Assembly: GCF_026151205.1 (NCBI RefSeq) | Contig: NC_087082.1 | Span: 3,810,001-3,874,000 of the forward strand | DNA from: Bolinopsis microptera | Taxonomy: Eukaryota > Ctenophora > Tentaculata > Lobata > Bolinopsidae | Direction of reading: 5' to 3' | DNA length: 64,000 nt | Shown here: positions 1-64,000 of the stretch, one piece after another | How positions within the stretch are numbered: the stretch's first letter is position 1 | Layout: the number at the start of each line of letters is the position of its first letter | Made by a program: the position numbers and the translations under genes | The notes under the pieces: model-generated | Databases searched by the model: none | Seen by the model: the letters and a program-made list of their open reading frames with translations, nothing else | What the model was told of the DNA's origin: nothing

Positions 1-894
1 GGTTATCCGGGTAAGATTCGCTGTCATGTTATACTATAAGCGTATTAGGGGAGTTGTTCATATCCTGTTTGGACCGCAGAGAGAGTTCATACTTTCATAC
101 GACAATGTTAATGTTATGCGTGTTTTCAAATATTATAATACTATTATATTTGAACCGCTTTCCATTTTTTATTTAAATCGTTTTAGAAATTAACCCTTGT
201 TAACTCCGCACCACACCCGCCTATTATTATACACTTGTATTACACTAGTATATAATACAAGTGTATAATACACTAGTATATAATCAATAATACAATAGTA
301 TATAGACACTTTGGCAGTCAATATTTGTAGCCTACATTCAAGTATCCGTAGATTTAACAGTATAACTATAATAGATACACCCCGGCCGGCCCAGCGCGTG
401 GGGACACGTTTTTGCTAGTAGTAGTATAGTTGTCGTTTCAAGCATCGTTAATCTCATCATCCTAGGATAATCGTGTGTCGCACAGCACTTCATTCAGTAG
501 CGTCAGCGAGAGTAGTCGCCTGTTTGCTATAAAATGACGTGTACGTTTCGGTCACCTATATATAGTGTGGAAAAAGGGAGTGAGATATAAAAAGTCTGAG
601 CTGAGAGAAACCTGTTGGATAAAAGCCTTTCAGGTACATGTACTTAGCACGCCTAATATAATAAAAACGGTTATCACGTGCGCCAAACACCACTATGGGA
701 TGCAATACAAGTTGTAGGTTTATATTAATTTACCTCTACCACTACCAGGACGCGCGCCGTACAGAGTTGGACTCGTCGACGAAACAAATATTTTACGAGT
801 ACAAATATTTTACGAAACAAATATTTTAAGAGTATCACTATCACCCGGCGGCCCGCACCCGTTAAAATACAAGTAAAACGATTACATTGCAGGT
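1..894. other. Repeat-rich non-coding DNA left of the hAT-type element
   Basis: I see no credible gene; the one minus-strand reading frame at 725-1093 has no recognisable domain and runs through transposon sequence. Positions about 50-100 resemble a stretch in the Helitron 5' region (about 21845-21885), and about 155-178 resembles, in inverse orientation, the Helitron stretch around 21915-21940, so an old Helitron relative may lie here. Positions 226-242 and 253-269 are a perfect 17-bp inverted repeat with a 10-bp spacer. Positions about 303-385 match the start of repeat R2, which recurs at 14475, 21450 and 51000. Confidence 0.5.
300..386 (+). repeat. Fragment of interspersed repeat R2 (5' part)
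   Basis: The stretch beginning with a variant of TAGACGCTTTGGCAGTCA, followed by GTAGCCTACATTCAAGT and CCGTAGATT, matches the start of the R2 copies at about 14476, 21450, 33252 and 50998. Only the first 85 bp or so are present. It is a diverged solo fragment and shows that R2 is dispersed beyond the receptor cluster. Confidence 0.6.
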
Positions 895-2276
895 CAGAGG
901 CACATATTAGGTGCGATGGGTGCGGGATCGCACAATTTACCGTTTTCCGCACATTTCCGCATAATTTATTGTTTTCCGCACACTTCCGCACATTTTGTAA
1001 TTTTCTGCATATTTCCGCATAATCTAGCATTTTCCGCGTAATTTCGCATAATTTTGAAATTTTCGCGTTAAGATTTTCGAGTGTAAAAACCAAAATTTGT
1101 TAAAAGTCGGGCCCTTTTAGGACCGTGACTCAGGCCCTTTTAGGACCGTGACTCAGGCCCTTTCGGGACCGTGACCCAGGCCCTTTTGGAACTCATACCT
1201 AGGCCACGTGACCCAGTTACCACGTGACCCAGGCCCTTTCGGGACCCTGACCCAGGCCCTTTCGGGACCGTGACCCAGGCCCTTTCGGGACCCTGACCCA
1301 GGCCCTTTCGGGACCGTGACCCAGGCCCTTTCGGGACCCTGACCCAGGCCCTTTCGGGACCGTGACCCAGGCCCTTTTGGAACTCATACCTAGGCCACGT
1401 GACCCAGTTACCACGTGACCCAGGCCCTTTCGGGACCCTGACCCAGGCCCTTTCGGGACTGTGACCCAGGCCCTTTTGGAACCCATGCCTAGGCCACGTG
1501 ACCCGGTTACCACGTGACCCAGGCCCTTTCGGGACCATGACCCAGGCCCTTTCGGGACCGTTACCCAGGCCCTTTCGGGACCATGACCCAGGCCCTTTCG
1601 GGACCGTTACCCAGGCCCTTTCGGGACCGTGACCCAGGCCCTTTCGGGACCGGGCGTACTAAATCACTCTACAGTCGATCTTCGAGATTGTTCTAGAAGG
1701 GCCCCCGACAGTTGAAACCAACTTCAATCGATGTATTTTCGGACGCTGATTCCGAATCACCCCCCATGACATAGGGTTAAAATGCTCCCCTGACGAGATA
1801 TAGGCGAAAAACTGTCTCGATCACGTGATATGACCGTATAAGGAATCTTGGATCAAATGGTTTACAAGTACTGACGATCAATGCCAACAAGCGTGTCACA
1901 TATTTGCGATCACGCATGGGATCTGATCGACTCTATCAAGAGGCGTCTTCAAATAACTGTCTCCTGATCTCTACCAGATCAAGTCACTGTTCTCAGATAA
2001 CTGAATCTCAATATAGGTTCAATCATGGACTTAGTAAAGAACTACACCCTCAGTAACACATAAACAGACCTATTTTTGAACGTTTAGAATTTCCAAAGTC
2101 CTTCAGAAAATACAAAAGAAAACCGCACAATTCCCGCACAAATTTCGAAAAAATCGTCGCACGTTTGCCGCATAATTGATAAAAATTTACCGCACCTTAC
2201 CGCACATTTTACCTTTATAGTCGGGTGCGGTACCGCATAATTTCGATTTTTTAACCGCACCTAATATGTGCCTCTG
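895..2276. mobile_element. hAT-type non-autonomous DNA transposon carrying a minisatellite
   Basis: Perfect 21-bp terminal inverted repeats (895-915 and 2256-2276) start CAGAGGCACATATTAGG. Both sides are flanked by the same 8-bp direct repeat, TTGCAGGT (887-894 and 2277-2284). An 8-bp target duplication with CAGRG-type termini is the hallmark of the hAT superfamily. The subterminal zones (about 925-1060 and 2120-2245) are crowded with CCGCA-type motifs, as expected for transposase-binding subterminal repeats. No transposase is encoded, so the element needs a helper in trans. The interior holds a 23-bp minisatellite (about 1120-1655). A further module at about 1735-1830 is also found inside the short element at 30299-30675. 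The host sequence right of the element resembles sequence at about 15280-15330, which is a related site without the element. Confidence 0.85.
1105..1655. repeat. 23-bp minisatellite array inside the hAT element
   Basis: About two dozen head-to-tail units of a 23-bp motif of the form CCCTTTCGGGACCNTGACCC. They are interspersed with three longer variant blocks that contain GGAACYCATRCCTAGG and two CACGTG sites (around 1190-1225, 1375-1415 and 1475-1520). The array creates long open frames (for example 1140-1538 minus) that only translate the repeat and should not be taken as genes. The recurrent longer blocks show higher-order duplication within the array. Confidence 0.85.
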
Positions 2277-2284
2277 TTGCAGGT

Positions 2285-3040
2285 AAATTTGATCGTGCGT
2301 GGTGTAACCGCGACCGCGGCGAAATTCTTGTTAAAATCAGTTATGTTTAATTTTTTTCATCGTCTAGCTCTGTTATACTGTCAAAATTATTGTAGAAAGT
2401 GTGGCTTTTATTTGGCAACGACGACAATGTTGTTATAGTATTCGGTTCCCTAAACGATACTTTTTACCGTATCAAAAATATCAATCACAACCAAAGTTAT
2501 GAATAGTCATCGCGTTACTGCGTGAGCCTAAATGTGAGGTAAATTAAAATAGTCATGACGACAGATGACGTATCATAATTATTGACATACGTTGCATGCC
2601 ACTTTTCGCGCCGCCGAAACATGTATCAACATAATTATAAAGCATGACAACAATAACACAACATGCGTTGCTAATCTGTTATTGCTCGCGCACGTGCAAT
2701 CTCTTGATGTTGCTAAGCAACGATACGACGCCATTTACCTTTGCTAAAATAATACCATTATTTTAAGTCTAACGTTTATTTTACCTTACTTCCGACATTA
2801 CCCAGCAATATAATAGTTACTGGCTGACGCTGGTACTAGAGGTGGTTTAATTTAAACAGACGGCTAGAGCTCGCGCGCGACATTAAGCATGATTTGCACG
2901 CGTGGCGCATTCCAATCTCCAAGCAGCCAGCACGTGACAGTGTGACACAATTCAGCCAATCAGAGGACAGGAATCTGCAAAGTTTAAGTTGCAAACTTTT
3001 GATCGGCCCAAAATGAGACTTTTCTGGAGATTTTGAGATA
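2285..3040. other. Non-coding spacer
   Basis: AT-rich sequence with no long open frame, no recognisable domain and no obvious RNA gene. The first 50 bp are related to the sequence at about 15280-15330 and are therefore repeat-derived. I see nothing else I can support. Confidence 0.5.
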
Positions 3041-3050
3041 ACTCAACAAC

Positions 3051-3087
3051 TACATACATACATACATACATACATACATACATACAT
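3051..3087. repeat. (CATA)n microsatellite at LINE 3' end
   Basis: About nine tetranucleotide units sit directly downstream (in LINE orientation) of the broken LINE frame. They are likely its 3' tail or its microsatellite target. Confidence 0.8.
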
Positions 3088-3101
3088 GGTAAGCTCTCCT
3101 C

Positions 3102-4600
3102 CTAGTCGTTGGAGTGGCCTGCATCACACACATCGCGTTGGCGGCGTAACATATGTCTCCACTGTACTCGGTTGGTAGCCAAAGCTTCTGTTGTGTCGTT
3201 GTCGATGTTTTCAACACCTGTAAACTTAGCAGCATCTTCGAGTACGCAGGACTTCCAGTTCTTACGGGGTCTGCCCCTTGACCTCTTTCCATAATTTGGC
3301 TTCCAGTTCAACAGAAACCTCGGTAGTCTAGAGTCTGGCATTCTAACTACATGTCCATACCAACGTAGCCTGGCAGCACTGATGAAAGTCTCAACTGACT
3401 TGATGCCAGTCCTCCTAAGAATTTCGTCGTTGGTCACATGAAAGAACCATTTAATCCTAAGGATCCTTCTCAAGGAGGTTTGATGGAAAACCTCGAAGCG
3501 TTTCATCTGCTTTTTGGTGGTGTTCCAGACTTCAGCTCCATACAACAAGATGGTGAGGACAGCAGCCCTAGCCTATAGATCCTGATCTTGGTTGGAGTCT
3601 TTATAGTTCTGCTATTCCAAATGTTCCAGAGCTGATGAAAGGCGCCATTAGCCTTCTGAATACGGACATCCAGGTCTCTGTTGATTGTCCCATCCCCACT
3701 GATAGTTGCACCCAGGTAGACAAAGTTGCTAACCTGCTCGACGGGTTCACCCTCAACCGACAGCTCAATACAATCATCCTTGATGAAAGGTCGCTGGGAG
3801 GCGCACTTGCTTACAGCCATGCATTGGGTCTTCTTTGCATTTATTCTGAACCCAGCGTAGGAGCTGTAATGAACTAATAGATCAGTTGATTCCTGTAGGC
3901 CTTCCCCTGAGTTGTCCATAATAGCCATGTCATCAGCATAATCGGTGTCCAGAATGACCTTTTCCTCGACCGTCTTCATCTCTTTCTGCAGCACTGTGCC
4001 TTGGCTGATGATCTTGTTGGTCAGAAATGCAGAAAAGTTTAGGCAGAAATTAAAGACAGGAGGTGCTTGAATGTCACCCTGACCTGTGCCTGAGTTAACA
4101 TCAAACCAGTCTGTCAGCTCCCCATTAACCCTCACGGCACTCATGGTACCCCCAAAAAAAGACTGAAATATTCTGACATATTTTTCAGGCAGCCCATAGT
4201 GTCTCATACTGCACCAAATAAAGTCCCTTCTGATAGAATCGAACGCTGCCTTGAAATCCACAAAATTAATGTAAAGAGGAATGTTAAACTAAAGACAGTT
4301 ATGAATAATAGTTCGGAGAGAATAAATCTGATCAATACATGAGCGGTTCTGTCTAAATCCGCACTGGTTCTCCCTGAGGAGACACTCCATACCAGCATGT
4401 AACCGCTTAAGAAGAATCATCTGAAAAAGCTTGGATGCTGTAGACCTTAAGGTGATCCCTCTGTTGTTCCCGCAGACTAAAGTGTCTCCTTTCTTCCCAA
4501 TAACAATGATCACACCCTTTAACCAATCTTCAGGAACAGTCTCTTCTTCCCACACTTTCTTGAATAGACACTCTAGTTGATCAACTAGAGCACTCGCACC
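3102..4600 (-). pseudogene. LINE reverse transcriptase remnant, frameshifted
   Basis: Read from right to left, the first piece (4555-4289, open further upstream) carries the early RT motifs, with PEDWLKGVIIVIGKKGD and the later GFRQNRSCIDQI. The second piece (4261-3503, 252 aa) has the catalytic first aspartate in DFKAAFDSI, a GTGQGD block at residues 58-63 and the YADD box at residues 108-111. The third piece (3548-3102, 148 aa) is the post-RT region with RLRWYGHVVRMP. At least two frameshifts separate the pieces, so the copy cannot make an active enzyme. It stands alone with no other retrotransposon gene beside it. Confidence 0.85.
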
Positions 4601-4665
4601 ATATTTCAGTTGCTCGTTAGTTAAATTTGTTGTTTTAAATTTTCCTCCTGGGGAGGTAACGTTAC

Positions 4666-5190
4666 TTTTACAAGACGAACATGTTACAAAAAACCGGAAA
4701 TCGTTAACTCTTTAACTTTTGAAGTTAGGCCCTGGCCAGTAAGGGTTTTTGGGTAATAATAGAAAATCTAAAGCCTTAATCAAAATTCTAAGAATGCTAT
4801 GCCTATAGTTTATTATATACAGTAGACAAATTACTTTCGAACTGTGTCCATATTATTTATTCAAATCTAAAACAAATAACTTTATGAGTTTATTTGGCTT
4901 CAAAATTGTTCAAATCTGAATACGAGCTAATTACCAATTACGACGCATACAGGTCACCACACTGCACACTGCGCGCAGGGGTGCTATTATATAATATATT
5001 ACTATTAGTATTCCTATCCTTTTTTACAACCCTGCTAAACATGGCGAGGTTTCAACTCCATTTGCGAGCTGAAATTGGTGACACCAGAGTAGAGAGTCAT
5101 TTTAGGTAGATTTTCAGTGTTTTTTTTCTTACTATGTTCCCGTTGCCGGGGGGATTTCGTCAAATTTAAAGTATAGTATAGATATATGTA
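4666..5190. other. Non-coding spacer upstream of receptor copy A
   Basis: No credible gene. The short open frame at 4894-5109 has no recognisable feature. The last tens of bases lead into the upstream sequence shared by all three receptor copies. Confidence 0.45.
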
Positions 5191-5195
5191 GCTGT

Positions 5196-5216
5196 AGTAG
5201 TACTAGTAGTACTACT
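5196..5216. promoter_or_regulatory. Conserved inverted repeat upstream of receptor copy A
   Basis: AGTAGTACT, a 3-bp spacer (AGT), then AGTACTACT. The same arms occur upstream of receptor copies B (17161-17187, 9-bp spacer) and C (53817-53837, 3-bp spacer), 49-56 bp before the start codon. A role as a promoter or 5'-UTR hairpin is inference; the conservation may only reflect recent duplication. Confidence 0.4.
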
Positions 5217-5265
5217 GTAACACTAATACCCATATATTTGACAGGCAAGACACGATTGTAGTCAA

Positions 5266-7743
5266 ATGGAGAATATCAAGTCAGCGATCCTACTGTGTGT
5301 TATAATACTCAATAAAACTGTCGGCATATCATCAACAAATTCAAACCGTAATACAAGTGAAGACGCAAAAGGGCACTTATCTAGAGAAAAAGTGGGAAGG
5401 GAAATGGACGAGAAGGCGGTAAAATCTGTTTCGCTTTATAAACACCCATTAAGTTTATTCCCTTCCTTTGTTGATGGGTCTAGTTTATACCCTTCACTGT
5501 GTCACAGACTGATTACATCTGGGAGTTACATGCACTATAACGATACTGACAGTCGATTTTATCACAAAGACGACGAATTGGATAAAACCTATATTCAAAA
5601 CATGTCGAAAATTTGCCCCATTGAAATAGATTATTTTAATTTTTACTTGGAGTGGAGTGAGATTCTAGTGAATGACACACTATCAGATTTAACAATGGTG
5701 GGAGGAGAACTTTACCAATGTGAAATATTTTCGAGTGAATTATGTAATTCATACAGTATATGCTCGACTGATGAGTGCAACTGCCGGACCGGAGGAACAT
5801 ACTATCAGGACCAGGTCATGTACTGTCCAAGGAGTGACGGAGGGATAGCTTGTATCAGCTTTGCAAATATTTGTGACGGGATAGTCGACTGTGCTGACCA
5901 AAGTGATGAGTGCCTTTGTCAGGATTCATATGAGTTGTCGTGTCACAAGATACCACAAATAAAACGACTTTGCCTACCCCGAGTCCAGTACTGTTTATAT
6001 CTACCACAAATAAGAAAATTGGACTGCTCAGGCCATCCAGCCGATATTAATTGCACTGACGGAGGTGAAAATGATGATTACAAAGTAACATACAAAAGTG
6101 AGCTGGGCGATTGTCTACAAAACTTGAATATACGTAGTCCCGCCGTACTTTCTGGTGGAAAAGCGAAGTCAGTTTGTCGTAGTCAGTGTACGAATACAAC
6201 AGAGTTGAAAAAATGGGAGAAATTTTGTCAGCATATTGACTTTATATATTTTGGAATGTCACTTAACTTTGTATTCCAATGCCAAATTGAGAATATGGAT
6301 GATCCGTTCGAGGAATCATACGCAATATCTGATATCTGTGATGGTATAATGAATTGCAAAAATAATGCTGATGAGCTTGGTTGTCCGGGACGCTTTTACT
6401 GCTCAACAAATGAAACTGTCTCATGGATTGACGAAAGTAGAGTATGTGATCAAAGGAGAGATTGCACAAATGGGAAAGATGAGTGTGCTGGTTGCATCAT
6501 GGATGGCTTGGCATCTTCAGAATTCCTGGTACAATCTAAACTCATTACAGTTTTGACAAGTTTTCTAGGACTTAGCACCATAATAATAAATATTGTTGTT
6601 GCACTCAAAACCTTACATTCAAGTCAAAATTCGAAAGCGGCTCAAATAGACAAACTTTTGCGGCTTCTAATATGCTTTTACGACCTTCTCATGGGAATAT
6701 ATTTGTTACTTATGATGGTTGCAGGAATTTTGTTGCAGTTCAAGGGTGATTACTGCCAATTTGATGAAGAGTGGCGTGCAAGTTTGCATTGTATGATGCT
6801 TGGAATTATATTTTCACTATCTTCTCATGGATCATTGCTTGTTATTGGCATCATGGGGATAGTGAGATGTATTAAATGTACAATGGGGAGCTCCGTTGAA
6901 CTGTCTAAAAGAAAGGTTATGATAGTTACTGCTGTCGTCTCTCTATTGAACCTGATCCATGCCATTGTACCTACTTTATCTGTTCATCAGATACAAAATG
7001 TCTTCCGGACAAGCATAAACCTGGTTGCAGTTCAAAGAAACCCTTTCATATCGACACAAAAAGGTCATGACATGATAGAACATGTTCGAAAAATTCACGG
7101 CCATTATTTTGAAAACAGTTCATCGACAGACATTTCAAAGATTCTGGCCGATCTCAGACATGCTAACATTACCTCTGATGATACAATTTTCGATGTAATT
7201 GATATAGGATACTACGGCAACACACCTCTTTGTATATATAACATCTTTAAGATGCAAAACAGCTATCAATTGTACAAAGTCTTCTACTGCATAGCTGTAT
7301 CTACTTTACTGATAGTAATTTCAGTAGCATACATCATCATTGTCATCGAAGCTAAACGTTCTCGTCGACGAGTTGGCCCAGACAATAATGACAACACAAC
7401 TCAGTTAGCTCTTAAAGTTTCTCTCATGATAATCTCCCAGTTAGTGAGCTGGGTGTCCTTCATGGCTGCTGTCATTCACTTCTCGTGGATCAGTAACAGT
7501 CCCCCTCCAGCCAAAACATTTGAAATATTCGCTCTGGTTGTGATTCCAATCAACAGTCTTCTCAACCCGATATTTTACAGTGGTTTGTATAAAAGTATGA
7601 CCTCTCTTGTTTGGAGAATATGGAAGAAATTAACTCACTCTGTTGATAACGTTACAACAAACGAAATTGAACTAAGTGTCATGGCAAATATTCCGAAAGT
7701 AAACGAACAATTAGCTCCTCTGCCAGAAGATCAGCCGACTTAA
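5266..7743 (+). CDS. LDLa-domain rhodopsin-like GPCR, copy A
   Basis: Intronless 825-aa receptor. Residues 1-22 form a signal peptide (MENIKSAILLCVIILNKT...). The roughly 400-residue ectodomain is Cys-rich with many N-glycosylation sites and at least three LDL-receptor class A modules: about 186-217 (with the Ca-binding pattern DCADQSDEC), about 338-374 (CDGIMNC...DELGC) and about 378-407 (CDQRRDCTNGKDEC). Seven hydrophobic segments follow from about 424 to 785. TM7 ends in a canonical NPxxY box (NPIFY, about 767-771), which places it in class A. The TM3 DRY motif is degenerate, keeping only the Arg. LDLa plus rhodopsin-type 7-TM recalls relaxin-receptor/GRL101-like receptors, but no leucine-rich repeats are visible. 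The ligand is unknown. Copies B and C are about 95% identical by eye. The first ATG is chosen because it opens the signal peptide and is shared by the copies. Confidence 0.9.
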   Translation: MENIKSAILLCVIILNKTVGISSTNSNRNTSEDAKGHLSREKVGREMDEKAVKSVSLYKHPLSLFPSFVDGSSLYPSLCHRLITSGSYMHYNDTDSRFYHKDDELDKTYIQNMSKICPIEIDYFNFYLEWSEILVNDTLSDLTMVGGELYQCEIFSSELCNSYSICSTDECNCRTGGTYYQDQVMYCPRSDGGIACISFANICDGIVDCADQSDECLCQDSYELSCHKIPQIKRLCLPRVQYCLYLPQIRKLDCSGHPADINCTDGGENDDYKVTYKSELGDCLQNLNIRSPAVLSGGKAKSVCRSQCTNTTELKKWEKFCQHIDFIYFGMSLNFVFQCQIENMDDPFEESYAISDICDGIMNCKNNADELGCPGRFYCSTNETVSWIDESRVCDQRRDCTNGKDECAGCIMDGLASSEFLVQSKLITVLTSFLGLSTIIINIVVALKTLHSSQNSKAAQIDKLLRLLICFYDLLMGIYLLLMMVAGILLQFKGDYCQFDEEWRASLHCMMLGIIFSLSSHGSLLVIGIMGIVRCIKCTMGSSVELSKRKVMIVTAVVSLLNLIHAIVPTLSVHQIQNVFRTSINLVAVQRNPFISTQKGHDMIEHVRKIHGHYFENSSSTDISKILADLRHANITSDDTIFDVIDIGYYGNTPLCIYNIFKMQNSYQLYKVFYCIAVSTLLIVISVAYIIIVIEAKRSRRRVGPDNNDNTTQLALKVSLMIISQLVSWVSFMAAVIHFSWISNSPPPAKTFEIFALVVIPINSLLNPIFYSGLYKSMTSLVWRIWKKLTHSVDNVTTNEIELSVMANIPKVNEQLAPLPEDQPT

Positions 7744-8623
7744 TCTAAGAAAAAATGCTTTCACCACCTCCCCCAGTCCCCTCTCTACTTCAAGTTATAT
7801 TGTATATGCTTAATTGTCTGGTCAACCAGACAATTAGATCAGACAGGAACTGTGTCTCATTTTCAAAAATGAAATTTTGTGATCTTAACGCTATTATAGC
7901 TACAATTTCTTTCTTCTTGTACATCCCATATGATTCTTAATCAAGAAAATAATTGAACGCCTTAATCATGACCGATGTTTTCCCTCCAGTATTACAGATT
8001 ACAGCATTTGTAGTTTTCATGGGGGTAAAAATTAATCACATATCATCCTTGATTAGGAAAGAAGCATACTTTATATTTTTGCTATATTTGGGAGTACTGA
8101 TCAATTTCCGGTTTTTAAAATAAATTTGTTACTCCACTTTATCACATTGCTGAGTGACTAATAATTTTTCAAATTCATTTCGAATCGTGTAAATATGCAA
8201 CAGCTTTTTATAATCTTTTAACAGCTCGGTATTATTGTTTTTTCTCGAGTCAATCGATGATATTTAATTATTTGGGAGTTGGGACGATATGAGATAAAGG
8301 TGACAAGAGAAACTAAAGTCTAAACGCCCCGAATAGAAGACAAAGAGACTAAATATAACCGGAACCGGTACATTGATGACAATTCACCATTAATATTATA
8401 CTGGCCTCCTTTGTTCTATAAACATTCGGATCTTTCTCAAGATCAATCATATAAGTACCAGTGGAAAAGGTTTTGCCTTTTGGGTAGATGTCACACTTTG
8501 TTAGAGAGCTGCCTTTGCAGAAGTGCCAAACATATAGCTTCATCTCTGAGCGTCTTTCTCAGATAGTTAGATGGACGTACCCACCTGAGTCTAGTTATTG
8601 GTATATTCCTGTGGCGAGTATAT
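7744..8623 (+). other. 3' flank of receptor copy A (duplicon sequence)
   Basis: Non-coding sequence shared with the 3' flanks of copies B (19715-20820) and, in part, C (56372-56915). It includes the receptor 3' UTR. Relative to copy B it lacks a block of about 280 bp (present at 20251-20530) that begins AGTCTCCGCTCAGTGT. It ends at the insertion point of the Penelope-like element. Confidence 0.7.
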
Positions 8624-11600
8624 TATGACGCAATGAAACTACCGGACTGCGATGTATGGGGACTTGCCACCCCATGGCAACATTAAAATATATCGACTCT
8701 GTTACATCGTTTCCTGTTAGTATAAAACTCCGTTACAAAATGAACTAGGATCTGGCAATACTACACCTTAGATCAATAAAATATGATATAATAATGTATA
8801 ACTGTTAACTAGACTTAAATAAAAGTCTGAAAGAATATAGAAAATAAACTGGTTTACCGCTTGAAAGTTTAACAATAAACTGTGAAAGTAAACTGTACCG
8901 ATACGATCAAAGAAATAATGGCTAAAGGAGAAAGGCAAAAGGTAACATGCATAAGGAATTACAAGAGGGCTTCACACACACTATAATTACATGAAGTCAT
9001 TAACTGTGAAAATATGCCAGTGTCTGAGGATACACGCTGGCTGACTATTAATAAATAATTTAAGATATCTATGTAAGATTTTCCGTTCAAAATTCTGGGT
9101 AATCAGTTTATCAATTAATAATTTAACATCATGAATAAATTCAGTAACTACTGAGGAAGATTTGCATATCCTATATAATTCACCTACAAATACTCCATAC
9201 GAAGGTTTAACAGGTACGTTGGAGCGAAGGTTAGGAAAAGTAACGACTTTAAAATTAAAGTCACGTCGTTTGTCATATAATTTAGTGTAGAAACGATTGT
9301 TCAAAATATTAATGTCTAAATCAAGAAAAGTCGTAGATAAATTGCTAGAGTTTGTAAGTATAATCTTCAACTCTGCGGGGTAAATATCATTGCAAATAAT
9401 ATCGACAGTCTTATTGTTGATATTGGGGGTGATTAAATCGTCAATGTATCGACTGGCGTGTTTCAAAGTGTGAACCACAGGGTTTTTGTTTTTAACTTGC
9501 AATGTGATGTAATTATGCTCGTACCAGTATAGAAAAAGGTCTGCGACCTGGGAAGCACAATCACATCCCATTGGGATACCAATTACCTGTCTGTAGATCA
9601 CACCTCGAAACTTAACATAAATATTATCCATTAAGAATTTAAACATATCTATCAGGTCACTACATGTAAAAGACCACTTAGTCTTATTAACTCCCGACCA
9701 TCTAGCTTTAAACTGGTCGTTGATATTGATGAAGTCAAGTTTCTTTTCTTCAAAACATAATTTAATTAAAGATGATAACTTCTCAATAAGTTTATCATGG
9801 GGAAGGTTGGTGTACAGTTTCTTAAAATCAAACGAATACACTGACTTAGCTGAGCAGGCATTATTAAGATAATTAAGGTTGGATGTCACTCTGTCTTTAT
9901 TGTCGACAATCCAAAAACCAGAAGCGTTTAAGAACTTAAAATTAAAATTATCTAGGTATTTTAAAGTAGTACCAAGCAGTTTAAATACCCCACTCAGAAT
10001 TTTAGAAAGAACTTTAGTAGAAGATTTAACCCCAGCTGCAATGTACCTGAAATCCAAGGTCGGTTTATGGAATTTCGGTAACATGTGCATAAATGGTACC
10101 GAAAGATCATTCACCGGAATCTTAAACTTCTGGCAAAATTGCACATGCTTTCTTACAATATCCTCTTCAGAATCTGTGGAAACTTGATAAGTACTAGTGG
10201 AGGAAAGTTCATGCAATAAATTATCTAAATAGTACTTCTTGCAGACAAAAGAAACATTATTACTCGCTTTGTCTACGCTAGTCATAATAAAATGTTCTTT
10301 TAGGACATTAAGGTCCTCAAACTCCGAGGAAATAACAGTCTGATTCCGCTTACAAAATATCTTAGAGGAAAAAATCTTGGGTTTAAGAGTATCTAAAACT
10401 ATGGCTCGCCAACCATCAAATAATTTAGTGCTGACACTGTACTTAGTTGCCAGACTTTTAATATATCTATGTAAGTCTGATTTAACACTCCTAAAAATAG
10501 CAAACTTATTTTTGTAAACTGGTTCAATAAAAGTATAACCTTTCTTAAATAATTTTCTAAGTTTATTATTCTTAACAATATCTACGTTCCCAGTGATAAC
10601 ATGCCCGACACTCGGGTTGATGAAATCACTGTAATGACTACAAAAACAATTAACATTAGAGATAGGCTCATTATTTAAAACATGTTCCTTATAATTGGTA
10701 ACATCAGCACGGATTGACTTCTCATATTTAAAACAGGTCGAGAATCTAAACTGAGGATTACTGAATTTCTTACTGAGATCCTTAAACGGAAATACTTTCA
10801 TAGCGTCAGAATCATTTAATATACAGTTTAATCCAAAATATTCCAACTCTTTAGATACAAAGTTAATAGGCACAAATTCTGAATATTTATTAACTGGTTT
10901 CTTATTAACTTTAAAATTATGTTTCTTAAAATCTAAAAATGAGATAGAGCGAGTTTTAAAATGGTTACATAAATCAATCACAATTAAATAACAAACTTTA
11001 ATATCAGTAGTAGCATTGCCAATATTATTAGAAGTAAAGCTACCAAGGTCTATAACTTGATGCTTTTTAAGATTACAGATTAAAGCACGACATGCTCGAA
11101 GATTACCCTCTTTAAAAAGTTTCACAATATAGGAAAGTGTAATGTTAGGGTTAGAGTTGTTAGGGTTGGGAGGGGGTGAGGTTGTGGAATTTTTCGAGCC
11201 TCGAGATGTTCGGGACGAAGGGCGAGGGGGGAAGAGCTTGTAGATACATGCTCCATCCAGAAATTCGTTCTCTGCATCCAGGTAGTAAGGCTTCTCCAGG
11301 CGATCGTTTAGTCCATAGGGATATAGAGTGTTTAAGGACAGCATAAGGCTGTCTTCAACAGACTTAAGTGCAGCAGTCAGAGACTTTTTCTTGGAGTTAG
11401 GATTAGGATCTGATGTAAGAACCGTTTGTAGGGGTGTGATGCGTAGGTCTGAAGGCTGGTGGACTTTAGTGAAATGGTGAAGGACATGATGAGTTGAGCC
11501 TTTGCCATTTTTGAGGCCTGATCTATGATTTGTGAAGCGGGTTCTAAGCGATTGGATAGAGATGCCAACATACTGGAGAGGGCAGTCAGGATGTTCACAA

Positions 11601-11985
11601 GTAATAAGGTATACTATGCCGGAGGTAGTACACGTCATGGGCTCAGAGATTGTGTACTCCTCTCCTGTTATCCGATTGGAGTAGCAGGGGTCAGTTTTGA
11701 GGAAGCCTTTAAGGCACATAAGACATTTTCCACAGTCTGTAATAGGACTAGGCGTAGTACTGGGAGTACTGGGGTAATTACCAGGAGCAGCGGTCGGTGG
11801 TATGGGTAAGGGTATGGGAGTGGGTGGTGCTGGACATGGAGGAAGCTGTAAAGAGGGAAGTGGGGCGGAAGGAGTAGGAGGTATAGGCGATGGAAGGGTG
11901 GGAGCATAAGATAAGACCCTTCCACTTCGAAGTTTCATGGAAACAGGAACAGTCCGAAGTACAATAAATCACCAGATGATCTATG
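8624..11985 (-). mobile_element. Penelope-like retroelement, Naiad-type (permuted domains), 3362 bp
   Basis: Receptor copy B has an uninterrupted sequence at the equivalent place: ...GGCGAGTATATAACC at 20812-20830. In copy A the left half ends at 8623 and the right half resumes at 11986, so the insertion is 8624-11985 and runs on the minus strand. It holds one intact 983-codon frame, 47 bp of 5' leader and about 360 bp of 3' sequence. TATGAC occurs at both edges (8624-8629 and 11981-11986 region), which may be a short target duplication or part of the element ends. I see no long pseudo-LTR, so this may be a single unit of what is usually a longer tandem or inverted insertion. Confidence 0.85.
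8987..11938 (-). CDS. GIY-YIG endonuclease / reverse transcriptase of a Naiad-type Penelope-like element
   Basis: Intact 983-aa protein. After a Pro-rich N-terminus (about 11-65) comes a Cys/His-bearing GIY-YIG nuclease: GIVY at 107-110, YVG at 123-125, arginines at 132-134, and nearby C/C/H/H positions as found in PLE endonucleases. A linker carries the CxC motif (NCFCSHY, about 429-435). The RT follows, with a DKASNN block, LPKFHKPTLDFRYIA, SFDFKKLYTNLPH (catalytic Asp), GIPMGCDCASQVADL and the YIDD catalytic box at about 830-833. In canonical Penelope elements the GIY-YIG domain is C-terminal. An N-terminal GIY-YIG joined to RT by a CxC linker is the published Naiad/Chlamys arrangement, and the CCHH residues favour Naiad. 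No stop or frameshift interrupts it, so it could be active. Confidence 0.9.
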   Translation of the reverse strand: MKLRSGRVLSYAPTLPSPIPPTPSAPLPSLQLPPCPAPPTPIPLPIPPTAAPGNYPSTPSTTPSPITDCGKCLMCLKGFLKTDPCYSNRITGEEYTISEPMTCTTSGIVYLITCEHPDCPLQYVGISIQSLRTRFTNHRSGLKNGKGSTHHVLHHFTKVHQPSDLRITPLQTVLTSDPNPNSKKKSLTAALKSVEDSLMLSLNTLYPYGLNDRLEKPYYLDAENEFLDGACIYKLFPPRPSSRTSRGSKNSTTSPPPNPNNSNPNITLSYIVKLFKEGNLRACRALICNLKKHQVIDLGSFTSNNIGNATTDIKVCYLIVIDLCNHFKTRSISFLDFKKHNFKVNKKPVNKYSEFVPINFVSKELEYFGLNCILNDSDAMKVFPFKDLSKKFSNPQFRFSTCFKYEKSIRADVTNYKEHVLNNEPISNVNCFCSHYSDFINPSVGHVITGNVDIVKNNKLRKLFKKGYTFIEPVYKNKFAIFRSVKSDLHRYIKSLATKYSVSTKLFDGWRAIVLDTLKPKIFSSKIFCKRNQTVISSEFEDLNVLKEHFIMTSVDKASNNVSFVCKKYYLDNLLHELSSTSTYQVSTDSEEDIVRKHVQFCQKFKIPVNDLSVPFMHMLPKFHKPTLDFRYIAAGVKSSTKVLSKILSGVFKLLGTTLKYLDNFNFKFLNASGFWIVDNKDRVTSNLNYLNNACSAKSVYSFDFKKLYTNLPHDKLIEKLSSLIKLCFEEKKLDFININDQFKARWSGVNKTKWSFTCSDLIDMFKFLMDNIYVKFRGVIYRQVIGIPMGCDCASQVADLFLYWYEHNYITLQVKNKNPVVHTLKHASRYIDDLITPNINNKTVDIICNDIYPAELKIILTNSSNLSTTFLDLDINILNNRFYTKLYDKRRDFNFKVVTFPNLRSNVPVKPSYGVFVGELYRICKSSSVVTEFIHDVKLLIDKLITQNFERKILHRYLKLFINSQPACILRHWHIFTVNDFM

Positions 11986-12720
11986 ACCTTTTTCTCGGTA
12001 AATAGACACCCGATCTGGGTAAATAATATAAAAATAAGGTTCTCATCAGGTAGTGTGTGGTGAGGTCAAATCTTTTAAAAAAGGAGCTATTCCTTCGCTT
12101 CGGTCTCGTATTATTATTATTATCTCGTATTATTCTCGTACTATTAGGCAGATTAACCTCGATTAAGTGAGAGTACTTTAAATTTTTTGAAACATTTTCT
12201 ATTTTTATGAAAACTGAGTGACCAGTTTTGAAAATCAAATTATAACTTAAATTTATCACATTACTGTGAAATCACAAACCATGATCGAGCTCTTTCAAAT
12301 TCATTTCGAATTGTGTAATGCAGCAGCTATAAATAATATATCAGCAGCTCGATATTCATATAATGCACGTGCAGCAGCGAGAAAATTATTTACAGATAAG
12401 AATCGATCAATGTCGCGTACTAGCAGATTTTAAAAACAAAAGAAGCTCTGTCGCTGACTATATTATATGAAAATTTTGATGATATCGGACTCGCTTCTTT
12501 GCAAAAAATCTATTGTCCTTCAATTCATTGCATCGATCAACCGCCTTTATCTGATTGTGAATAACTGAATAAGAAGGTCATGTGACCCAGCGGCCAGCAT
12601 CACTATATAGCGAGGTGGCGGCGAGCAGGTTGGGAGCTCAAGTCAGTCATTTTACCAAACTGAGCTGTTTGGTAATACTAATGATATCTTGAATACTTTA
12701 TTTACGCTGTGCGCCTGTGC
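11986..12720 (+). other. Distal 3' duplicon sequence of receptor copy A
   Basis: Non-coding. It matches the flank split between 20829-20863, 30272-30298 and 30685-30758 and its continuation at 42559-43190. In copy A this flank is uninterrupted, so it serves as the empty-site reference for the repeat element and MITE inserted in copy B. It ends where R2 sequence begins at about 12721. Confidence 0.75.
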
Positions 12721-13055
12721 TTTTATAAAATTATTCTTCAAAAAAGCACTAACTTCAATAGCGAATATTTTAATGAAGAAGTAAGGTAGAAAACTTTTCC
12801 GGTAGATTTTCAGAATGCTTGAAATATTATCTAAGGTAGAAATGTCCTCAGATTTTAAATAAAATTACTTTTTGATGGTGTAAAATCGATTTGAAAAGTT
12901 GTTATTTTGTCAAAAATCAAGTTTTAAAAACACTTAAATTGATGACGTCATCAAGTGATGATGATGCCGATAAATTATTTTTCGATATAATTTAGTAAAC
13001 TAAAGTATAAACAATTATCTTTAAAACCTGTTACAATTGACTGCCAAAGCGTCTA
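12721..13055 (-). repeat. Interspersed repeat R2, 5' part, inverted
   Basis: Reverse complement of the R2 start as seen at about 14476-14847. It contains the conserved GATGACGTCATCAA block and runs out at the equivalent of GAAGAATTATTTTATAAAA. Together with the + copy at 14476 it makes an inverted pair around R1. Confidence 0.75.
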
Positions 13056-13425
13056 TCACAATGCTGGCAAGCATTACCGTTGCCCTTATATTCACAACAC
13101 TATTTACCCCCTATACTATTATATCCCCTTTATTGTTTTCCAGGCATTAAGACTCATCGAAAGTAGTTCAGCAGGTATATTTAAGTTCAAAACATTCTAA
13201 TTCAATGTTAAAGATGACAGGAATAAGAAATAGTTATGTGGAGGTTTTTAAGAAATTTGTGCAAAATACGCGCCAGCATGTTATACGAAATTAGGTAAAA
13301 TACCCAAAATCACCATATTCAGGTGGCTTAAAAACCATGTTAAAATTGAGTTAGAGATCTGAAACTTTGCAGGGCGTCTAGACCTCGTCCAAATCGACTG
13401 TAAAAAAAGTTTCATGTTTCAGGAG

Positions 13426-14376
13426 GTAACACGACTCCTGTCCGACAGCGACATCTGTCCGACAGCGACATCTGTCCGAATCAGGGTACCAGAAAAAAAC
13501 GACATCTGTCCGAAATTGTGACCTGATTTCAATACGACACATTTCCAATTAGAGACATGATCTAAACTGTTACTTGCTAAATTGTATACGTAACATGTCC
13601 AATTTGAGATATGATCTGAGCCATAGTTTACTACCACAGTTTATTTTAATTTGATGTCGATAAATTGGACAATAGTTTCAATGTTATTTAAATGTTATAA
13701 ATTAATTCAATATAATACAATATCACAGAATCAAATCTAAAGCATAGTCAAATTTCCGATAGCTTTAAGGAAATCCATAGGGTTGCTGTAGTTGTCGTAA
13801 TCATCTACAATTCTCTGAAGTTGTCGATCATAACGGATCCATTTGGGTGCACGTGGCTCAGGTAGTTCAGGACAGGGTGAGTGTGGTCAGGAGTAGGAGT
13901 GATCAGTTGTCTGTCCACGGTACGGATGCGGGCTCTGCAACCCTTTCGGAATTCCGAACATTTCCAGTAGGAGGTGTCGTTACTTCGCTTGTCGAAGACG
14001 TATCTGAAGCCATTTAGGATAGGGTTCTCCGAGCCTTGTTTGCGTCCAGGGATAAACTGAAGATTGGTTGCCATTGTGGATTGCGATAAGTGATCTCCAT
14101 ACTGCTGTCCTATATGTACTCGTGTCCTGTGATGTGATCGACAGCTTGTTAGGGTACGGCTAGCACGATCCTGTTCTCAACTAGTCAATCACGTATCGAT
14201 GGATCACATCAGCTTTAGAACGTCACGAGATTACCTGTGAGCTTGTGAAATGCGAATGTGAACCTAAATTCGGACAGATGTCGCCAAAAACGACTCCTGT
14301 CCGACAGCGACATCTGTCCGAAATCCCTAATTCAGCTTTCGGACAGATGTCGCTTTCGGACAGATGTCGCCCAATC
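13426..14376 (-). mobile_element. MULE-like DNA transposon with FLYWCH exon, 10-bp TSD
   Basis: Flanked by GTTTCAGGAG at 13416-13425 and 14377-14386. The paralogous R1 copy at about 21335-21350 has this sequence once, so it is the uninterrupted site. A 9-10 bp target duplication is typical of Mutator-like elements. Both ends carry inverted tandem copies of GCGACATCTGTCCGA-type motifs (13437-13495, and 14271-14372 with extra internal copies). The only coding content is a FLYWCH zinc-finger exon; no MULE transposase core is present, so it is non-autonomous. Confidence 0.8.
13805..14074 (-). CDS. FLYWCH zinc-finger exon of a MULE-like element
   Basis: 89-aa frame with the FLYWCH signature: GFRYVF at about 22-27, YWKC at 36-39, a second Cys at 46 and the closing HxH in DHTHP at about 64-66. 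FLYWCH domains bind DNA or protein and occur both in host factors and at the N-terminus of Mutator-like transposases. Here the exon lies between inverted terminal repeats, so it is transposon cargo or a leftover first exon. No transposase core follows on either strand. Whether the short protein is made is unknown. Confidence 0.75.
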   Translation of the reverse strand: MATNLQFIPGRKQGSENPILNGFRYVFDKRSNDTSYWKCSEFRKGCRARIRTVDRQLITPTPDHTHPVLNYLSHVHPNGSVMIDNFREL

Positions 14377-14455
14377 GTTTCAGGAGTATCGGGAAGTGAG
14401 TTTTCTGGAACCCCTGTTTTACAACAGATTGTCGTGAAGGATATATATATAATAA

Positions 14456-15975
14456 ATGTATGTATGTATGTATGTATAGACGCTTTGGCAGTCAGTTGTA
14501 GCCTACATTTAAGTGTCCGTAGATTCAAAAGTATAAAAGATACAGTCATTTCGAACCACAGGTTTTAAAGATAATTGTTTATACTTTAGTTTACATTATA
14601 TCGAAAAATAATTTATCGTCATCATCATCACTTGATGACGTCATCAATTTAAGTGTTTTTAAAACTTGATTTTTGACAAAATAACAACTTTTCAAATCGA
14701 TTTTACACTATTAAAAAGTAATTTTATTCAAAATCTGAGGACATTTCTACCTTAGATAATATTTCAAGCATTCTGAAAATCTACCGGAAAAGTTTCCTAC
14801 CTTACTCCTTCATAAAAATATTCGCTATTGAAGTTAGTGCTTTTTTTCCCCTGCTCTTGCCGAAGGCAAAAAGATCGTAGGGAATAAGTAATAGGGTTTG
14901 GATATATGAGGTGGCCCGACGGTCCTGCGATGTCGACAAAACACAAAAGTCTGCTCTAGCTCCTTCGCAATATAGACCACTCCCCTATGATTATGAGTAT
15001 AGGAAGAGTCTGTTATGCTGCGCGCGACGCTCGGCATGTGTTAGTTAATTGCAGTATCCAACGCGAATTTCAATTGTCAAACGATGCCGTTCAAATAAAA
15101 TTAGGCCAAATTTGTGCGCGGCGTACTAAATATTCGAATACATGCAATCCTGCACGCGCGCAATAACAAATTCAAAATTACTATGAAAATATTGCAATTT
15201 TTCAACAACAAAATAATCTAATATCTAATTTTTATCAATCGATAAAATTAACTTTTCGTTGCAAATATTAACGGTTTAAGCAGGAAAAATTAATCGTGCG
15301 TGGTGTAACCACGGCGAAATTTTTGTATTTGAAGAATAATTTTATAAAAACACAAAAGTTGTGAATTAGTATTCTCTAGTGTTAAGTTGGACCATCCCTT
15401 GGGTTGTGGAGCTCAATTTTGCTTTTTAAAGGTCTAAATTGTGTAATAGGCTAGTTTTAAAGTTGAAAATCGAAAAATTGCACACGTGGGGACACGCCCA
15501 AATTGATTTAAAATAGCTTATATCACTGAAAATTGTTATTTTCACGATTTTTATCAACTTTGGAGTCCCGTTGTGATTCAAGTTCTTTTTGAAATCTTCT
15601 GAAACTTTGCGTGCTTGTCAAACTGTATATTAAATACCACTATGCAAAAATTTACGGTGATTCAATGTTGTATGCCGATGCGCATGCAGCGTCCGCTCAA
15701 AGTTTGCACGTGCGAAAGGTGAGAATTTTGCTCTTCGTGATTTCGAATATATTCTGCTTTCCCACGATATTTAAATGGCATTATATATGAATTAAATGCC
15801 AACTTCAGTGAGTAAAAAGTGCCATATTCAGTCTTTTATCGACAGATATACCTACCTAAAGACAAGGAAATGTTTTCAAAGGTAAAATTTCGAAATCGTT
15901 GAAATTACCCCCTTATAGTTATTCATGAAGTTTTGACTGTGTAAATTATCCTGACATAATAATCAAAAAGAGATG
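14456..15975 (+). repeat. Interspersed repeat R2 with a secondary insertion
   Basis: R2 begins at TAGACGCTTTGGCAGTCA (14476) after a (TGTA)n run and continues through the GATGACGTCATCAA block to about 15975. Around 14524-14550 it contains the uninterrupted version of the site into which Helitron copies 1 and 2 inserted. Compared with the copy at 28792-29750 it has about 485 extra bases at roughly 14848-15333. No gene is evident. Confidence 0.75.
14848..15333. other. Unidentified insertion within R2
   Basis: This block is absent from the R2 copies at 28792, 40593 and 50979, where GCTTTTTT runs directly into GAAGAATTATTTT. Its right end (about 15285-15330) resembles the host sequence beside the hAT element at 2281-2330. 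No coding capacity or clear terminal repeat is seen. Confidence 0.5.
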
Positions 15976-16306
15976 ATATTTGACCAAAACTCATAATCAT
16001 GGGTAGAGTGAACCGCTGCCAGTGTCTCTCTTTTCCAAACAAAAGGAAATGATATTAATTTGAGGAACCGTCCGCAAATGCAAATTGATACCGAGAATGA
16101 AATCGGTCGCTCGCTTTTCCCATTCATTCACGGCTCACGAATTGTAATAAAGCTTATTGAATGGGAAAAGCGAGCGACCGATTTCATTCTCGGTATCAAT
16201 TTGCATTTGCGGACGGTTCCTCAATTAATATCATTTCCTTTTGTTTGGAAAAGAGAGACACTGGCAGCGGTTCACTCTACCCATGATTATGGGTTTTGGT
16301 CAAATA
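15976..16306. repeat. Long palindrome, about 151-bp arms with 31-bp spacer
   Basis: Arm 1 (15976-16126) and arm 2 (about 16158-16306) are near-perfect reverse complements. Both contain the blocks CATAATCATGGGTAGAGTG and ACCGAGAATGAAATCGGTCG. The same arms occur with a roughly 230-bp spacer at 29750-30270 and 41551-42071, and in a rearranged form at 52010-53200. The open frame at 16060-16359 just reads across the palindrome. Confidence 0.85.
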
Positions 16307-16340
16307 CATCTATATATATAAATATATACATCTATATACT

Positions 16341-16765
16341 TCACGACAATCTGTTGTAAAACAGAGGTTCCAGAAAACCGTTTCCCGATACTCCTGAAAC
16401 ATGAAATTTTTTTCCAGTCAATTTGGACAAGGACTAGACGCCCTGCAAAGTTTCAGATCTCTAACTCAATTTTAACATGGTTTTTAAGGCACCTGAAAAT
16501 GGCGATTTTGGGTTTTTTACCTAATTTCGTATAACATGCTGGCGCGTATTTTGCGCAAATTTCTTAAGAACCTCCACATAACTATTTCTTATTCCTGTCA
16601 TCTTTAACATTGAATTAGAATGTTTTGAACTTAAATATACCTGCTGAACTACTTTCGATGAGTCTTAATGCCTGGAAAACAATAAAGGGGATATAATAGT
16701 ATAGCCATAGGGGGTAAATAGTGTTGTGAATATAAAGGCAACGGTTATACTTGCCAGCATTGTGA
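16341..16765 (-). repeat. R1 repeat, inverted
   Basis: Full-length minus-strand R1, from TCACGACAATCTGTTGTA to GCCAGCATTGTGA. With the + copy at 13056 it bounds a 3.7-kb R1-R2-palindrome-R1 block. Confidence 0.75.
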
Positions 16766-17156
16766 CATGCTGGCGCGTATTTTGCGCAGATTTCTTAAAA
16801 ACCTCCACATAACTATTTCTTATTCCTGCCATCTTTAACATTGAATTCAAATGTACACCATTGCTGAACTACTTTCGATGAGTCTCAATGCCTGAAAAAC
16901 AATAACGGGGATATAATAGTATAGGGGGTATAATACTTTTGGACACGAAGGGAGACACACAACGTAAGGCTTGAAATCTTCGTAAAACTACATCATTAGA
17001 GCCTGTAAAAATATTTAACTTTAAGATAAGCAGTAAGCACTCTATCAAGTGAAATTCATACATAATCATCATAGTTTATTAACTCAAACTTAAAAATTAT
17101 GGGGGGTAAATAGTATTCTGAATATAATGGCAACGGTTATGCTTGCCAGCATTGTG
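16766..17156 (-). repeat. Second inverted R1 copy abutting receptor copy B
   Basis: Partial R1 that starts at the ATGCTGGCGCGTATTTTGC block. It carries about 165 bp of non-R1 sequence (around 16940-17100) that is shared with the R1 copy upstream of receptor copy C (about 53595-53760). It ends four bases before the AGTAGTACT inverted repeat of the receptor promoter region. Confidence 0.7.
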
Positions 17157-17160
17157 ATAT

Positions 17161-17187
17161 AGTAGTACTAATAATAGAAGTACTACT
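17161..17187. promoter_or_regulatory. Conserved inverted repeat upstream of receptor copy B
   Basis: AGTAGTACT and AGTACTACT arms separated by 9 bp, ending 49 bp before the start codon. They are homologous to 5196-5216 and 53817-53837. Function is inferred only. Confidence 0.4.
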
Positions 17188-17236
17188 GCAACACTAATAC
17201 CCGTATATTTGACAGGCAAGACACAATTGTAGTCAA

Positions 17237-19714
17237 ATGGAGAAGATCAAGTCAGCAATCCTACTGTGTGTTATAATACTCAATAAAACTGTCGGCATAT
17301 CATCAACAAATTCAAACTGTAATACAAGTGAAGACGGAAAAGGGCACTTATCTAGAGAAAAAGTGGGAAGGGAAGTGGACGAGAAGGCGGTAAAATCTGT
17401 TTCGCTTTATAAACACCCATTAAGTTTATTCCCTTCCTTTGTAGATCGGTCTAGTTTATATATTTACCCTTCACTGTGTCACAGACTGATTACATCTGGG
17501 AGGTACATGCGCTATAACGATACTGACAGTCGATTTTATCACAAGGACGACGAATTGGATAAAACCTATGATCAAAACATGTCGACAATTTGCCCCATTG
17601 AAATAGATTATTTTAATTTTTACCTGGAATGGAGTGAGATTCTAGTGAATGACACACTATCAGATTTGACAATGGTGGGAGGAGACCTTTACCAATGTGA
17701 AATATTTCAGAGTGAATTATGTAATTCCTACAGTATATGCTCGACTGATGAGTGCAACTGCCGGACCAGAGGAACATACTATCAGTACCAGGTCATGTAC
17801 TGTCCAAGGAGTGACGGAGGGATAGCTTGTATCAGCTTTGCAAATATTTGTGACGGGATAGTTGACTGTGCTGACCAAAGTGATGAGTGCCTTTGTCAGG
17901 ATTCATATGAGTTGTCGTGTCACAAGATACCACAAATAAAACGACTTTGCCTACCCCGAGCCCAGTACTGTTTATATCTACCACAAATAAGAGAATTGGA
18001 CTGCTCAGGCCATCCAGCCGATATTAATTGCACTGACGGAGGTGAAAATTATTATTGCAAAGTAACAAGTGAGCTGGGCGATTGTCTACAAAACTTGAAT
18101 ATACGTAGTCCCGCTGTACTTTCTGGTGGACAAGCGAAGTCAGTTTGTCGTAGTCAGTGTACGAATACAACAGAGTTGAAAAAATGGGAGAAATTTTGTC
18201 AGCATATTGGCTTTATACATTTAGGAATGTCACTTAACTTTGTATTCCAATGTCAAATTGAGAATATGGATGATCCGTTCAAGGAATCATACGCATTATC
18301 TGATATCTGTGATGGTATAATGAATTGCAAAAATAATGCTGATGAGCTTGGTTGTCAGGGACGCTTTTACTGCTCAACAAATGAAACTGTCTCATGGATT
18401 GACGAAAGTAGAGTATGTGATCAAAGGAGAGATTGCACAAATGGGAAAGATGAGTGTGCTGGCTGCATCATGGATGGCTTGGCATCTTCAGAATTCCTGG
18501 TACAATCTATACTCATAACAGTTTTGACAAGTTTTCTAGGACTTAGCACCATAATAATAAATATTGTTGTTGCACTCAAAACCTTACATTCAAGTCAAAA
18601 TTCGAAAGCGGCTCAAATAGACAAACTTTTGCGGCTTCTAATATGCTTTTACGACCTTCTCATGGGAATATATTTGTTACTTATGATGGTTGCAGGAATT
18701 GTGTTGCAGTTCAAGGGTGATTACTGTCAATTTGATGAAGAGTGGCGTGCAAGTTTGCATTGTATGATGCTTGGAATTATATTTTCACTATCTTCTCATG
18801 GATCATTGCTTGTTATTGGCATCATGGGGATAGTGAGATGTATTAAATGTACAATGGGGAGCTCTGTTGAACTGTCTAAAAGAAAGGTTATGATAGTTAC
18901 TGCTGTCGTCTCTCTATTGAACCTGATCCATGCCATTGTACCTACTTTACCTGTTCATCGGATACAAAATGTCTTCCGGACAAGCATAAACCTGGTTGCA
19001 GTTCAAAGAAACCCTTTCATATCGACACAAAAAGGTCCTGACATGATAGAACATGTTCGAAAAATTCACGGCCATTATTTTGAAAACAGTTCATCGACAG
19101 ACATTTCAAAGATTCTGGCCGATCTCAGACATGCTAACATTACCTCTGATGATACAATTTTTGATGTAATTGATATAGGATACTACGGCAACACACCTCT
19201 CTGTATATATAACATCTTTAAGATGCAAAACAGCTATCAATTGTACAAAGTCCTCTATTGCATAGCTGTATCTACTTTACTGATAGTAATTTCAGTAGCA
19301 TACATCATCATTGTCATCGAAGCTAAACGTTCTCGTCGACGAGTTGGCCCAGACAATAATGACAACACAACTCAGTTAGCTCTTAAAGTTTCTCTCATGA
19401 TAATCTCCCAGTTAGTGAGCTGGGTGTCCTTCATGGCTGCTGTCATTCACTTCTCGTGGATCAGTAATAGTCCCCCTCCAGCCAAAACATTTGAAATATT
19501 CGCTCTGGTTGTGATTCCAATCAACAGTCTTCTCAACCCGATATTTTACAGTGGTTTGTATAAAAGTATGACCTCTCTTGTTTGGAGAATATGGAAGAAA
19601 TTAACTCACTCTGTTGATAACGTTGCAACAAACGAAATTGAACTAAATGTCATGGCAAATATTTCGAAAGTAAACGAACAATTAGCTCCTCTGCCAGAAG
19701 ATCAGCCGACTTAA
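17237..19714 (+). CDS. LDLa-domain rhodopsin-like GPCR, copy B
   Basis: Intact 825-aa paralogue of copy A with the same plan: signal peptide, Cys-rich ectodomain with at least three LDLa modules (about 186-217, 337-373 and 378-407), seven TM segments and an NPIFY box in TM7. Compared with A it has an Ile-Tyr insertion after the SSLY stretch and a compensating short deletion near residue 275. It shares derived residues with copy C (for example NCNTSEDGK), so B and C are closer to each other than to A. The last 770 bp of the gene form the left end of the 11.8-kb tandem duplication, so its 3' third is repeated at 30759-31528. No frame disruption is seen. Confidence 0.9.
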   Translation: MEKIKSAILLCVIILNKTVGISSTNSNCNTSEDGKGHLSREKVGREVDEKAVKSVSLYKHPLSLFPSFVDRSSLYIYPSLCHRLITSGRYMRYNDTDSRFYHKDDELDKTYDQNMSTICPIEIDYFNFYLEWSEILVNDTLSDLTMVGGDLYQCEIFQSELCNSYSICSTDECNCRTRGTYYQYQVMYCPRSDGGIACISFANICDGIVDCADQSDECLCQDSYELSCHKIPQIKRLCLPRAQYCLYLPQIRELDCSGHPADINCTDGGENYYCKVTSELGDCLQNLNIRSPAVLSGGQAKSVCRSQCTNTTELKKWEKFCQHIGFIHLGMSLNFVFQCQIENMDDPFKESYALSDICDGIMNCKNNADELGCQGRFYCSTNETVSWIDESRVCDQRRDCTNGKDECAGCIMDGLASSEFLVQSILITVLTSFLGLSTIIINIVVALKTLHSSQNSKAAQIDKLLRLLICFYDLLMGIYLLLMMVAGIVLQFKGDYCQFDEEWRASLHCMMLGIIFSLSSHGSLLVIGIMGIVRCIKCTMGSSVELSKRKVMIVTAVVSLLNLIHAIVPTLPVHRIQNVFRTSINLVAVQRNPFISTQKGPDMIEHVRKIHGHYFENSSSTDISKILADLRHANITSDDTIFDVIDIGYYGNTPLCIYNIFKMQNSYQLYKVLYCIAVSTLLIVISVAYIIIVIEAKRSRRRVGPDNNDNTTQLALKVSLMIISQLVSWVSFMAAVIHFSWISNSPPPAKTFEIFALVVIPINSLLNPIFYSGLYKSMTSLVWRIWKKLTHSVDNVATNEIELNVMANISKVNEQLAPLPEDQPT

Positions 19715-20863
19715 TCTAAGAAAAAATGCTTTCACCACCTCCCCCAGTCCCCTCTCTACTTCAAGTTATATGCTTAATTATCTGGTCAACCAGACAATGG
19801 ATCAGACAGGAACTGTGTCTCATTTTCAAAAATGAAATTTTGTGATCTTAACGCTATTATAGCTACAATTTCTTTCTTCTTGTACATCCCATATGATTCT
19901 TAATCAAGCAAATAATTGAACGCCTTAATCATGACCGATGTTTTCCCTCCAGTATTACAGATTACAGCATTTGTAGTTTTCATGGGGTAAAAATTAATCA
20001 CATATCATCCTTGATTAGGAAAGAAGCATACTTTATATTTTTGCTATATTTGGGAGTACTGATCAATTTCCGGTTTTTAAAATAAATTTGTTACGCCACT
20101 TTATCACATTGCTGAATGACTAATAATTTTTCAAATTCATTTCGAATCGTGTAATGCAACAGCTTTTTATAATCTTTTAACAGCTCGGTATTATTGTTTT
20201 TTCTCGAGTCAATTGATGATATTTAATTATTTGGGAGTTGGGACGATATGAGAGTCTCCGCTCAGTGTGGCTTCGTTTAAGCCTATTTTGAAGTCTCTAC
20301 AACATTTAGAAATAAAGAGTCAGTTGCGTCGTTGGGTCAATATGGGCGTGGCCCTCCTGGGTTTTCCCCACGGTAAAAAAATGTCTCCAACCGAAAATCG
20401 TTTAATCATACCTTTGGCAAGGAGGAAGGTCTGTGCAAAGTCTTGTGAGTATCTGAAGATTTGCAGATTCGTTTCCATAAATGTCCATAAATGACTGGAC
20501 TAATAGGTTTGTACTTCTGAGTTGAAATAAGGGTGACAAGAGAAACTAAAGTCTAAACGCCCCGAATAGAAGACAAAGAGACTAAATATAACCGGAACCG
20601 GTACATCGGTGACAATTCACCATTATACTGGCTTCCTTTCTCAAGATCAATCATATAAGTACCAGCGGAAAAGGTTTTGCCTTTTGAGTAGATGTCACAC
20701 TTTGTTAGAGAGCTGCCTTTGCAGAAGTGCCAAACATATGGCTTTATCTCTGAGCGTCTTTCTCAGATAGTTAGATGGACGTACCCACCTGAGTCTAGTT
20801 ATTGATATATTCCTGTGGCGAGTATATAACCTTTTTCTCGGTAAATAGACAACCGATCTGGGT
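19715..20863 (+). other. 3' flank of receptor copy B
   Basis: Non-coding duplicon sequence homologous to 7744-8623 plus about 35 bp equivalent to 11986-12024. It contains a block of about 280 bp (20251-20530) that is absent from copy A. The short frame at 20267-20494 lies in that block and shows no recognisable domain. At 20863 it is interrupted by R1. Confidence 0.7.
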
Positions 20864-21400
20864 CACAGTGCTGGCAAGCACGACCGTTGCATTTATTGTG
20901 GGTATACTATGTTCCCCATTTACTATTATACCCCCTTTACTATTATACCCCCTTTACTATTATACCCCCTTTACTATTATACCCCCTTTGGTACACGTTA
21001 CAAGCCTCTTTTGTGCACGCGAAGCGTGCACTCCGGCCGGAGGCGGCGGCAGGAGTTTTCCAGGCATTAAGACTCATCGGAAGTCGTTCAGCAGATTTAT
21101 TTTTAGTTCAAAACATTCTAATTTGATGTCAAAGATGACAGGAATAAAAAATAGTTATGTTGAGGTTTTTAAGAAATTTGCATAAAATACTCGCCAGCAC
21201 TGTTATACGAAATTCGGTAAAAAACCCAAAATTGCCATATTCAGGTGCCTTAAAAACCATGTTAAAATTGAGTTAGAGATCTGAAATTTTTCAGGCCGTC
21301 TAGACGTTGACCAAATCGACTGCAAAAAAAGTTTCAGGTTTCAGGAGCATCGGGAAATGGGTTTTCTAGAACCCTTGTTTTACGATAGATTGTCGTGATA
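20864..21400 (+). repeat. R1 repeat, unit 1
   Basis: R1 inserted into the duplicon at ...GATCTGGGT. Copy A is uninterrupted there (about 12015-12030), and the flank resumes at about 30272. This copy has an internal tandem array of CTATTATACCCCCTTTA (four units, about 20930-20990). Frames at 20802-21185 and 20887-21126 are products of the repeat. Confidence 0.75.
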
Positions 21401-22436
21401 CATACATATATATATGTACATATATTCAGGGACATACATATATTCAGGGATAGACGCTTTGCCAGTCAATTGTAGCTTGTATTTAAGTGTCCATAGATTC
21501 AAAAGTATCAACTTAATAACACCAGAATGTGTGTGTGTGTGTCTGTTCGTGTGTAATTTCCGAACGGTTATACAAAAAAAATGGTAAGAGTTACGGGACT
21601 GGTTTTTTCGGTATAGTGTCGACAAAACTCTGACGAAGCCCATAAGCAAAATTTTTAAAAATCGGCCGGTGGTAAGTGGCTTAATTGATGGTTTTGTACC
21701 ATTAATGCAACATTATGGAGTGAGCCACTAAAATGGCTCACTTTTTCTTCCTCTTCGCTCTCTCTCTCTTCCATTACTGTAGCGTTGGTAATTAGGTTAG
21801 CCCCGCAAGTTATTATTAGGGGTGGAGGCACTGCTTGCGGTCTGTTTCAGAGTGTTTGGACTGTAGAAAGAGTTCATACTTTATTATGAGTGTGTGCTGC
21901 GGAGCTTATAAATTTAAACAAAAATGGAAAGCGGTTCAAGACGGGAGTGATGAGGTGAAATAGTCGTGGTACAGGCTGTACGGAGTACGGACCTTATGGT
22001 CATGGAATGTGGTGCCTAATAATGACTTAATTATCCACGAGAAAGAAGTTAAGTTTGAGTTTCGGCCCATTTCCGCAATATTCACTATCCAGTCTAAGTG
22101 AGAATACTATTCACGTGCAATGATTACAAATACTCCAGCCGAACACAGTCGGGGACAGGGGAGAACTGCAGACCTGTATATATTGTGATGTAATTATTAA
22201 GGGGGTGTGTTGAAAAGGTGCTAAATATTGCTTGATACGTTGATTGAGTTTGCCCCCTTTCTTCAAGATTCTTTAGCCACTCGATGTGGTCCTAATATTC
22301 ACGTGATCAATTCTATCCAATGATTGCAAATACTCCAGCCGCTAGCAGAAATTTGTTTGTAGTTTCACAATTTTCACAGTTGGATTTGTTTCGCTAGCAA
22401 TTTCACGAATTTATCTTTGCCGCTTGATAGATTTAT

Positions 22437-22454
22437 TGCAGGCTAATGCCTGCA
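22437..22454 (+). promoter_or_regulatory. Hairpin spanning the Helitron start codon
   Basis: TGCAGGC and GCCTGCA form a 7-bp stem with a TAAT loop, and the start ATG begins inside the loop. It is identical in all three Helitrons (34238-34255 and 44624-44641). A translational effect is inference. Confidence 0.45.
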
Positions 22455-25400
22455 GAAAATAACGGCAGGGGTAGGGGAAGAAGACGTCGTGGTAGAACTA
22501 CTTTTAGTTCAGCAGCTAGAAGACGTAATCAACGTCGTGACAGACTAGCTAATGAGGCAGTAGAGGAAGCACAGCAGAGAAGAGAGCAAGACCGGTTGCG
22601 TCACACTCCAGAACCACGTATCACATTTATGATGAGTAGTAGTAATCGAGCTAGAGTTTTAGAAGCTTTGACTGATGTGTCTGATGCAGCCAGAACAGCC
22701 ATGGACGAGAACATCCAAGAGTTTATGACACATCGGAGCTTATATATGTCAGAGGAGCAGATTATAGAGATGGATCGCACAGTGGCCAGACTGAGGGAAT
22801 CACAGGCACGAGCAGAGATGACTCCTGAGCAACGGGCTGCCGCTAATGAGGCCGACAGATTACGGATATCACAGGCACGAGCAGAGATGACTGATGAGCA
22901 ACGGGCTGCTGCTTATGAGGCCGACAGATTACGAACATCACAGGCACGAGCAGAGATGACTGATGAGCAACGGGCTGCCGCCAATGAGGCCAACAGATTA
23001 CGAACATCACAGGCACGAGCAGAGATGACTGATGAGCAACTGGCTGCCGCTAATGAGGCCAACAGATTACAAACATCACAGGCACGAGCAGAGATGACTG
23101 ATGAGGAGAGAGAGGCTGAGAGGGCCCGTAATAGGGCACGCCTTGCTGCTGAAAGAGACAGAGCCCGGAGACAACTTGGTGATGCTGTTGCACGCTCTTG
23201 GCCAGACCAAACTCCTCAACCACTTCTATTGGGGCTACGTGATCGTCCCTGTCCGTACAACTGTAACGCCTTAAGATTTGAAAAGGAACTTAGTGGTGTA
23301 CATGCTAGCTTATGTTGTAATAGGGGTAGGGTTAAACTTGAAGATTGCCAGAAACTTTGTCCGTATCCCGATGAAATGAAATATTTGTTAATGGGTGATC
23401 ATCCTAACAGTAGTAACTTTTTTGAATACATTAGACGATATAATTCAGCTCTCGGATTTGCAAGTTTGGGAGCTAACACCACACCTCCTCCTGGATACGG
23501 ACCGTACTGCTTTAGGATTCATGGTGCTGTTTATCATAGATCTGGCTTATTGCACCCTGAGGCCATTAATGAATCGAGAAGGTACGGTCAGATTTACATC
23601 CTTGAAGGCGATGGAGCATTACAAGCAAGACTGAATAATAATGAAAGTACGTTACGTCATGTCATGTTGCTATTACAGAATAACCTTACTTTATGCAACC
23701 CGTATGCTGCTGCGTACAAGAACCTCAATACGCGTGAGCAAGAGGAGATGCAACTCGCGGGAGTTGAGAACAGAGAGCCTAAAAATATTGGTATGAGATT
23801 TAGTGCAGGTCCTGACAGGAGGAGGTACAATGCTCCAACTCACAATGACGTAGCGGCTGTGTTTGTAGGGGAGGACGGTGTTCCTGGCAAGCAAGAATTT
23901 TATGTTTATCCTAAATCGTCGGATACATTACACAAAATTTGTGGTCCACTGTATAGTATGAGAAGTAGAGATTATCTAACTGAACCGGTTGAGAACGTAA
24001 ATTTAAATGAGCTTCATGAAATGACACCTCCCGGTTTTCCATTACATGACTTACAATTAAAAGTAAATTGTAATGTTAGATTGCTTAAGGGATTAGACAG
24101 TTATCCGGACGTTCCTGTAGGCTCACGTTTAAAAGTTACTGAAGTAAACCAAGTTCACGGGTACATAGTTTGTACCTATGCTGGCCGTTCTTTGACTGTA
24201 AGTAAAACTGATTTCGTAACATCATACCAAAATTCCACAGTCATACGACATCAGTTGCCGGTTAAGTTAGAAACATATTTAGAAAATATTTCGGCACTTA
24301 ATGCTAATTTGGACCCATTAGTCTATCCCATATTGTTCCCGAAAGGTGAGAAAGGCTGGCACTCCGAAATGAAACTAAATGACAAGGCTAGGGTATCACA
24401 AAAGATGTTTTATTCGTATAGGATTGCTTACAGAAATGAGCCTTTCTCGCCATTGCATTTTGGTCGCAAACTCTTTCAACAGTACTGTGTCGATTGTTGG
24501 GTTAGAACCGAGGCCAATAGGTTGAAATATATTAATGACAATCAAACGAAGCTACGTGCTGACCTATATTTTGGCCTCATGGATCACCTTGAAAGTGAAA
24601 ACATTGACCCCGGCCAACAACCGCAGCCTGGCCGTCCCAAAATTCTAGCATCGTCCTTTACAGCCGGGCCACGATATATGAAACAAAACTATGAAGATGC
24701 GATGGCTATGGTGACTGAATACGGGAAACCAGACTTCTTTACCACTTACACATGTAACCCTAAGCACCCTGATATTGACAATAACCTTGGCAATGACCCA
24801 AATAGAAACACACATCGTCCAAAATTAACTGCATCGGATAGGCCCGATGTAGTAGCTGCCGTTTTTAAATTACACTTAGAAGCATTAAAAGTTGATCTTA
24901 AGAAAATGTTTGGTAAACAATTAGCTAACATCCATGTAATAGAATATCAGAAACGTGGCTTGCCTCATGCGCATATCCTTATTTGGTTGGTGAACGAGGC
25001 AAAAGTTAGAACAGTAGAGGAGTTAGATAGCTTGATTAGTGCTGAAATTCCTGATCCTAATGTATTTCCACGATTGCACGAAATAGTAACTTCGTGTATG
25101 CTACACGGCCCTTGCGGTTTGGTGAAACCTAACGCATCATGTATGGAAAATGGTAAATGCACAAAGAAGTTTCCTAAAGATTTCCAAGAGGAAACGGTCA
25201 TGGATGTTAATGGATACCCATTGTATAAACGCCCAAACAACGGTAGGATGGTGATGAAAAATGGTGTACCGCTTGACAATAGATACGTAGTACCGTACTG
25301 TCCTTACTTATCACTGAAGTATAATGCCCACATCAACGTAGAAGCCTGTACATCCATAAAATCTATTAAGTACATTTTCAAGTATGTTTACAAAGGTCAT

Positions 25401-27710
25401 GACTGTGCGAGAATTGAGACAACTGAAAGAGATCCCACCTCTCGGGACGAGATTAAGAAATACATTGATACCAGATACGTGAGTGCACCGGAGAGTGTGT
25501 GGAGACTCAGTGGATTTGATGTGTGCGATAAGAGCCACACTGTTGTGAGATTAGACATACACGAACACCTCCATCAGAGTGTCACTTTTAGAGAGGGTGC
25601 TGATATTGATGGGGTGTTGGAGCGAGATCACAGTACGAAGTTGACAGCTTGGTTTGATTTGAATGAGAGAGATCCTGAGGCACGACAGTATTTGTATAAT
25701 GAGATACCTAAGCACTATAGGTGGGACCAGAAAAACAAGAAGTGGATTAAACGAGTGAAGTCGGGTGCTGCGGTGATAGCAAGAATCTACAGTGTAGGTC
25801 CCAGGCAGCGAGAGAAATTTTACTTGAGAATGTTACTGCTTCATGTGCGCGGTGCGAGGTCGTTTCGTGAGATGAAAGTGTACGATGATGTGAGGTATGA
25901 TACGTATGAGGAGGTGTGTCGTGAGAGAGGTCTGTTAACTGATGACACAGAGTGGAAGAGAACACTGGAGGAAGCGTGTGGGATAGCTACGTGTAGGCAG
26001 ATAAGAGAGCTTTTTGTGACGATATTAGGCTGTTGTGAGCCGAGTAATCCTAGAGAACTGTGGGATGACTTCCAGGAACAGATGTATGAGGACTATGTGA
26101 ATATCCATAATTTACCTCCTGATAGGGCGGTACATTATGCCCTTAGAGACATCAATCATTCACTGCTTGCAAATTACCGTGTTTCTGTCACAACTTTTAA
26201 TATAGACTTACTCGAAAACTGGGAAGATTTGCCCTCACTTGACGAGGCTGAGCACGACTATATAGATGTTGCTGCTGAGGCTGATAGATTTGACACCATG
26301 TATAGTCGACTTAATGATGAACAAAGGTTTATAGTAGATTCAATTATTCACGAACTTACACTGCATGGTTCAGCACCTAGCTCCGACAGGGTACGTGCCT
26401 ATTTCATAGACGCTCCTGGTGGTACCGGTAAAACGTTTGTCTTTAACACTCTTATTGCAAAAGCACTTGCATTGGACCATAAAGTATCCTCTTGTGCCTG
26501 GACCGGGATAGCTGGTAATCTGCTTAGATTCGGCCGCACTGTCCACAGTTTATTCAAGCTTCCAGTCCCAATCCTTGAAACGTCGACTTGCAATATAACA
26601 CCTTCATCAAAGCAAGCTGCTTTTATAAGATCTTTAAGTGTAATCTTTATCGACGAGGCGTCCATGATACCAAAACATGCTCTCTCAGCTATTGATTTAA
26701 TGCTCAGGGACATAACAAACAACACAGTTCCATTTGGAGGTAAACTTTTGCTTTTTGCTGGGGACTTTCGACAAACATTACCGGTTACCCCTAGAGCACA
26801 GCCTGCTGGAATATTGGAAAACTGTATAAACAGATCACCTTTATGGGAGCACATTACTCAATTACAGTTGACACAGAACATGCGTGCGAGGCCTGGAGAG
26901 CGTGAGTTTTGTGAATGGTTGATTAAATTAGGTGATGGGAAACTTAGGTCGGACCTCCCCGATGCTTTACCCAGTCAAATCGATATACCTGATCAATGTA
27001 ACATAACATCCGGTGTAGTAGACGCTATCTATCCTGATTTTAACGTAGATAGATCTAAGAGCATTATATTGACACCGAAAAACGTTGATACACATGTCAT
27101 TAACAGGGACACTTTAGCTAAATTTAAACCTGAGGAACAGAGTAGGTCGTACTTTAGTTCAAATGTATATGTTGAGGATGAGGGTAATGAGGTAAATAAC
27201 ATGTCTGTTGAGTTTCTACACTCTCTAACACCTAGCGGCTTGCCTTTGCATGAACTTGAGCTGAAAATTGGGTGCCCAATCATGCTTCTAAGGAATTTGG
27301 ATGTCAAGAACGGTCTATGTAATGGCACAAGGCTTATTGTTAGGCATTTGGGCGATAGGTGCATAGCAGCGGACATAATATCCGGATCTGAGGCTTCAAT
27401 AGGACGTCAAGTATTGATACCCCGCGTGAAACTGATCACGTCTGATATAACAATACCGTTCAAGTTCCAACGGACCCAGTATCCGGTCCGCCTGGCGTAC
27501 TGCATGACCATCAATAAGAGCCAAGGCCAAACATTCAACAAAGTAGGACTGTATTTACCTCAACCCGTGTTCTCACATGGCCAACTGTATGTAGGCTTTT
27601 CGAGGGGTAAATGTTTTGAAGACATTTATCTGCAATTGAAAAATACTGTATTTCAATACACAACCGAAAATCAGGCAGTTACAGTTAACGTTGTATTCGA
27701 GGTTAAATAG
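22446..27710 (+). CDS. Helitron Rep-helicase (RepHel) transposase, copy 1
   Basis: Intact 1754-aa protein. An Arg-rich N-terminus leads into five 23-aa tandem repeats (SQARAEMTDEQRAAANEANR type, residues about 119-233), predicted helical and charged. A Cys-containing zinc-finger-like zone (about 265-315) follows. The Helitron-like N and HUH Rep domain has the HUH box in QKRGLPHAHILIWL (about 836-849) and the tyrosine motif in YIFKYVYKGHD (about 974-984), where the catalytic tyrosines lie. The Pif1-like SF1B helicase has Walker A APGGTGKT (about 1320-1327), Walker B FIDEAS (about 1402-1407), GDFRQTLPV and a C-terminal TINKSQGQT plus YVGFSRG. All expected catalytic motifs are present. The ATG is the first in the frame and lies in a hairpin loop. 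No accessory OTU or endonuclease domain is seen. Confidence 0.95.
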   Translation: MPAENNGRGRGRRRRGRTTFSSAARRRNQRRDRLANEAVEEAQQRREQDRLRHTPEPRITFMMSSSNRARVLEALTDVSDAARTAMDENIQEFMTHRSLYMSEEQIIEMDRTVARLRESQARAEMTPEQRAAANEADRLRISQARAEMTDEQRAAAYEADRLRTSQARAEMTDEQRAAANEANRLRTSQARAEMTDEQLAAANEANRLQTSQARAEMTDEEREAERARNRARLAAERDRARRQLGDAVARSWPDQTPQPLLLGLRDRPCPYNCNALRFEKELSGVHASLCCNRGRVKLEDCQKLCPYPDEMKYLLMGDHPNSSNFFEYIRRYNSALGFASLGANTTPPPGYGPYCFRIHGAVYHRSGLLHPEAINESRRYGQIYILEGDGALQARLNNNESTLRHVMLLLQNNLTLCNPYAAAYKNLNTREQEEMQLAGVENREPKNIGMRFSAGPDRRRYNAPTHNDVAAVFVGEDGVPGKQEFYVYPKSSDTLHKICGPLYSMRSRDYLTEPVENVNLNELHEMTPPGFPLHDLQLKVNCNVRLLKGLDSYPDVPVGSRLKVTEVNQVHGYIVCTYAGRSLTVSKTDFVTSYQNSTVIRHQLPVKLETYLENISALNANLDPLVYPILFPKGEKGWHSEMKLNDKARVSQKMFYSYRIAYRNEPFSPLHFGRKLFQQYCVDCWVRTEANRLKYINDNQTKLRADLYFGLMDHLESENIDPGQQPQPGRPKILASSFTAGPRYMKQNYEDAMAMVTEYGKPDFFTTYTCNPKHPDIDNNLGNDPNRNTHRPKLTASDRPDVVAAVFKLHLEALKVDLKKMFGKQLANIHVIEYQKRGLPHAHILIWLVNEAKVRTVEELDSLISAEIPDPNVFPRLHEIVTSCMLHGPCGLVKPNASCMENGKCTKKFPKDFQEETVMDVNGYPLYKRPNNGRMVMKNGVPLDNRYVVPYCPYLSLKYNAHINVEACTSIKSIKYIFKYVYKGHDCARIETTERDPTSRDEIKKYIDTRYVSAPESVWRLSGFDVCDKSHTVVRLDIHEHLHQSVTFREGADIDGVLERDHSTKLTAWFDLNERDPEARQYLYNEIPKHYRWDQKNKKWIKRVKSGAAVIARIYSVGPRQREKFYLRMLLLHVRGARSFREMKVYDDVRYDTYEEVCRERGLLTDDTEWKRTLEEACGIATCRQIRELFVTILGCCEPSNPRELWDDFQEQMYEDYVNIHNLPPDRAVHYALRDINHSLLANYRVSVTTFNIDLLENWEDLPSLDEAEHDYIDVAAEADRFDTMYSRLNDEQRFIVDSIIHELTLHGSAPSSDRVRAYFIDAPGGTGKTFVFNTLIAKALALDHKVSSCAWTGIAGNLLRFGRTVHSLFKLPVPILETSTCNITPSSKQAAFIRSLSVIFIDEASMIPKHALSAIDLMLRDITNNTVPFGGKLLLFAGDFRQTLPVTPRAQPAGILENCINRSPLWEHITQLQLTQNMRARPGEREFCEWLIKLGDGKLRSDLPDALPSQIDIPDQCNITSGVVDAIYPDFNVDRSKSIILTPKNVDTHVINRDTLAKFKPEEQSRSYFSSNVYVEDEGNEVNNMSVEFLHSLTPSGLPLHELELKIGCPIMLLRNLDVKNGLCNGTRLIVRHLGDRCIAADIISGSEASIGRQVLIPRVKLITSDITIPFKFQRTQYPVRLAYCMTINKSQGQTFNKVGLYLPQPVFSHGQLYVGFSRGKCFEDIYLQLKNTVFQYTTENQAVTVNVVFEVK
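22800..23144 (+). repeat. 69-bp coding minisatellite in the Helitron gene
   Basis: Five in-frame 69-bp units encode SQARAEMTxEQ-type repeats; the fifth is diverged. The unit length is a multiple of three, so copy number can change without a frameshift. The same array is at 34601-34945 and 44987-45331. Confidence 0.85.
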
Positions 27711-27739
27711 CTTTTCTCTTTATATGCACTTTTAGCTCA

Positions 27740-28040
27740 TGGAATGAGGGGTGACAGTTGCTTTTTGCCAGTTACTCTCATTAATTTTATAACACAGTAG
27801 CAATAAACAGTAGCAAATAACAGTAATTTACTATTATTTATTAACAATTATACAATGAGAGGTGACAGTTGCTTTTTGCCAGTTACTCTCATTAATTCTA
27901 TAACACCGTAGCAATGAACAGTAGCAAATAACAGTAATTTACTATTATATATTTTAACAATTATACAATGAGAGGTGACAGTTGCTTTTTGCCAGTTACT
28001 GATCTCATTAATTTTATAACACAGTAGCAATAAACAGTTG
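27740..28040. repeat. Tandem repeats (about 111-113 bp) in the Helitron 3' region
   Basis: Three units, each containing GGTGACAGTTGCTTTTTGCC and CAGTTACT, begin at about 27748, 27860 and 27972. They are present identically in the other Helitron copies (from about 39549 and 49935). The minus-strand frames here just read the repeat. Confidence 0.85.
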
Positions 28041-28765
28041 AGATTTAACGTCGCAGAACATATTTTGTACCATATTACTGTACCGCATAACTGAGCTATA
28101 AGCTGGAACTGGTGTAGATCCTTGGCTTTCAGAAATAGAATTTGATAAAAGGGGAATTGCAATTCCTGCTTCGTTTCTGTTTCCAAAGCCTATGGTAACT
28201 ATTGGGCTGAGTATCATAAATAAATTTATATATATATCACCGAACTAAAAATGCATGGATGAGATTTATATTTTACTTTTATGTTTGAGACTATTTAAGT
28301 TTGCACCAGAGTTTGCGCCAGAGTTAGCACCAGCCTCAGACTTTGATACAAATTAAACAATTTAATAAACATTTGGTTGGGAGGGGAGGAAGTTGACTGG
28401 AAGGACAGATCAATTTACATACAAAACGACTACTGCTCGAGGAGCACATTCCTTTTAGTGCCACTCAAATTTCGACGAGGCCAGTACGACATAAATTTCA
28501 AATCTACATATGTTTCCTGATTATTTGCATCAAAAATTCGACGATAATTTTTTAAAACAGGCAGGCTAGAAGGAGTGTAAACGACGGCTCAGAATCCCAA
28601 CGGCTGAGACTAATAGTATTTATCTTTCATATAAACCTATATTTTTTGATTTAAGTTAAATACTATTGGATACGTGAGGGCACTCCGAATAAAATTGCTC
28701 ACCTAATGCGGATTTTGACTAAGCGGGTTAATACTCCTACCCTTTTTTAACTGCGGCAGTGAAAT

Positions 28766-28791
28766 CCCGGCCGAAGGCCGGGTTACACTAG
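28766..28791 (+). terminator. Helitron 3' hairpin and CTAG terminus
   Basis: 7-bp GC stem with GAA loop, followed by TTACA and CTAG. This is the canonical Helitron 3' end that signals replication termination. Copies lie at 40567-40592 and 50953-50978. Confidence 0.9.
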
Positions 28792-29750
28792 TAAAAGATA
28801 AAGCCATTTCCGACCACAGTTCTTGCAAATAATTGTTTACACTTTAGTTTACATTGTATAAACAAATTATTTGACGTCATGAACACCCCTTGATGACGTC
28901 ATCAAGTTAACCGTTTTTAAAACTTGATTTTTGGCAAAGTAATAACTTTTAAAATTAATTTTAAACCATTAAGGAGTAATTTTATTCAAAATCTGAGGAA
29001 ATTTTTACCTTAGATAATTGTTCAAGCATTCTGAAAATCTACCGGAAAGTTTTTTTAGCTTGCTCCTTCATAAAGATATTCGTCATTGAAGTTTGTGCTT
29101 TTTTGAAGAATTATTTTATAAAAACGTCAATTTTGCGATTTAGTATTCTCTGGTGTTGGGCCATGCCTTGGGTTGTGGAGCTTAGTTCTGCTTCCTATAG
29201 GTATAAATTGTGCATTAGGCTAGTTTTGAAGTTGAAAATCGAAAAGTTGCACGCGTGGGGACACGCCCAAATTGATAGAAAATTTCTAAAATCACTGAAA
29301 ATTTCTGTTTTCGTCATTTTCTGTCAACTTTAGAGTGCCGTTGTGATTACAGTTCTTCTTGGAATACTTTGAAACTTTGCATGCTTATGAAGCTATATAT
29401 AAAACAATTACATTTAAAAATTTACGGCGATTCAATATTGAAGCGCACGCAACGTCCGCTCAAAGTTTGCACGTGCGAAAGGTGAGAATTTTGCTCAGTC
29501 GTGATTTCCAACAAATTCTGCTTTGCCACGACAGTTTAATGTCATTATATATGAATTTAATGCCAACTTGAATGAGTATTAAGTGGCATATTCAGTCAGT
29601 GATCGACCGATTTGCTTCCCTAAACACAAGGAAATGTTTTTAAAGGAAAAATTTCGAAATCGTTGAAACTTCCTCCTTATTAATGAAGATATCAGTTTAT
29701 ATTTCGACTTGATAAAGTACCCTGACATTATAATCAAAAAGAGATGATAT
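28792..29750 (+). repeat. R2 repeat, remainder (unit 1)
   Basis: Continues the R2 interrupted by Helitron copy 1 and runs through the GATGACGTCATCAA block to the start of the inverted-repeat block. Frames at 29103-29333 and 29359-29571 are conserved only as repeat sequence and show no domain. Confidence 0.7.
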
Positions 29751-30270
29751 TTTACCAAAACCCATAATCATGGGTAGAGTGGACCGCTGCCAGTGTCTCT
29801 CTTTCCCAAACAAAAGGAAATGATATTAATTTGATTGACCGTTCTCAAATGCAAAATGATACCGAGAATGAAATCGGTCGCTCGCTTTTCCCATTCATTT
29901 ACAATTGTAATAGATTAAGAAGAACTACCCAAAGGCAGCTGTACTCGGCAATCAGCAATGAAGATTCAATAAACTTCAGCTTGTTCAATTAGTAATAACT
30001 ACCACCCTTGTCCCTTACCCCGAAATACTAGGTATCGACCCGAACGCAACCCAAAGAGATTTTTACAGCATCTGATTGACGTAATCAATCGAAACTTATT
30101 TATACAATTTGTAAGCCGTGAATGAATGGGAAAAGCGAGCGACCGATTTCATTCTCGGTATCATTTTGCATTTGAGAACGGTCAATCAAATTAATATCAT
30201 TTCCTTTTGTTTGGGAAAGAGAGACACTGGCAGCGGTCCACTCTACCCATGATTATGGGTTTTGGTAAAA
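29750..30270. repeat. Large inverted repeat with about 230-bp spacer (unit 1)
   Basis: The same arms as the palindrome at 15976-16306 (ACCCATAATCATGGGTAGAG to CGCTTTTCCCATTCATT), here separated by about 230 bp of spacer. The spacer reappears in inverse orientation at about 53000-53205. It is followed directly by the receptor-duplicon flank at 30272. Confidence 0.8.
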
Positions 30271-30298
30271 TAAATAATATAAAAATAAGGTTCTCAAC

Positions 30299-30675
30299 CG
30301 TTCCTACTAAATCGCTCGCCCAAATTTTAAGAAAATTCTTGTGAAAAGGCCCTTTGGGCATGAAAGTGATCGGAATCGGTGTATTTTTGGACGCTGATTC
30401 CGAATCACCCCCCATGACATAGGGTTAAAATGCTTCCCTGGAGAGTTATGGGCAAAAAAACCGTTTTGGTCACGTGACAGGCTAGTAAAATACGAATTCG
30501 ATTGTTTAGGGCTCGTGTTAGGGTTAGGGTTGTGGTAAGGGTTATGGTTAGCTTCGGGGTTATGGTTAGGGTTAGGGTTGGGATAAGGGTTTATGTAAAA
30601 ACCGTTTTGTACGGCTGCAAAACCATAAAAACCAAAGTCACGTGAAATTTTTGGGCGAGCGAATTAGTAAAAGCC
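30299..30675. mobile_element. 377-bp MITE with 9-bp target duplication (unit 1)
   Basis: GTTCTCAAC flanks both sides (30290-30298 and 30676-30684), while copy A has the site once (GTTCTCATC, about 12035-12043). The ends are inverted (ACTAAATCGCTCGCCCAAA against TTGGGCGAGCGAATTAGT). The 9-bp duplication suggests a Mutator-like source. The interior has degenerate TTAGGG-like runs (30510-30590) and a block (about 30380-30480) closely related to 1735-1830 in the hAT element. It is non-coding. Confidence 0.8.
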
Positions 30676-30758
30676 GTTCTCAACAGGTAGTGTGTGGTGA
30701 GGTCAAATCTTTAAATATAAAAAAGGCGCTATTTCAATTCGCTTCGGTCTCGTATATA

Positions 30759-31528
30759 CTTTACCTGTTCATCAGATACAAAATGTCTTCCGGACAAGCA
30801 TAAACCTGGTTGCAGTTCAAATAAACCCTTTCATATCGACACAAAAAGGTCCTGACATGATAGAACATGTTCGAAAAATTCACGGCCATTATTTTGAAAA
30901 CAGTTCATCGACAGACATTTCAAAGATTCTGGCCGATCTCAGACATGCTAACATTACCTCTGATGATACAATTTTTGATGTAATTGATATAGGATACTAC
31001 GGCAACACACCTCTCTGTATATATAACATCTTTAAGATGCAAAACAGCTATCAATTGTACAAAGTCTTCTATTGCATAGCTGTATCTACTTTACTGATAG
31101 TAATTTCAGTAGCATACATCATCATTGTCATCGAAGCTAAACGTTCTCGTCGACGAGTTGGCCCAGACAATAATGACAACACAACCCAATTGGCTCTTAA
31201 AGTTTCTCTCATGATAATCTCCCAGTTAGTGAGCTGGGTGTCCTTCATGGCTGCTGTCATTCACTTCTCGTGGATCAGTAACAGTCCCCCTCCAGCCAAA
31301 ACATTTGAAATATTCGCTCTGGTTGTGATTCCAATCAACAGTCTTCTCAACCCGATATTTTACAGTGGTTTGTATAAAAGTATGACCTCTCTTGTTTGGA
31401 GAGTATGGAAGAAATTAACTCACTCTGTTGATAACGTTGCAACAAACGAAATTGAACTAAATGTCATGGCAAATATTCCGAATGTAAACGAACAATTAGC
31501 TCCTCTGCCAGAAGATCAGCCGACTTAA
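30759..31528 (+). pseudogene. 3' fragment of the LDLa-GPCR gene (copy B')
   Basis: Only the last 256 codons or so (from the end of TM4 to the C-terminus, NPIFY included) remain, created by the tandem duplication breakpoint at 30758. Promoter, signal peptide, LDLa modules and TM1-TM3 are missing, so no receptor can be made, although the fragment is still open. It differs from copy B at about ten of 765 bases and at several sites (WRVWKK, NIPNVNEQ) agrees with copy C instead. One change converts a conserved Arg (VAVQRNP) to Ile. Confidence 0.9.
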
Positions 31529-32665
31529 TCTAAGAAAAAATGCTTTCACCACCTCGCCCAGTCCCCTCTCTACTTCAAGTTATGTGCTTAATTGTCTGGT
31601 CAACCAGACATTGGATCAGTTTCATTTTCAAAAATGAAATTTAGTGATCTAAACGCTATTATAGCTACAATTTCTTTCTTCTGGTACATCCCATATGATT
31701 CTTAATCAAGCAAATAATTGAACGCCTTAATCATGACCGATGTTTTCCCTCCAGTATTACAGATTACAGCATTTGTAGTTTTCATGGGGTAAAAATTAAT
31801 CACATATCATCCTTGATTAGGAAAGAAGCATACTTTATATTTTTGCTATATTTGGGAGTACTGATCAATTTCCGGTTTTTAAAATAAATTTGTTACGCCA
31901 CTTTATCACATTGCTGAATGACTAATAATTTTTCAAATTTATTTCGAATCGTGTAATGCAACAGCTTTTTATAATCTTTTAACAGCTCGGTATTATTGTT
32001 TTTTCTCGAGTCAATTGATGATATTTAATTATTTGGGAGTTGGGACGATATGAGAGTCTCCGCTCAGTGTGGCTTCGTTTAAGCCTATTTTGAAGTCTCT
32101 ACAACATTTAGAAATAAAGAGTCAGTTGCGTCGTTGGGTCAATATGGGCGTGGCCCTCCTGGGTTTTCCCCACGGTAAAAAAATGTCTCCAACCGAAAAT
32201 CGTTTAATCATACCTTTGGCAAGGAGGAAGGTCTGTGCAAAGTCTTGTGAGTATCTGAAGATTTGCAGATTCGTTTCCATAAATGTCCATAAATGACTGG
32301 ACTAATAGGTTTGTACTTCTGAGTTGAAATAAGGGTGACAAGAGAAACTAAAGTCTAAACGCCCCGAATAGAAGACAAAGAGACTAAATATAACCGGAAC
32401 CGGTACATCGGTGACAATTCACCATTATACTGGCTTCCTTTCTCAAGATCAATCATATAAGTACCAGCGGAAAAGGTTTTGCCTTTTGAGTAGATGTCAC
32501 ACTTTGTTAGAGAGCTGCCTTTGCAGAAGTGCCAAACATATGGCTTTATCTCTGAGCGTCTTTCTCAGATAGTTAGATGGACGTACCCACCTGAGTCTAG
32601 TTATTGATATATTCCTGTGGCGAGTATATAACCTTTTTCTCGGTAAATAGACAACCGATCTGGGT
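31529..32665 (+). other. 3' flank of the receptor fragment (unit 2)
   Basis: Duplicate of 19715-20863 with several substitutions and a short deletion near 31617 in the first 400 bp, and near identity afterwards. No gene. Confidence 0.7.
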
Positions 32666-33202
32666 CACAGTGCTGGCAAGCACGACCGTTGCATTTATTG
32701 TGGGTATACTATGTTCCCCATTTACTATTATACCCCCTTTACTATTATACCCCCTTTACTATTATACCCCCTTTACTATTATACCCCCTTTGGTACACGT
32801 TACAAGCCTCTTTTGTGCACGCGAAGCGTGCACTCCGGCCGGAGGCGGCGGCAGGAGTTTTCCAGGCATTAAGACTCATCGGAAGTCGTTCAGCAGATTT
32901 ATTTTTAGTTCAAAACATTCTAATTTGATGTCAAAGATGACAGGAATAAAAAATAGTTATGTTGAGGTTTTTAAGAAATTTGCATAAAATACTCGCCAGC
33001 ACTGTTATACGAAATTCGGTAAAAAACCCAAAATTGCCATATTCAGGTGCCTTAAAAACCATGTTAAAATTGAGTTAGAGATCTGAAATTTTTCAGGCCG
33101 TCTAGACGTTGACCAAATCGACTGCAAAAAAAGTTTCAGGTTTCAGGAGCATCGGGAAATGGGTTTTCTAGAACCCTTGTTTTACGATAGATTGTCGTGA
33201 TA
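32666..33202 (+). repeat. R1 repeat, unit 2
   Basis: Duplicate of 20864-21400, including the CTATTATACCCCCTTTA mini-array. Confidence 0.75.
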
Positions 33203-33309
33203 CATACATATATATATGTACATATATTCAGGGACATACATATATTCAGGGATAGACGCTTTGCCAGTCAATTGTAGCTTGTATTTAAGTGTCCATAGAT
33301 TCAAAAGTA

Positions 33310-36300
33310 TCAACTTAATAACACCAGAATGTGTGTGTGTGTGTCTGTTCGTGTGTAATTTCCGAACGGTTATACAAAAAAATGGTAAGAGTTACGGGAC
33401 TGGTTTTTTCGGTATAGTGTCGACAAAACTCTGACGAAGCCCATAAGCAAAATTTTTAAAAATCGGCCGGTGGTAAGTGGCTTAATTGATGGTTTTGTAC
33501 CATTAATGCAACATTATGGAGTGAGCCACTAAAATGGCTCACTTTTTCTTCCTCTTCGCTCTCTCTCTCTTCCATTACTGTAGCGTTGGTAATTAGGTTA
33601 GCCCCGCAAGTTATTATTAGGGGTGGAGGCACTGCTTGCGGTCTGTTTCAGAGTGTTTGGACTGTAGAAAGAGTTCATACTTTATTATGAGTGTGTGCTG
33701 CGGAGCTTATAAATTTAAACAAAAATGGAAAGCGGTTCAAGACGGGAGTGATGAGGTGAAATAGTCGTGGTACAGGCTGTACGGAGTACGGACCTTATGG
33801 TCATGGAATGTGGTGCCTAATAATGACTTAATTATCCACGAGAAAGAAGTTAAGTTTGAGTTTCGGCCCATTTCCGCAATATTCACTATCCAGTCTAAGT
33901 GAGAATACTATTCACGTGCAATGATTACAAATACTCCAGCCGAACACAGTCGGGGACAGGGGAGAACTGCAGACCTGTATATATTGTGATGTAATTATTA
34001 AGGGGGTGTGTTGAAAAGGTGCTAAATATTGCTTGATACGTTGATTGAGTTTGCCCCCTTTCTTCAAGATTCTTTAGCCACTCGATGTGGTCCTAATATT
34101 CACGTGATCAATTCTATCCAATGATTGCAAATACTCCAGCCGCTAGCAGAAATTTGTTTGTAGTTTCACAATTTTCACAGTTGGATTTGTTTCGCTAGCA
34201 ATTTCACGAATTTATCTTTGCCGCTTGATAGATTTATTGCAGGCTAATGCCTGCAGAAAATAACGGCAGGGGTAGGGGAAGAAGACGTCGTGGTAGAACT
34301 ACTTTTAGTTCAGCAGCTAGAAGACGTAATCAACGTCGTGACAGACTAGCTAATGAGGCAGTAGAGGAAGCACAGCAGAGAAGAGAGCAAGACCGGTTGC
34401 GTCACACTCCAGAACCACGTATCACATTTATGATGAGTAGTAGTAATCGAGCTAGAGTTTTAGAAGCTTTGACTGATGTGTCTGATGCAGCCAGAACAGC
34501 CATGGACGAGAACATCCAAGAGTTTATGACACATCGGAGCTTATATATGTCAGAGGAGCAGATTATAGAGATGGATCGCACAGTGGCCAGACTGAGGGAA
34601 TCACAGGCACGAGCAGAGATGACTCCTGAGCAACGGGCTGCCGCTAATGAGGCCGACAGATTACGGATATCACAGGCACGAGCAGAGATGACTGATGAGC
34701 AACGGGCTGCTGCTTATGAGGCCGACAGATTACGAACATCACAGGCACGAGCAGAGATGACTGATGAGCAACGGGCTGCCGCCAATGAGGCCAACAGATT
34801 ACGAACATCACAGGCACGAGCAGAGATGACTGATGAGCAACTGGCTGCCGCTAATGAGGCCAACAGATTACAAACATCACAGGCACGAGCAGAGATGACT
34901 GATGAGGAGAGAGAGGCTGAGAGGGCCCGTAATAGGGCACGCCTTGCTGCTGAAAGAGACAGAGCCCGGAGACAACTTGGTGATGCTGTTGCACGCTCTT
35001 GGCCAGACCAAACTCCTCAACCACTTCTATTGGGGCTACGTGATCGTCCCTGTCCGTACAACTGTAACGCCTTAAGATTTGAAAAGGAACTTAGTGGTGT
35101 ACATGCTAGCTTATGTTGTAATAGGGGTAGGGTTAAACTTGAAGATTGCCAGAAACTTTGTCCGTATCCCGATGAAATGAAATATTTGTTAATGGGTGAT
35201 CATCCTAACAGTAGTAACTTTTTTGAATACATTAGACGATATAATTCAGCTCTCGGATTTGCAAGTTTGGGAGCTAACACCACACCTCCTCCTGGATACG
35301 GACCGTACTGCTTTAGGATTCATGGTGCTGTTTATCATAGATCTGGCTTATTGCACCCTGAGGCCATTAATGAATCGAGAAGGTACGGTCAGATTTACAT
35401 CCTTGAAGGCGATGGAGCATTACAAGCAAGACTGAATAATAATGAAAGTACGTTACGTCATGTCATGTTGCTATTACAGAATAACCTTACTTTATGCAAC
35501 CCGTATGCTGCTGCGTACAAGAACCTCAATACGCGTGAGCAAGAGGAGATGCAACTCGCGGGAGTTGAGAACAGAGAGCCTAAAAATATTGGTATGAGAT
35601 TTAGTGCAGGTCCTGACAGGAGGAGGTACAATGCTCCAACTCACAATGACGTAGCGGCTGTGTTTGTAGGGGAGGACGGTGTTCCTGGCAAGCAAGAATT
35701 TTATGTTTATCCTAAATCGTCGGATACATTACACAAAATTTGTGGTCCACTGTATAGTATGAGAAGTAGAGATTATCTAACTGAACCGGTTGAGAACGTA
35801 AATTTAAATGAGCTTCATGAAATGACACCTCCCGGTTTTCCATTACATGACTTACAATTAAAAGTAAATTGTAATGTTAGATTGCTTAAGGGATTAGACA
35901 GTTATCCGGACGTTCCTGTAGGCTCACGTTTAAAAGTTACTGAAGTAAACCAAGTTCACGGGTACATAGTTTGTACCTATGCTGGCCGTTCTTTGACTGT
36001 AAGTAAAACTGATTTCGTAACATCATACCAAAATTCCACAGTCATACGACATCAGTTGCCGGTTAAGTTAGAAACATATTTAGAAAATATTTCGGCACTT
36101 AATGCTAATTTGGACCCATTAGTCTATCCCATATTGTTCCCGAAAGGTGAGAAAGGCTGGCACTCCGAAATGAAACTAAATGACAAGGCTAGGGTATCAC
36201 AAAAGATGTTTTATTCGTATAGGATTGCTTACAGAAATGAGCCTTTCTCGCCATTGCATTTTGGTCGCAAACTCTTTCAACAGTACTGTGTCGATTGTTG

Positions 36301-39300
36301 GGTTAGAACCGAGGCCAATAGGTTGAAATATATTAATGACAATCAAACGAAGCTACGTGCTGACCTATATTTTGGCCTCATGGATCACCTTGAAAGTGAA
36401 AACATTGACCCCGGCCAACAACCGCAGCCTGGCCGTCCCAAAATTCTAGCATCGTCCTTTACAGCCGGGCCACGATATATGAAACAAAACTATGAAGATG
36501 CGATGGCTATGGTGACTGAATACGGGAAACCAGACTTCTTTACCACTTACACATGTAACCCTAAGCACCCTGATATTGACAATAACCTTGGCAATGACCC
36601 AAATAGAAACACACATCGTCCAAAATTAACTGCATCGGATAGGCCCGATGTAGTAGCTGCCGTTTTTAAATTACACTTAGAAGCATTAAAAGTTGATCTT
36701 AAGAAAATGTTTGGTAAACAATTAGCTAACATCCATGTAATAGAATATCAGAAACGTGGCTTGCCTCATGCGCATATCCTTATTTGGTTGGTGAACGAGG
36801 CAAAAGTTAGAACAGTAGAGGAGTTAGATAGCTTGATTAGTGCTGAAATTCCTGATCCTAATGTATTTCCACGATTGCACGAAATAGTAACTTCGTGTAT
36901 GCTACACGGCCCTTGCGGTTTGGTGAAACCTAACGCATCATGTATGGAAAATGGTAAATGCACAAAGAAGTTTCCTAAAGATTTCCAAGAGGAAACGGTC
37001 ATGGATGTTAATGGATACCCATTGTATAAACGCCCAAACAACGGTAGGATGGTGATGAAAAATGGTGTACCGCTTGACAATAGATACGTAGTACCGTACT
37101 GTCCTTACTTATCACTGAAGTATAATGCCCACATCAACGTAGAAGCCTGTACATCCATAAAATCTATTAAGTACATTTTCAAGTATGTTTACAAAGGTCA
37201 TGACTGTGCGAGAATTGAGACAACTGAAAGAGATCCCACCTCTCGGGACGAGATTAAGAAATACATTGATACCAGATACGTGAGTGCACCGGAGAGTGTG
37301 TGGAGACTCAGTGGATTTGATGTGTGCGATAAGAGCCACACTGTTGTGAGATTAGACATACACGAACACCTCCATCAGAGTGTCACTTTTAGAGAGGGTG
37401 CTGATATTGATGGGGTGTTGGAGCGAGATCACAGTACGAAGTTGACAGCTTGGTTTGATTTGAATGAGAGAGATCCTGAGGCACGACAGTATTTGTATAA
37501 TGAGATACCTAAGCACTATAGGTGGGACCAGAAAAACAAGAAGTGGATTAAACGAGTGAAGTCGGGTGCTGCGGTGATAGCAAGAATCTACAGTGTAGGT
37601 CCCAGGCAGCGAGAGAAATTTTACTTGAGAATGTTACTGCTTCATGTGCGCGGTGCGAGGTCGTTTCGTGAGATGAAAGTGTACGATGATGTGAGGTATG
37701 ATACGTATGAGGAGGTGTGTCGTGAGAGAGGTCTGTTAACTGATGACACAGAGTGGAAGAGAACACTGGAGGAAGCGTGTGGGATAGCTACGTGTAGGCA
37801 GATAAGAGAGCTTTTTGTGACGATATTAGGCTGTTGTGAGCCGAGTAATCCTAGAGAACTGTGGGATGACTTCCAGGAACAGATGTATGAGGACTATGTG
37901 AATATCCATAATTTACCTCCTGATAGGGCGGTACATTATGCCCTTAGAGACATCAATCATTCACTGCTTGCAAATTACCGTGTTTCTGTCACAACTTTTA
38001 ATATAGACTTACTCGAAAACTGGGAAGATTTGCCCTCACTTGACGAGGCTGAGCACGACTATATAGATGTTGCTGCTGAGGCTGATAGATTTGACACCAT
38101 GTATAGTCGACTTAATGATGAACAAAGGTTTATAGTAGATTCAATTATTCACGAACTTACACTGCATGGTTCAGCACCTAGCTCCGACAGGGTACGTGCC
38201 TATTTCATAGACGCTCCTGGTGGTACCGGTAAAACGTTTGTCTTTAACACTCTTATTGCAAAAGCACTTGCATTGGACCATAAAGTATCCTCTTGTGCCT
38301 GGACCGGGATAGCTGGTAATCTGCTTAGATTCGGCCGCACTGTCCACAGTTTATTCAAGCTTCCAGTCCCAATCCTTGAAACGTCGACTTGCAATATAAC
38401 ACCTTCATCAAAGCAAGCTGCTTTTATAAGATCTTTAAGTGTAATCTTTATCGACGAGGCGTCCATGATACCAAAACATGCTCTCTCAGCTATTGATTTA
38501 ATGCTCAGGGACATAACAAACAACACAGTTCCATTTGGAGGTAAACTTTTGCTTTTTGCTGGGGACTTTCGACAAACATTACCGGTTACCCCTAGAGCAC
38601 AGCCTGCTGGAATATTGGAAAACTGTATAAACAGATCACCTTTATGGGAGCACATTACTCAATTACAGTTGACACAGAACATGCGTGCGAGGCCTGGAGA
38701 GCGTGAGTTTTGTGAATGGTTGATTAAATTAGGTGATGGGAAACTTAGGTCGGACCTCCCCGATGCTTTACCCAGTCAAATCGATATACCTGATCAATGT
38801 AACATAACATCCGGTGTAGTAGACGCTATCTATCCTGATTTTAACGTAGATAGATCTAAGAGCATTATATTGACACCGAAAAACGTTGATACACATGTCA
38901 TTAACAGGGACACTTTAGCTAAATTTAAACCTGAGGAACAGAGTAGGTCGTACTTTAGTTCAAATGTATATGTTGAGGATGAGGGTAATGAGGTAAATAA
39001 CATGTCTGTTGAGTTTCTACACTCTCTAACACCTAGCGGCTTGCCTTTGCATGAACTTGAGCTGAAAATTGGGTGCCCAATCATGCTTCTAAGGAATTTG
39101 GATGTCAAGAACGGTCTATGTAATGGCACAAGGCTTATTGTTAGGCATTTGGGCGATAGGTGCATAGCAGCGGACATAATATCCGGATCTGAGGCTTCAA
39201 TAGGACGTCAAGTATTGATACCCCGCGTGAAACTGATCACGTCTGATATAACAATACCGTTCAAGTTCCAACGGACCCAGTATCCGGTCCGCCTGGCGTA

Positions 39301-40592
39301 CTGCATGACCATCAATAAGAGCCAAGGCCAAACATTCAACAAAGTAGGACTGTATTTACCTCAACCCGTGTTCTCACATGGCCAACTGTATGTAGGCTTT
39401 TCGAGGGGTAAATGTTTTGAAGACATTTATCTGCAATTGAAAAATACTGTATTTCAATACACAACCGAAAATCAGGCAGTTACAGTTAACGTTGTATTCG
39501 AGGTTAAATAGCTTTTCTCTTTATATGCACTTTTAGCTCATGGAATGAGGGGTGACAGTTGCTTTTTGCCAGTTACTCTCATTAATTTTATAACACAGTA
39601 GCAATAAACAGTAGCAAATAACAGTAATTTACTATTATTTATTAACAATTATACAATGAGAGGTGACAGTTGCTTTTTGCCAGTTACTCTCATTAATTCT
39701 ATAACACCGTAGCAATGAACAGTAGCAAATAACAGTAATTTACTATTATATATTTTAACAATTATACAATGAGAGGTGACAGTTGCTTTTTGCCAGTTAC
39801 TGATCTCATTAATTTTATAACACAGTAGCAATAAACAGTTGAGATTTAACGTCGCAGAACATATTTTGTACCATATTACTGTACCGCATAACTGAGCTAT
39901 AAGCTGGAACTGGTGTAGATCCTTGGCTTTCAGAAATAGAATTTGATAAAAGGGGAATTGCAATTCCTGCTTCGTTTCTGTTTCCAAAGCCTATGGTAAC
40001 TATTGGGCTGAGTATCATAAATAAATTTATATATATATCACCGAACTAAAAATGCATGGATGAGATTTATATTTTACTTTTATGTTTGAGACTATTTAAG
40101 TTTGCACCAGAGTTTGCGCCAGAGTTAGCACCAGCCTCAGACTTTGATACAAATTAAACAATTTAATAAACATTTGGTTGGGAGGGGAGGAAGTTGACTG
40201 GAAGGACAGATCAATTTACATACAAAACGACTACTGCTCGAGGAGCACATTCCTTTTAGTGCCACTCAAATTTCGACGAGGCCAGTACGACATAAATTTC
40301 AAATCTACATATGTTTCCTGATTATTTGCATCAAAAATTCGACGATAATTTTTTAAAACAGGCAGGCTAGAAGGAGTGTAAACGACGGCTCAGAATCCCA
40401 ACGGCTGAGACTAATAGTATTTATCTTTCATATAAACCTATATTTTTTGATTTAAGTTAAATACTATTGGATACGTGAGGGCACTCCGAATAAAATTGCT
40501 CACCTAATGCGGATTTTGACTAAGCGGGTTAATACTCCTACCCTTTTTTAACTGCGGCAGTGAAATCCCGGCCGAAGGCCGGGTTACACTAG
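33310..40592 (+). mobile_element. Autonomous Helitron, copy 2 (7283 bp)
   Basis: Same ends, hairpin and flanks as copy 1. Because the flanks are duplicated too, this is a segmental duplicate of copy 1 and not an independent insertion. One A is missing from a homopolymer near 33376. No other difference was noticed by eye. Confidence 0.95.
34247..39511 (+). CDS. Helitron RepHel transposase, copy 2
   Basis: 1754 aa, identical in protein sequence to copy 1 (22446-27710). The HUH box QKRGLPHAHILIWL, Rep tyrosines, Walker A APGGTGKT, Walker B and the helicase C-terminal motifs are all intact, and so are the five 23-aa repeats. It owes its presence to the 11.8-kb tandem duplication. It could serve as a second source of transposase if transcribed. 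Confidence 0.95.
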   Translation: MPAENNGRGRGRRRRGRTTFSSAARRRNQRRDRLANEAVEEAQQRREQDRLRHTPEPRITFMMSSSNRARVLEALTDVSDAARTAMDENIQEFMTHRSLYMSEEQIIEMDRTVARLRESQARAEMTPEQRAAANEADRLRISQARAEMTDEQRAAAYEADRLRTSQARAEMTDEQRAAANEANRLRTSQARAEMTDEQLAAANEANRLQTSQARAEMTDEEREAERARNRARLAAERDRARRQLGDAVARSWPDQTPQPLLLGLRDRPCPYNCNALRFEKELSGVHASLCCNRGRVKLEDCQKLCPYPDEMKYLLMGDHPNSSNFFEYIRRYNSALGFASLGANTTPPPGYGPYCFRIHGAVYHRSGLLHPEAINESRRYGQIYILEGDGALQARLNNNESTLRHVMLLLQNNLTLCNPYAAAYKNLNTREQEEMQLAGVENREPKNIGMRFSAGPDRRRYNAPTHNDVAAVFVGEDGVPGKQEFYVYPKSSDTLHKICGPLYSMRSRDYLTEPVENVNLNELHEMTPPGFPLHDLQLKVNCNVRLLKGLDSYPDVPVGSRLKVTEVNQVHGYIVCTYAGRSLTVSKTDFVTSYQNSTVIRHQLPVKLETYLENISALNANLDPLVYPILFPKGEKGWHSEMKLNDKARVSQKMFYSYRIAYRNEPFSPLHFGRKLFQQYCVDCWVRTEANRLKYINDNQTKLRADLYFGLMDHLESENIDPGQQPQPGRPKILASSFTAGPRYMKQNYEDAMAMVTEYGKPDFFTTYTCNPKHPDIDNNLGNDPNRNTHRPKLTASDRPDVVAAVFKLHLEALKVDLKKMFGKQLANIHVIEYQKRGLPHAHILIWLVNEAKVRTVEELDSLISAEIPDPNVFPRLHEIVTSCMLHGPCGLVKPNASCMENGKCTKKFPKDFQEETVMDVNGYPLYKRPNNGRMVMKNGVPLDNRYVVPYCPYLSLKYNAHINVEACTSIKSIKYIFKYVYKGHDCARIETTERDPTSRDEIKKYIDTRYVSAPESVWRLSGFDVCDKSHTVVRLDIHEHLHQSVTFREGADIDGVLERDHSTKLTAWFDLNERDPEARQYLYNEIPKHYRWDQKNKKWIKRVKSGAAVIARIYSVGPRQREKFYLRMLLLHVRGARSFREMKVYDDVRYDTYEEVCRERGLLTDDTEWKRTLEEACGIATCRQIRELFVTILGCCEPSNPRELWDDFQEQMYEDYVNIHNLPPDRAVHYALRDINHSLLANYRVSVTTFNIDLLENWEDLPSLDEAEHDYIDVAAEADRFDTMYSRLNDEQRFIVDSIIHELTLHGSAPSSDRVRAYFIDAPGGTGKTFVFNTLIAKALALDHKVSSCAWTGIAGNLLRFGRTVHSLFKLPVPILETSTCNITPSSKQAAFIRSLSVIFIDEASMIPKHALSAIDLMLRDITNNTVPFGGKLLLFAGDFRQTLPVTPRAQPAGILENCINRSPLWEHITQLQLTQNMRARPGEREFCEWLIKLGDGKLRSDLPDALPSQIDIPDQCNITSGVVDAIYPDFNVDRSKSIILTPKNVDTHVINRDTLAKFKPEEQSRSYFSSNVYVEDEGNEVNNMSVEFLHSLTPSGLPLHELELKIGCPIMLLRNLDVKNGLCNGTRLIVRHLGDRCIAADIISGSEASIGRQVLIPRVKLITSDITIPFKFQRTQYPVRLAYCMTINKSQGQTFNKVGLYLPQPVFSHGQLYVGFSRGKCFEDIYLQLKNTVFQYTTENQAVTVNVVFEVK

Positions 40593-42071
40593 TAAAAGAT
40601 AAAGCCATTTCCGACCACAGTTCTTGCAAATAATTGTTTACACTTTAGTTTACATTGTATAAACAAATTATTTGACGTCATGAACACCCCTTGATGACGT
40701 CATCAAGTTAACCGTTTTTAAAACTTGATTTTTGGCAAAGTAATAACTTTTAAAATTAATTTTAAACCATTAAGGAGTAATTTTATTCAAACTCTGAGGA
40801 AATTTTTACCTTAGATAATTGTTCAAGCATTCTGAAAATCTACCGGAAAGTTTTTTTAGCTTGCTCCTTCATAAAGATATTCGTCATTGAAGTTTGTGCT
40901 TTTTTGAAGAATTATTTTATAAAAACGTCAATTTTGCGATTTAGTATTCTCTGGTGTTGGGCCATGCCTTGGGTTGTGGAGCTTAGTTCTGCTTCCTATA
41001 GGTATAAATTGTGCATTAGGCTAGTTTTGAAGTTGAAAATCGAAAAGTTGCACGCGTGGGGACACGCCCAAATTGATAGAAAATTTCTAAAATCACTGAA
41101 AATTTCTGTTTTCGTCATTTTCTGTCAACTTTAGAGTGCCGTTGTGATTACAGTTCTTCTTGGAATACTTTGAAACTTTGCATGCTTATGAAGCTATATA
41201 TAAAACAATTACATTTAAAAATTTACGGCGATTCAATATTGAAGCGCACGCAACGTCCGCTCAAAGTTTGCACGTGCGAAAGGTGAGAATTTTGCTCATT
41301 CGTGATTTCCAACAAATTCTGCTTTGCCACGACAGTTTAATGTCATTATATATGAATTTAATGCCAACTTGAATGAGTATTAAGTGGCATATTCAGTCAG
41401 TGATCGACCGATTTGCTTCCCTAAACACAAGGAAATGTTTTTAAAGGAAAAATTTCGAAATCGTTGAAACTTCCTCCTTATTAATGAAGATATCAGTTTA
41501 TATTTCGACTTGATAAAGTACCCTGACATTATAATCAAAAAGAGATGATATTTTACCAAAACCCATAATCATGGGTAGAGTGGACCGCTGCCAGTGTCTC
41601 TCTTTCCCAAACAAAAGGAAATGATATTAATTTGATTGACCGTTCTCAAATGCAAAATGATACCGAGAATGAAATCGGTCGCTCGCTTTTCCCATTCATT
41701 TACAATTGTAATAGATTAAGAAGAACTACCCAAAGGCAGCTGTACTCGGCAATCAGCAATGAAGATTCAATAAACTTCAGCTTGTTCAATTAGTAATAAC
41801 TACCACCCTTGTCCCTTACCCCGAAATACTAGGTATCGACCCGAACGCAACCCAAAGAGATTTTTACAGCATCTGATTGACGTAATCAATCGAAACTTAT
41901 TTATACAATTCGTAAGCCGTGAATGAATGGGAAAAGCGAGCGACCGATTTCATTCTCGGTATCATTTTGCATTTGAGAACGGTCAATCAAATTAATATCA
42001 TTTCCTTTTGTTTGGGAAAGAGAGACACTGGCAGCGGTCCACTCTACCCATGATTATGGGTTTTGGTAAAA
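40593..42071 (+). repeat. R2 remainder and large inverted repeat, unit 2
   Basis: Duplicate of 28792-30270. The inverted-repeat block lies at about 41551-42071. A few substitutions separate the two (for example near 40787, 41300 and 41911). Confidence 0.75.
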
Positions 42072-42099
42072 TAAATAATATAAAAATAAGGTTCTCAAC

Positions 42100-42476
42100 C
42101 GTTCCTACTAAATCGCTCGCCCAAATTTTAAGAAAATTCTTGTGAAAAGGCCCTTTGGGAATGAAAGTGATCGGAATCGGTGTATTTTTGGACGCTGATT
42201 CCGAATCACCCCCCATGACATAGGGTTAAAATGCTTCCCTGGAGAGTTATGGGCAAAAAAACCGTTTTGGTCACGTGACAGGCTAGTAAAATACGAATTC
42301 GATTGTTTAGGGCTCGTGTTAGGGTTAGGGTTGTGGTAAGGGTTATGGTTAGCTTCGGGGTTATGGTTAGGGTTAGGGTTGGGATAAGGGTTTATGTAAA
42401 AACCGTTTTGTACGGCTGCAAAACCATAAAAACCAAAGTCACGTGAAATTTTTGGGCGAGTGAATTAGTAAAAGCC
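42100..42476. mobile_element. 377-bp MITE with 9-bp target duplication (unit 2)
   Basis: Duplicate of 30299-30675, flanked by GTTCTCAAC at 42091-42099 and 42477-42485. It differs at a few positions, one of them in the right terminal repeat (GAGTGAATT against GAGCGAATT). Confidence 0.8.
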
Positions 42477-42559
42477 GTTCTCAACAGGTAGTGTGTGGTG
42501 AGGTCAAATCTTTAAACATAAAAAAGGCGCTATTTCAATTCGCTTCGGTCTCGTATATA

Positions 42560-43202
42560 ATTATAAGTTCACCTTCATTACTAATACTATTACTATTAGC
42601 AGATTAAGTGAGAGTACTTTAAATTTTTTGAAACATTTTCTATTTTCATAAAAACCGAGTGACCATTTTTGAAAATCAAATTATAACTTAAATTTATCAC
42701 ATTACTGAGAAATCACAAACCATGATCAATTGCTTTTTCAAATTCATTTCGAATTGTGTAATGCAACAGCTATAAGTATAAATAATATATCAGCAGCTCG
42801 ATATTCATACACGTGCAGCAGCGAAACAATTATTTACAGATATTGATAAGAATCGATCAATGTCGCTTACTAGCAAATGTTAAAAACAAAAGAAGCTCTG
42901 TCGCTGACTATATTATATGAAAATTTCGGTGATATCGGACTCGCTTCTTTGCAAAAAATCTATTGTCTTTCAATTCATTGCTATGCATCGATCAACCGCC
43001 TTTATCTGATTTGTGAATTTCAATAACTGAATAAGAAGGTCATGTGACCCAGCGCGCGGCCAGCATCACTATATAGCGAGGTGGCGGCGAGCAGGTTGGT
43101 AGCTCAAGTCAGTCATTTTACCAAACTGAGCTGTTTGGTAATACTAATATGATATCTTGAATACTTTATTTACGCTGTGCACCTGTGTATTACTATTTGT
43201 AT
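42560..43202 (+). other. Distal 3' duplicon sequence of receptor copy B
   Basis: Homologous to 12110-12720 of copy A, with small indels. It is non-coding and ends at R1. Confidence 0.7.
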
Positions 43203-43670
43203 CACAATGCTGGCAAGCATGACCGTGCCTCTTATATTCACAATACTATTTAACCCCTTTACTATTTACCCCCTTTACTATTTACCCCCTTGACTTTTAT
43301 ACCCCCTTTACTATTATACCCCTTTATTGTTTTTCAGGCATTAAGACTCATCGAAAGTAGTTCAGCAGGTATATTTATGTTCAAAACATTCTAATTTAAT
43401 ATTAAATATGACAGGAATAAGAAATAGTTATGTTAAGGTTTTTAAGAAATTTGCGCAAAATACGCGCCAGCATGTTATACGAAATTCGGTAAAAAACCCA
43501 AAATCGCCATATTCAGGTGCCTTAAAAACCATGTTAAAATTGTGTTAGAGATCTGAAAATTTGCAGGGCGTCTAGACGTTGACCAAATCGACTGCAAAGA
43601 AAGTTTCAAGTTTCAGGAGCATCGGGAAATGGGTTTTCTAGAACCCCTGTTTTACGACAGATTGTCGGGA
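43203..43670 (+). repeat. R1 repeat left of Helitron copy 3
   Basis: Starts CACAATGCTGGCAAGCAT and ends GACAGATTGTCGGGA. It contains runs of CTATTTACCCCCTTTA. Confidence 0.75.
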
Positions 43671-43694
43671 CATATACAGATATACATACAGATA

Positions 43695-46600
43695 TCAACT
43701 TAATAACACCAGAATGTGTGTGTGTGTGTCTGTTCGTGTGTAATTTCCGAACGGTTATACAAAAAAAATGGTAAGAGTTACGGGACTGGTTTTTTCGGTA
43801 TAGTGTCGACAAAACTCTGACGAAGCCCATAAGCAAAATTTTTAAAAATCGGCCGGTGGTAAGTGGCTTAATTGATGGTTTTGTACCATTAATGCAACAT
43901 TATGGAGTGAGCCACTAAAATGGCTCACTTTTTCTTCCTCTTCGCTCTCTCTCTCTTCCATTACTGTAGCGTTGGTAATTAGGTTAGCCCCGCAAGTTAT
44001 TATTAGGGGTGGAGGCACTGCTTGCGGTCTGTTTCAGAGTGTTTGGACTGTAGAAAGAGTTCATACTTTATTATGAGTGTGTGCTGCGGAGCTTATAAAT
44101 TTAAACAAAAATGGAAAGCGGTTCAAGACGGGAGTGATGAGGTGAAATAGTCGTGGTACAGGCTGTACGGAGTACGGACCTTATGGTCATGGAATGTGGT
44201 GCCTAATAATGACTTAATTATCCACGAGAAAGAAGTTAAGTTTGAGTTTCGGCCCATTTCCGCAATATTCACTATCCAGTCTAAGTGAGAATACTATTCA
44301 CGTGCAATGATTACAAATACTCCAGCCGAACACAGTCGGGGACAGGGGAGAACTGCAGACCTGTATATATTGTGATGTAATTATTAAGGGGGTGTGTTGA
44401 AAAGGTGCTAAATATTGCTTGATACGTTGATTGAGTTTGCCCCCTTTCTTCAAGATTCTTTAGCCACTCGATGTGGTCCTAATATTCACGTGATCAATTC
44501 TATCCAATGATTGCAAATACTCCAGCCGCTAGCAGAAATTTGTTTGTAGTTTCACAATTTTCACAGTTGGATTTGTTTCGCTAGCAATTTCACGAATTTA
44601 TCTTTGCCGCTTGATAGATTTATTGCAGGCTAATGCCTGCAGAAAATAACGGCAGGGGTAGGGGAAGAAGACGTCGTGGTAGAACTACTTTTAGTTCAGC
44701 AGCTAGAAGACGTAATCAACGTCGTGACAGACTAGCTAATGAGGCAGTAGAGGAAGCACAGCAGAGAAGAGAGCAAGACCGGTTGCGTCACACTCCAGAA
44801 CCACGTATCACATTTATGATGAGTAGTAGTAATCGAGCTAGAGTTTTAGAAGCTTTGACTGATGTGTCTGATGCAGCCAGAACAGCCATGGACGAGAACA
44901 TCCAAGAGTTTATGACACATCGGAGCTTATATATGTCAGAGGAGCAGATTATAGAGATGGATCGCACAGTGGCCAGACTGAGGGAATCACAGGCACGAGC
45001 AGAGATGACTCCTGAGCAACGGGCTGCCGCTAATGAGGCCGACAGATTACGGATATCACAGGCACGAGCAGAGATGACTGATGAGCAACGGGCTGCTGCT
45101 TATGAGGCCGACAGATTACGAACATCACAGGCACGAGCAGAGATGACTGATGAGCAACGGGCTGCCGCCAATGAGGCCAACAGATTACGAACATCACAGG
45201 CACGAGCAGAGATGACTGATGAGCAACTGGCTGCCGCTAATGAGGCCAACAGATTACAAACATCACAGGCACGAGCAGAGATGACTGATGAGGAGAGAGA
45301 GGCTGAGAGGGCCCGTAATAGGGCACGCCTTGCTGCTGAAAGAGACAGAGCCCGGAGACAACTTGGTGATGCTGTTGCACGCTCTTGGCCAGACCAAACT
45401 CCTCAACCACTTCTATTGGGGCTACGTGATCGTCCCTGTCCGTACAACTGTAACGCCTTAAGATTTGAAAAGGAACTTAGTGGTGTACATGCTAGCTTAT
45501 GTTGTAATAGGGGTAGGGTTAAACTTGAAGATTGCCAGAAACTTTGTCCGTATCCCGATGAAATGAAATATTTGTTAATGGGTGATCATCCTAACAGTAG
45601 TAACTTTTTTGAATACATTAGACGATATAATTCAGCTCTCGGATTTGCAAGTTTGGGAGCTAACACCACACCTCCTCCTGGATACGGACCGTACTGCTTT
45701 AGGATTCATGGTGCTGTTTATCATAGATCTGGCTTATTGCACCCTGAGGCCATTAATGAATCGAGAAGGTACGGTCAGATTTACATCCTTGAAGGCGATG
45801 GAGCATTACAAGCAAGACTGAATAATAATGAAAGTACGTTACGTCATGTCATGTTGCTATTACAGAATAACCTTACTTTATGCAACCCGTATGCTGCTGC
45901 GTACAAGAACCTCAATACGCGTGAGCAAGAGGAGATGCAACTCGCGGGAGTTGAGAACAGAGAGCCTAAAAATATTGGTATGAGATTTAGTGCAGGTCCT
46001 GACAGGAGGAGGTACAATGCTCCAACTCACAATGACGTAGCGGCTGTGTTTGTAGGGGAGGACGGTGTTCCTGGCAAGCAAGAATTTTATGTTTATCCTA
46101 AATCGTCGGATACATTACACAAAATTTGTGGTCCACTGTATAGTATGAGAAGTAGAGATTATCTAACTGAACCGGTTGAGAACGTAAATTTAAATGAGCT
46201 TCATGAAATGACACCTCCCGGTTTTCCATTACATGACTTACAATTAAAAGTAAATTGTAATGTTAGATTGCTTAAGGGATTAGACAGTTATCCGGACGTT
46301 CCTGTAGGCTCACGTTTAAAAGTTACTGAAGTAAACCAAGTTCACGGGTACATAGTTTGTACCTATGCTGGCCGTTCTTTGACTGTAAGTAAAACTGATT
46401 TCGTAACATCATACCAAAATTCCACAGTCATACGACATCAGTTGCCGGTTAAGTTAGAAACATATTTAGAAAATATTTCGGCACTTAATGCTAATTTGGA
46501 CCCATTAGTCTATCCCATATTGTTCCCGAAAGGTGAGAAAGGCTGGCACTCCGAAATGAAACTAAATGACAAGGCTAGGGTATCACAAAAGATGTTTTAT

Positions 46601-49600
46601 TCGTATAGGATTGCTTACAGAAATGAGCCTTTCTCGCCATTGCATTTTGGTCGCAAACTCTTTCAACAGTACTGTGTCGATTGTTGGGTTAGAACCGAGG
46701 CCAATAGGTTGAAATATATTAATGACAATCAAACGAAGCTACGTGCTGACCTATATTTTGGCCTCATGGATCACCTTGAAAGTGAAAACATTGACCCCGG
46801 CCAACAACCGCAGCCTGGCCGTCCCAAAATTCTAGCATCGTCCTTTACAGCCGGGCCACGATATATGAAACAAAACTATGAAGATGCGATGGCTATGGTG
46901 ACTGAATACGGGAAACCAGACTTCTTTACCACTTACACATGTAACCCTAAGCACCCTGATATTGACAATAACCTTGGCAATGACCCAAATAGAAACACAC
47001 ATCGTCCAAAATTAACTGCATCGGATAGGCCCGATGTAGTAGCTGCCGTTTTTAAATTACACTTAGAAGCATTAAAAGTTGATCTTAAGAAAATGTTTGG
47101 TAAACAATTAGCTAACATCCATGTAATAGAATATCAGAAACGTGGCTTGCCTCATGCGCATATCCTTATTTGGTTGGTGAACGAGGCAAAAGTTAGAACA
47201 GTAGAGGAGTTAGATAGCTTGATTAGTGCTGAAATTCCTGATCCTAATGTATTTCCACGATTGCACGAAATAGTAACTTCGTGTATGCTACACGGCCCTT
47301 GCGGTTTGGTGAAACCTAACGCATCATGTATGGAAAATGGTAAATGCACAAAGAAGTTTCCTAAAGATTTCCAAGAGGAAACGGTCATGGATGTTAATGG
47401 ATACCCATTGTATAAACGCCCAAACAACGGTAGGATGGTGATGAAAAATGGTGTACCGCTTGACAATAGATACGTAGTACCGTACTGTCCTTACTTATCA
47501 CTGAAGTATAATGCCCACATCAACGTAGAAGCCTGTACATCCATAAAATCTATTAAGTACATTTTCAAGTATGTTTACAAAGGTCATGACTGTGCGAGAA
47601 TTGAGACAACTGAAAGAGATCCCACCTCTCGGGACGAGATTAAGAAATACATTGATACCAGATACGTGAGTGCACCGGAGAGTGTGTGGAGACTCAGTGG
47701 ATTTGATGTGTGCGATAAGAGCCACACTGTTGTGAGATTAGACATACACGAACACCTCCATCAGAGTGTCACTTTTAGAGAGGGTGCTGATATTGATGGG
47801 GTGTTGGAGCGAGATCACAGTACGAAGTTGACAGCTTGGTTTGATTTGAATGAGAGAGATCCTGAGGCACGACAGTATTTGTATAATGAGATACCTAAGC
47901 ACTATAGGTGGGACCAGAAAAACAAGAAGTGGATTAAACGAGTGAAGTCGGGTGCTGCGGTGATAGCAAGAATCTACAGTGTAGGTCCCAGGCAGCGAGA
48001 GAAATTTTACTTGAGAATGTTACTGCTTCATGTGCGCGGTGCGAGGTCGTTTCGTGAGATGAAAGTGTACGATGATGTGAGGTATGATACGTATGAGGAG
48101 GTGTGTCGTGAGAGAGGTCTGTTAACTGATGACACAGAGTGGAAGAGAACACTGGAGGAAGCGTGTGGGATAGCTACGTGTAGGCAGATAAGAGAGCTTT
48201 TTGTGACGATATTAGGCTGTTGTGAGCCGAGTAATCCTAGAGAACTGTGGGATGACTTCCAGGAACAGATGTATGAGGACTATGTGAATATCCATAATTT
48301 ACCTCCTGATAGGGCGGTACATTATGCCCTTAGAGACATCAATCATTCACTGCTTGCAAATTACCGTGTTTCTGTCACAACTTTTAATATAGACTTACTC
48401 GAAAACTGGGAAGATTTGCCCTCACTTGACGAGGCTGAGCACGACTATATAGATGTTGCTGCTGAGGCTGATAGATTTGACACCATGTATAGTCGACTTA
48501 ATGATGAACAAAGGTTTATAGTAGATTCAATTATTCACGAACTTACACTGCATGGTTCAGCACCTAGCTCCGACAGGGTACGTGCCTATTTCATAGACGC
48601 TCCTGGTGGTACCGGTAAAACGTTTGTCTTTAACACTCTTATTGCAAAAGCACTTGCATTGGACCATAAAGTATCCTCTTGTGCCTGGACCGGGATAGCT
48701 GGTAATCTGCTTAGATTCGGCCGCACTGTCCACAGTTTATTCAAGCTTCCAGTCCCAATCCTTGAAACGTCGACTTGCAATATAACACCTTCATCAAAGC
48801 AAGCTGCTTTTATAAGATCTTTAAGTGTAATCTTTATCGACGAGGCGTCCATGATACCAAAACATGCTCTCTCAGCTATTGATTTAATGCTCAGGGACAT
48901 AACAAACAACACAGTTCCATTTGGAGGTAAACTTTTGCTTTTTGCTGGGGACTTTCGACAAACATTACCGGTTACCCCTAGAGCACAGCCTGCTGGAATA
49001 TTGGAAAACTGTATAAACAGATCACCTTTATGGGAGCACATTACTCAATTACAGTTGACACAGAACATGCGTGCGAGGCCTGGAGAGCGTGAGTTTTGTG
49101 AATGGTTGATTAAATTAGGTGATGGGAAACTTAGGTCGGACCTCCCCGATGCTTTACCCAGTCAAATCGATATACCTGATCAATGTAACATAACATCCGG
49201 TGTAGTAGACGCTATCTATCCTGATTTTAACGTAGATAGATCTAAGAGCATTATATTGACACCGAAAAACGTTGATACACATGTCATTAACAGGGACACT
49301 TTAGCTAAATTTAAACCTGAGGAACAGAGTAGGTCGTACTTTAGTTCAAATGTATATGTTGAGGATGAGGGTAATGAGGTAAATAACATGTCTGTTGAGT
49401 TTCTACACTCTCTAACACCTAGCGGCTTGCCTTTGCATGAACTTGAGCTGAAAATTGGGTGCCCAATCATGCTTCTAAGGAATTTGGATGTCAAGAACGG
49501 TCTATGTAATGGCACAAGGCTTATTGTTAGGCATTTGGGCGATAGGTGCATAGCAGCGGACATAATATCCGGATCTGAGGCTTCAATAGGACGTCAAGTA

Positions 49601-50978
49601 TTGATACCCCGCGTGAAACTGATCACGTCTGATATAACAATACCGTTCAAGTTCCAACGGACCCAGTATCCGGTCCGCCTGGCGTACTGCATGACCATCA
49701 ATAAGAGCCAAGGCCAAACATTCAACAAAGTAGGACTGTATTTACCTCAACCCGTGTTCTCACATGGCCAACTGTATGTAGGCTTTTCGAGGGGTAAATG
49801 TTTTGAAGACATTTATCTGCAATTGAAAAATACTGTATTTCAATACACAACCGAAAATCAGGCAGTTACAGTTAACGTTGTATTCGAGGTTAAATAGCTT
49901 TTCTCTTTATATGCACTTTTAGCTCATGGAATGAGGGGTGACAGTTGCTTTTTGCCAGTTACTCTCATTAATTTTATAACACAGTAGCAATAAACAGTAG
50001 CAAATAACAGTAATTTACTATTATTTATTAACAATTATACAATGAGAGGTGACAGTTGCTTTTTGCCAGTTACTCTCATTAATTCTATAACACCGTAGCA
50101 ATGAACAGTAGCAAATAACAGTAATTTACTATTATATATTTTAACAATTATACAATGAGAGGTGACAGTTGCTTTTTGCCAGTTACTGATCTCATTAATT
50201 TTATAACACAGTAGCAATAAACAGTTGAGATTTAACGTCGCAGAACATATTTTGTACCATATTACTGTACCGCATAACTGAGCTATAAGCTGGAACTGGT
50301 GTAGATCCTTGGCTTTCAGAAATAGAATTTGATAAAAGGGGAATTGCAATTCCTGCTTCGTTTCTGTTTCCAAAGCCTATGGTAACTATTGGGCTGAGTA
50401 TCATAAATAAATTTATATATATATCACCGAACTAAAAATGCATGGATGAGATTTATATTTTACTTTTATGTTTGAGACTATTTAAGTTTGCACCAGAGTT
50501 TGCGCCAGAGTTAGCACCAGCCTCAGACTTTGATACAAATTAAACAATTTAATAAACATTTGGTTGGGAGGGGAGGAAGTTGACTGGAAGGACAGATCAA
50601 TTTACATACAAAACGACTACTGCTCGAGGAGCACATTCCTTTTAGTGCCACTCAAATTTCGACGAGGCCAGTACGACATAAATTTCAAATCTACATATGT
50701 TTCCTGATTATTTGCATCAAAAATTCGACGATAATTTTTTAAAACAGGCAGGCTAGAAGGAGTGTAAACGACGGCTCAGAATCCCAACGGCTGAGACTAA
50801 TAGTATTTATCTTTCATATAAACCTATATTTTTTGATTTAAGTTAAATACTATTGGATACGTGAGGGCACTCCGAATAAAATTGCTCACCTAATGCGGAT
50901 TTTGACTAAGCGGGTTAATACTCCTACCCTTTTTTAACTGCGGCAGTGAAATCCCGGCCGAAGGCCGGGTTACACTAG
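43695..50978 (+). mobile_element. Autonomous Helitron, copy 3 (7284 bp), independent insertion
   Basis: TC start at 43695 and CTAG end at 50975-50978, inserted between A (43694) and T (50979). The flanks (CATACAGATA / TACATATATATTCAGGG) belong to the R1-R2 boundary but at a different point from copies 1 and 2, so this is a separate insertion into the same repeat type. Body length equals copy 1. Confidence 0.95.
44633..49897 (+). CDS. Helitron RepHel transposase, copy 3
   Basis: 1754 aa, identical in protein sequence to the genes at 22446 and 34247. It holds the full set of motifs: HUH box, tyrosine motif, Walker A and B, and helicase C-terminal blocks. Because this insertion is independent of the other two, protein identity means that transposition was very recent relative to mutation, or that gene conversion has homogenised the copies. 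No frame damage is seen. Confidence 0.95.
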   Translation: MPAENNGRGRGRRRRGRTTFSSAARRRNQRRDRLANEAVEEAQQRREQDRLRHTPEPRITFMMSSSNRARVLEALTDVSDAARTAMDENIQEFMTHRSLYMSEEQIIEMDRTVARLRESQARAEMTPEQRAAANEADRLRISQARAEMTDEQRAAAYEADRLRTSQARAEMTDEQRAAANEANRLRTSQARAEMTDEQLAAANEANRLQTSQARAEMTDEEREAERARNRARLAAERDRARRQLGDAVARSWPDQTPQPLLLGLRDRPCPYNCNALRFEKELSGVHASLCCNRGRVKLEDCQKLCPYPDEMKYLLMGDHPNSSNFFEYIRRYNSALGFASLGANTTPPPGYGPYCFRIHGAVYHRSGLLHPEAINESRRYGQIYILEGDGALQARLNNNESTLRHVMLLLQNNLTLCNPYAAAYKNLNTREQEEMQLAGVENREPKNIGMRFSAGPDRRRYNAPTHNDVAAVFVGEDGVPGKQEFYVYPKSSDTLHKICGPLYSMRSRDYLTEPVENVNLNELHEMTPPGFPLHDLQLKVNCNVRLLKGLDSYPDVPVGSRLKVTEVNQVHGYIVCTYAGRSLTVSKTDFVTSYQNSTVIRHQLPVKLETYLENISALNANLDPLVYPILFPKGEKGWHSEMKLNDKARVSQKMFYSYRIAYRNEPFSPLHFGRKLFQQYCVDCWVRTEANRLKYINDNQTKLRADLYFGLMDHLESENIDPGQQPQPGRPKILASSFTAGPRYMKQNYEDAMAMVTEYGKPDFFTTYTCNPKHPDIDNNLGNDPNRNTHRPKLTASDRPDVVAAVFKLHLEALKVDLKKMFGKQLANIHVIEYQKRGLPHAHILIWLVNEAKVRTVEELDSLISAEIPDPNVFPRLHEIVTSCMLHGPCGLVKPNASCMENGKCTKKFPKDFQEETVMDVNGYPLYKRPNNGRMVMKNGVPLDNRYVVPYCPYLSLKYNAHINVEACTSIKSIKYIFKYVYKGHDCARIETTERDPTSRDEIKKYIDTRYVSAPESVWRLSGFDVCDKSHTVVRLDIHEHLHQSVTFREGADIDGVLERDHSTKLTAWFDLNERDPEARQYLYNEIPKHYRWDQKNKKWIKRVKSGAAVIARIYSVGPRQREKFYLRMLLLHVRGARSFREMKVYDDVRYDTYEEVCRERGLLTDDTEWKRTLEEACGIATCRQIRELFVTILGCCEPSNPRELWDDFQEQMYEDYVNIHNLPPDRAVHYALRDINHSLLANYRVSVTTFNIDLLENWEDLPSLDEAEHDYIDVAAEADRFDTMYSRLNDEQRFIVDSIIHELTLHGSAPSSDRVRAYFIDAPGGTGKTFVFNTLIAKALALDHKVSSCAWTGIAGNLLRFGRTVHSLFKLPVPILETSTCNITPSSKQAAFIRSLSVIFIDEASMIPKHALSAIDLMLRDITNNTVPFGGKLLLFAGDFRQTLPVTPRAQPAGILENCINRSPLWEHITQLQLTQNMRARPGEREFCEWLIKLGDGKLRSDLPDALPSQIDIPDQCNITSGVVDAIYPDFNVDRSKSIILTPKNVDTHVINRDTLAKFKPEEQSRSYFSSNVYVEDEGNEVNNMSVEFLHSLTPSGLPLHELELKIGCPIMLLRNLDVKNGLCNGTRLIVRHLGDRCIAADIISGSEASIGRQVLIPRVKLITSDITIPFKFQRTQYPVRLAYCMTINKSQGQTFNKVGLYLPQPVFSHGQLYVGFSRGKCFEDIYLQLKNTVFQYTTENQAVTVNVVFEVK

Positions 50979-52180
50979 TACATATATATTCAGGGATAGA
51001 CGCTTTGCCAGTCAATTATAGGCTATATTCAGGTGTCCGTATATTCAGAAGCTTTAAAGATACAGCCATCTCGGACCACAGGTCTTGAAGATAATTGTTT
51101 AGACTTTATTTTACATTATATTAAAAAGTAATTTAACGTCGTCATTACCACTTGATGACGTCATCAAGTTAACCATTTAAAAAACCTGTTTTTTGACAAA
51201 GTAATCACTTTTAAAATCGATTTTACGCCATTAAAGAGTAATTTTATTCAAAATTTGAGGACATAATGAAGTTAGATAATTGTTTAAGCATTCTGAAAAT
51301 CTACCGGAAAGTTTCCCTACCTTGCTCCTTCATAAAGATATTTGCCATTGAAGTTAGTGCTTTTTTGAAGAATTATTTTATAAAAACTTCAATTTTGCGA
51401 TTTAGTATTCTCTGGTGTTGGGCTATCCCTTGGGTTGTGGAGCTCATTTCTGCTTCTTATAGGTATAAATTGTGCATTAGGCTAGTTTTAAAGTTAAAAA
51501 TCGAAAAGATGCACACGTGGGGACACGCCCAAATTGATTAAAAATTGCTAAAATCACTCAAAATTGCTGTTTTTACCATTTTCTGTAAACTTTGGTGTGC
51601 CGTGGTGATTACAGTTCTACTTGAAATACTTTGAAACTTTGCATGCTTATCAAACTATATATAAAACACCAACACGCAAAAATTTACGGCGATTCAATAT
51701 TGGATGCGCACGCAACGTCCGCTCATAGTTTGCACGTGCGAAAGGTGATAATTTTGCTCATTCGTGATTTCGAACAAATTCTGCTTTACCACGACAGTTC
51801 AATGTCATTATATATAAATTTAATACCAACTTGAATGAGTATAAAGTGGCAAATTCAGTCAGTGATCGACCGATATGCTTACCCAAACACAAGGAAATGT
51901 TTTCGAAGGAAAAATTTCGAAATCGTTGAAACTTCCTCCTTATTAATGAAGATATCAGTTTATACATTATATTTCGACTTTATAGTACCCTGACATTAAT
52001 CAAAAAGAGATGATATTTGACCAAAACCCATAATCATGGGTAGAGTGGACCGCTGCCAGTATCTCTCTTTCCCAAACAAAAGGAAATGATATTAATTTGA
52101 TTGACCGTTTTCAAATGCAAAATGATACCGAGAATGAAATCGGTCGCTCGCTTTTCCCATTCATTTACAATTACAAATGT
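50979..52180 (+). repeat. R2 repeat and first inverted-repeat arm, right of Helitron copy 3
   Basis: Begins with TATATTCAGGGATAGACGC and follows R2 through the GATGACGTCATCA block to an ACCCATAATCATGGGTAGAG arm at about 52024. It is more diverged from the other copies than they are from each other. Frames at 51266-51541 and 51631-51834 are repeat-derived. Confidence 0.7.
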
Positions 52181-53205
52181 AATAGATTAAGAAGAACTAC
52201 CATACCCGAAGATAGCTGTACTCGGCAATAAAGATTCAATTAACTTCAGCTAATTCACTAACTACCACCCTTATCCCGAAATACTAGGTAACGACCCGAA
52301 CGCAACCCAAAAAGATTATTAATATTACAGCATACAGTGATCGATGTAATTTATCGAAACCTATTACAATTCGTATAACTATAAGCCGTGAATGAATGGG
52401 AAATCACGACAATCTGTTGTAAGTGGTTTCCAGAAAACCCACTTCCCGATACTCCTGAAACATTTGGTCAACGTCTAGACGCCCTGCAAAGTTTTAGATC
52501 TCTAACTCAATTTTAACATGGTTTTTAAGGCACCTTAATTTGACCAAAACCCATAATCATGGGTAGAGTGGACCGCTGCCAGTGTCTCTTTTTCCCAAAC
52601 AAAAGGATATTATCTTACTATATATAAAGCTAGACGATAATATATATGGATATATCCGTGCCATTTTACTGACACCAGGGCATTAACTTTAACGCGACTT
52701 TCCGCAAAAACCGTAAAAAATATACAACTGAAACTTATTTGACAGGGTCAAATGCTTTAATGGCCTTCAAATCAGCATGAAAAAATTAAAAATTGGCCAA
52801 GGAATAAGAATTTTAGTGCCCAAAATTTGGACTCCCAAGTGGTGTCAAAAACGCGAATTAAATAGGTAATAATTATTTTATTCTCTCGAGTCTTGACACC
52901 ACTTTAGGGTAGACGGGTTCCTGTTAGTGATATTAATTTGATTGACCGTTCTCAAAAATGCAAAATGATACCGAGAATTAAATCGGTCGCTCGCTTTTCC
53001 CATTCATTCACGGCTTACGAATTGTAATAAGTTTCGATTAATTACATCAATCACATGCTGTAAAAATCTCTTTGGGTTGTGTTCTGGTCGATGCCTAGTA
53101 TTTCGGGATAAGGGTGGTAGTAAGCGAATTAGCTGAAGTTTATTGAATCTTTATTGCCGAGTACAGCTGCCTTCGGGTAGTTCTTCTTAATCTATTACAA
53201 TTGTA
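52181..53205. repeat. Rearranged inverted-repeat block with R1 fragment and insertion
   Basis: Contains the R2/IR spacer (52181-52400), a minus-strand R1 fragment (52404-52535), a second copy of the CATGGGTAGAGTGGACC arm (52545-52605), about 325 bp of unrelated AT-rich sequence (52607-52930) and then the other arm plus inverted spacer (52930-53205). This is the same block as 29750-30270, broken by insertions. No gene. Confidence 0.6.
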
Positions 53206-53813
53206 TCACGACAATCTGTTGTAAAACAGGGGTTCCAGAAAACCCACTTCCCGATACTCCTGAAACTTGGAATTTTTTTACAGTCGATTTGGTCAACGTC
53301 TAGAGTCTAGCACGCCCTGCAAAGTTTCAGATCTCTAACTCAATTTTAATATGGTTTTTAAGGCACTTGAATATGGCGATTTTGGGTTTTTATCGAATTT
53401 CGTATTATATAACATGCTGGCGCGTATTTTGCTCAAATTTCTTAAAAACCTCCACATAACTATTTCTTATTCCTGCCATCTTTAACATTGAATTCAAATG
53501 TTTTGAACTTAAGTATACCATTACCTGCTGAGCTACTTTCGATGAGTCTCAATGCCTGAAAAACAATAACGGGATATAATAGTATAGGGGGTATAATGCT
53601 TTTGGACACGAAGGGAGACACACAACGTAAGGCTTGAAATCTTCGTAAAACTACATCATTAGAGCCTGTAAAAACATTTAACTTTAAGATAAACACTCTA
53701 TCAAGTAAAATTCATATATAATCATCATGGTTTATTAACTCAAACGTAAAAATTATTGGAGGTAAATAGTATTGTGAATATATTGGCAACGGTTATGCTT
53801 GCCAGCATTGTGA
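53206..53813 (-). repeat. R1 repeat, inverted, abutting receptor copy C
   Basis: From TCACGACAATCTGTTGTA to GCCAGCATTGTGA, with the roughly 165-bp internal block (53595-53760) shared with 16940-17100. The shared insert shows that B and C were duplicated with this R1 already upstream. Confidence 0.75.
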
Positions 53814-53816
53814 GAT

Positions 53817-53837
53817 AGTAGTACTAGAAGTACTACT
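53817..53837. promoter_or_regulatory. Conserved inverted repeat upstream of receptor copy C
   Basis: AGTAGTACT-AGA-AGTACTACT, 56 bp before the ATG. It is the third instance of the element seen upstream of copies A and B. C has 7 extra bases (AGTCAAC) downstream of it. Confidence 0.4.
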
Positions 53838-53893
53838 GCAACAGTCAACACTAATACCCATACATTTGACAGGCAAGACACGATTGTAGTCAA

Positions 53894-56371
53894 ATGGAGA
53901 AGATCAAGTCAGCAATCCTACTGTGTGTTATAATACTCAATAAAACTGTCGGCATATCATCAACAAATTCAAACTGTAATACAAGTGAAGACGGAAAGGG
54001 GCACTTATCTAGAGAAAATCAAAAAGTGGGAAGGGAAATGGACGAGAAGGCGGTAAAATCTGTTTCGCTTTATAAACACCCAATAAGTTTATTCCCTTCC
54101 TTTGTTGATCGGTCTAGTTTAAAGCCTTCATTGTGTCACAGACTGATTACATCTGGGAGTTACATGCACTATAACGATACTGACAGTCGATTTTATCACA
54201 AGGACGACGAATTGGATAAAACCTATGATCAAAACATGTCGACAATTTGCCCCATTGAAATAGATTATTTTAATTTTTACCTGGACTGGTGTGAGATTCT
54301 AGTGAATGACACACTATCAGATTTGACAATAGTGGGAGGAGACCTTTACCAATGTGAAATATTTCCGAGTGAATTATGTAATTCCTACAGTATATGCTCG
54401 ACTGATGAGTGCAACTGCCGGACCGGAGGAACATACTATCAGGACCAGGTCATGTACTGTCCAAGGAGAGATGGAGGGATAGCTTGTATCAGCTTTGCAA
54501 ATATTTGTGACGGGATAGTTGACTGTGCTGACCAAAGTGATGAGTGCCTTTGTCAGGATTCATATGAGTTGTCGTGTCACAAGATACCACAAATAAAACG
54601 ACTTTGCCTACCCCGAGCCCAGTACTGTTTATATTTACCACAAATAAGAGAATTGGACTGCTCAGGCCATCCAGACGATATTAATTGCACTGACGGAGGT
54701 GAAAATTATTATCACAAAGTAACAAGTGAGCTGGGCGATTGTCTACAAAACTTGAATATACGTAGTCCCGCTGTACTTTCTGGTGGACAAGCGAAGTCAG
54801 TTTGTCGTAGTCAGTGTACGAATACAACAGAGTTGAAAAAATGGGAGAAATTTTGTCAGCATATTGGCTTTATACATTTTGGAATGTCACTTAACTTTGT
54901 ATTCCAATGTCAAATTGAGAATATGGATGATCCGTTCAAGGAATCATACGCAATATCTGATATCTGTGATGGTATAATGAATTGCAAGAATAATGCTGAT
55001 GAGCTTGGTTGTCCGGGACGCTTTTACTGCTCAACAAATGAAACTGTCTCATGGATTGACGAAAGTAGAGTATGTGATCAAAGGAGAGATTGCACAAATG
55101 GGAAAGATGAGTGTGCTGGTTGCATCATGGATGGCTTGGCATCTTCAGAATTCCTGGTACAATCTAAACTCATTACAGTTTTGACAAGTTTTCTAGGACT
55201 TAGCACCATAATAATAAATATTGTTGTTGCACTCAAAACCTTACATTCAAGTCAAAATTCGAAAGCGGCTCAAATAGACACACTATTACGGCTTCTAATA
55301 TGCTTTTACGACCTTCTCATGGGAATATATTTGTTACTTATGATGGTTGCAGGAATTGTGTTGCAGTTCAAGGGTGATTACTGTCAATTTGATGAAGAGT
55401 GGCGTGCAAGTTTGCATTGTATGATGCTTGGAATTATATTTTCACTATCTTCTCATGGATCATTGCTTGTTATTGGCATCATGGGGATAGTGAGATGTAT
55501 TAAATGTACAATGGGGAGCTCTGTTGAACTGTCTAAAAGAAAGGTTATGATAGTTACTGCTGTCGTCTCTCTATTGAACCTGATCCATGCCATTGTACCT
55601 ACTTTACCTGTTCATCAGATACAAAATGTCTTCCGGACAAGCATAAACCTGGTTGCAGTTCAAAGAAACCCTTTCATATCGACACAAAAAGGTTCTGACA
55701 TGATAGAGCATGTTCGAAAAATTCACGGCCATTATTTTGAAAACAGTTCATCGACAGACATTTCAAAGATTCTGGCCGATCTCAGACATGCTAACATTAC
55801 CTCTGATGATACAATTTTCGATGTAATTGATATAGGATACTACGGCAACACACCTCTCTGTATATATAACATCTTTAAGATGCAAAACAGCTATCAATTG
55901 TACAAAGTCTTCTATTGCATAGCTGTATCTACTTTACTGATAGTAATTTCAGTAGCATACATCATCATTGTCATCGAAGCTAAACGTTCTCGTCGACGAG
56001 TTGGCCCAGACAATAATGACAACACAACTCAGTTAGCTCTTAAAGTTTCTCTCATGATAATCTCCCAGTTAGTGAGCTGGGTGTCCTTCATGGCTGCTGT
56101 CATTCACTTCTCGTGGATCAGTAACAGTCCCCCTCCAGCCAAAACATTTGAAATATTCGCTCTGGTTGTGATTCCAATCAACAGTCTTCTCAACCCGATA
56201 TTTTACAGTGGTTTGTATAAAAGTATGACCTCTCTTGTTTGGAGAGTATGGATGAAATTAACTCACTCTGTTGATAACGTTGCAACAAACGAAATTGAAC
56301 TAAATGTCATGGCAAATATTCCGAACGTAAACGAACAATTAGCTCCTCTGCCAGAAGATCAGCCGACTTAA
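53894..56371 (+). CDS. LDLa-domain rhodopsin-like GPCR, copy C
   Basis: Intact 825-aa receptor with signal peptide, at least three LDLa modules (first one CPRRDGGIACISFANIC...DQSDEC), seven TM segments and NPIFY in TM7. Relative to B it has a three-residue insertion (ENQ in SRENQKVGRE) and lacks the Ile-Tyr insertion, so the total length is the same. A few non-conservative changes fall in the ectodomain (LDWCEI for LEWSEI adds a Cys; SSLKPSL for SSLYPSL), while the TM core is almost invariant. That is the pattern expected if ligand-facing sequence changes faster. It is presumably a plasma-membrane receptor with unknown ligand. Confidence 0.9.
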   Translation: MEKIKSAILLCVIILNKTVGISSTNSNCNTSEDGKGHLSRENQKVGREMDEKAVKSVSLYKHPISLFPSFVDRSSLKPSLCHRLITSGSYMHYNDTDSRFYHKDDELDKTYDQNMSTICPIEIDYFNFYLDWCEILVNDTLSDLTIVGGDLYQCEIFPSELCNSYSICSTDECNCRTGGTYYQDQVMYCPRRDGGIACISFANICDGIVDCADQSDECLCQDSYELSCHKIPQIKRLCLPRAQYCLYLPQIRELDCSGHPDDINCTDGGENYYHKVTSELGDCLQNLNIRSPAVLSGGQAKSVCRSQCTNTTELKKWEKFCQHIGFIHFGMSLNFVFQCQIENMDDPFKESYAISDICDGIMNCKNNADELGCPGRFYCSTNETVSWIDESRVCDQRRDCTNGKDECAGCIMDGLASSEFLVQSKLITVLTSFLGLSTIIINIVVALKTLHSSQNSKAAQIDTLLRLLICFYDLLMGIYLLLMMVAGIVLQFKGDYCQFDEEWRASLHCMMLGIIFSLSSHGSLLVIGIMGIVRCIKCTMGSSVELSKRKVMIVTAVVSLLNLIHAIVPTLPVHQIQNVFRTSINLVAVQRNPFISTQKGSDMIEHVRKIHGHYFENSSSTDISKILADLRHANITSDDTIFDVIDIGYYGNTPLCIYNIFKMQNSYQLYKVFYCIAVSTLLIVISVAYIIIVIEAKRSRRRVGPDNNDNTTQLALKVSLMIISQLVSWVSFMAAVIHFSWISNSPPPAKTFEIFALVVIPINSLLNPIFYSGLYKSMTSLVWRVWMKLTHSVDNVATNEIELNVMANIPNVNEQLAPLPEDQPT

Positions 56372-57360
56372 TCTAAGAAAAAAAGCGTTCACCACCTCCC
56401 CCAGTCCCCCCTCTACTTCAAGTTATGTGCTTAATTGTCTGGTCAACCAGACATTGGATCAGTTTCATTTTCAAAAATGAAATTTAGTGATCTTAACGCC
56501 ATTATAATAGGTACAATTTCTTTCTTCTTGTACATCCCATATGATTCATAATCAAGCGAATAATTGAACGCCTTAATCATAACCGATGTTTTCCTTAATC
56601 ATGGCTGATGTTTTCCCAGTATTACAGTTTACAGCATTTGTAGATTTCATGGGGTAACAATTAATCACATATCATCCTTGATTATGATTTATGTGAGAAG
56701 CATTCTTTATATTTTTGTTATATTTGTGAGTATTGCTCAATTACTCCACTTTATCACATTGCTGAGAAATGACTAATAATTTTTCAAATTCATTTTGACT
56801 CGTGTAATGCAACAGCTTTTTATAATCTATCAACAGCTCGGTATCATCGTTTTTTCTCGATTGAATCGATGATATTTGATTATTTGGGACGAAATGAGAG
56901 TCTCCGCTCAGTGTAAAAAATAAAATGTTCACGTCGATGTTTCGGCCACACGCCTTTGCCATGGACGAAACGTTCACATAACTTCTTACATAGCTACAAC
57001 ATAGAATTGTTAAAATAAATGTGTTGTACAACTATCAATAACGTGAAATAACTACTAATAACGTAATATATAACCTTCAAAGTTTGCAAAAATCTATGTA
57101 ATACAATTTTGTAAATAAAATAAAAACAAAAAATAGATGACTTCGAAATCGGGATAGGAAACGTGAAAACTTATATGTTATAAATGTTTCGATTCAGTGT
57201 ACTTAACTTTTCGTGTAAAATGACCGTATCCGATGACTCAAGGATTTTTGAAGAAAACTTTATATTTGATGATGAGGAAATATGAACATTTAAATAGGAA
57301 AGGAAGGAAAATAAACACAATAATTACTACCCCGCTTGTATGCGACAAAAATATTGAATA
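56372..57360. other. 3' flank of receptor copy C and following spacer
   Basis: 56372-56915 is duplicon sequence (receptor 3' UTR) that ends within CTCCGCTCAGTGT, a point shared with copy B. After 56915 the sequence is unrelated AT-rich DNA. The frame at 56741-57031 (minus) straddles this breakpoint and is not convincing as a gene. Confidence 0.6.
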
Positions 57361-57365
57361 AAATA

Positions 57366-58067
57366 TAGATGTGGATACTGGCGGGGAGGTGATATTGATA
57401 ATTGTTTGTTTACATTAATAGTGAGCACATGTTCAGGAGGCTGAGAGGTGATAATTGTTTGTTTACATTTTAGGGCGAGCACATGTTCAGGAGGCTGATG
57501 AGGTGATGAGCATGGCTGCCCGTACGTTCAGAATAAATATAATTGAATTTATAGTACGATTGTTCTATCATGGTGTTGGTTACCTACCTTTATTGCGTTT
57601 CTTTTGACTTTTGCGTTTCTTTTGACTTTGCTATTGTGCTCTGCTCTGAAAATTGTGATAGAACCTGTTCGAGTTGTTAACAAGACAATCTCCTTGTTCT
57701 TTCGTTGCAGAATCAACATGTTCTTTGTAAAACCAACTTAAATCGATTTCTCGTGCAACGTTGTACAGGTGAGGAACAGTCACCAAAATGAGTTGCTTAC
57801 CTGCTGTGTTTTGTCGTACTCTGCTCTTCGCTCAAAATGAGTTAATAAGAAGGGCGATTTCTCGGTCATTTTTGAGCTTTCGTTCAGAAAATAATTCGGG
57901 GCCCTCAAAGGGGGGTAACAAGAAGGCGTTACAAGCGTCTCTTCAGCCTCCTGAACATGTGCTCGCCCTAAAATGAAAACAAGCAATTATCACCTCATCA
58001 GCCTCCTGAACATGTGCTCACTATTAATGTAAACAAACAATTATCACCTCCCCGCCAGTATCCACAT
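57366..58067. mobile_element. Inverted-repeat element with internally duplicated termini
   Basis: The left (about 57366-57505) and right (about 57947-58067) ends are inverted repeats that start ATAGATGTGGATACTGGCGG. Each terminus contains two tandem copies of a 55-60 bp unit built on GAGGTGATAATTGTTTG...GAGCACATGTTCAGGAGGC. No transposase is present. The frames at 57780-57986 and 57788-57976 overlap the interior and have no recognisable domain. The superfamily is undetermined; no clear target duplication is visible. Confidence 0.75.
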
Positions 58068-58069
58068 CT

Positions 58070-58600
58070 ATTAGTATTGGCTTTTAGTATTAGTATAAGT
58101 ATTATACTGTAAGTATCTTTTCAAAATTTGAAGGACTTGATCATTTAAACCCTAAATTGGCATAGCAAAGCCAAAATCTTGCTGGATTTATCATTTCATA
58201 ATCATATTGCTAGAATATTTCAATCCTGCAGAAATTCTTCCAAAGAATACAATATAACGGGTATTGACAAAAAATGGAACTTTTCCCGGGCATAGACATG
58301 TGCAGTAGCCAGCACTCCAAAGTCAAAAAAAGTCCTATATAGGTCTACATTTAATATTGTGGAAATTCAGTTGGGTTGACCTTTTTTTATACATTTTTTT
58401 ATACGTTCGAAATTTTCTGCATTTATTTTTGCTTCACGTTTTGCTATTTTTTAAAGATATCTGGGCACTTTGGTGCGCTTTAAACAACGAATTTTTAATC
58501 TTTATTGGTCGTTCTCGAAATATATCCCTGAGTACAGCCTTATCGTACTATAAGTATACAGTCAGGGACCTCTGAGAGATGCCGGTCATGTGGTCGACTA
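58070..58600. other. Non-coding spacer
   Basis: AT-rich. The frame at 58357-58575 is a hydrophobic translation of T-rich sequence and not convincing. Confidence 0.4.
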
Positions 58601-58611
58601 AACGTCTAAGT

Positions 58612-58821
58612 TCAAAGTTGGGCAATTTTTTCACGTCTCATTTTAGCGGCACGTCTTTCTGACCGTGTAGCTCTGGCTACAGATCCTTCCTTCTCATATT
58701 GCTTCACAATCCGGTAGATAGTAGTCTTAGCCAAACCTTGTGCTATAACATTTTTTGCTGTGAAGCTTTGCCAGTCGTCACGTTGGCTTTCCCAAATTTC
58801 AATAAACTGTACAACATACAA
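58612..58821 (-). pseudogene. Transposase N-terminal helix-turn-helix remnant
   Basis: 69-aa frame. The segment with NVIAQGLAKTTIYRIVKQYE resembles the homeodomain-like HTH at the N-terminus of Tc1/mariner/IS630-type or related transposases (second helix ending in TTIYRIVKQYE). A basic tail follows. No DDE/D catalytic domain follows toward 58600, so this is a decayed or truncated piece. The assignment rests on the pattern only. Confidence 0.5.
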
Positions 58822-59024
58822 GCTGCAGTATTGAGTATAGTGTATACAGTATACCTCGAAAAGAGGTATACAGCGTGTGTCAAACTATTGACATACATGA
58901 TCTCCTGATCCTACGACCCACAGTTCGAAATCAAACATTATTTTAATATTATGATCGTAACAATTGACCCATTCTGTACACCCAGTTTAAAAATGACGAA
59001 TGGTATGGTCTTGTAAAACGCCTT

Positions 59025-60318
59025 GGGGGGGGGGGGGGGGCAACCATATTAAAGTATATTAAAATGTAGGATTTTTCCCGATTTTGACCCGGGGATATAC
59101 TTTAATATACTTTAATATACTTTAATATACCTACAATATACTTTAATATATCCCTATCCTTGGAGGCCTACACTGCCCAAATTTGACAAAAGGAAGTATG
59201 TGCATTTTTGACTTTTCGAGATAATGGCAAGTTTGTGATGGCCGTTTTTTTCACCTTATAGGTTGAAATGTTTTCTTGGGATAATGTTTTTTTAATCCAA
59301 AATTGTCAGGAAAAACTTGTGAGACTTCATCCATTCCCTCTTCTTTGACCATTTTTCCTCAAAAACGACCGTTTTAAAACAATTTATCCAGTTATTTTAC
59401 CCTGTGTATTTTAATACATAAAAGGAAGTAAGTACAATGATCAATATAATAAATATCATAAAAAGGAAGTATTTCCAACAAAAAAGGAAGTATGTACACA
59501 CAGTAATGGGCAAAATAATTTTACAAAAGGAAGTATGTGCGCACATACTTCCTTTTGTGATAATCTACCAGCAAGTATCAGGATATTCAGGTTAAAAACT
59601 GTCACATACTTCCCTGGGTCAACATTATAGAAGCATTTTCATGTAATGCCACTTATCCAGTGGGATAGAGCTTATTGCCAGCTTTTCAACGGTATATAAA
59701 ACTCCATATCTTCAAAAATGTCACATACTTCCTTTTGTCAAATTTGGGCAGTACATCGAAAATTGTTACCCAAAATAAGCTTGAAATGCAATTCTTAATC
59801 GATTCCAAAAAGTTCTTGAAAAAATATTGAAAACTGATGGAGTTATTTCAATTTTAATGAAGTCATTTTGGCTAGTATTCCGAACAGAGATATTATGTGC
59901 AATTTTCCCAATTTTGTTCATGGAGGTCTTTTTACTTAGTATCCACTATATTCAACAAACACTGAGTTATATCTTTCACATAGAGTTAGTCTCATTAAAA
60001 AATATTGAAATTTTATCGAATTTGGGCAAAAGCGAATTTGGGCAAAAGCGTATGCCCAAATATGGGCATATTTTTTAAAGCTCATAGCTCAGCCAATTTT
60101 TGACCAATCTGGATGGAAATTCATGTACTAGTCCTAAAACAGGCTTATCTTGCGAATCTGAGTGAAAAATATAGTTCATCATGTAAATCTTAACGAAGAA
60201 TATAAATCTTCTAATTGTAGGTATATTAAAGTATATTAAAATGTAGGATTTTTTCCGATTTTGACCCGGGGATATACTTTAATATACTTTAATATGGTTG
60301 CCCCCCCCCCCCCCCCCC
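59025..60318. mobile_element. DNA element with poly-G/poly-C termini and 7-bp TSD
   Basis: Inverted termini consist of a run of 16 G (59025-59040) or 18 C (60301-60318) followed by CAACCATATTAAAGTATATT. Both sides are flanked by ACGCCTT (59018-59024 and 60319-60325). Inside the termini, AATATACTTTAATATACTTT-type repeats and a GATTTTGACCCGGGGATATA block also occur at both ends. No transposase is encoded. Superfamily unknown. A second inverted-repeat element (59172-59753) is nested within it. Confidence 0.8.
59172..59753. mobile_element. Nested MITE with internal copies of its terminal motif
   Basis: Terminal inverted repeats of about 31 bp start ACTGCCCAAATTTGACAAAA. The subterminal motif AAAAGGAAGTATGTG recurs at about 59420, 59461, 59483 and 59526. 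A perfect 36-bp palindrome built from it lies at 59523-59558. Flanking bases do not give a clear target duplication. Non-coding. Confidence 0.75.
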
Positions 60319-60325
60319 ACGCCTT

Positions 60326-61290
60326 AACACTAAAAAGTTAAAGCAGACTGCAAACGTCGCATTCTATGAAAAGATTCCCGCCTAGCTAAACTATGTAGTT
60401 ATATGAAGTATGATCACCGATCAGGACTGCAGGATCAAAATCTAGGTGACAGCATAATAATAGACAAGAATCGAAACGCATGATAATTTCAAATTTAAGT
60501 ATGTCATAGGCAGTATTATATTATGTATTATATGTAAGCCTCTTGATTATATATATAGCTATAGGGTAGCTAGCTCATAGCTAGCCAGGCACCAGGGTAG
60601 CTATGGGGTCCGGACTCTACGGCGGGTTAGGGTTAGAGTCTTACGCCGGTAGAGTCCCGGACCCGGTAGCTATATTATATAGCTAGCTCACGCATATTGC
60701 ATACGTACGTACGCACGTGCGCTGCGCGCGCTCAGACGCCCCACGAGCGTCATAATGTCTCACGGCTGTTCTAGCGTGGATTTTAATCCGATAGGATTAC
60801 GCCATTCCTAGTTGGACGACGTTCGCTGTCCTAGGGTGATCCGATCGCATTTCAGATCGCCGTCCGATCGCTCCTGAGAGCTAGGCGCTCGGATTTTATT
60901 TTTGAGAGGCGATAGGATAAGAAAATCCGAGAGCCTAGCTCTAGGATTTTACAATTCCGTGCGCTCTGCTCTCGGATTTACCATTTCCGTGAGCGCCGCG
61001 CGCATGAAATTCTGATCTGAACCATCGATTTAGATTTACAAAAAACGTCGAGTAAGATCGAGCGCTCAAATATATAACCGTAATCATAGCGACCATTTTA
61101 ATTGAATGTTTTTGCGTCTGCTAATTGTTGATATTAATGCGTTCAATCTTTCACAAACTATTATACATTACACTTACTTTACTTTACTTATTGCCTATTG
61201 GGATTGTCTAATATATGTTATATTAGAATTGAACTACTACATATTGTAGCATGTTTGAATTGTTCCGCAATAATTTGTATTCTTATCATA
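60326..61290. other. Non-coding spacer with small palindromes
   Basis: No gene seen. 60597-60675 is an imperfect inverted repeat (CCGGACTCTACGGCG against CGCCGGTAGAGTCCCGG) around a GGTTAGGGTTAG core. 60770-61010 is rich in short inverted CGGATTT/AAATCCG-type motifs. The sequence just upstream of 61290 may include the promoter of the spliced gene. Confidence 0.45.
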
Positions 61291-61294
61291 GAAT

Positions 61295-62083
61295 ATGTCT
61301 ACTAACGAGGAGCTTGCTGGAGCCATGGGTGGTTGTCGAACCATCACAGGAAACAGATTTTTCTGTGGGGTTTCGACAACCACTCATGGCCTCAAACCGA
61401 GTCCGTTTAAAGAGAACCACAACATCAGGACCCGAGAGAGGGAAATATGGCGGTAAGTGAAGTAATTATGCTCACTGCATTTGGTCGATATATTAATATA
61501 TATATTTATATTGATGATGTCTAGGGGTCGTTCATATAAATACTGATAGTTGGATAACCGGATATTATCAACGAAATAATACATAAGTTCTAATTTATGT
61601 ATTTCACAGTTGGCTGATGCGGCAATTGTCTCGGTACAGCCTGGAGATGACGAAAGAGAAGAGCGTGAGGATCTCCACGCTGGGGAGGGTGCTGCCCCGG
61701 TACCTCAGGCTGGACAACGGCAGAGGGTTCTCCTGGATGGAGTTAGAGGAGGTCGACCTGAGGTACCGGGTCAGATCCTCCAATAGGAGATACGACCGCA
61801 TGAAGCGAGAGCGTACTAGCAGGGCAGCCCGAATGGGCAAGATAGCTGCACAGATTGTGCAGCTTCAAACACAGTACCGCATGTTGGAGTATGTTTATCT
61901 TTGAAGTCAATAAGGAAACAATGTTACACATATTTGTACAATCAATCTAGTAATTCGCACGTGACAAAAATTGAAAGACCATAACGTGTTATCTTATTCC
62001 TCAGAGAAGAAGCAGCAGCGGAGAGAGCAGCTGAGAGAGCAGCTGAGGTACAGAGCCCTCACAGAACAGAGCCTTCTCAGTAG
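61295..62083 (+). CDS. Three-exon gene, 171-aa charged protein of unknown function
   Basis: Inferred exons 61295-61452, 61610-61888 and 62005-62083, with donors GTAAGT and GTATGT, acceptors TTTCACAG and TTCCTCAG, and reading phases that fit at both junctions. The product is about 171 aa. It has no signal peptide or membrane segment, a basic centre rich in Arg/Lys ([18 protein letters not shown]) and a C-terminal probable coiled coil ([20 protein letters not shown]...) that ends in a polar tail. I do not recognise a family. The stop falls about 10 bp before a beta-tubulin fragment. The start ATG is the first in the spliced frame, but an upstream exon cannot be excluded. Confidence 0.55.
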
Positions 62084-62092
62084 TACCCTCCC

Positions 62093-62432
62093 CTTCGCTA
62101 TCGACAACGAAGCCCTGTACGATATCTGCTTCAGAACCCTAAAACTCACCACCCCCACATACGGAGAGCTCAACCGTACCGTCTCGTCTCCGCCACCATG
62201 TATGGTGTCACCACCTGCCTCAGATTCCCTGGACAGCTCAACGCTGATCTCAGGAAACTCGACGTCAACATGGTTCCCTTCCCCCATGCCAGGATTCGCC
62301 CCACTCACCAGCAGTACAGAACACTCACAGTTCCAGAACTCACCCAACAGATGTTCGACGCTAAGAACATGATGGCCGCTTGCGATCCCCGACACGGCCG
62401 ATACCTCACAGTCGCCGCTATGTTCAGAAGTT
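62093..62432 (+). pseudogene. Beta-tubulin fragment, frameshifted
   Basis: The translation covers roughly beta-tubulin residues 200-307 across broken frames. The first part reads [20 protein letters not shown] 5-nt length change follows near 62176-62184. The second part has [19 protein letters not shown], then a deletion near 62285 that removes most of the [17 protein letters not shown] segment, then [20 protein letters not shown] and YLTVAAMFR. No introns interrupt it. A piece of about a quarter of the protein with two frame breaks cannot make tubulin. It may be a retrocopied or transduced fragment, and it lies in what would be the 3' UTR of the upstream spliced gene. Confidence 0.9.
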
Positions 62433-62653
62433 GAACTGATATTTTGACCATTTTTGACTTATGTATATATTCCAATATATTGATCACATTCTTAAAATTC
62501 CGTGTTAATTATTTATATTAAAATTTACATACATAATTGTTTCTGTTGTGTCCCCGAAATTATAGCAATAGAAACCAGACAGCAGCTTAATTTGGAAACC
62601 TGTCTACCCTATGAACCACAAATTATTTAAATATTATCTAGATTGTCAAGAAA

Positions 62654-64000
62654 ATGTCCAGGATGGATAAATCTATATATGAATTCCTGAACGATAACAG
62701 CCCCCCCGACGACCTTTGTTTTAAAGTTGCCCGCCATGCTATTGAAAGAATACGAACCCACAGCACCAATCGGTATCTGTCAATTCACTTACTTAAATAT
62801 TAATAAGGATCATAACATGAAGCCAACAAATTAACTTCATTGTATTTGAAAAAGAATTGAGCATGAATATTCTATCGTGGCTAAATAATTTCAGAAACAT
62901 CGTAGAAATAAAGAACCAGAGGGGCAAGCCGTTATGTCTGACTGTTATTAAAAGACCTGTAAAGACTATTAATAACCCTGAGCAGTCTAAACGAAGAAAA
63001 CACCAAGACCATTTTGTCCCCGTGATGAACTTCCAGGTAATAAGTCAAGCCAATTATAACTACGAAAACATTATTAGTCAATAACTATGAAATACGCTGT
63101 ATTGAGATGTTCGGTGAAATAGCATCGGTTTCAATATTTCAGGCTGATTCTAGCAGCAGCGACAACGACGAGGGCCAGGGGGATACTGTAAAACGCATTT
63201 CTACTGCTGCTTTTACGAAACTAAATGTAGAAAACAAGGAGTATAGTTAAGCTGTTCATCGATTCAGACAGCTCACCCTCGACCAAGATTGCACTGAATA
63301 TAATAAATCAGAGCAAGTGCAACGCTTGTCTGAAACACGTACCGTTCGTTTACGCAGACTGTCCTGATACAGAGGATAACCTCTGTAAAATGATGGTTTG
63401 CGTAAACAGCTTCCTTGACAATGAGACAGCATATAGTCTAGATGGGCATGAACTACAGTTCGTTTTCTGTGCTGATACAAAAGCTGAATGGCAGGTAAAT
63501 ATACTGATCCAGTTATGAGTATTTCGATCATGTGACTAATAAACAGCGAACTACTCGATCATTTGGCAGGGAAATATGTTTTGAAAATTGAAGAATGGTT
63601 AACCCTCCGTCTTTGATATAGTACACTGTGAATTTAAAGCAGCACTATTTCAGTTGCTAGGGATGTCTACGTCCTCCAACATGACGTACCCATGCCCGTT
63701 CTGTCAAGCCAGTGCGCAAGACATTAAAGTCCCTGTTGTCATGCGTGGCCAAAGCATATTTCGGACTTATCAGGGGATCTTGGATCTCTATAAAAAGAAT
63801 CGTAGAGAGACCGGATTAAACCGGGATTTACAGGCTCAATATCAGAATATTATTGATAAGCCAAAGCTAACCAAGGCTCCCAATGACATGAACAACTTAC
63901 CAATTCATCATTGGCTGATTATTCCTTTCCTACATGTGGTTAGTAATATTTATTCATGAGTAGTGAGTAATTATAAATTGACGATAAATATCCCGACATG
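62654..64000 (+). CDS. Multi-exon gene with CxxC motifs, partial at right edge
   Basis: Inferred exons 62654-62772, 62895-63036, 63231-63494 and 63654 to about 63935 (or beyond), with in-phase GT-AG junctions. The protein starts MSRMDKSIYEFLND, has a Lys/Arg-rich segment (SKRRKHQDH), a Cys-rich part (KCNACLKH...DCPDTEDNLC) and a block where QFVFCADTKAEWQ joins LLGMSTSSNMTYPCPFC, followed by a long helical stretch. The pattern 'acidic-Cys, W-LLG, CPFC' recalls a multicopy family of uncharacterised, probably transposon-derived invertebrate proteins, but I cannot confirm it. An alternative acceptor at 63142 would add an acidic Ser-rich piece (ADSSSSDNDEGQGD) but then runs into a stop, so either that acceptor is unused or the copy is damaged. 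The 3' end lies outside the window. Confidence 0.5.

Follow-up and report, generated by a model that had tools for sequence, protein, structure and literature searches.

A Penelope-like element with an N-terminal GIY-YIG domain in Bolinopsis microptera that appears to amplify as a single unit and shares its 3' tail with putative leader-tail fusions

The window (the whole 64,000-nucleotide stretch of Bolinopsis microptera DNA that was analysed) carries an element, denoted family A, for which the evidence supports classification as a Penelope-like element of the permuted type, with GIY-YIG at the N-terminus; its frame is intact, and it forms a clean single insertion. This copy is recent and intact and belongs to a telomerase-related retrotransposon that appears to amplify as one unit, lacking the terminal repeats (pseudo-LTRs, pLTRs) used by its relatives in the same genome. 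Quite probably, family A as a whole is explained by a linear unit without pLTRs, the enzyme of which recognises the tail, with trans-spliced leader-tail sequences as by-products.

Structure of the element and its ends

8619-11985, reverse strand: complete single-unit element of family A, about 3.37 kb, without pseudo-LTR, delimited by common ends and empty sites
11939-11985, reverse strand: 5' UTR, 47 nt, starting with (C)ATAGATCAT, the putative transcription start, with the same start at L001, L004, L013 and L069
8987-11938, reverse strand: ORF of 983 aa, stop codon counted in, one uninterrupted frame
11306-11632, reverse strand: N-terminal GIY-YIG domain, residues 103-211, from the aligned proteins of families A-E
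10589-10648, reverse strand: CxC linker motif CFC...HVITG, residues 431-450, from the protein alignment
9149-10306, reverse strand: reverse transcriptase (RT) core, residues ~545-930, with motif A at 703, B' at 787 and YIDD at 831
9659-9751, reverse strand: IFD-like insert, residues ~730-760, separating motif A from motif B' of the RT, from the A-B' spacing
8619-8986, reverse strand: 3' UTR, from the ORF stop to the common 3' end
8290-8618, unstranded: target flank on the left, at the element's 3' side, matching empty sites
11986-12020, unstranded: target flank on the right, at the element's 5' side, matching empty sites
20523-20863, unstranded: receptor copy in which the insertion site is empty, compared with the filled site
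32325-32665, unstranded: second empty receptor copy, compared with the filled site

The earlier note had described a permuted frame of 983 aa, with GIY-YIG at 107-125, a CFC linker at about 430 and YIDD at about 831, in a clean single insertion; the motifs are found at these positions (GIVYLI at 107, YVG at 123, CFC at 431, YIDD at 831), and the insertion is borne out by the empty receptor copies. The dN/dS of the ORF against the diverged copies L004 and L008-L010 is 0.14-0.19.

Two further empty receptor copies are located elsewhere in the genome (L076, L077), and all four empty sites read GAGTATATAACC compared with GAGTATAT/TATGACG at the filled site, so that about 5 nt are common to element and target; the final TATAT of the 3' end is also present in the empty site. 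Among 29 independent copies (the window copy counted), 28 terminate in TAATAT, the exception being L016 with TATTAT, and a further A follows the terminus in 22 of the 29. Because this terminal TAATAT(A) is common to the copies, the 3' end lies at 8620/8619, not at 8624 as originally proposed, that is, 4-5 nt further out, in bases that are also in the target. The 5' limit of 11985, which had likewise been given to the base, holds: the end at 11984/11985 recurs, within 1-2 nt, at the four other loci named above, and on this side no copies extend further. The genome search for consensus ends that the earlier note had suggested yielded 188 matches to the exact 3'-end 23-mer and 5 to the 5'-end pattern, against 0 for either reversed pattern, and these counts are far above chance for both ends. 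At L020, L021, L032 and L079, the tail end is briefly repeated just past the terminus, so a clean 3' junction is not universal. Duplicated loci (L014, L021, L023-L025, L030) were left out of the counts.

Scoring of target-site duplications in 41 flank pairs, among which duplicated fusion loci were kept, gave a high value, 21 against a null 99th percentile of 10, only for one leader-tail fusion locus (L119/L120), which carries a duplication of 24-25 bp; the best family A copy scored 9. A test on 27 loci returned 4.30 versus 4.19, with 148 of 500 shuffles reaching the observed value.

A conserved 95-nt tail

8619-8713, reverse strand: conserved 3' tail, 95 nt, common to truncated copies and leader-tail fusions, the putative RNA recognition sequence for reverse transcription
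8714-8727, reverse strand: splice-acceptor-like site TTTTATACTAACAG directly upstream of the tail, from junction comparison

Across 19 loci selected as diverged, the tail has 95.7% identity, compared with 87.4% for the remaining 3' UTR and 91.8% for the ORF (11 of the loci); between subfamilies, the tail is ~96% conserved despite a dS of ~0.26 (0.257 to the diverged copy L004). The predicted RNA fold of the tail is no better than that of shuffled tails (z -0.50, 59 of 200 shuffles at least as good), and an Rfam search of positions 8300-12300 revealed no ribozyme in the tail. Tail starts were read in 57 copies, duplicated loci included: 39 follow the element's own ..ACAG, 17 follow a leader, and one is cut by a hAT-like insert. 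Twenty additional tail copies came from places outside the loci already examined and were chosen for spread over C1-C4 among the 188 places, not at random. Judging by conservation and by the fusions described below, this short RNA tail is probably what the family A enzyme recognises, and it is apparently sufficient in cis for retrotransposition.

Fusions of the tail to a putative spliced leader

In the fusions, a 37-nt leader is joined to the tail exactly at the splice-acceptor-like site, making a unit of ~130 nt; 14 independent loci were read, and the genome contains 48 exact junction matches, matches with two mismatches having been dropped from the counts, many of them being other leader-bearing sequences. 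This leader, ending at an identical GAG boundary, also stands at the head of sequences that are unrelated and in part LINE-like. At the DNA level, the carriers other than family A tails are L102-L104, L105, L108-L112, L113-L115, L099, L100 and L107, and L102 contains an ORF with a 2OG-FeII_Oxy_2 domain (E 3e-19). The occurrence of the leader on unrelated sequences overturned a different interpretation of the fused 40 nt, as the reverse complement of the end of another repeat.

From these arrangements, we infer that the fusions are trans-spliced RNAs retrotransposed by family A. They could instead represent one SINE family that originated from a single chance fusion rather than from repeated trans-splicing, a scenario that accounts for the identity of the junction in all 48 exact matches and for the nearly constant length (130-137 nt in 13 of the 14 measurable rows, among 17 rows in total) but appears rather unlikely given that the junction coincides exactly both with an acceptor-like AG/G of the element and with the end of the leader found on unrelated sequences, that a second leader variant (L091) is joined at the same tail base, and that several tail variants of family A copies, such as CGCAG and CGTGG, recur in the fused tails. 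No SL RNA gene with a donor GT and an Sm site was identified among the five leader loci that read ...GAG/GTATCG (L108-L112); these have 120 nt downstream in common, including an ATG, and hence cannot be taken as clear SL RNA genes. With Rfam, the only matches were to SAM_alpha and stayed below threshold (E 0.29-0.99).

Copies without pseudo-LTRs

The same 3' end is present in 34 of the 35 family A loci examined, the exception, L013, being a 5' fragment, and the body copies are mostly 5'-truncated, with scattered break points. On whether a pseudo-LTR is required, a question raised by the earlier note, the five loci that reach the 5' end, the only ones of this kind, give a uniform answer in that none has a pLTR. 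Together with the shared 3' end, this suggests that family A spreads in a LINE-like manner, without pLTRs. No second body copy was detected in the 35 loci within the flanks examined. The 1.77-kb L069 had been considered a non-autonomous element, but, judged by eye, the interior resembles a hAT transposon with an 8-bp duplication, GAGGAAAC.

The other families of N-terminal GIY-YIG elements in this genome have pLTRs in 3 of 5 (B), 2 of 3 (C) and 2 of 10 (E) copies examined, or stand in tandem (D); in family E, the pLTR is 3909-4110 = 80-281 of L053. Copies that are 5'-truncated and lack a pLTR are also present in families B, C and E. Family A might then be an ordinary pLTR-type element with a tandem source locus, the copies seen being single units without the former upstream partial copy, in keeping with these relatives and with the description of Penelope-like elements as tandem or partial-tandem (PMC11167929); the assembly may lack a pLTR-bearing source. 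This possibility seems improbable because all five 5'-complete loci share the start base (within 1-2 nt) with no upstream neighbour copy in the sequence around each, and because no terminal repeat of at least 14 nt links the two ends of family A, unlike those of family E (L053).

Class assignment

In nine aligned proteins of families A-E, the GIY-YIG residues Y110, Y123/G125, R134, E195 and N211, the endonuclease (EN) residues C114, C119, H138 and H155, and the linker residues C431 and C433 are invariant; the labels CCHH (EN) and CxC (linker), as well as the IFD-type insert that separates motifs A and B' of the RT, denote what we take to be Naiad-type features. The IFD-like insert is common to families A-E, and the A-B' spacing is 84-86 in these families (10 rows), compared with 60-62 in three families with C-terminal GIY-YIG from the same genome (P1-P3, 4 rows) and 114 in the host TERT. 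Pfam GIY-YIG does not match the family A protein itself, but does match families B (66-120) and E (70-116), in which the domain is aligned with that of family A. In an unrooted RT tree of 14 rows, all from families of this one genome, family A groups with the N-terminal GIY-YIG families and is separated from P1-P3 with support of 100/100, so that the grouping with C-terminal GIY-YIG elements by which the earlier note would have been refuted is not seen; the program flagged meeting long branches (E with P1-P3, B/C with A) and an unusual composition of P2. TERT, when added, was placed inside family C on a branch of 4.8, which was taken as an artefact and disfavours any rooting, and was left out of the final tree owing to its long branch. 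That family A is a canonical Penelope/Poseidon-type element misread as permuted can scarcely be entertained: GIY-YIG and a Penelope-type RT are both present, but in one uninterrupted frame in which GIY-YIG precedes YIDD, the C-terminal GIY-YIG of canonical elements (790-836 by Pfam in L044) is absent, and the Pfam positions in families B and E, the RT split and the A-B' spacing all contradict it.

Naiad elements are reported by Craig and colleagues (2021) to be Penelope-like elements with N-terminal GIY-YIG. They are not known to carry a hammerhead ribozyme. Family A resembles these in domain order, CCHH in EN, the CxC linker, the IFD-like insert and the lack of a hammerhead; this lack, expected in the earlier note, is apparent from zero Rfam matches up to E 1 at positions 8300-12300 and zero at the gathering score in 11 loci. 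The Naiad-type clade name would rest on domain architecture, the RT being compared within one genome. In Naiad elements, pLTRs and tandem or inverted arrangement are described as shared features, which we do not take as clade-defining; family A differs in showing neither, and its 5' end is defined and its 3' tail compact and apparently sufficient. The LINE-like traits of family A are the shared 3' end and scattered 5' truncation, but its endonuclease is GIY-YIG, not APE or RLE as in LINEs.

Structure predictions from the window sequence alone had mean pLDDT of 38.3 for the EN part (residues 60-240) and 34.1 for the RT part (500-983) and were set aside. Neither of two PDB sequence searches produced anything credible: the first gave one match, to a sugar transferase (E 0.0046), and the second gave seven, none with E below 0.86 and with a maturase RT among them. 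A search of viral contigs gave no relative.

Proposed mechanism and comparison with known systems

The RNA start, the trans-splicing and the RNA-protein contact proposed here are all read from DNA. The sense RNA would start at (C)ATAGATC and be translated into the EN-RT protein, which may bind the last 95 nt of the RNA and might perhaps cut an AT-rich, TATA-like target. The cDNA would be primed at the TAATAT(A) end, aided by microhomology, which is consistent with one filled/empty pair, and would usually end early, giving rise to the 5'-truncated copies observed, and the second junction would mostly form without a target-site duplication, as the scores suggest for loci other than the one fusion locus. 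The host's putative spliced leader would sometimes be trans-spliced onto the acceptor directly before the tail, and retrotransposition of the resulting ~130-nt RNA would imply that the tail suffices in cis.

The Poseidon element PAc of Anolis carolinensis, studied in 2024 as a purified full-length system (tandem, C-terminal EN), resembles family A in combining a Penelope-like RT with GIY-YIG, in its AT-rich target and in reverse transcription from a defined RNA site but, unlike family A, has a C-terminal EN, tandem units with pLTRs and a hammerhead, and the RNA that it requires lies in the ORF's first 172 nt (PMC11167929), whereas the tail in the 3' UTR seems to serve instead in family A. The Penelope families of Adineta vaga have a single EN-RT frame, 5'-truncated copies and some insertions without target-site duplication, as family A does, but most of them possess direct or inverted pLTRs (PMC3846280). 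In the LINE/SINE tail partnership, for example, R2 with its internally deleted hybrids (PMC3414825), non-autonomous copies similarly retain the 3' sequence of the autonomous element and 5' truncation occurs, whereas the endonuclease and RT of family A are of the Penelope-like class and its small elements have the leader as their 5' part. Penelope-like machinery has been proposed for metazoan retrozymes, which are likewise small and non-autonomous but, unlike the fusions, carry hammerheads and occur as tandem copies (PMC7229834), and only the fusions have the literal 95-nt tail in common with a resident element. No description of a pLTR-free Naiad or of a spliced-leader/Penelope fusion was found in a partial survey of literature titles and the beginnings of abstracts.

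Family A bears on how Penelope-like elements choose their RNA and on whether pLTRs are needed. It provides an exact unit, with the 5' base, the 3' end and both filled and empty sites, and a comparison, within the same genome, with four relatives that have pLTRs or tandem copies, and the leader-tail fusions seem to offer a natural test of whether a 95-nt RNA signal suffices; with this unit, tail and set of relatives in hand, template recognition by an N-terminal-EN protein is directly testable in vitro. The balance tilts slightly towards the view that a Penelope-like element left the pLTR/tandem cycle with the tail as its sole cis-signal and that spliced-leader trans-splicing keeps making tiny elements consisting of the leader and the 95-nt tail. 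If true, these would constitute a new class of tiny non-autonomous elements mobilised by Penelope-type machinery.

Domain architecture and phylogenetic placement

The family A element of the window (C11:3810001-3874000 of the 265-Mb genome) encodes a single open frame of 983 aa (8987-11938, reverse strand), and the permuted order GIY-YIG, CFC, YIDD that the earlier note had claimed for an intact frame of this length is confirmed by the motif positions.

Motifs of the 983-aa protein of the window
Residue 107: GIVYLI
Residue 123: YVG
Residue 431: CFC
Residue 446: HVITG
Residue 831: YIDD

In the Pfam search, only the reverse transcriptase (RT) is recognized in this protein, below the cut-off (RVT_1, E 5.3e-05), and the assignment of the N-terminal domain as a putative GIY-YIG endonuclease (EN) is based on an alignment to families B and E, in which Pfam places GIY-YIG at residues 66-120 and 70-116, respectively, and on invariant residues. 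In an alignment of nine proteins from families A-E, the residues Y110, Y123, G125, R134, E195 and N211, which we take to be catalytic, are invariant, and so are C114, C119, H138 and H155, presumably the CCHH residues. Compared with seven close family A copies, dN/dS is 0.11-0.48 (dS 0.010-0.034), and compared with the diverged copies L004, L008, L009 and L010, it is 0.14-0.19 (dS 0.26-0.29), so that purifying selection has acted on the protein. The frame of a second copy, L001, is unbroken over the entire protein.

A genome-wide protein search with family A, in which 47 of 3729 first-look candidates were scored, yields close copies with 84-100% identity and remoter matches with 29-34%. By GIY-YIG search and reading of loci, the genome contains five families with N-terminal EN (A-E) and three with C-terminal EN (P1, L044/L046; P2, L073; P3, L074). 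Families B-E include pseudo-LTR or tandem copies (L036/L038/L042, L039/L051, L040, L053), several with unbroken frames, and the canonical P1 is arranged in tandem, with a period of ~3561 bp.

Between RT motifs A and B', families A-E have 84-86 residues, P1-P3 60-62 and the host telomerase (TERT, L075) 114; given this longer spacing compared with P1-P3, A-E have in common an insert at the position of the TERT IFD. In an unrooted RT tree of 14 rows, all from this genome, A-E are split from P1-P3 with 100/100 support, so the proposed grouping with N-terminal-EN rather than C-terminal-EN elements holds among the families of this genome; the tree fixes no branching order for A relative to D, E and B+C, and a warning of the program concerns long branches that come together, E with those of P1-P3 and B/C with that of A. 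When added, TERT falls among the family C rows with a branch length of 4.8, a position that we regard as an artifact. The host TERT itself (L075:219-2321; C1:11629000-11634000) combines the RBD, identified by Pfam, and the RT motifs, identified by eye, within one 701-aa open stretch, and accordingly is intron-poor.

By architecture and RT, the latter compared within this genome only, we would place family A with the N-terminal-EN (Naiad-type) Penelope-like elements (PLEs), an already known kind. Naiad and Chlamys are listed as PLE types in the excerpt of PMC10941475.

Element ends and target site

The 3' end is common to 34 of 35 family A loci examined (L001-L035), the exception, L013, being a 5' fragment, and those 5' ends that fall inside the sequence pieces are spread over 11986 to 8821; in L020, L021, L032 and L035, the match reaches the edge of the sequence piece. 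Because the shared terminus is GCGTC[ACT]TAATAT (TATTAT in L016), with A coming next in 22 of 29 independent copies, the 3' end lies at 8620/8619. Thus, of the limits 8624/11985 given in the earlier note, the 5' one stands to within 1-2 nt, its terminus being found at five loci, and the 3' one is corrected. The 3'-end 23-mer GTAGTTTCATTGCGTCNTAATAT occurs 188 times genome-wide (reversed control, 0), and the 5' terminus ATAGATCATNTGGTGATTTATTGTACT, searched with up to 2 mismatches, occurs five times, always exactly (control, 0), namely in the window, L001, L004, L013 and L069. A ~2.85-kb insert (L004:3290-6139; C1:18226620-18233658) breaks L004, which is otherwise complete at both ends. In L020, L021, L032 and L079, a short additional copy of the tail end lies right past the 3' terminus.

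The empty site is represented four times, by two copies inside the window and two outside it, and each reads GAGTATATAACC; compared with these, the filled site has no duplication and has lost 1-6 bp, depending on the assignment of the shared TATAT. In a duplication test over 27 loci, the mean shared word is 4.30 compared with 4.19 in shuffled flanks (148 of 500 shuffles reach 4.30). Among 41 flank pairs, clear duplication (24-25 bp, score 21; null 99th percentile, 10) is found only at L119/L120, which represent one duplicated locus, and the best family A copy scores 9. TAT is present within the final five bases of the 5' flank in 7 of the 27 loci (background mean 2.4, maximum 6).

The window further contains GPCR-like genes repeated in an array (5266-7743, with repeats at 6967, 18938, 30752 and 55595; LDLa-type by eye), of which only the first receptor copy carries the element, and tandem repeats of 23 and 69 bp (1078-1675; 22718-23174, 34519-34975, 44905-45361), the 69-bp ones recurring in three array units.

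Absence of pseudo-LTRs

No repeats of at least 14 nt join the two ends of the element within 8400-12200, and no upstream second copy is present at any of the five 5'-complete loci within the upstream sequence examined (400 bp for L001, L004 and L013, 379 bp for L069, the rest of the window for the window copy). Among the copies examined from the other families, terminal direct repeats occur in three of five family B copies (L036, L038, L042; 546-567 bp), the other two, L037 and L052, being 5'-truncated; in two of three family C copies (L039, L051; 613-615 bp), with L049 truncated; and in two of ten family E copies (L053, 202 bp; L054, tandem), where seven others are 5'-truncated and L058 is cut by the edge of the sequence piece. 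Family D is in tandem, with periods of ~3353 and 3350 bp (L040, L041). Because 5' truncation is also found in B, C and E, it is common to several families; what distinguishes family A from B-E is 5'-complete copies without a pseudo-LTR (pLTR). According to PMC3846280, Penelope families of Adineta vaga that bear pLTRs have 5'-truncated copies and duplication-free insertions.

A conserved tail fused to a leader

Across 19 loci, chosen as diverged and including two duplicate pairs, identity to the window, indels excluded, is 91.8% in the ORF (covered in 11), 87.4% in the 3' UTR upstream of 8715 and 95.7% in the last 97 nt. In L004, 3 of 97 tail sites differ from the window, despite a dS of 0.257. 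Single-strand folding of the tail is ordinary (z -0.50), and folding energy by itself thus gives no support to recognition by structure. At L070:569-742, 33-bp tandem repeats derived from a piece of the tail adjoin a family A 5' region.

Among 20 tail copies hand-picked across C1-C4 from the 23-mer matches, seven run on into the family A body, six are truncated within the tail and seven switch sequence at 8713-8715. In six of these seven, the foreign part consists of AATACTTTCAACACTACTATATAACAAATAATTTGAG, complete or reduced to its end, and in the seventh, L091, of a leader variant ending in ATTACATTTATTGAG. The leader-tail junction TATAACAAATAATTTGAGGAAACG has 48 exact matches genome-wide, duplicated loci included; when 2 mismatches are allowed, the number rises to 176, many of which represent other sequences (control, 0). 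By comparison of the exact match positions on C1-C6, the tail 23-mer lies at a distance of 88-96 nt from 11 of the 18 junctions; at L116-L123, the tail is present at 8 of 8 exact junctions, diverged in some. Dropping duplicated loci leaves 14 independent fusions, with flanks differing on both sides; in three (L090, L097, L122), the first bases of the leader are absent or altered.

Within family A, the junction follows TTTTATACTAACAG, with 8713 as the first exon base; this resembles an acceptor site with a branch point similar to TACTAAC, the branch-point consensus. Of 57 tail starts matched, duplicates included and tails with indels near the start (such as L095 and L123) missed, 39 follow body ..ACAG, 17 follow a leader, and one, L069, is cut by a hAT-like insert (L069:452-2049; C4:1788500-1792500) bordered by an 8-bp duplication, GAGGAAAC, spanning the leader-tail junction. 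The second leader variant is found at the same junction at L091:421-451 and L069:431-446; its L069 copy adjoins the initial ~50 nt of family A, an arrangement suggestive of a template switch.

Beyond family A, the first leader, again ending at the GAG boundary, heads L099, L100, L107, L102-L104, L105, L108-L112 and L113-L115, and is 37 nt long, ending in TTTGAG, in L102-L105, L108-L112 and L113-L115. The L102 ORF matches 2OG-FeII_Oxy_2 (E 3e-19); in L105, a zinc-knuckle-like ORF precedes FNVRSL... (LINE-like by eye), and Pfam names no credible domain there.

Implications

The DNA displays one 3' end shared by the copies, 5' truncation at scattered points, and 5'-complete copies that have a fixed start and are free of pLTRs, as well as a constrained tail and an exact leader-tail junction. 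In the mechanism that we infer, transcription would start at 11984/11985, target-primed reverse transcription would begin at the terminal TAATAT(A), aided by TATA microhomology, the family A protein would recognize the tail, and trans-splicing would give rise to the leader-tail fusions. For PAc, a canonical element studied in purified form, PMC11167929 reports tandem units and places the required RNA within the ORF's first 172 nt. The signal of family A would lie at the true 3' end, in keeping with there being no unit after it.

No report of a pLTR-free unit or a leader-tail fusion was found among the literature matches listed, and these two features make family A new relative to known Naiad-type elements. 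The leader is probably a spliced leader added in trans to the tail; its sharing by unrelated sequences, some LINE-like by eye, suggests spliced-leader trans-splicing in the host and retrotransposition of trans-spliced RNAs.
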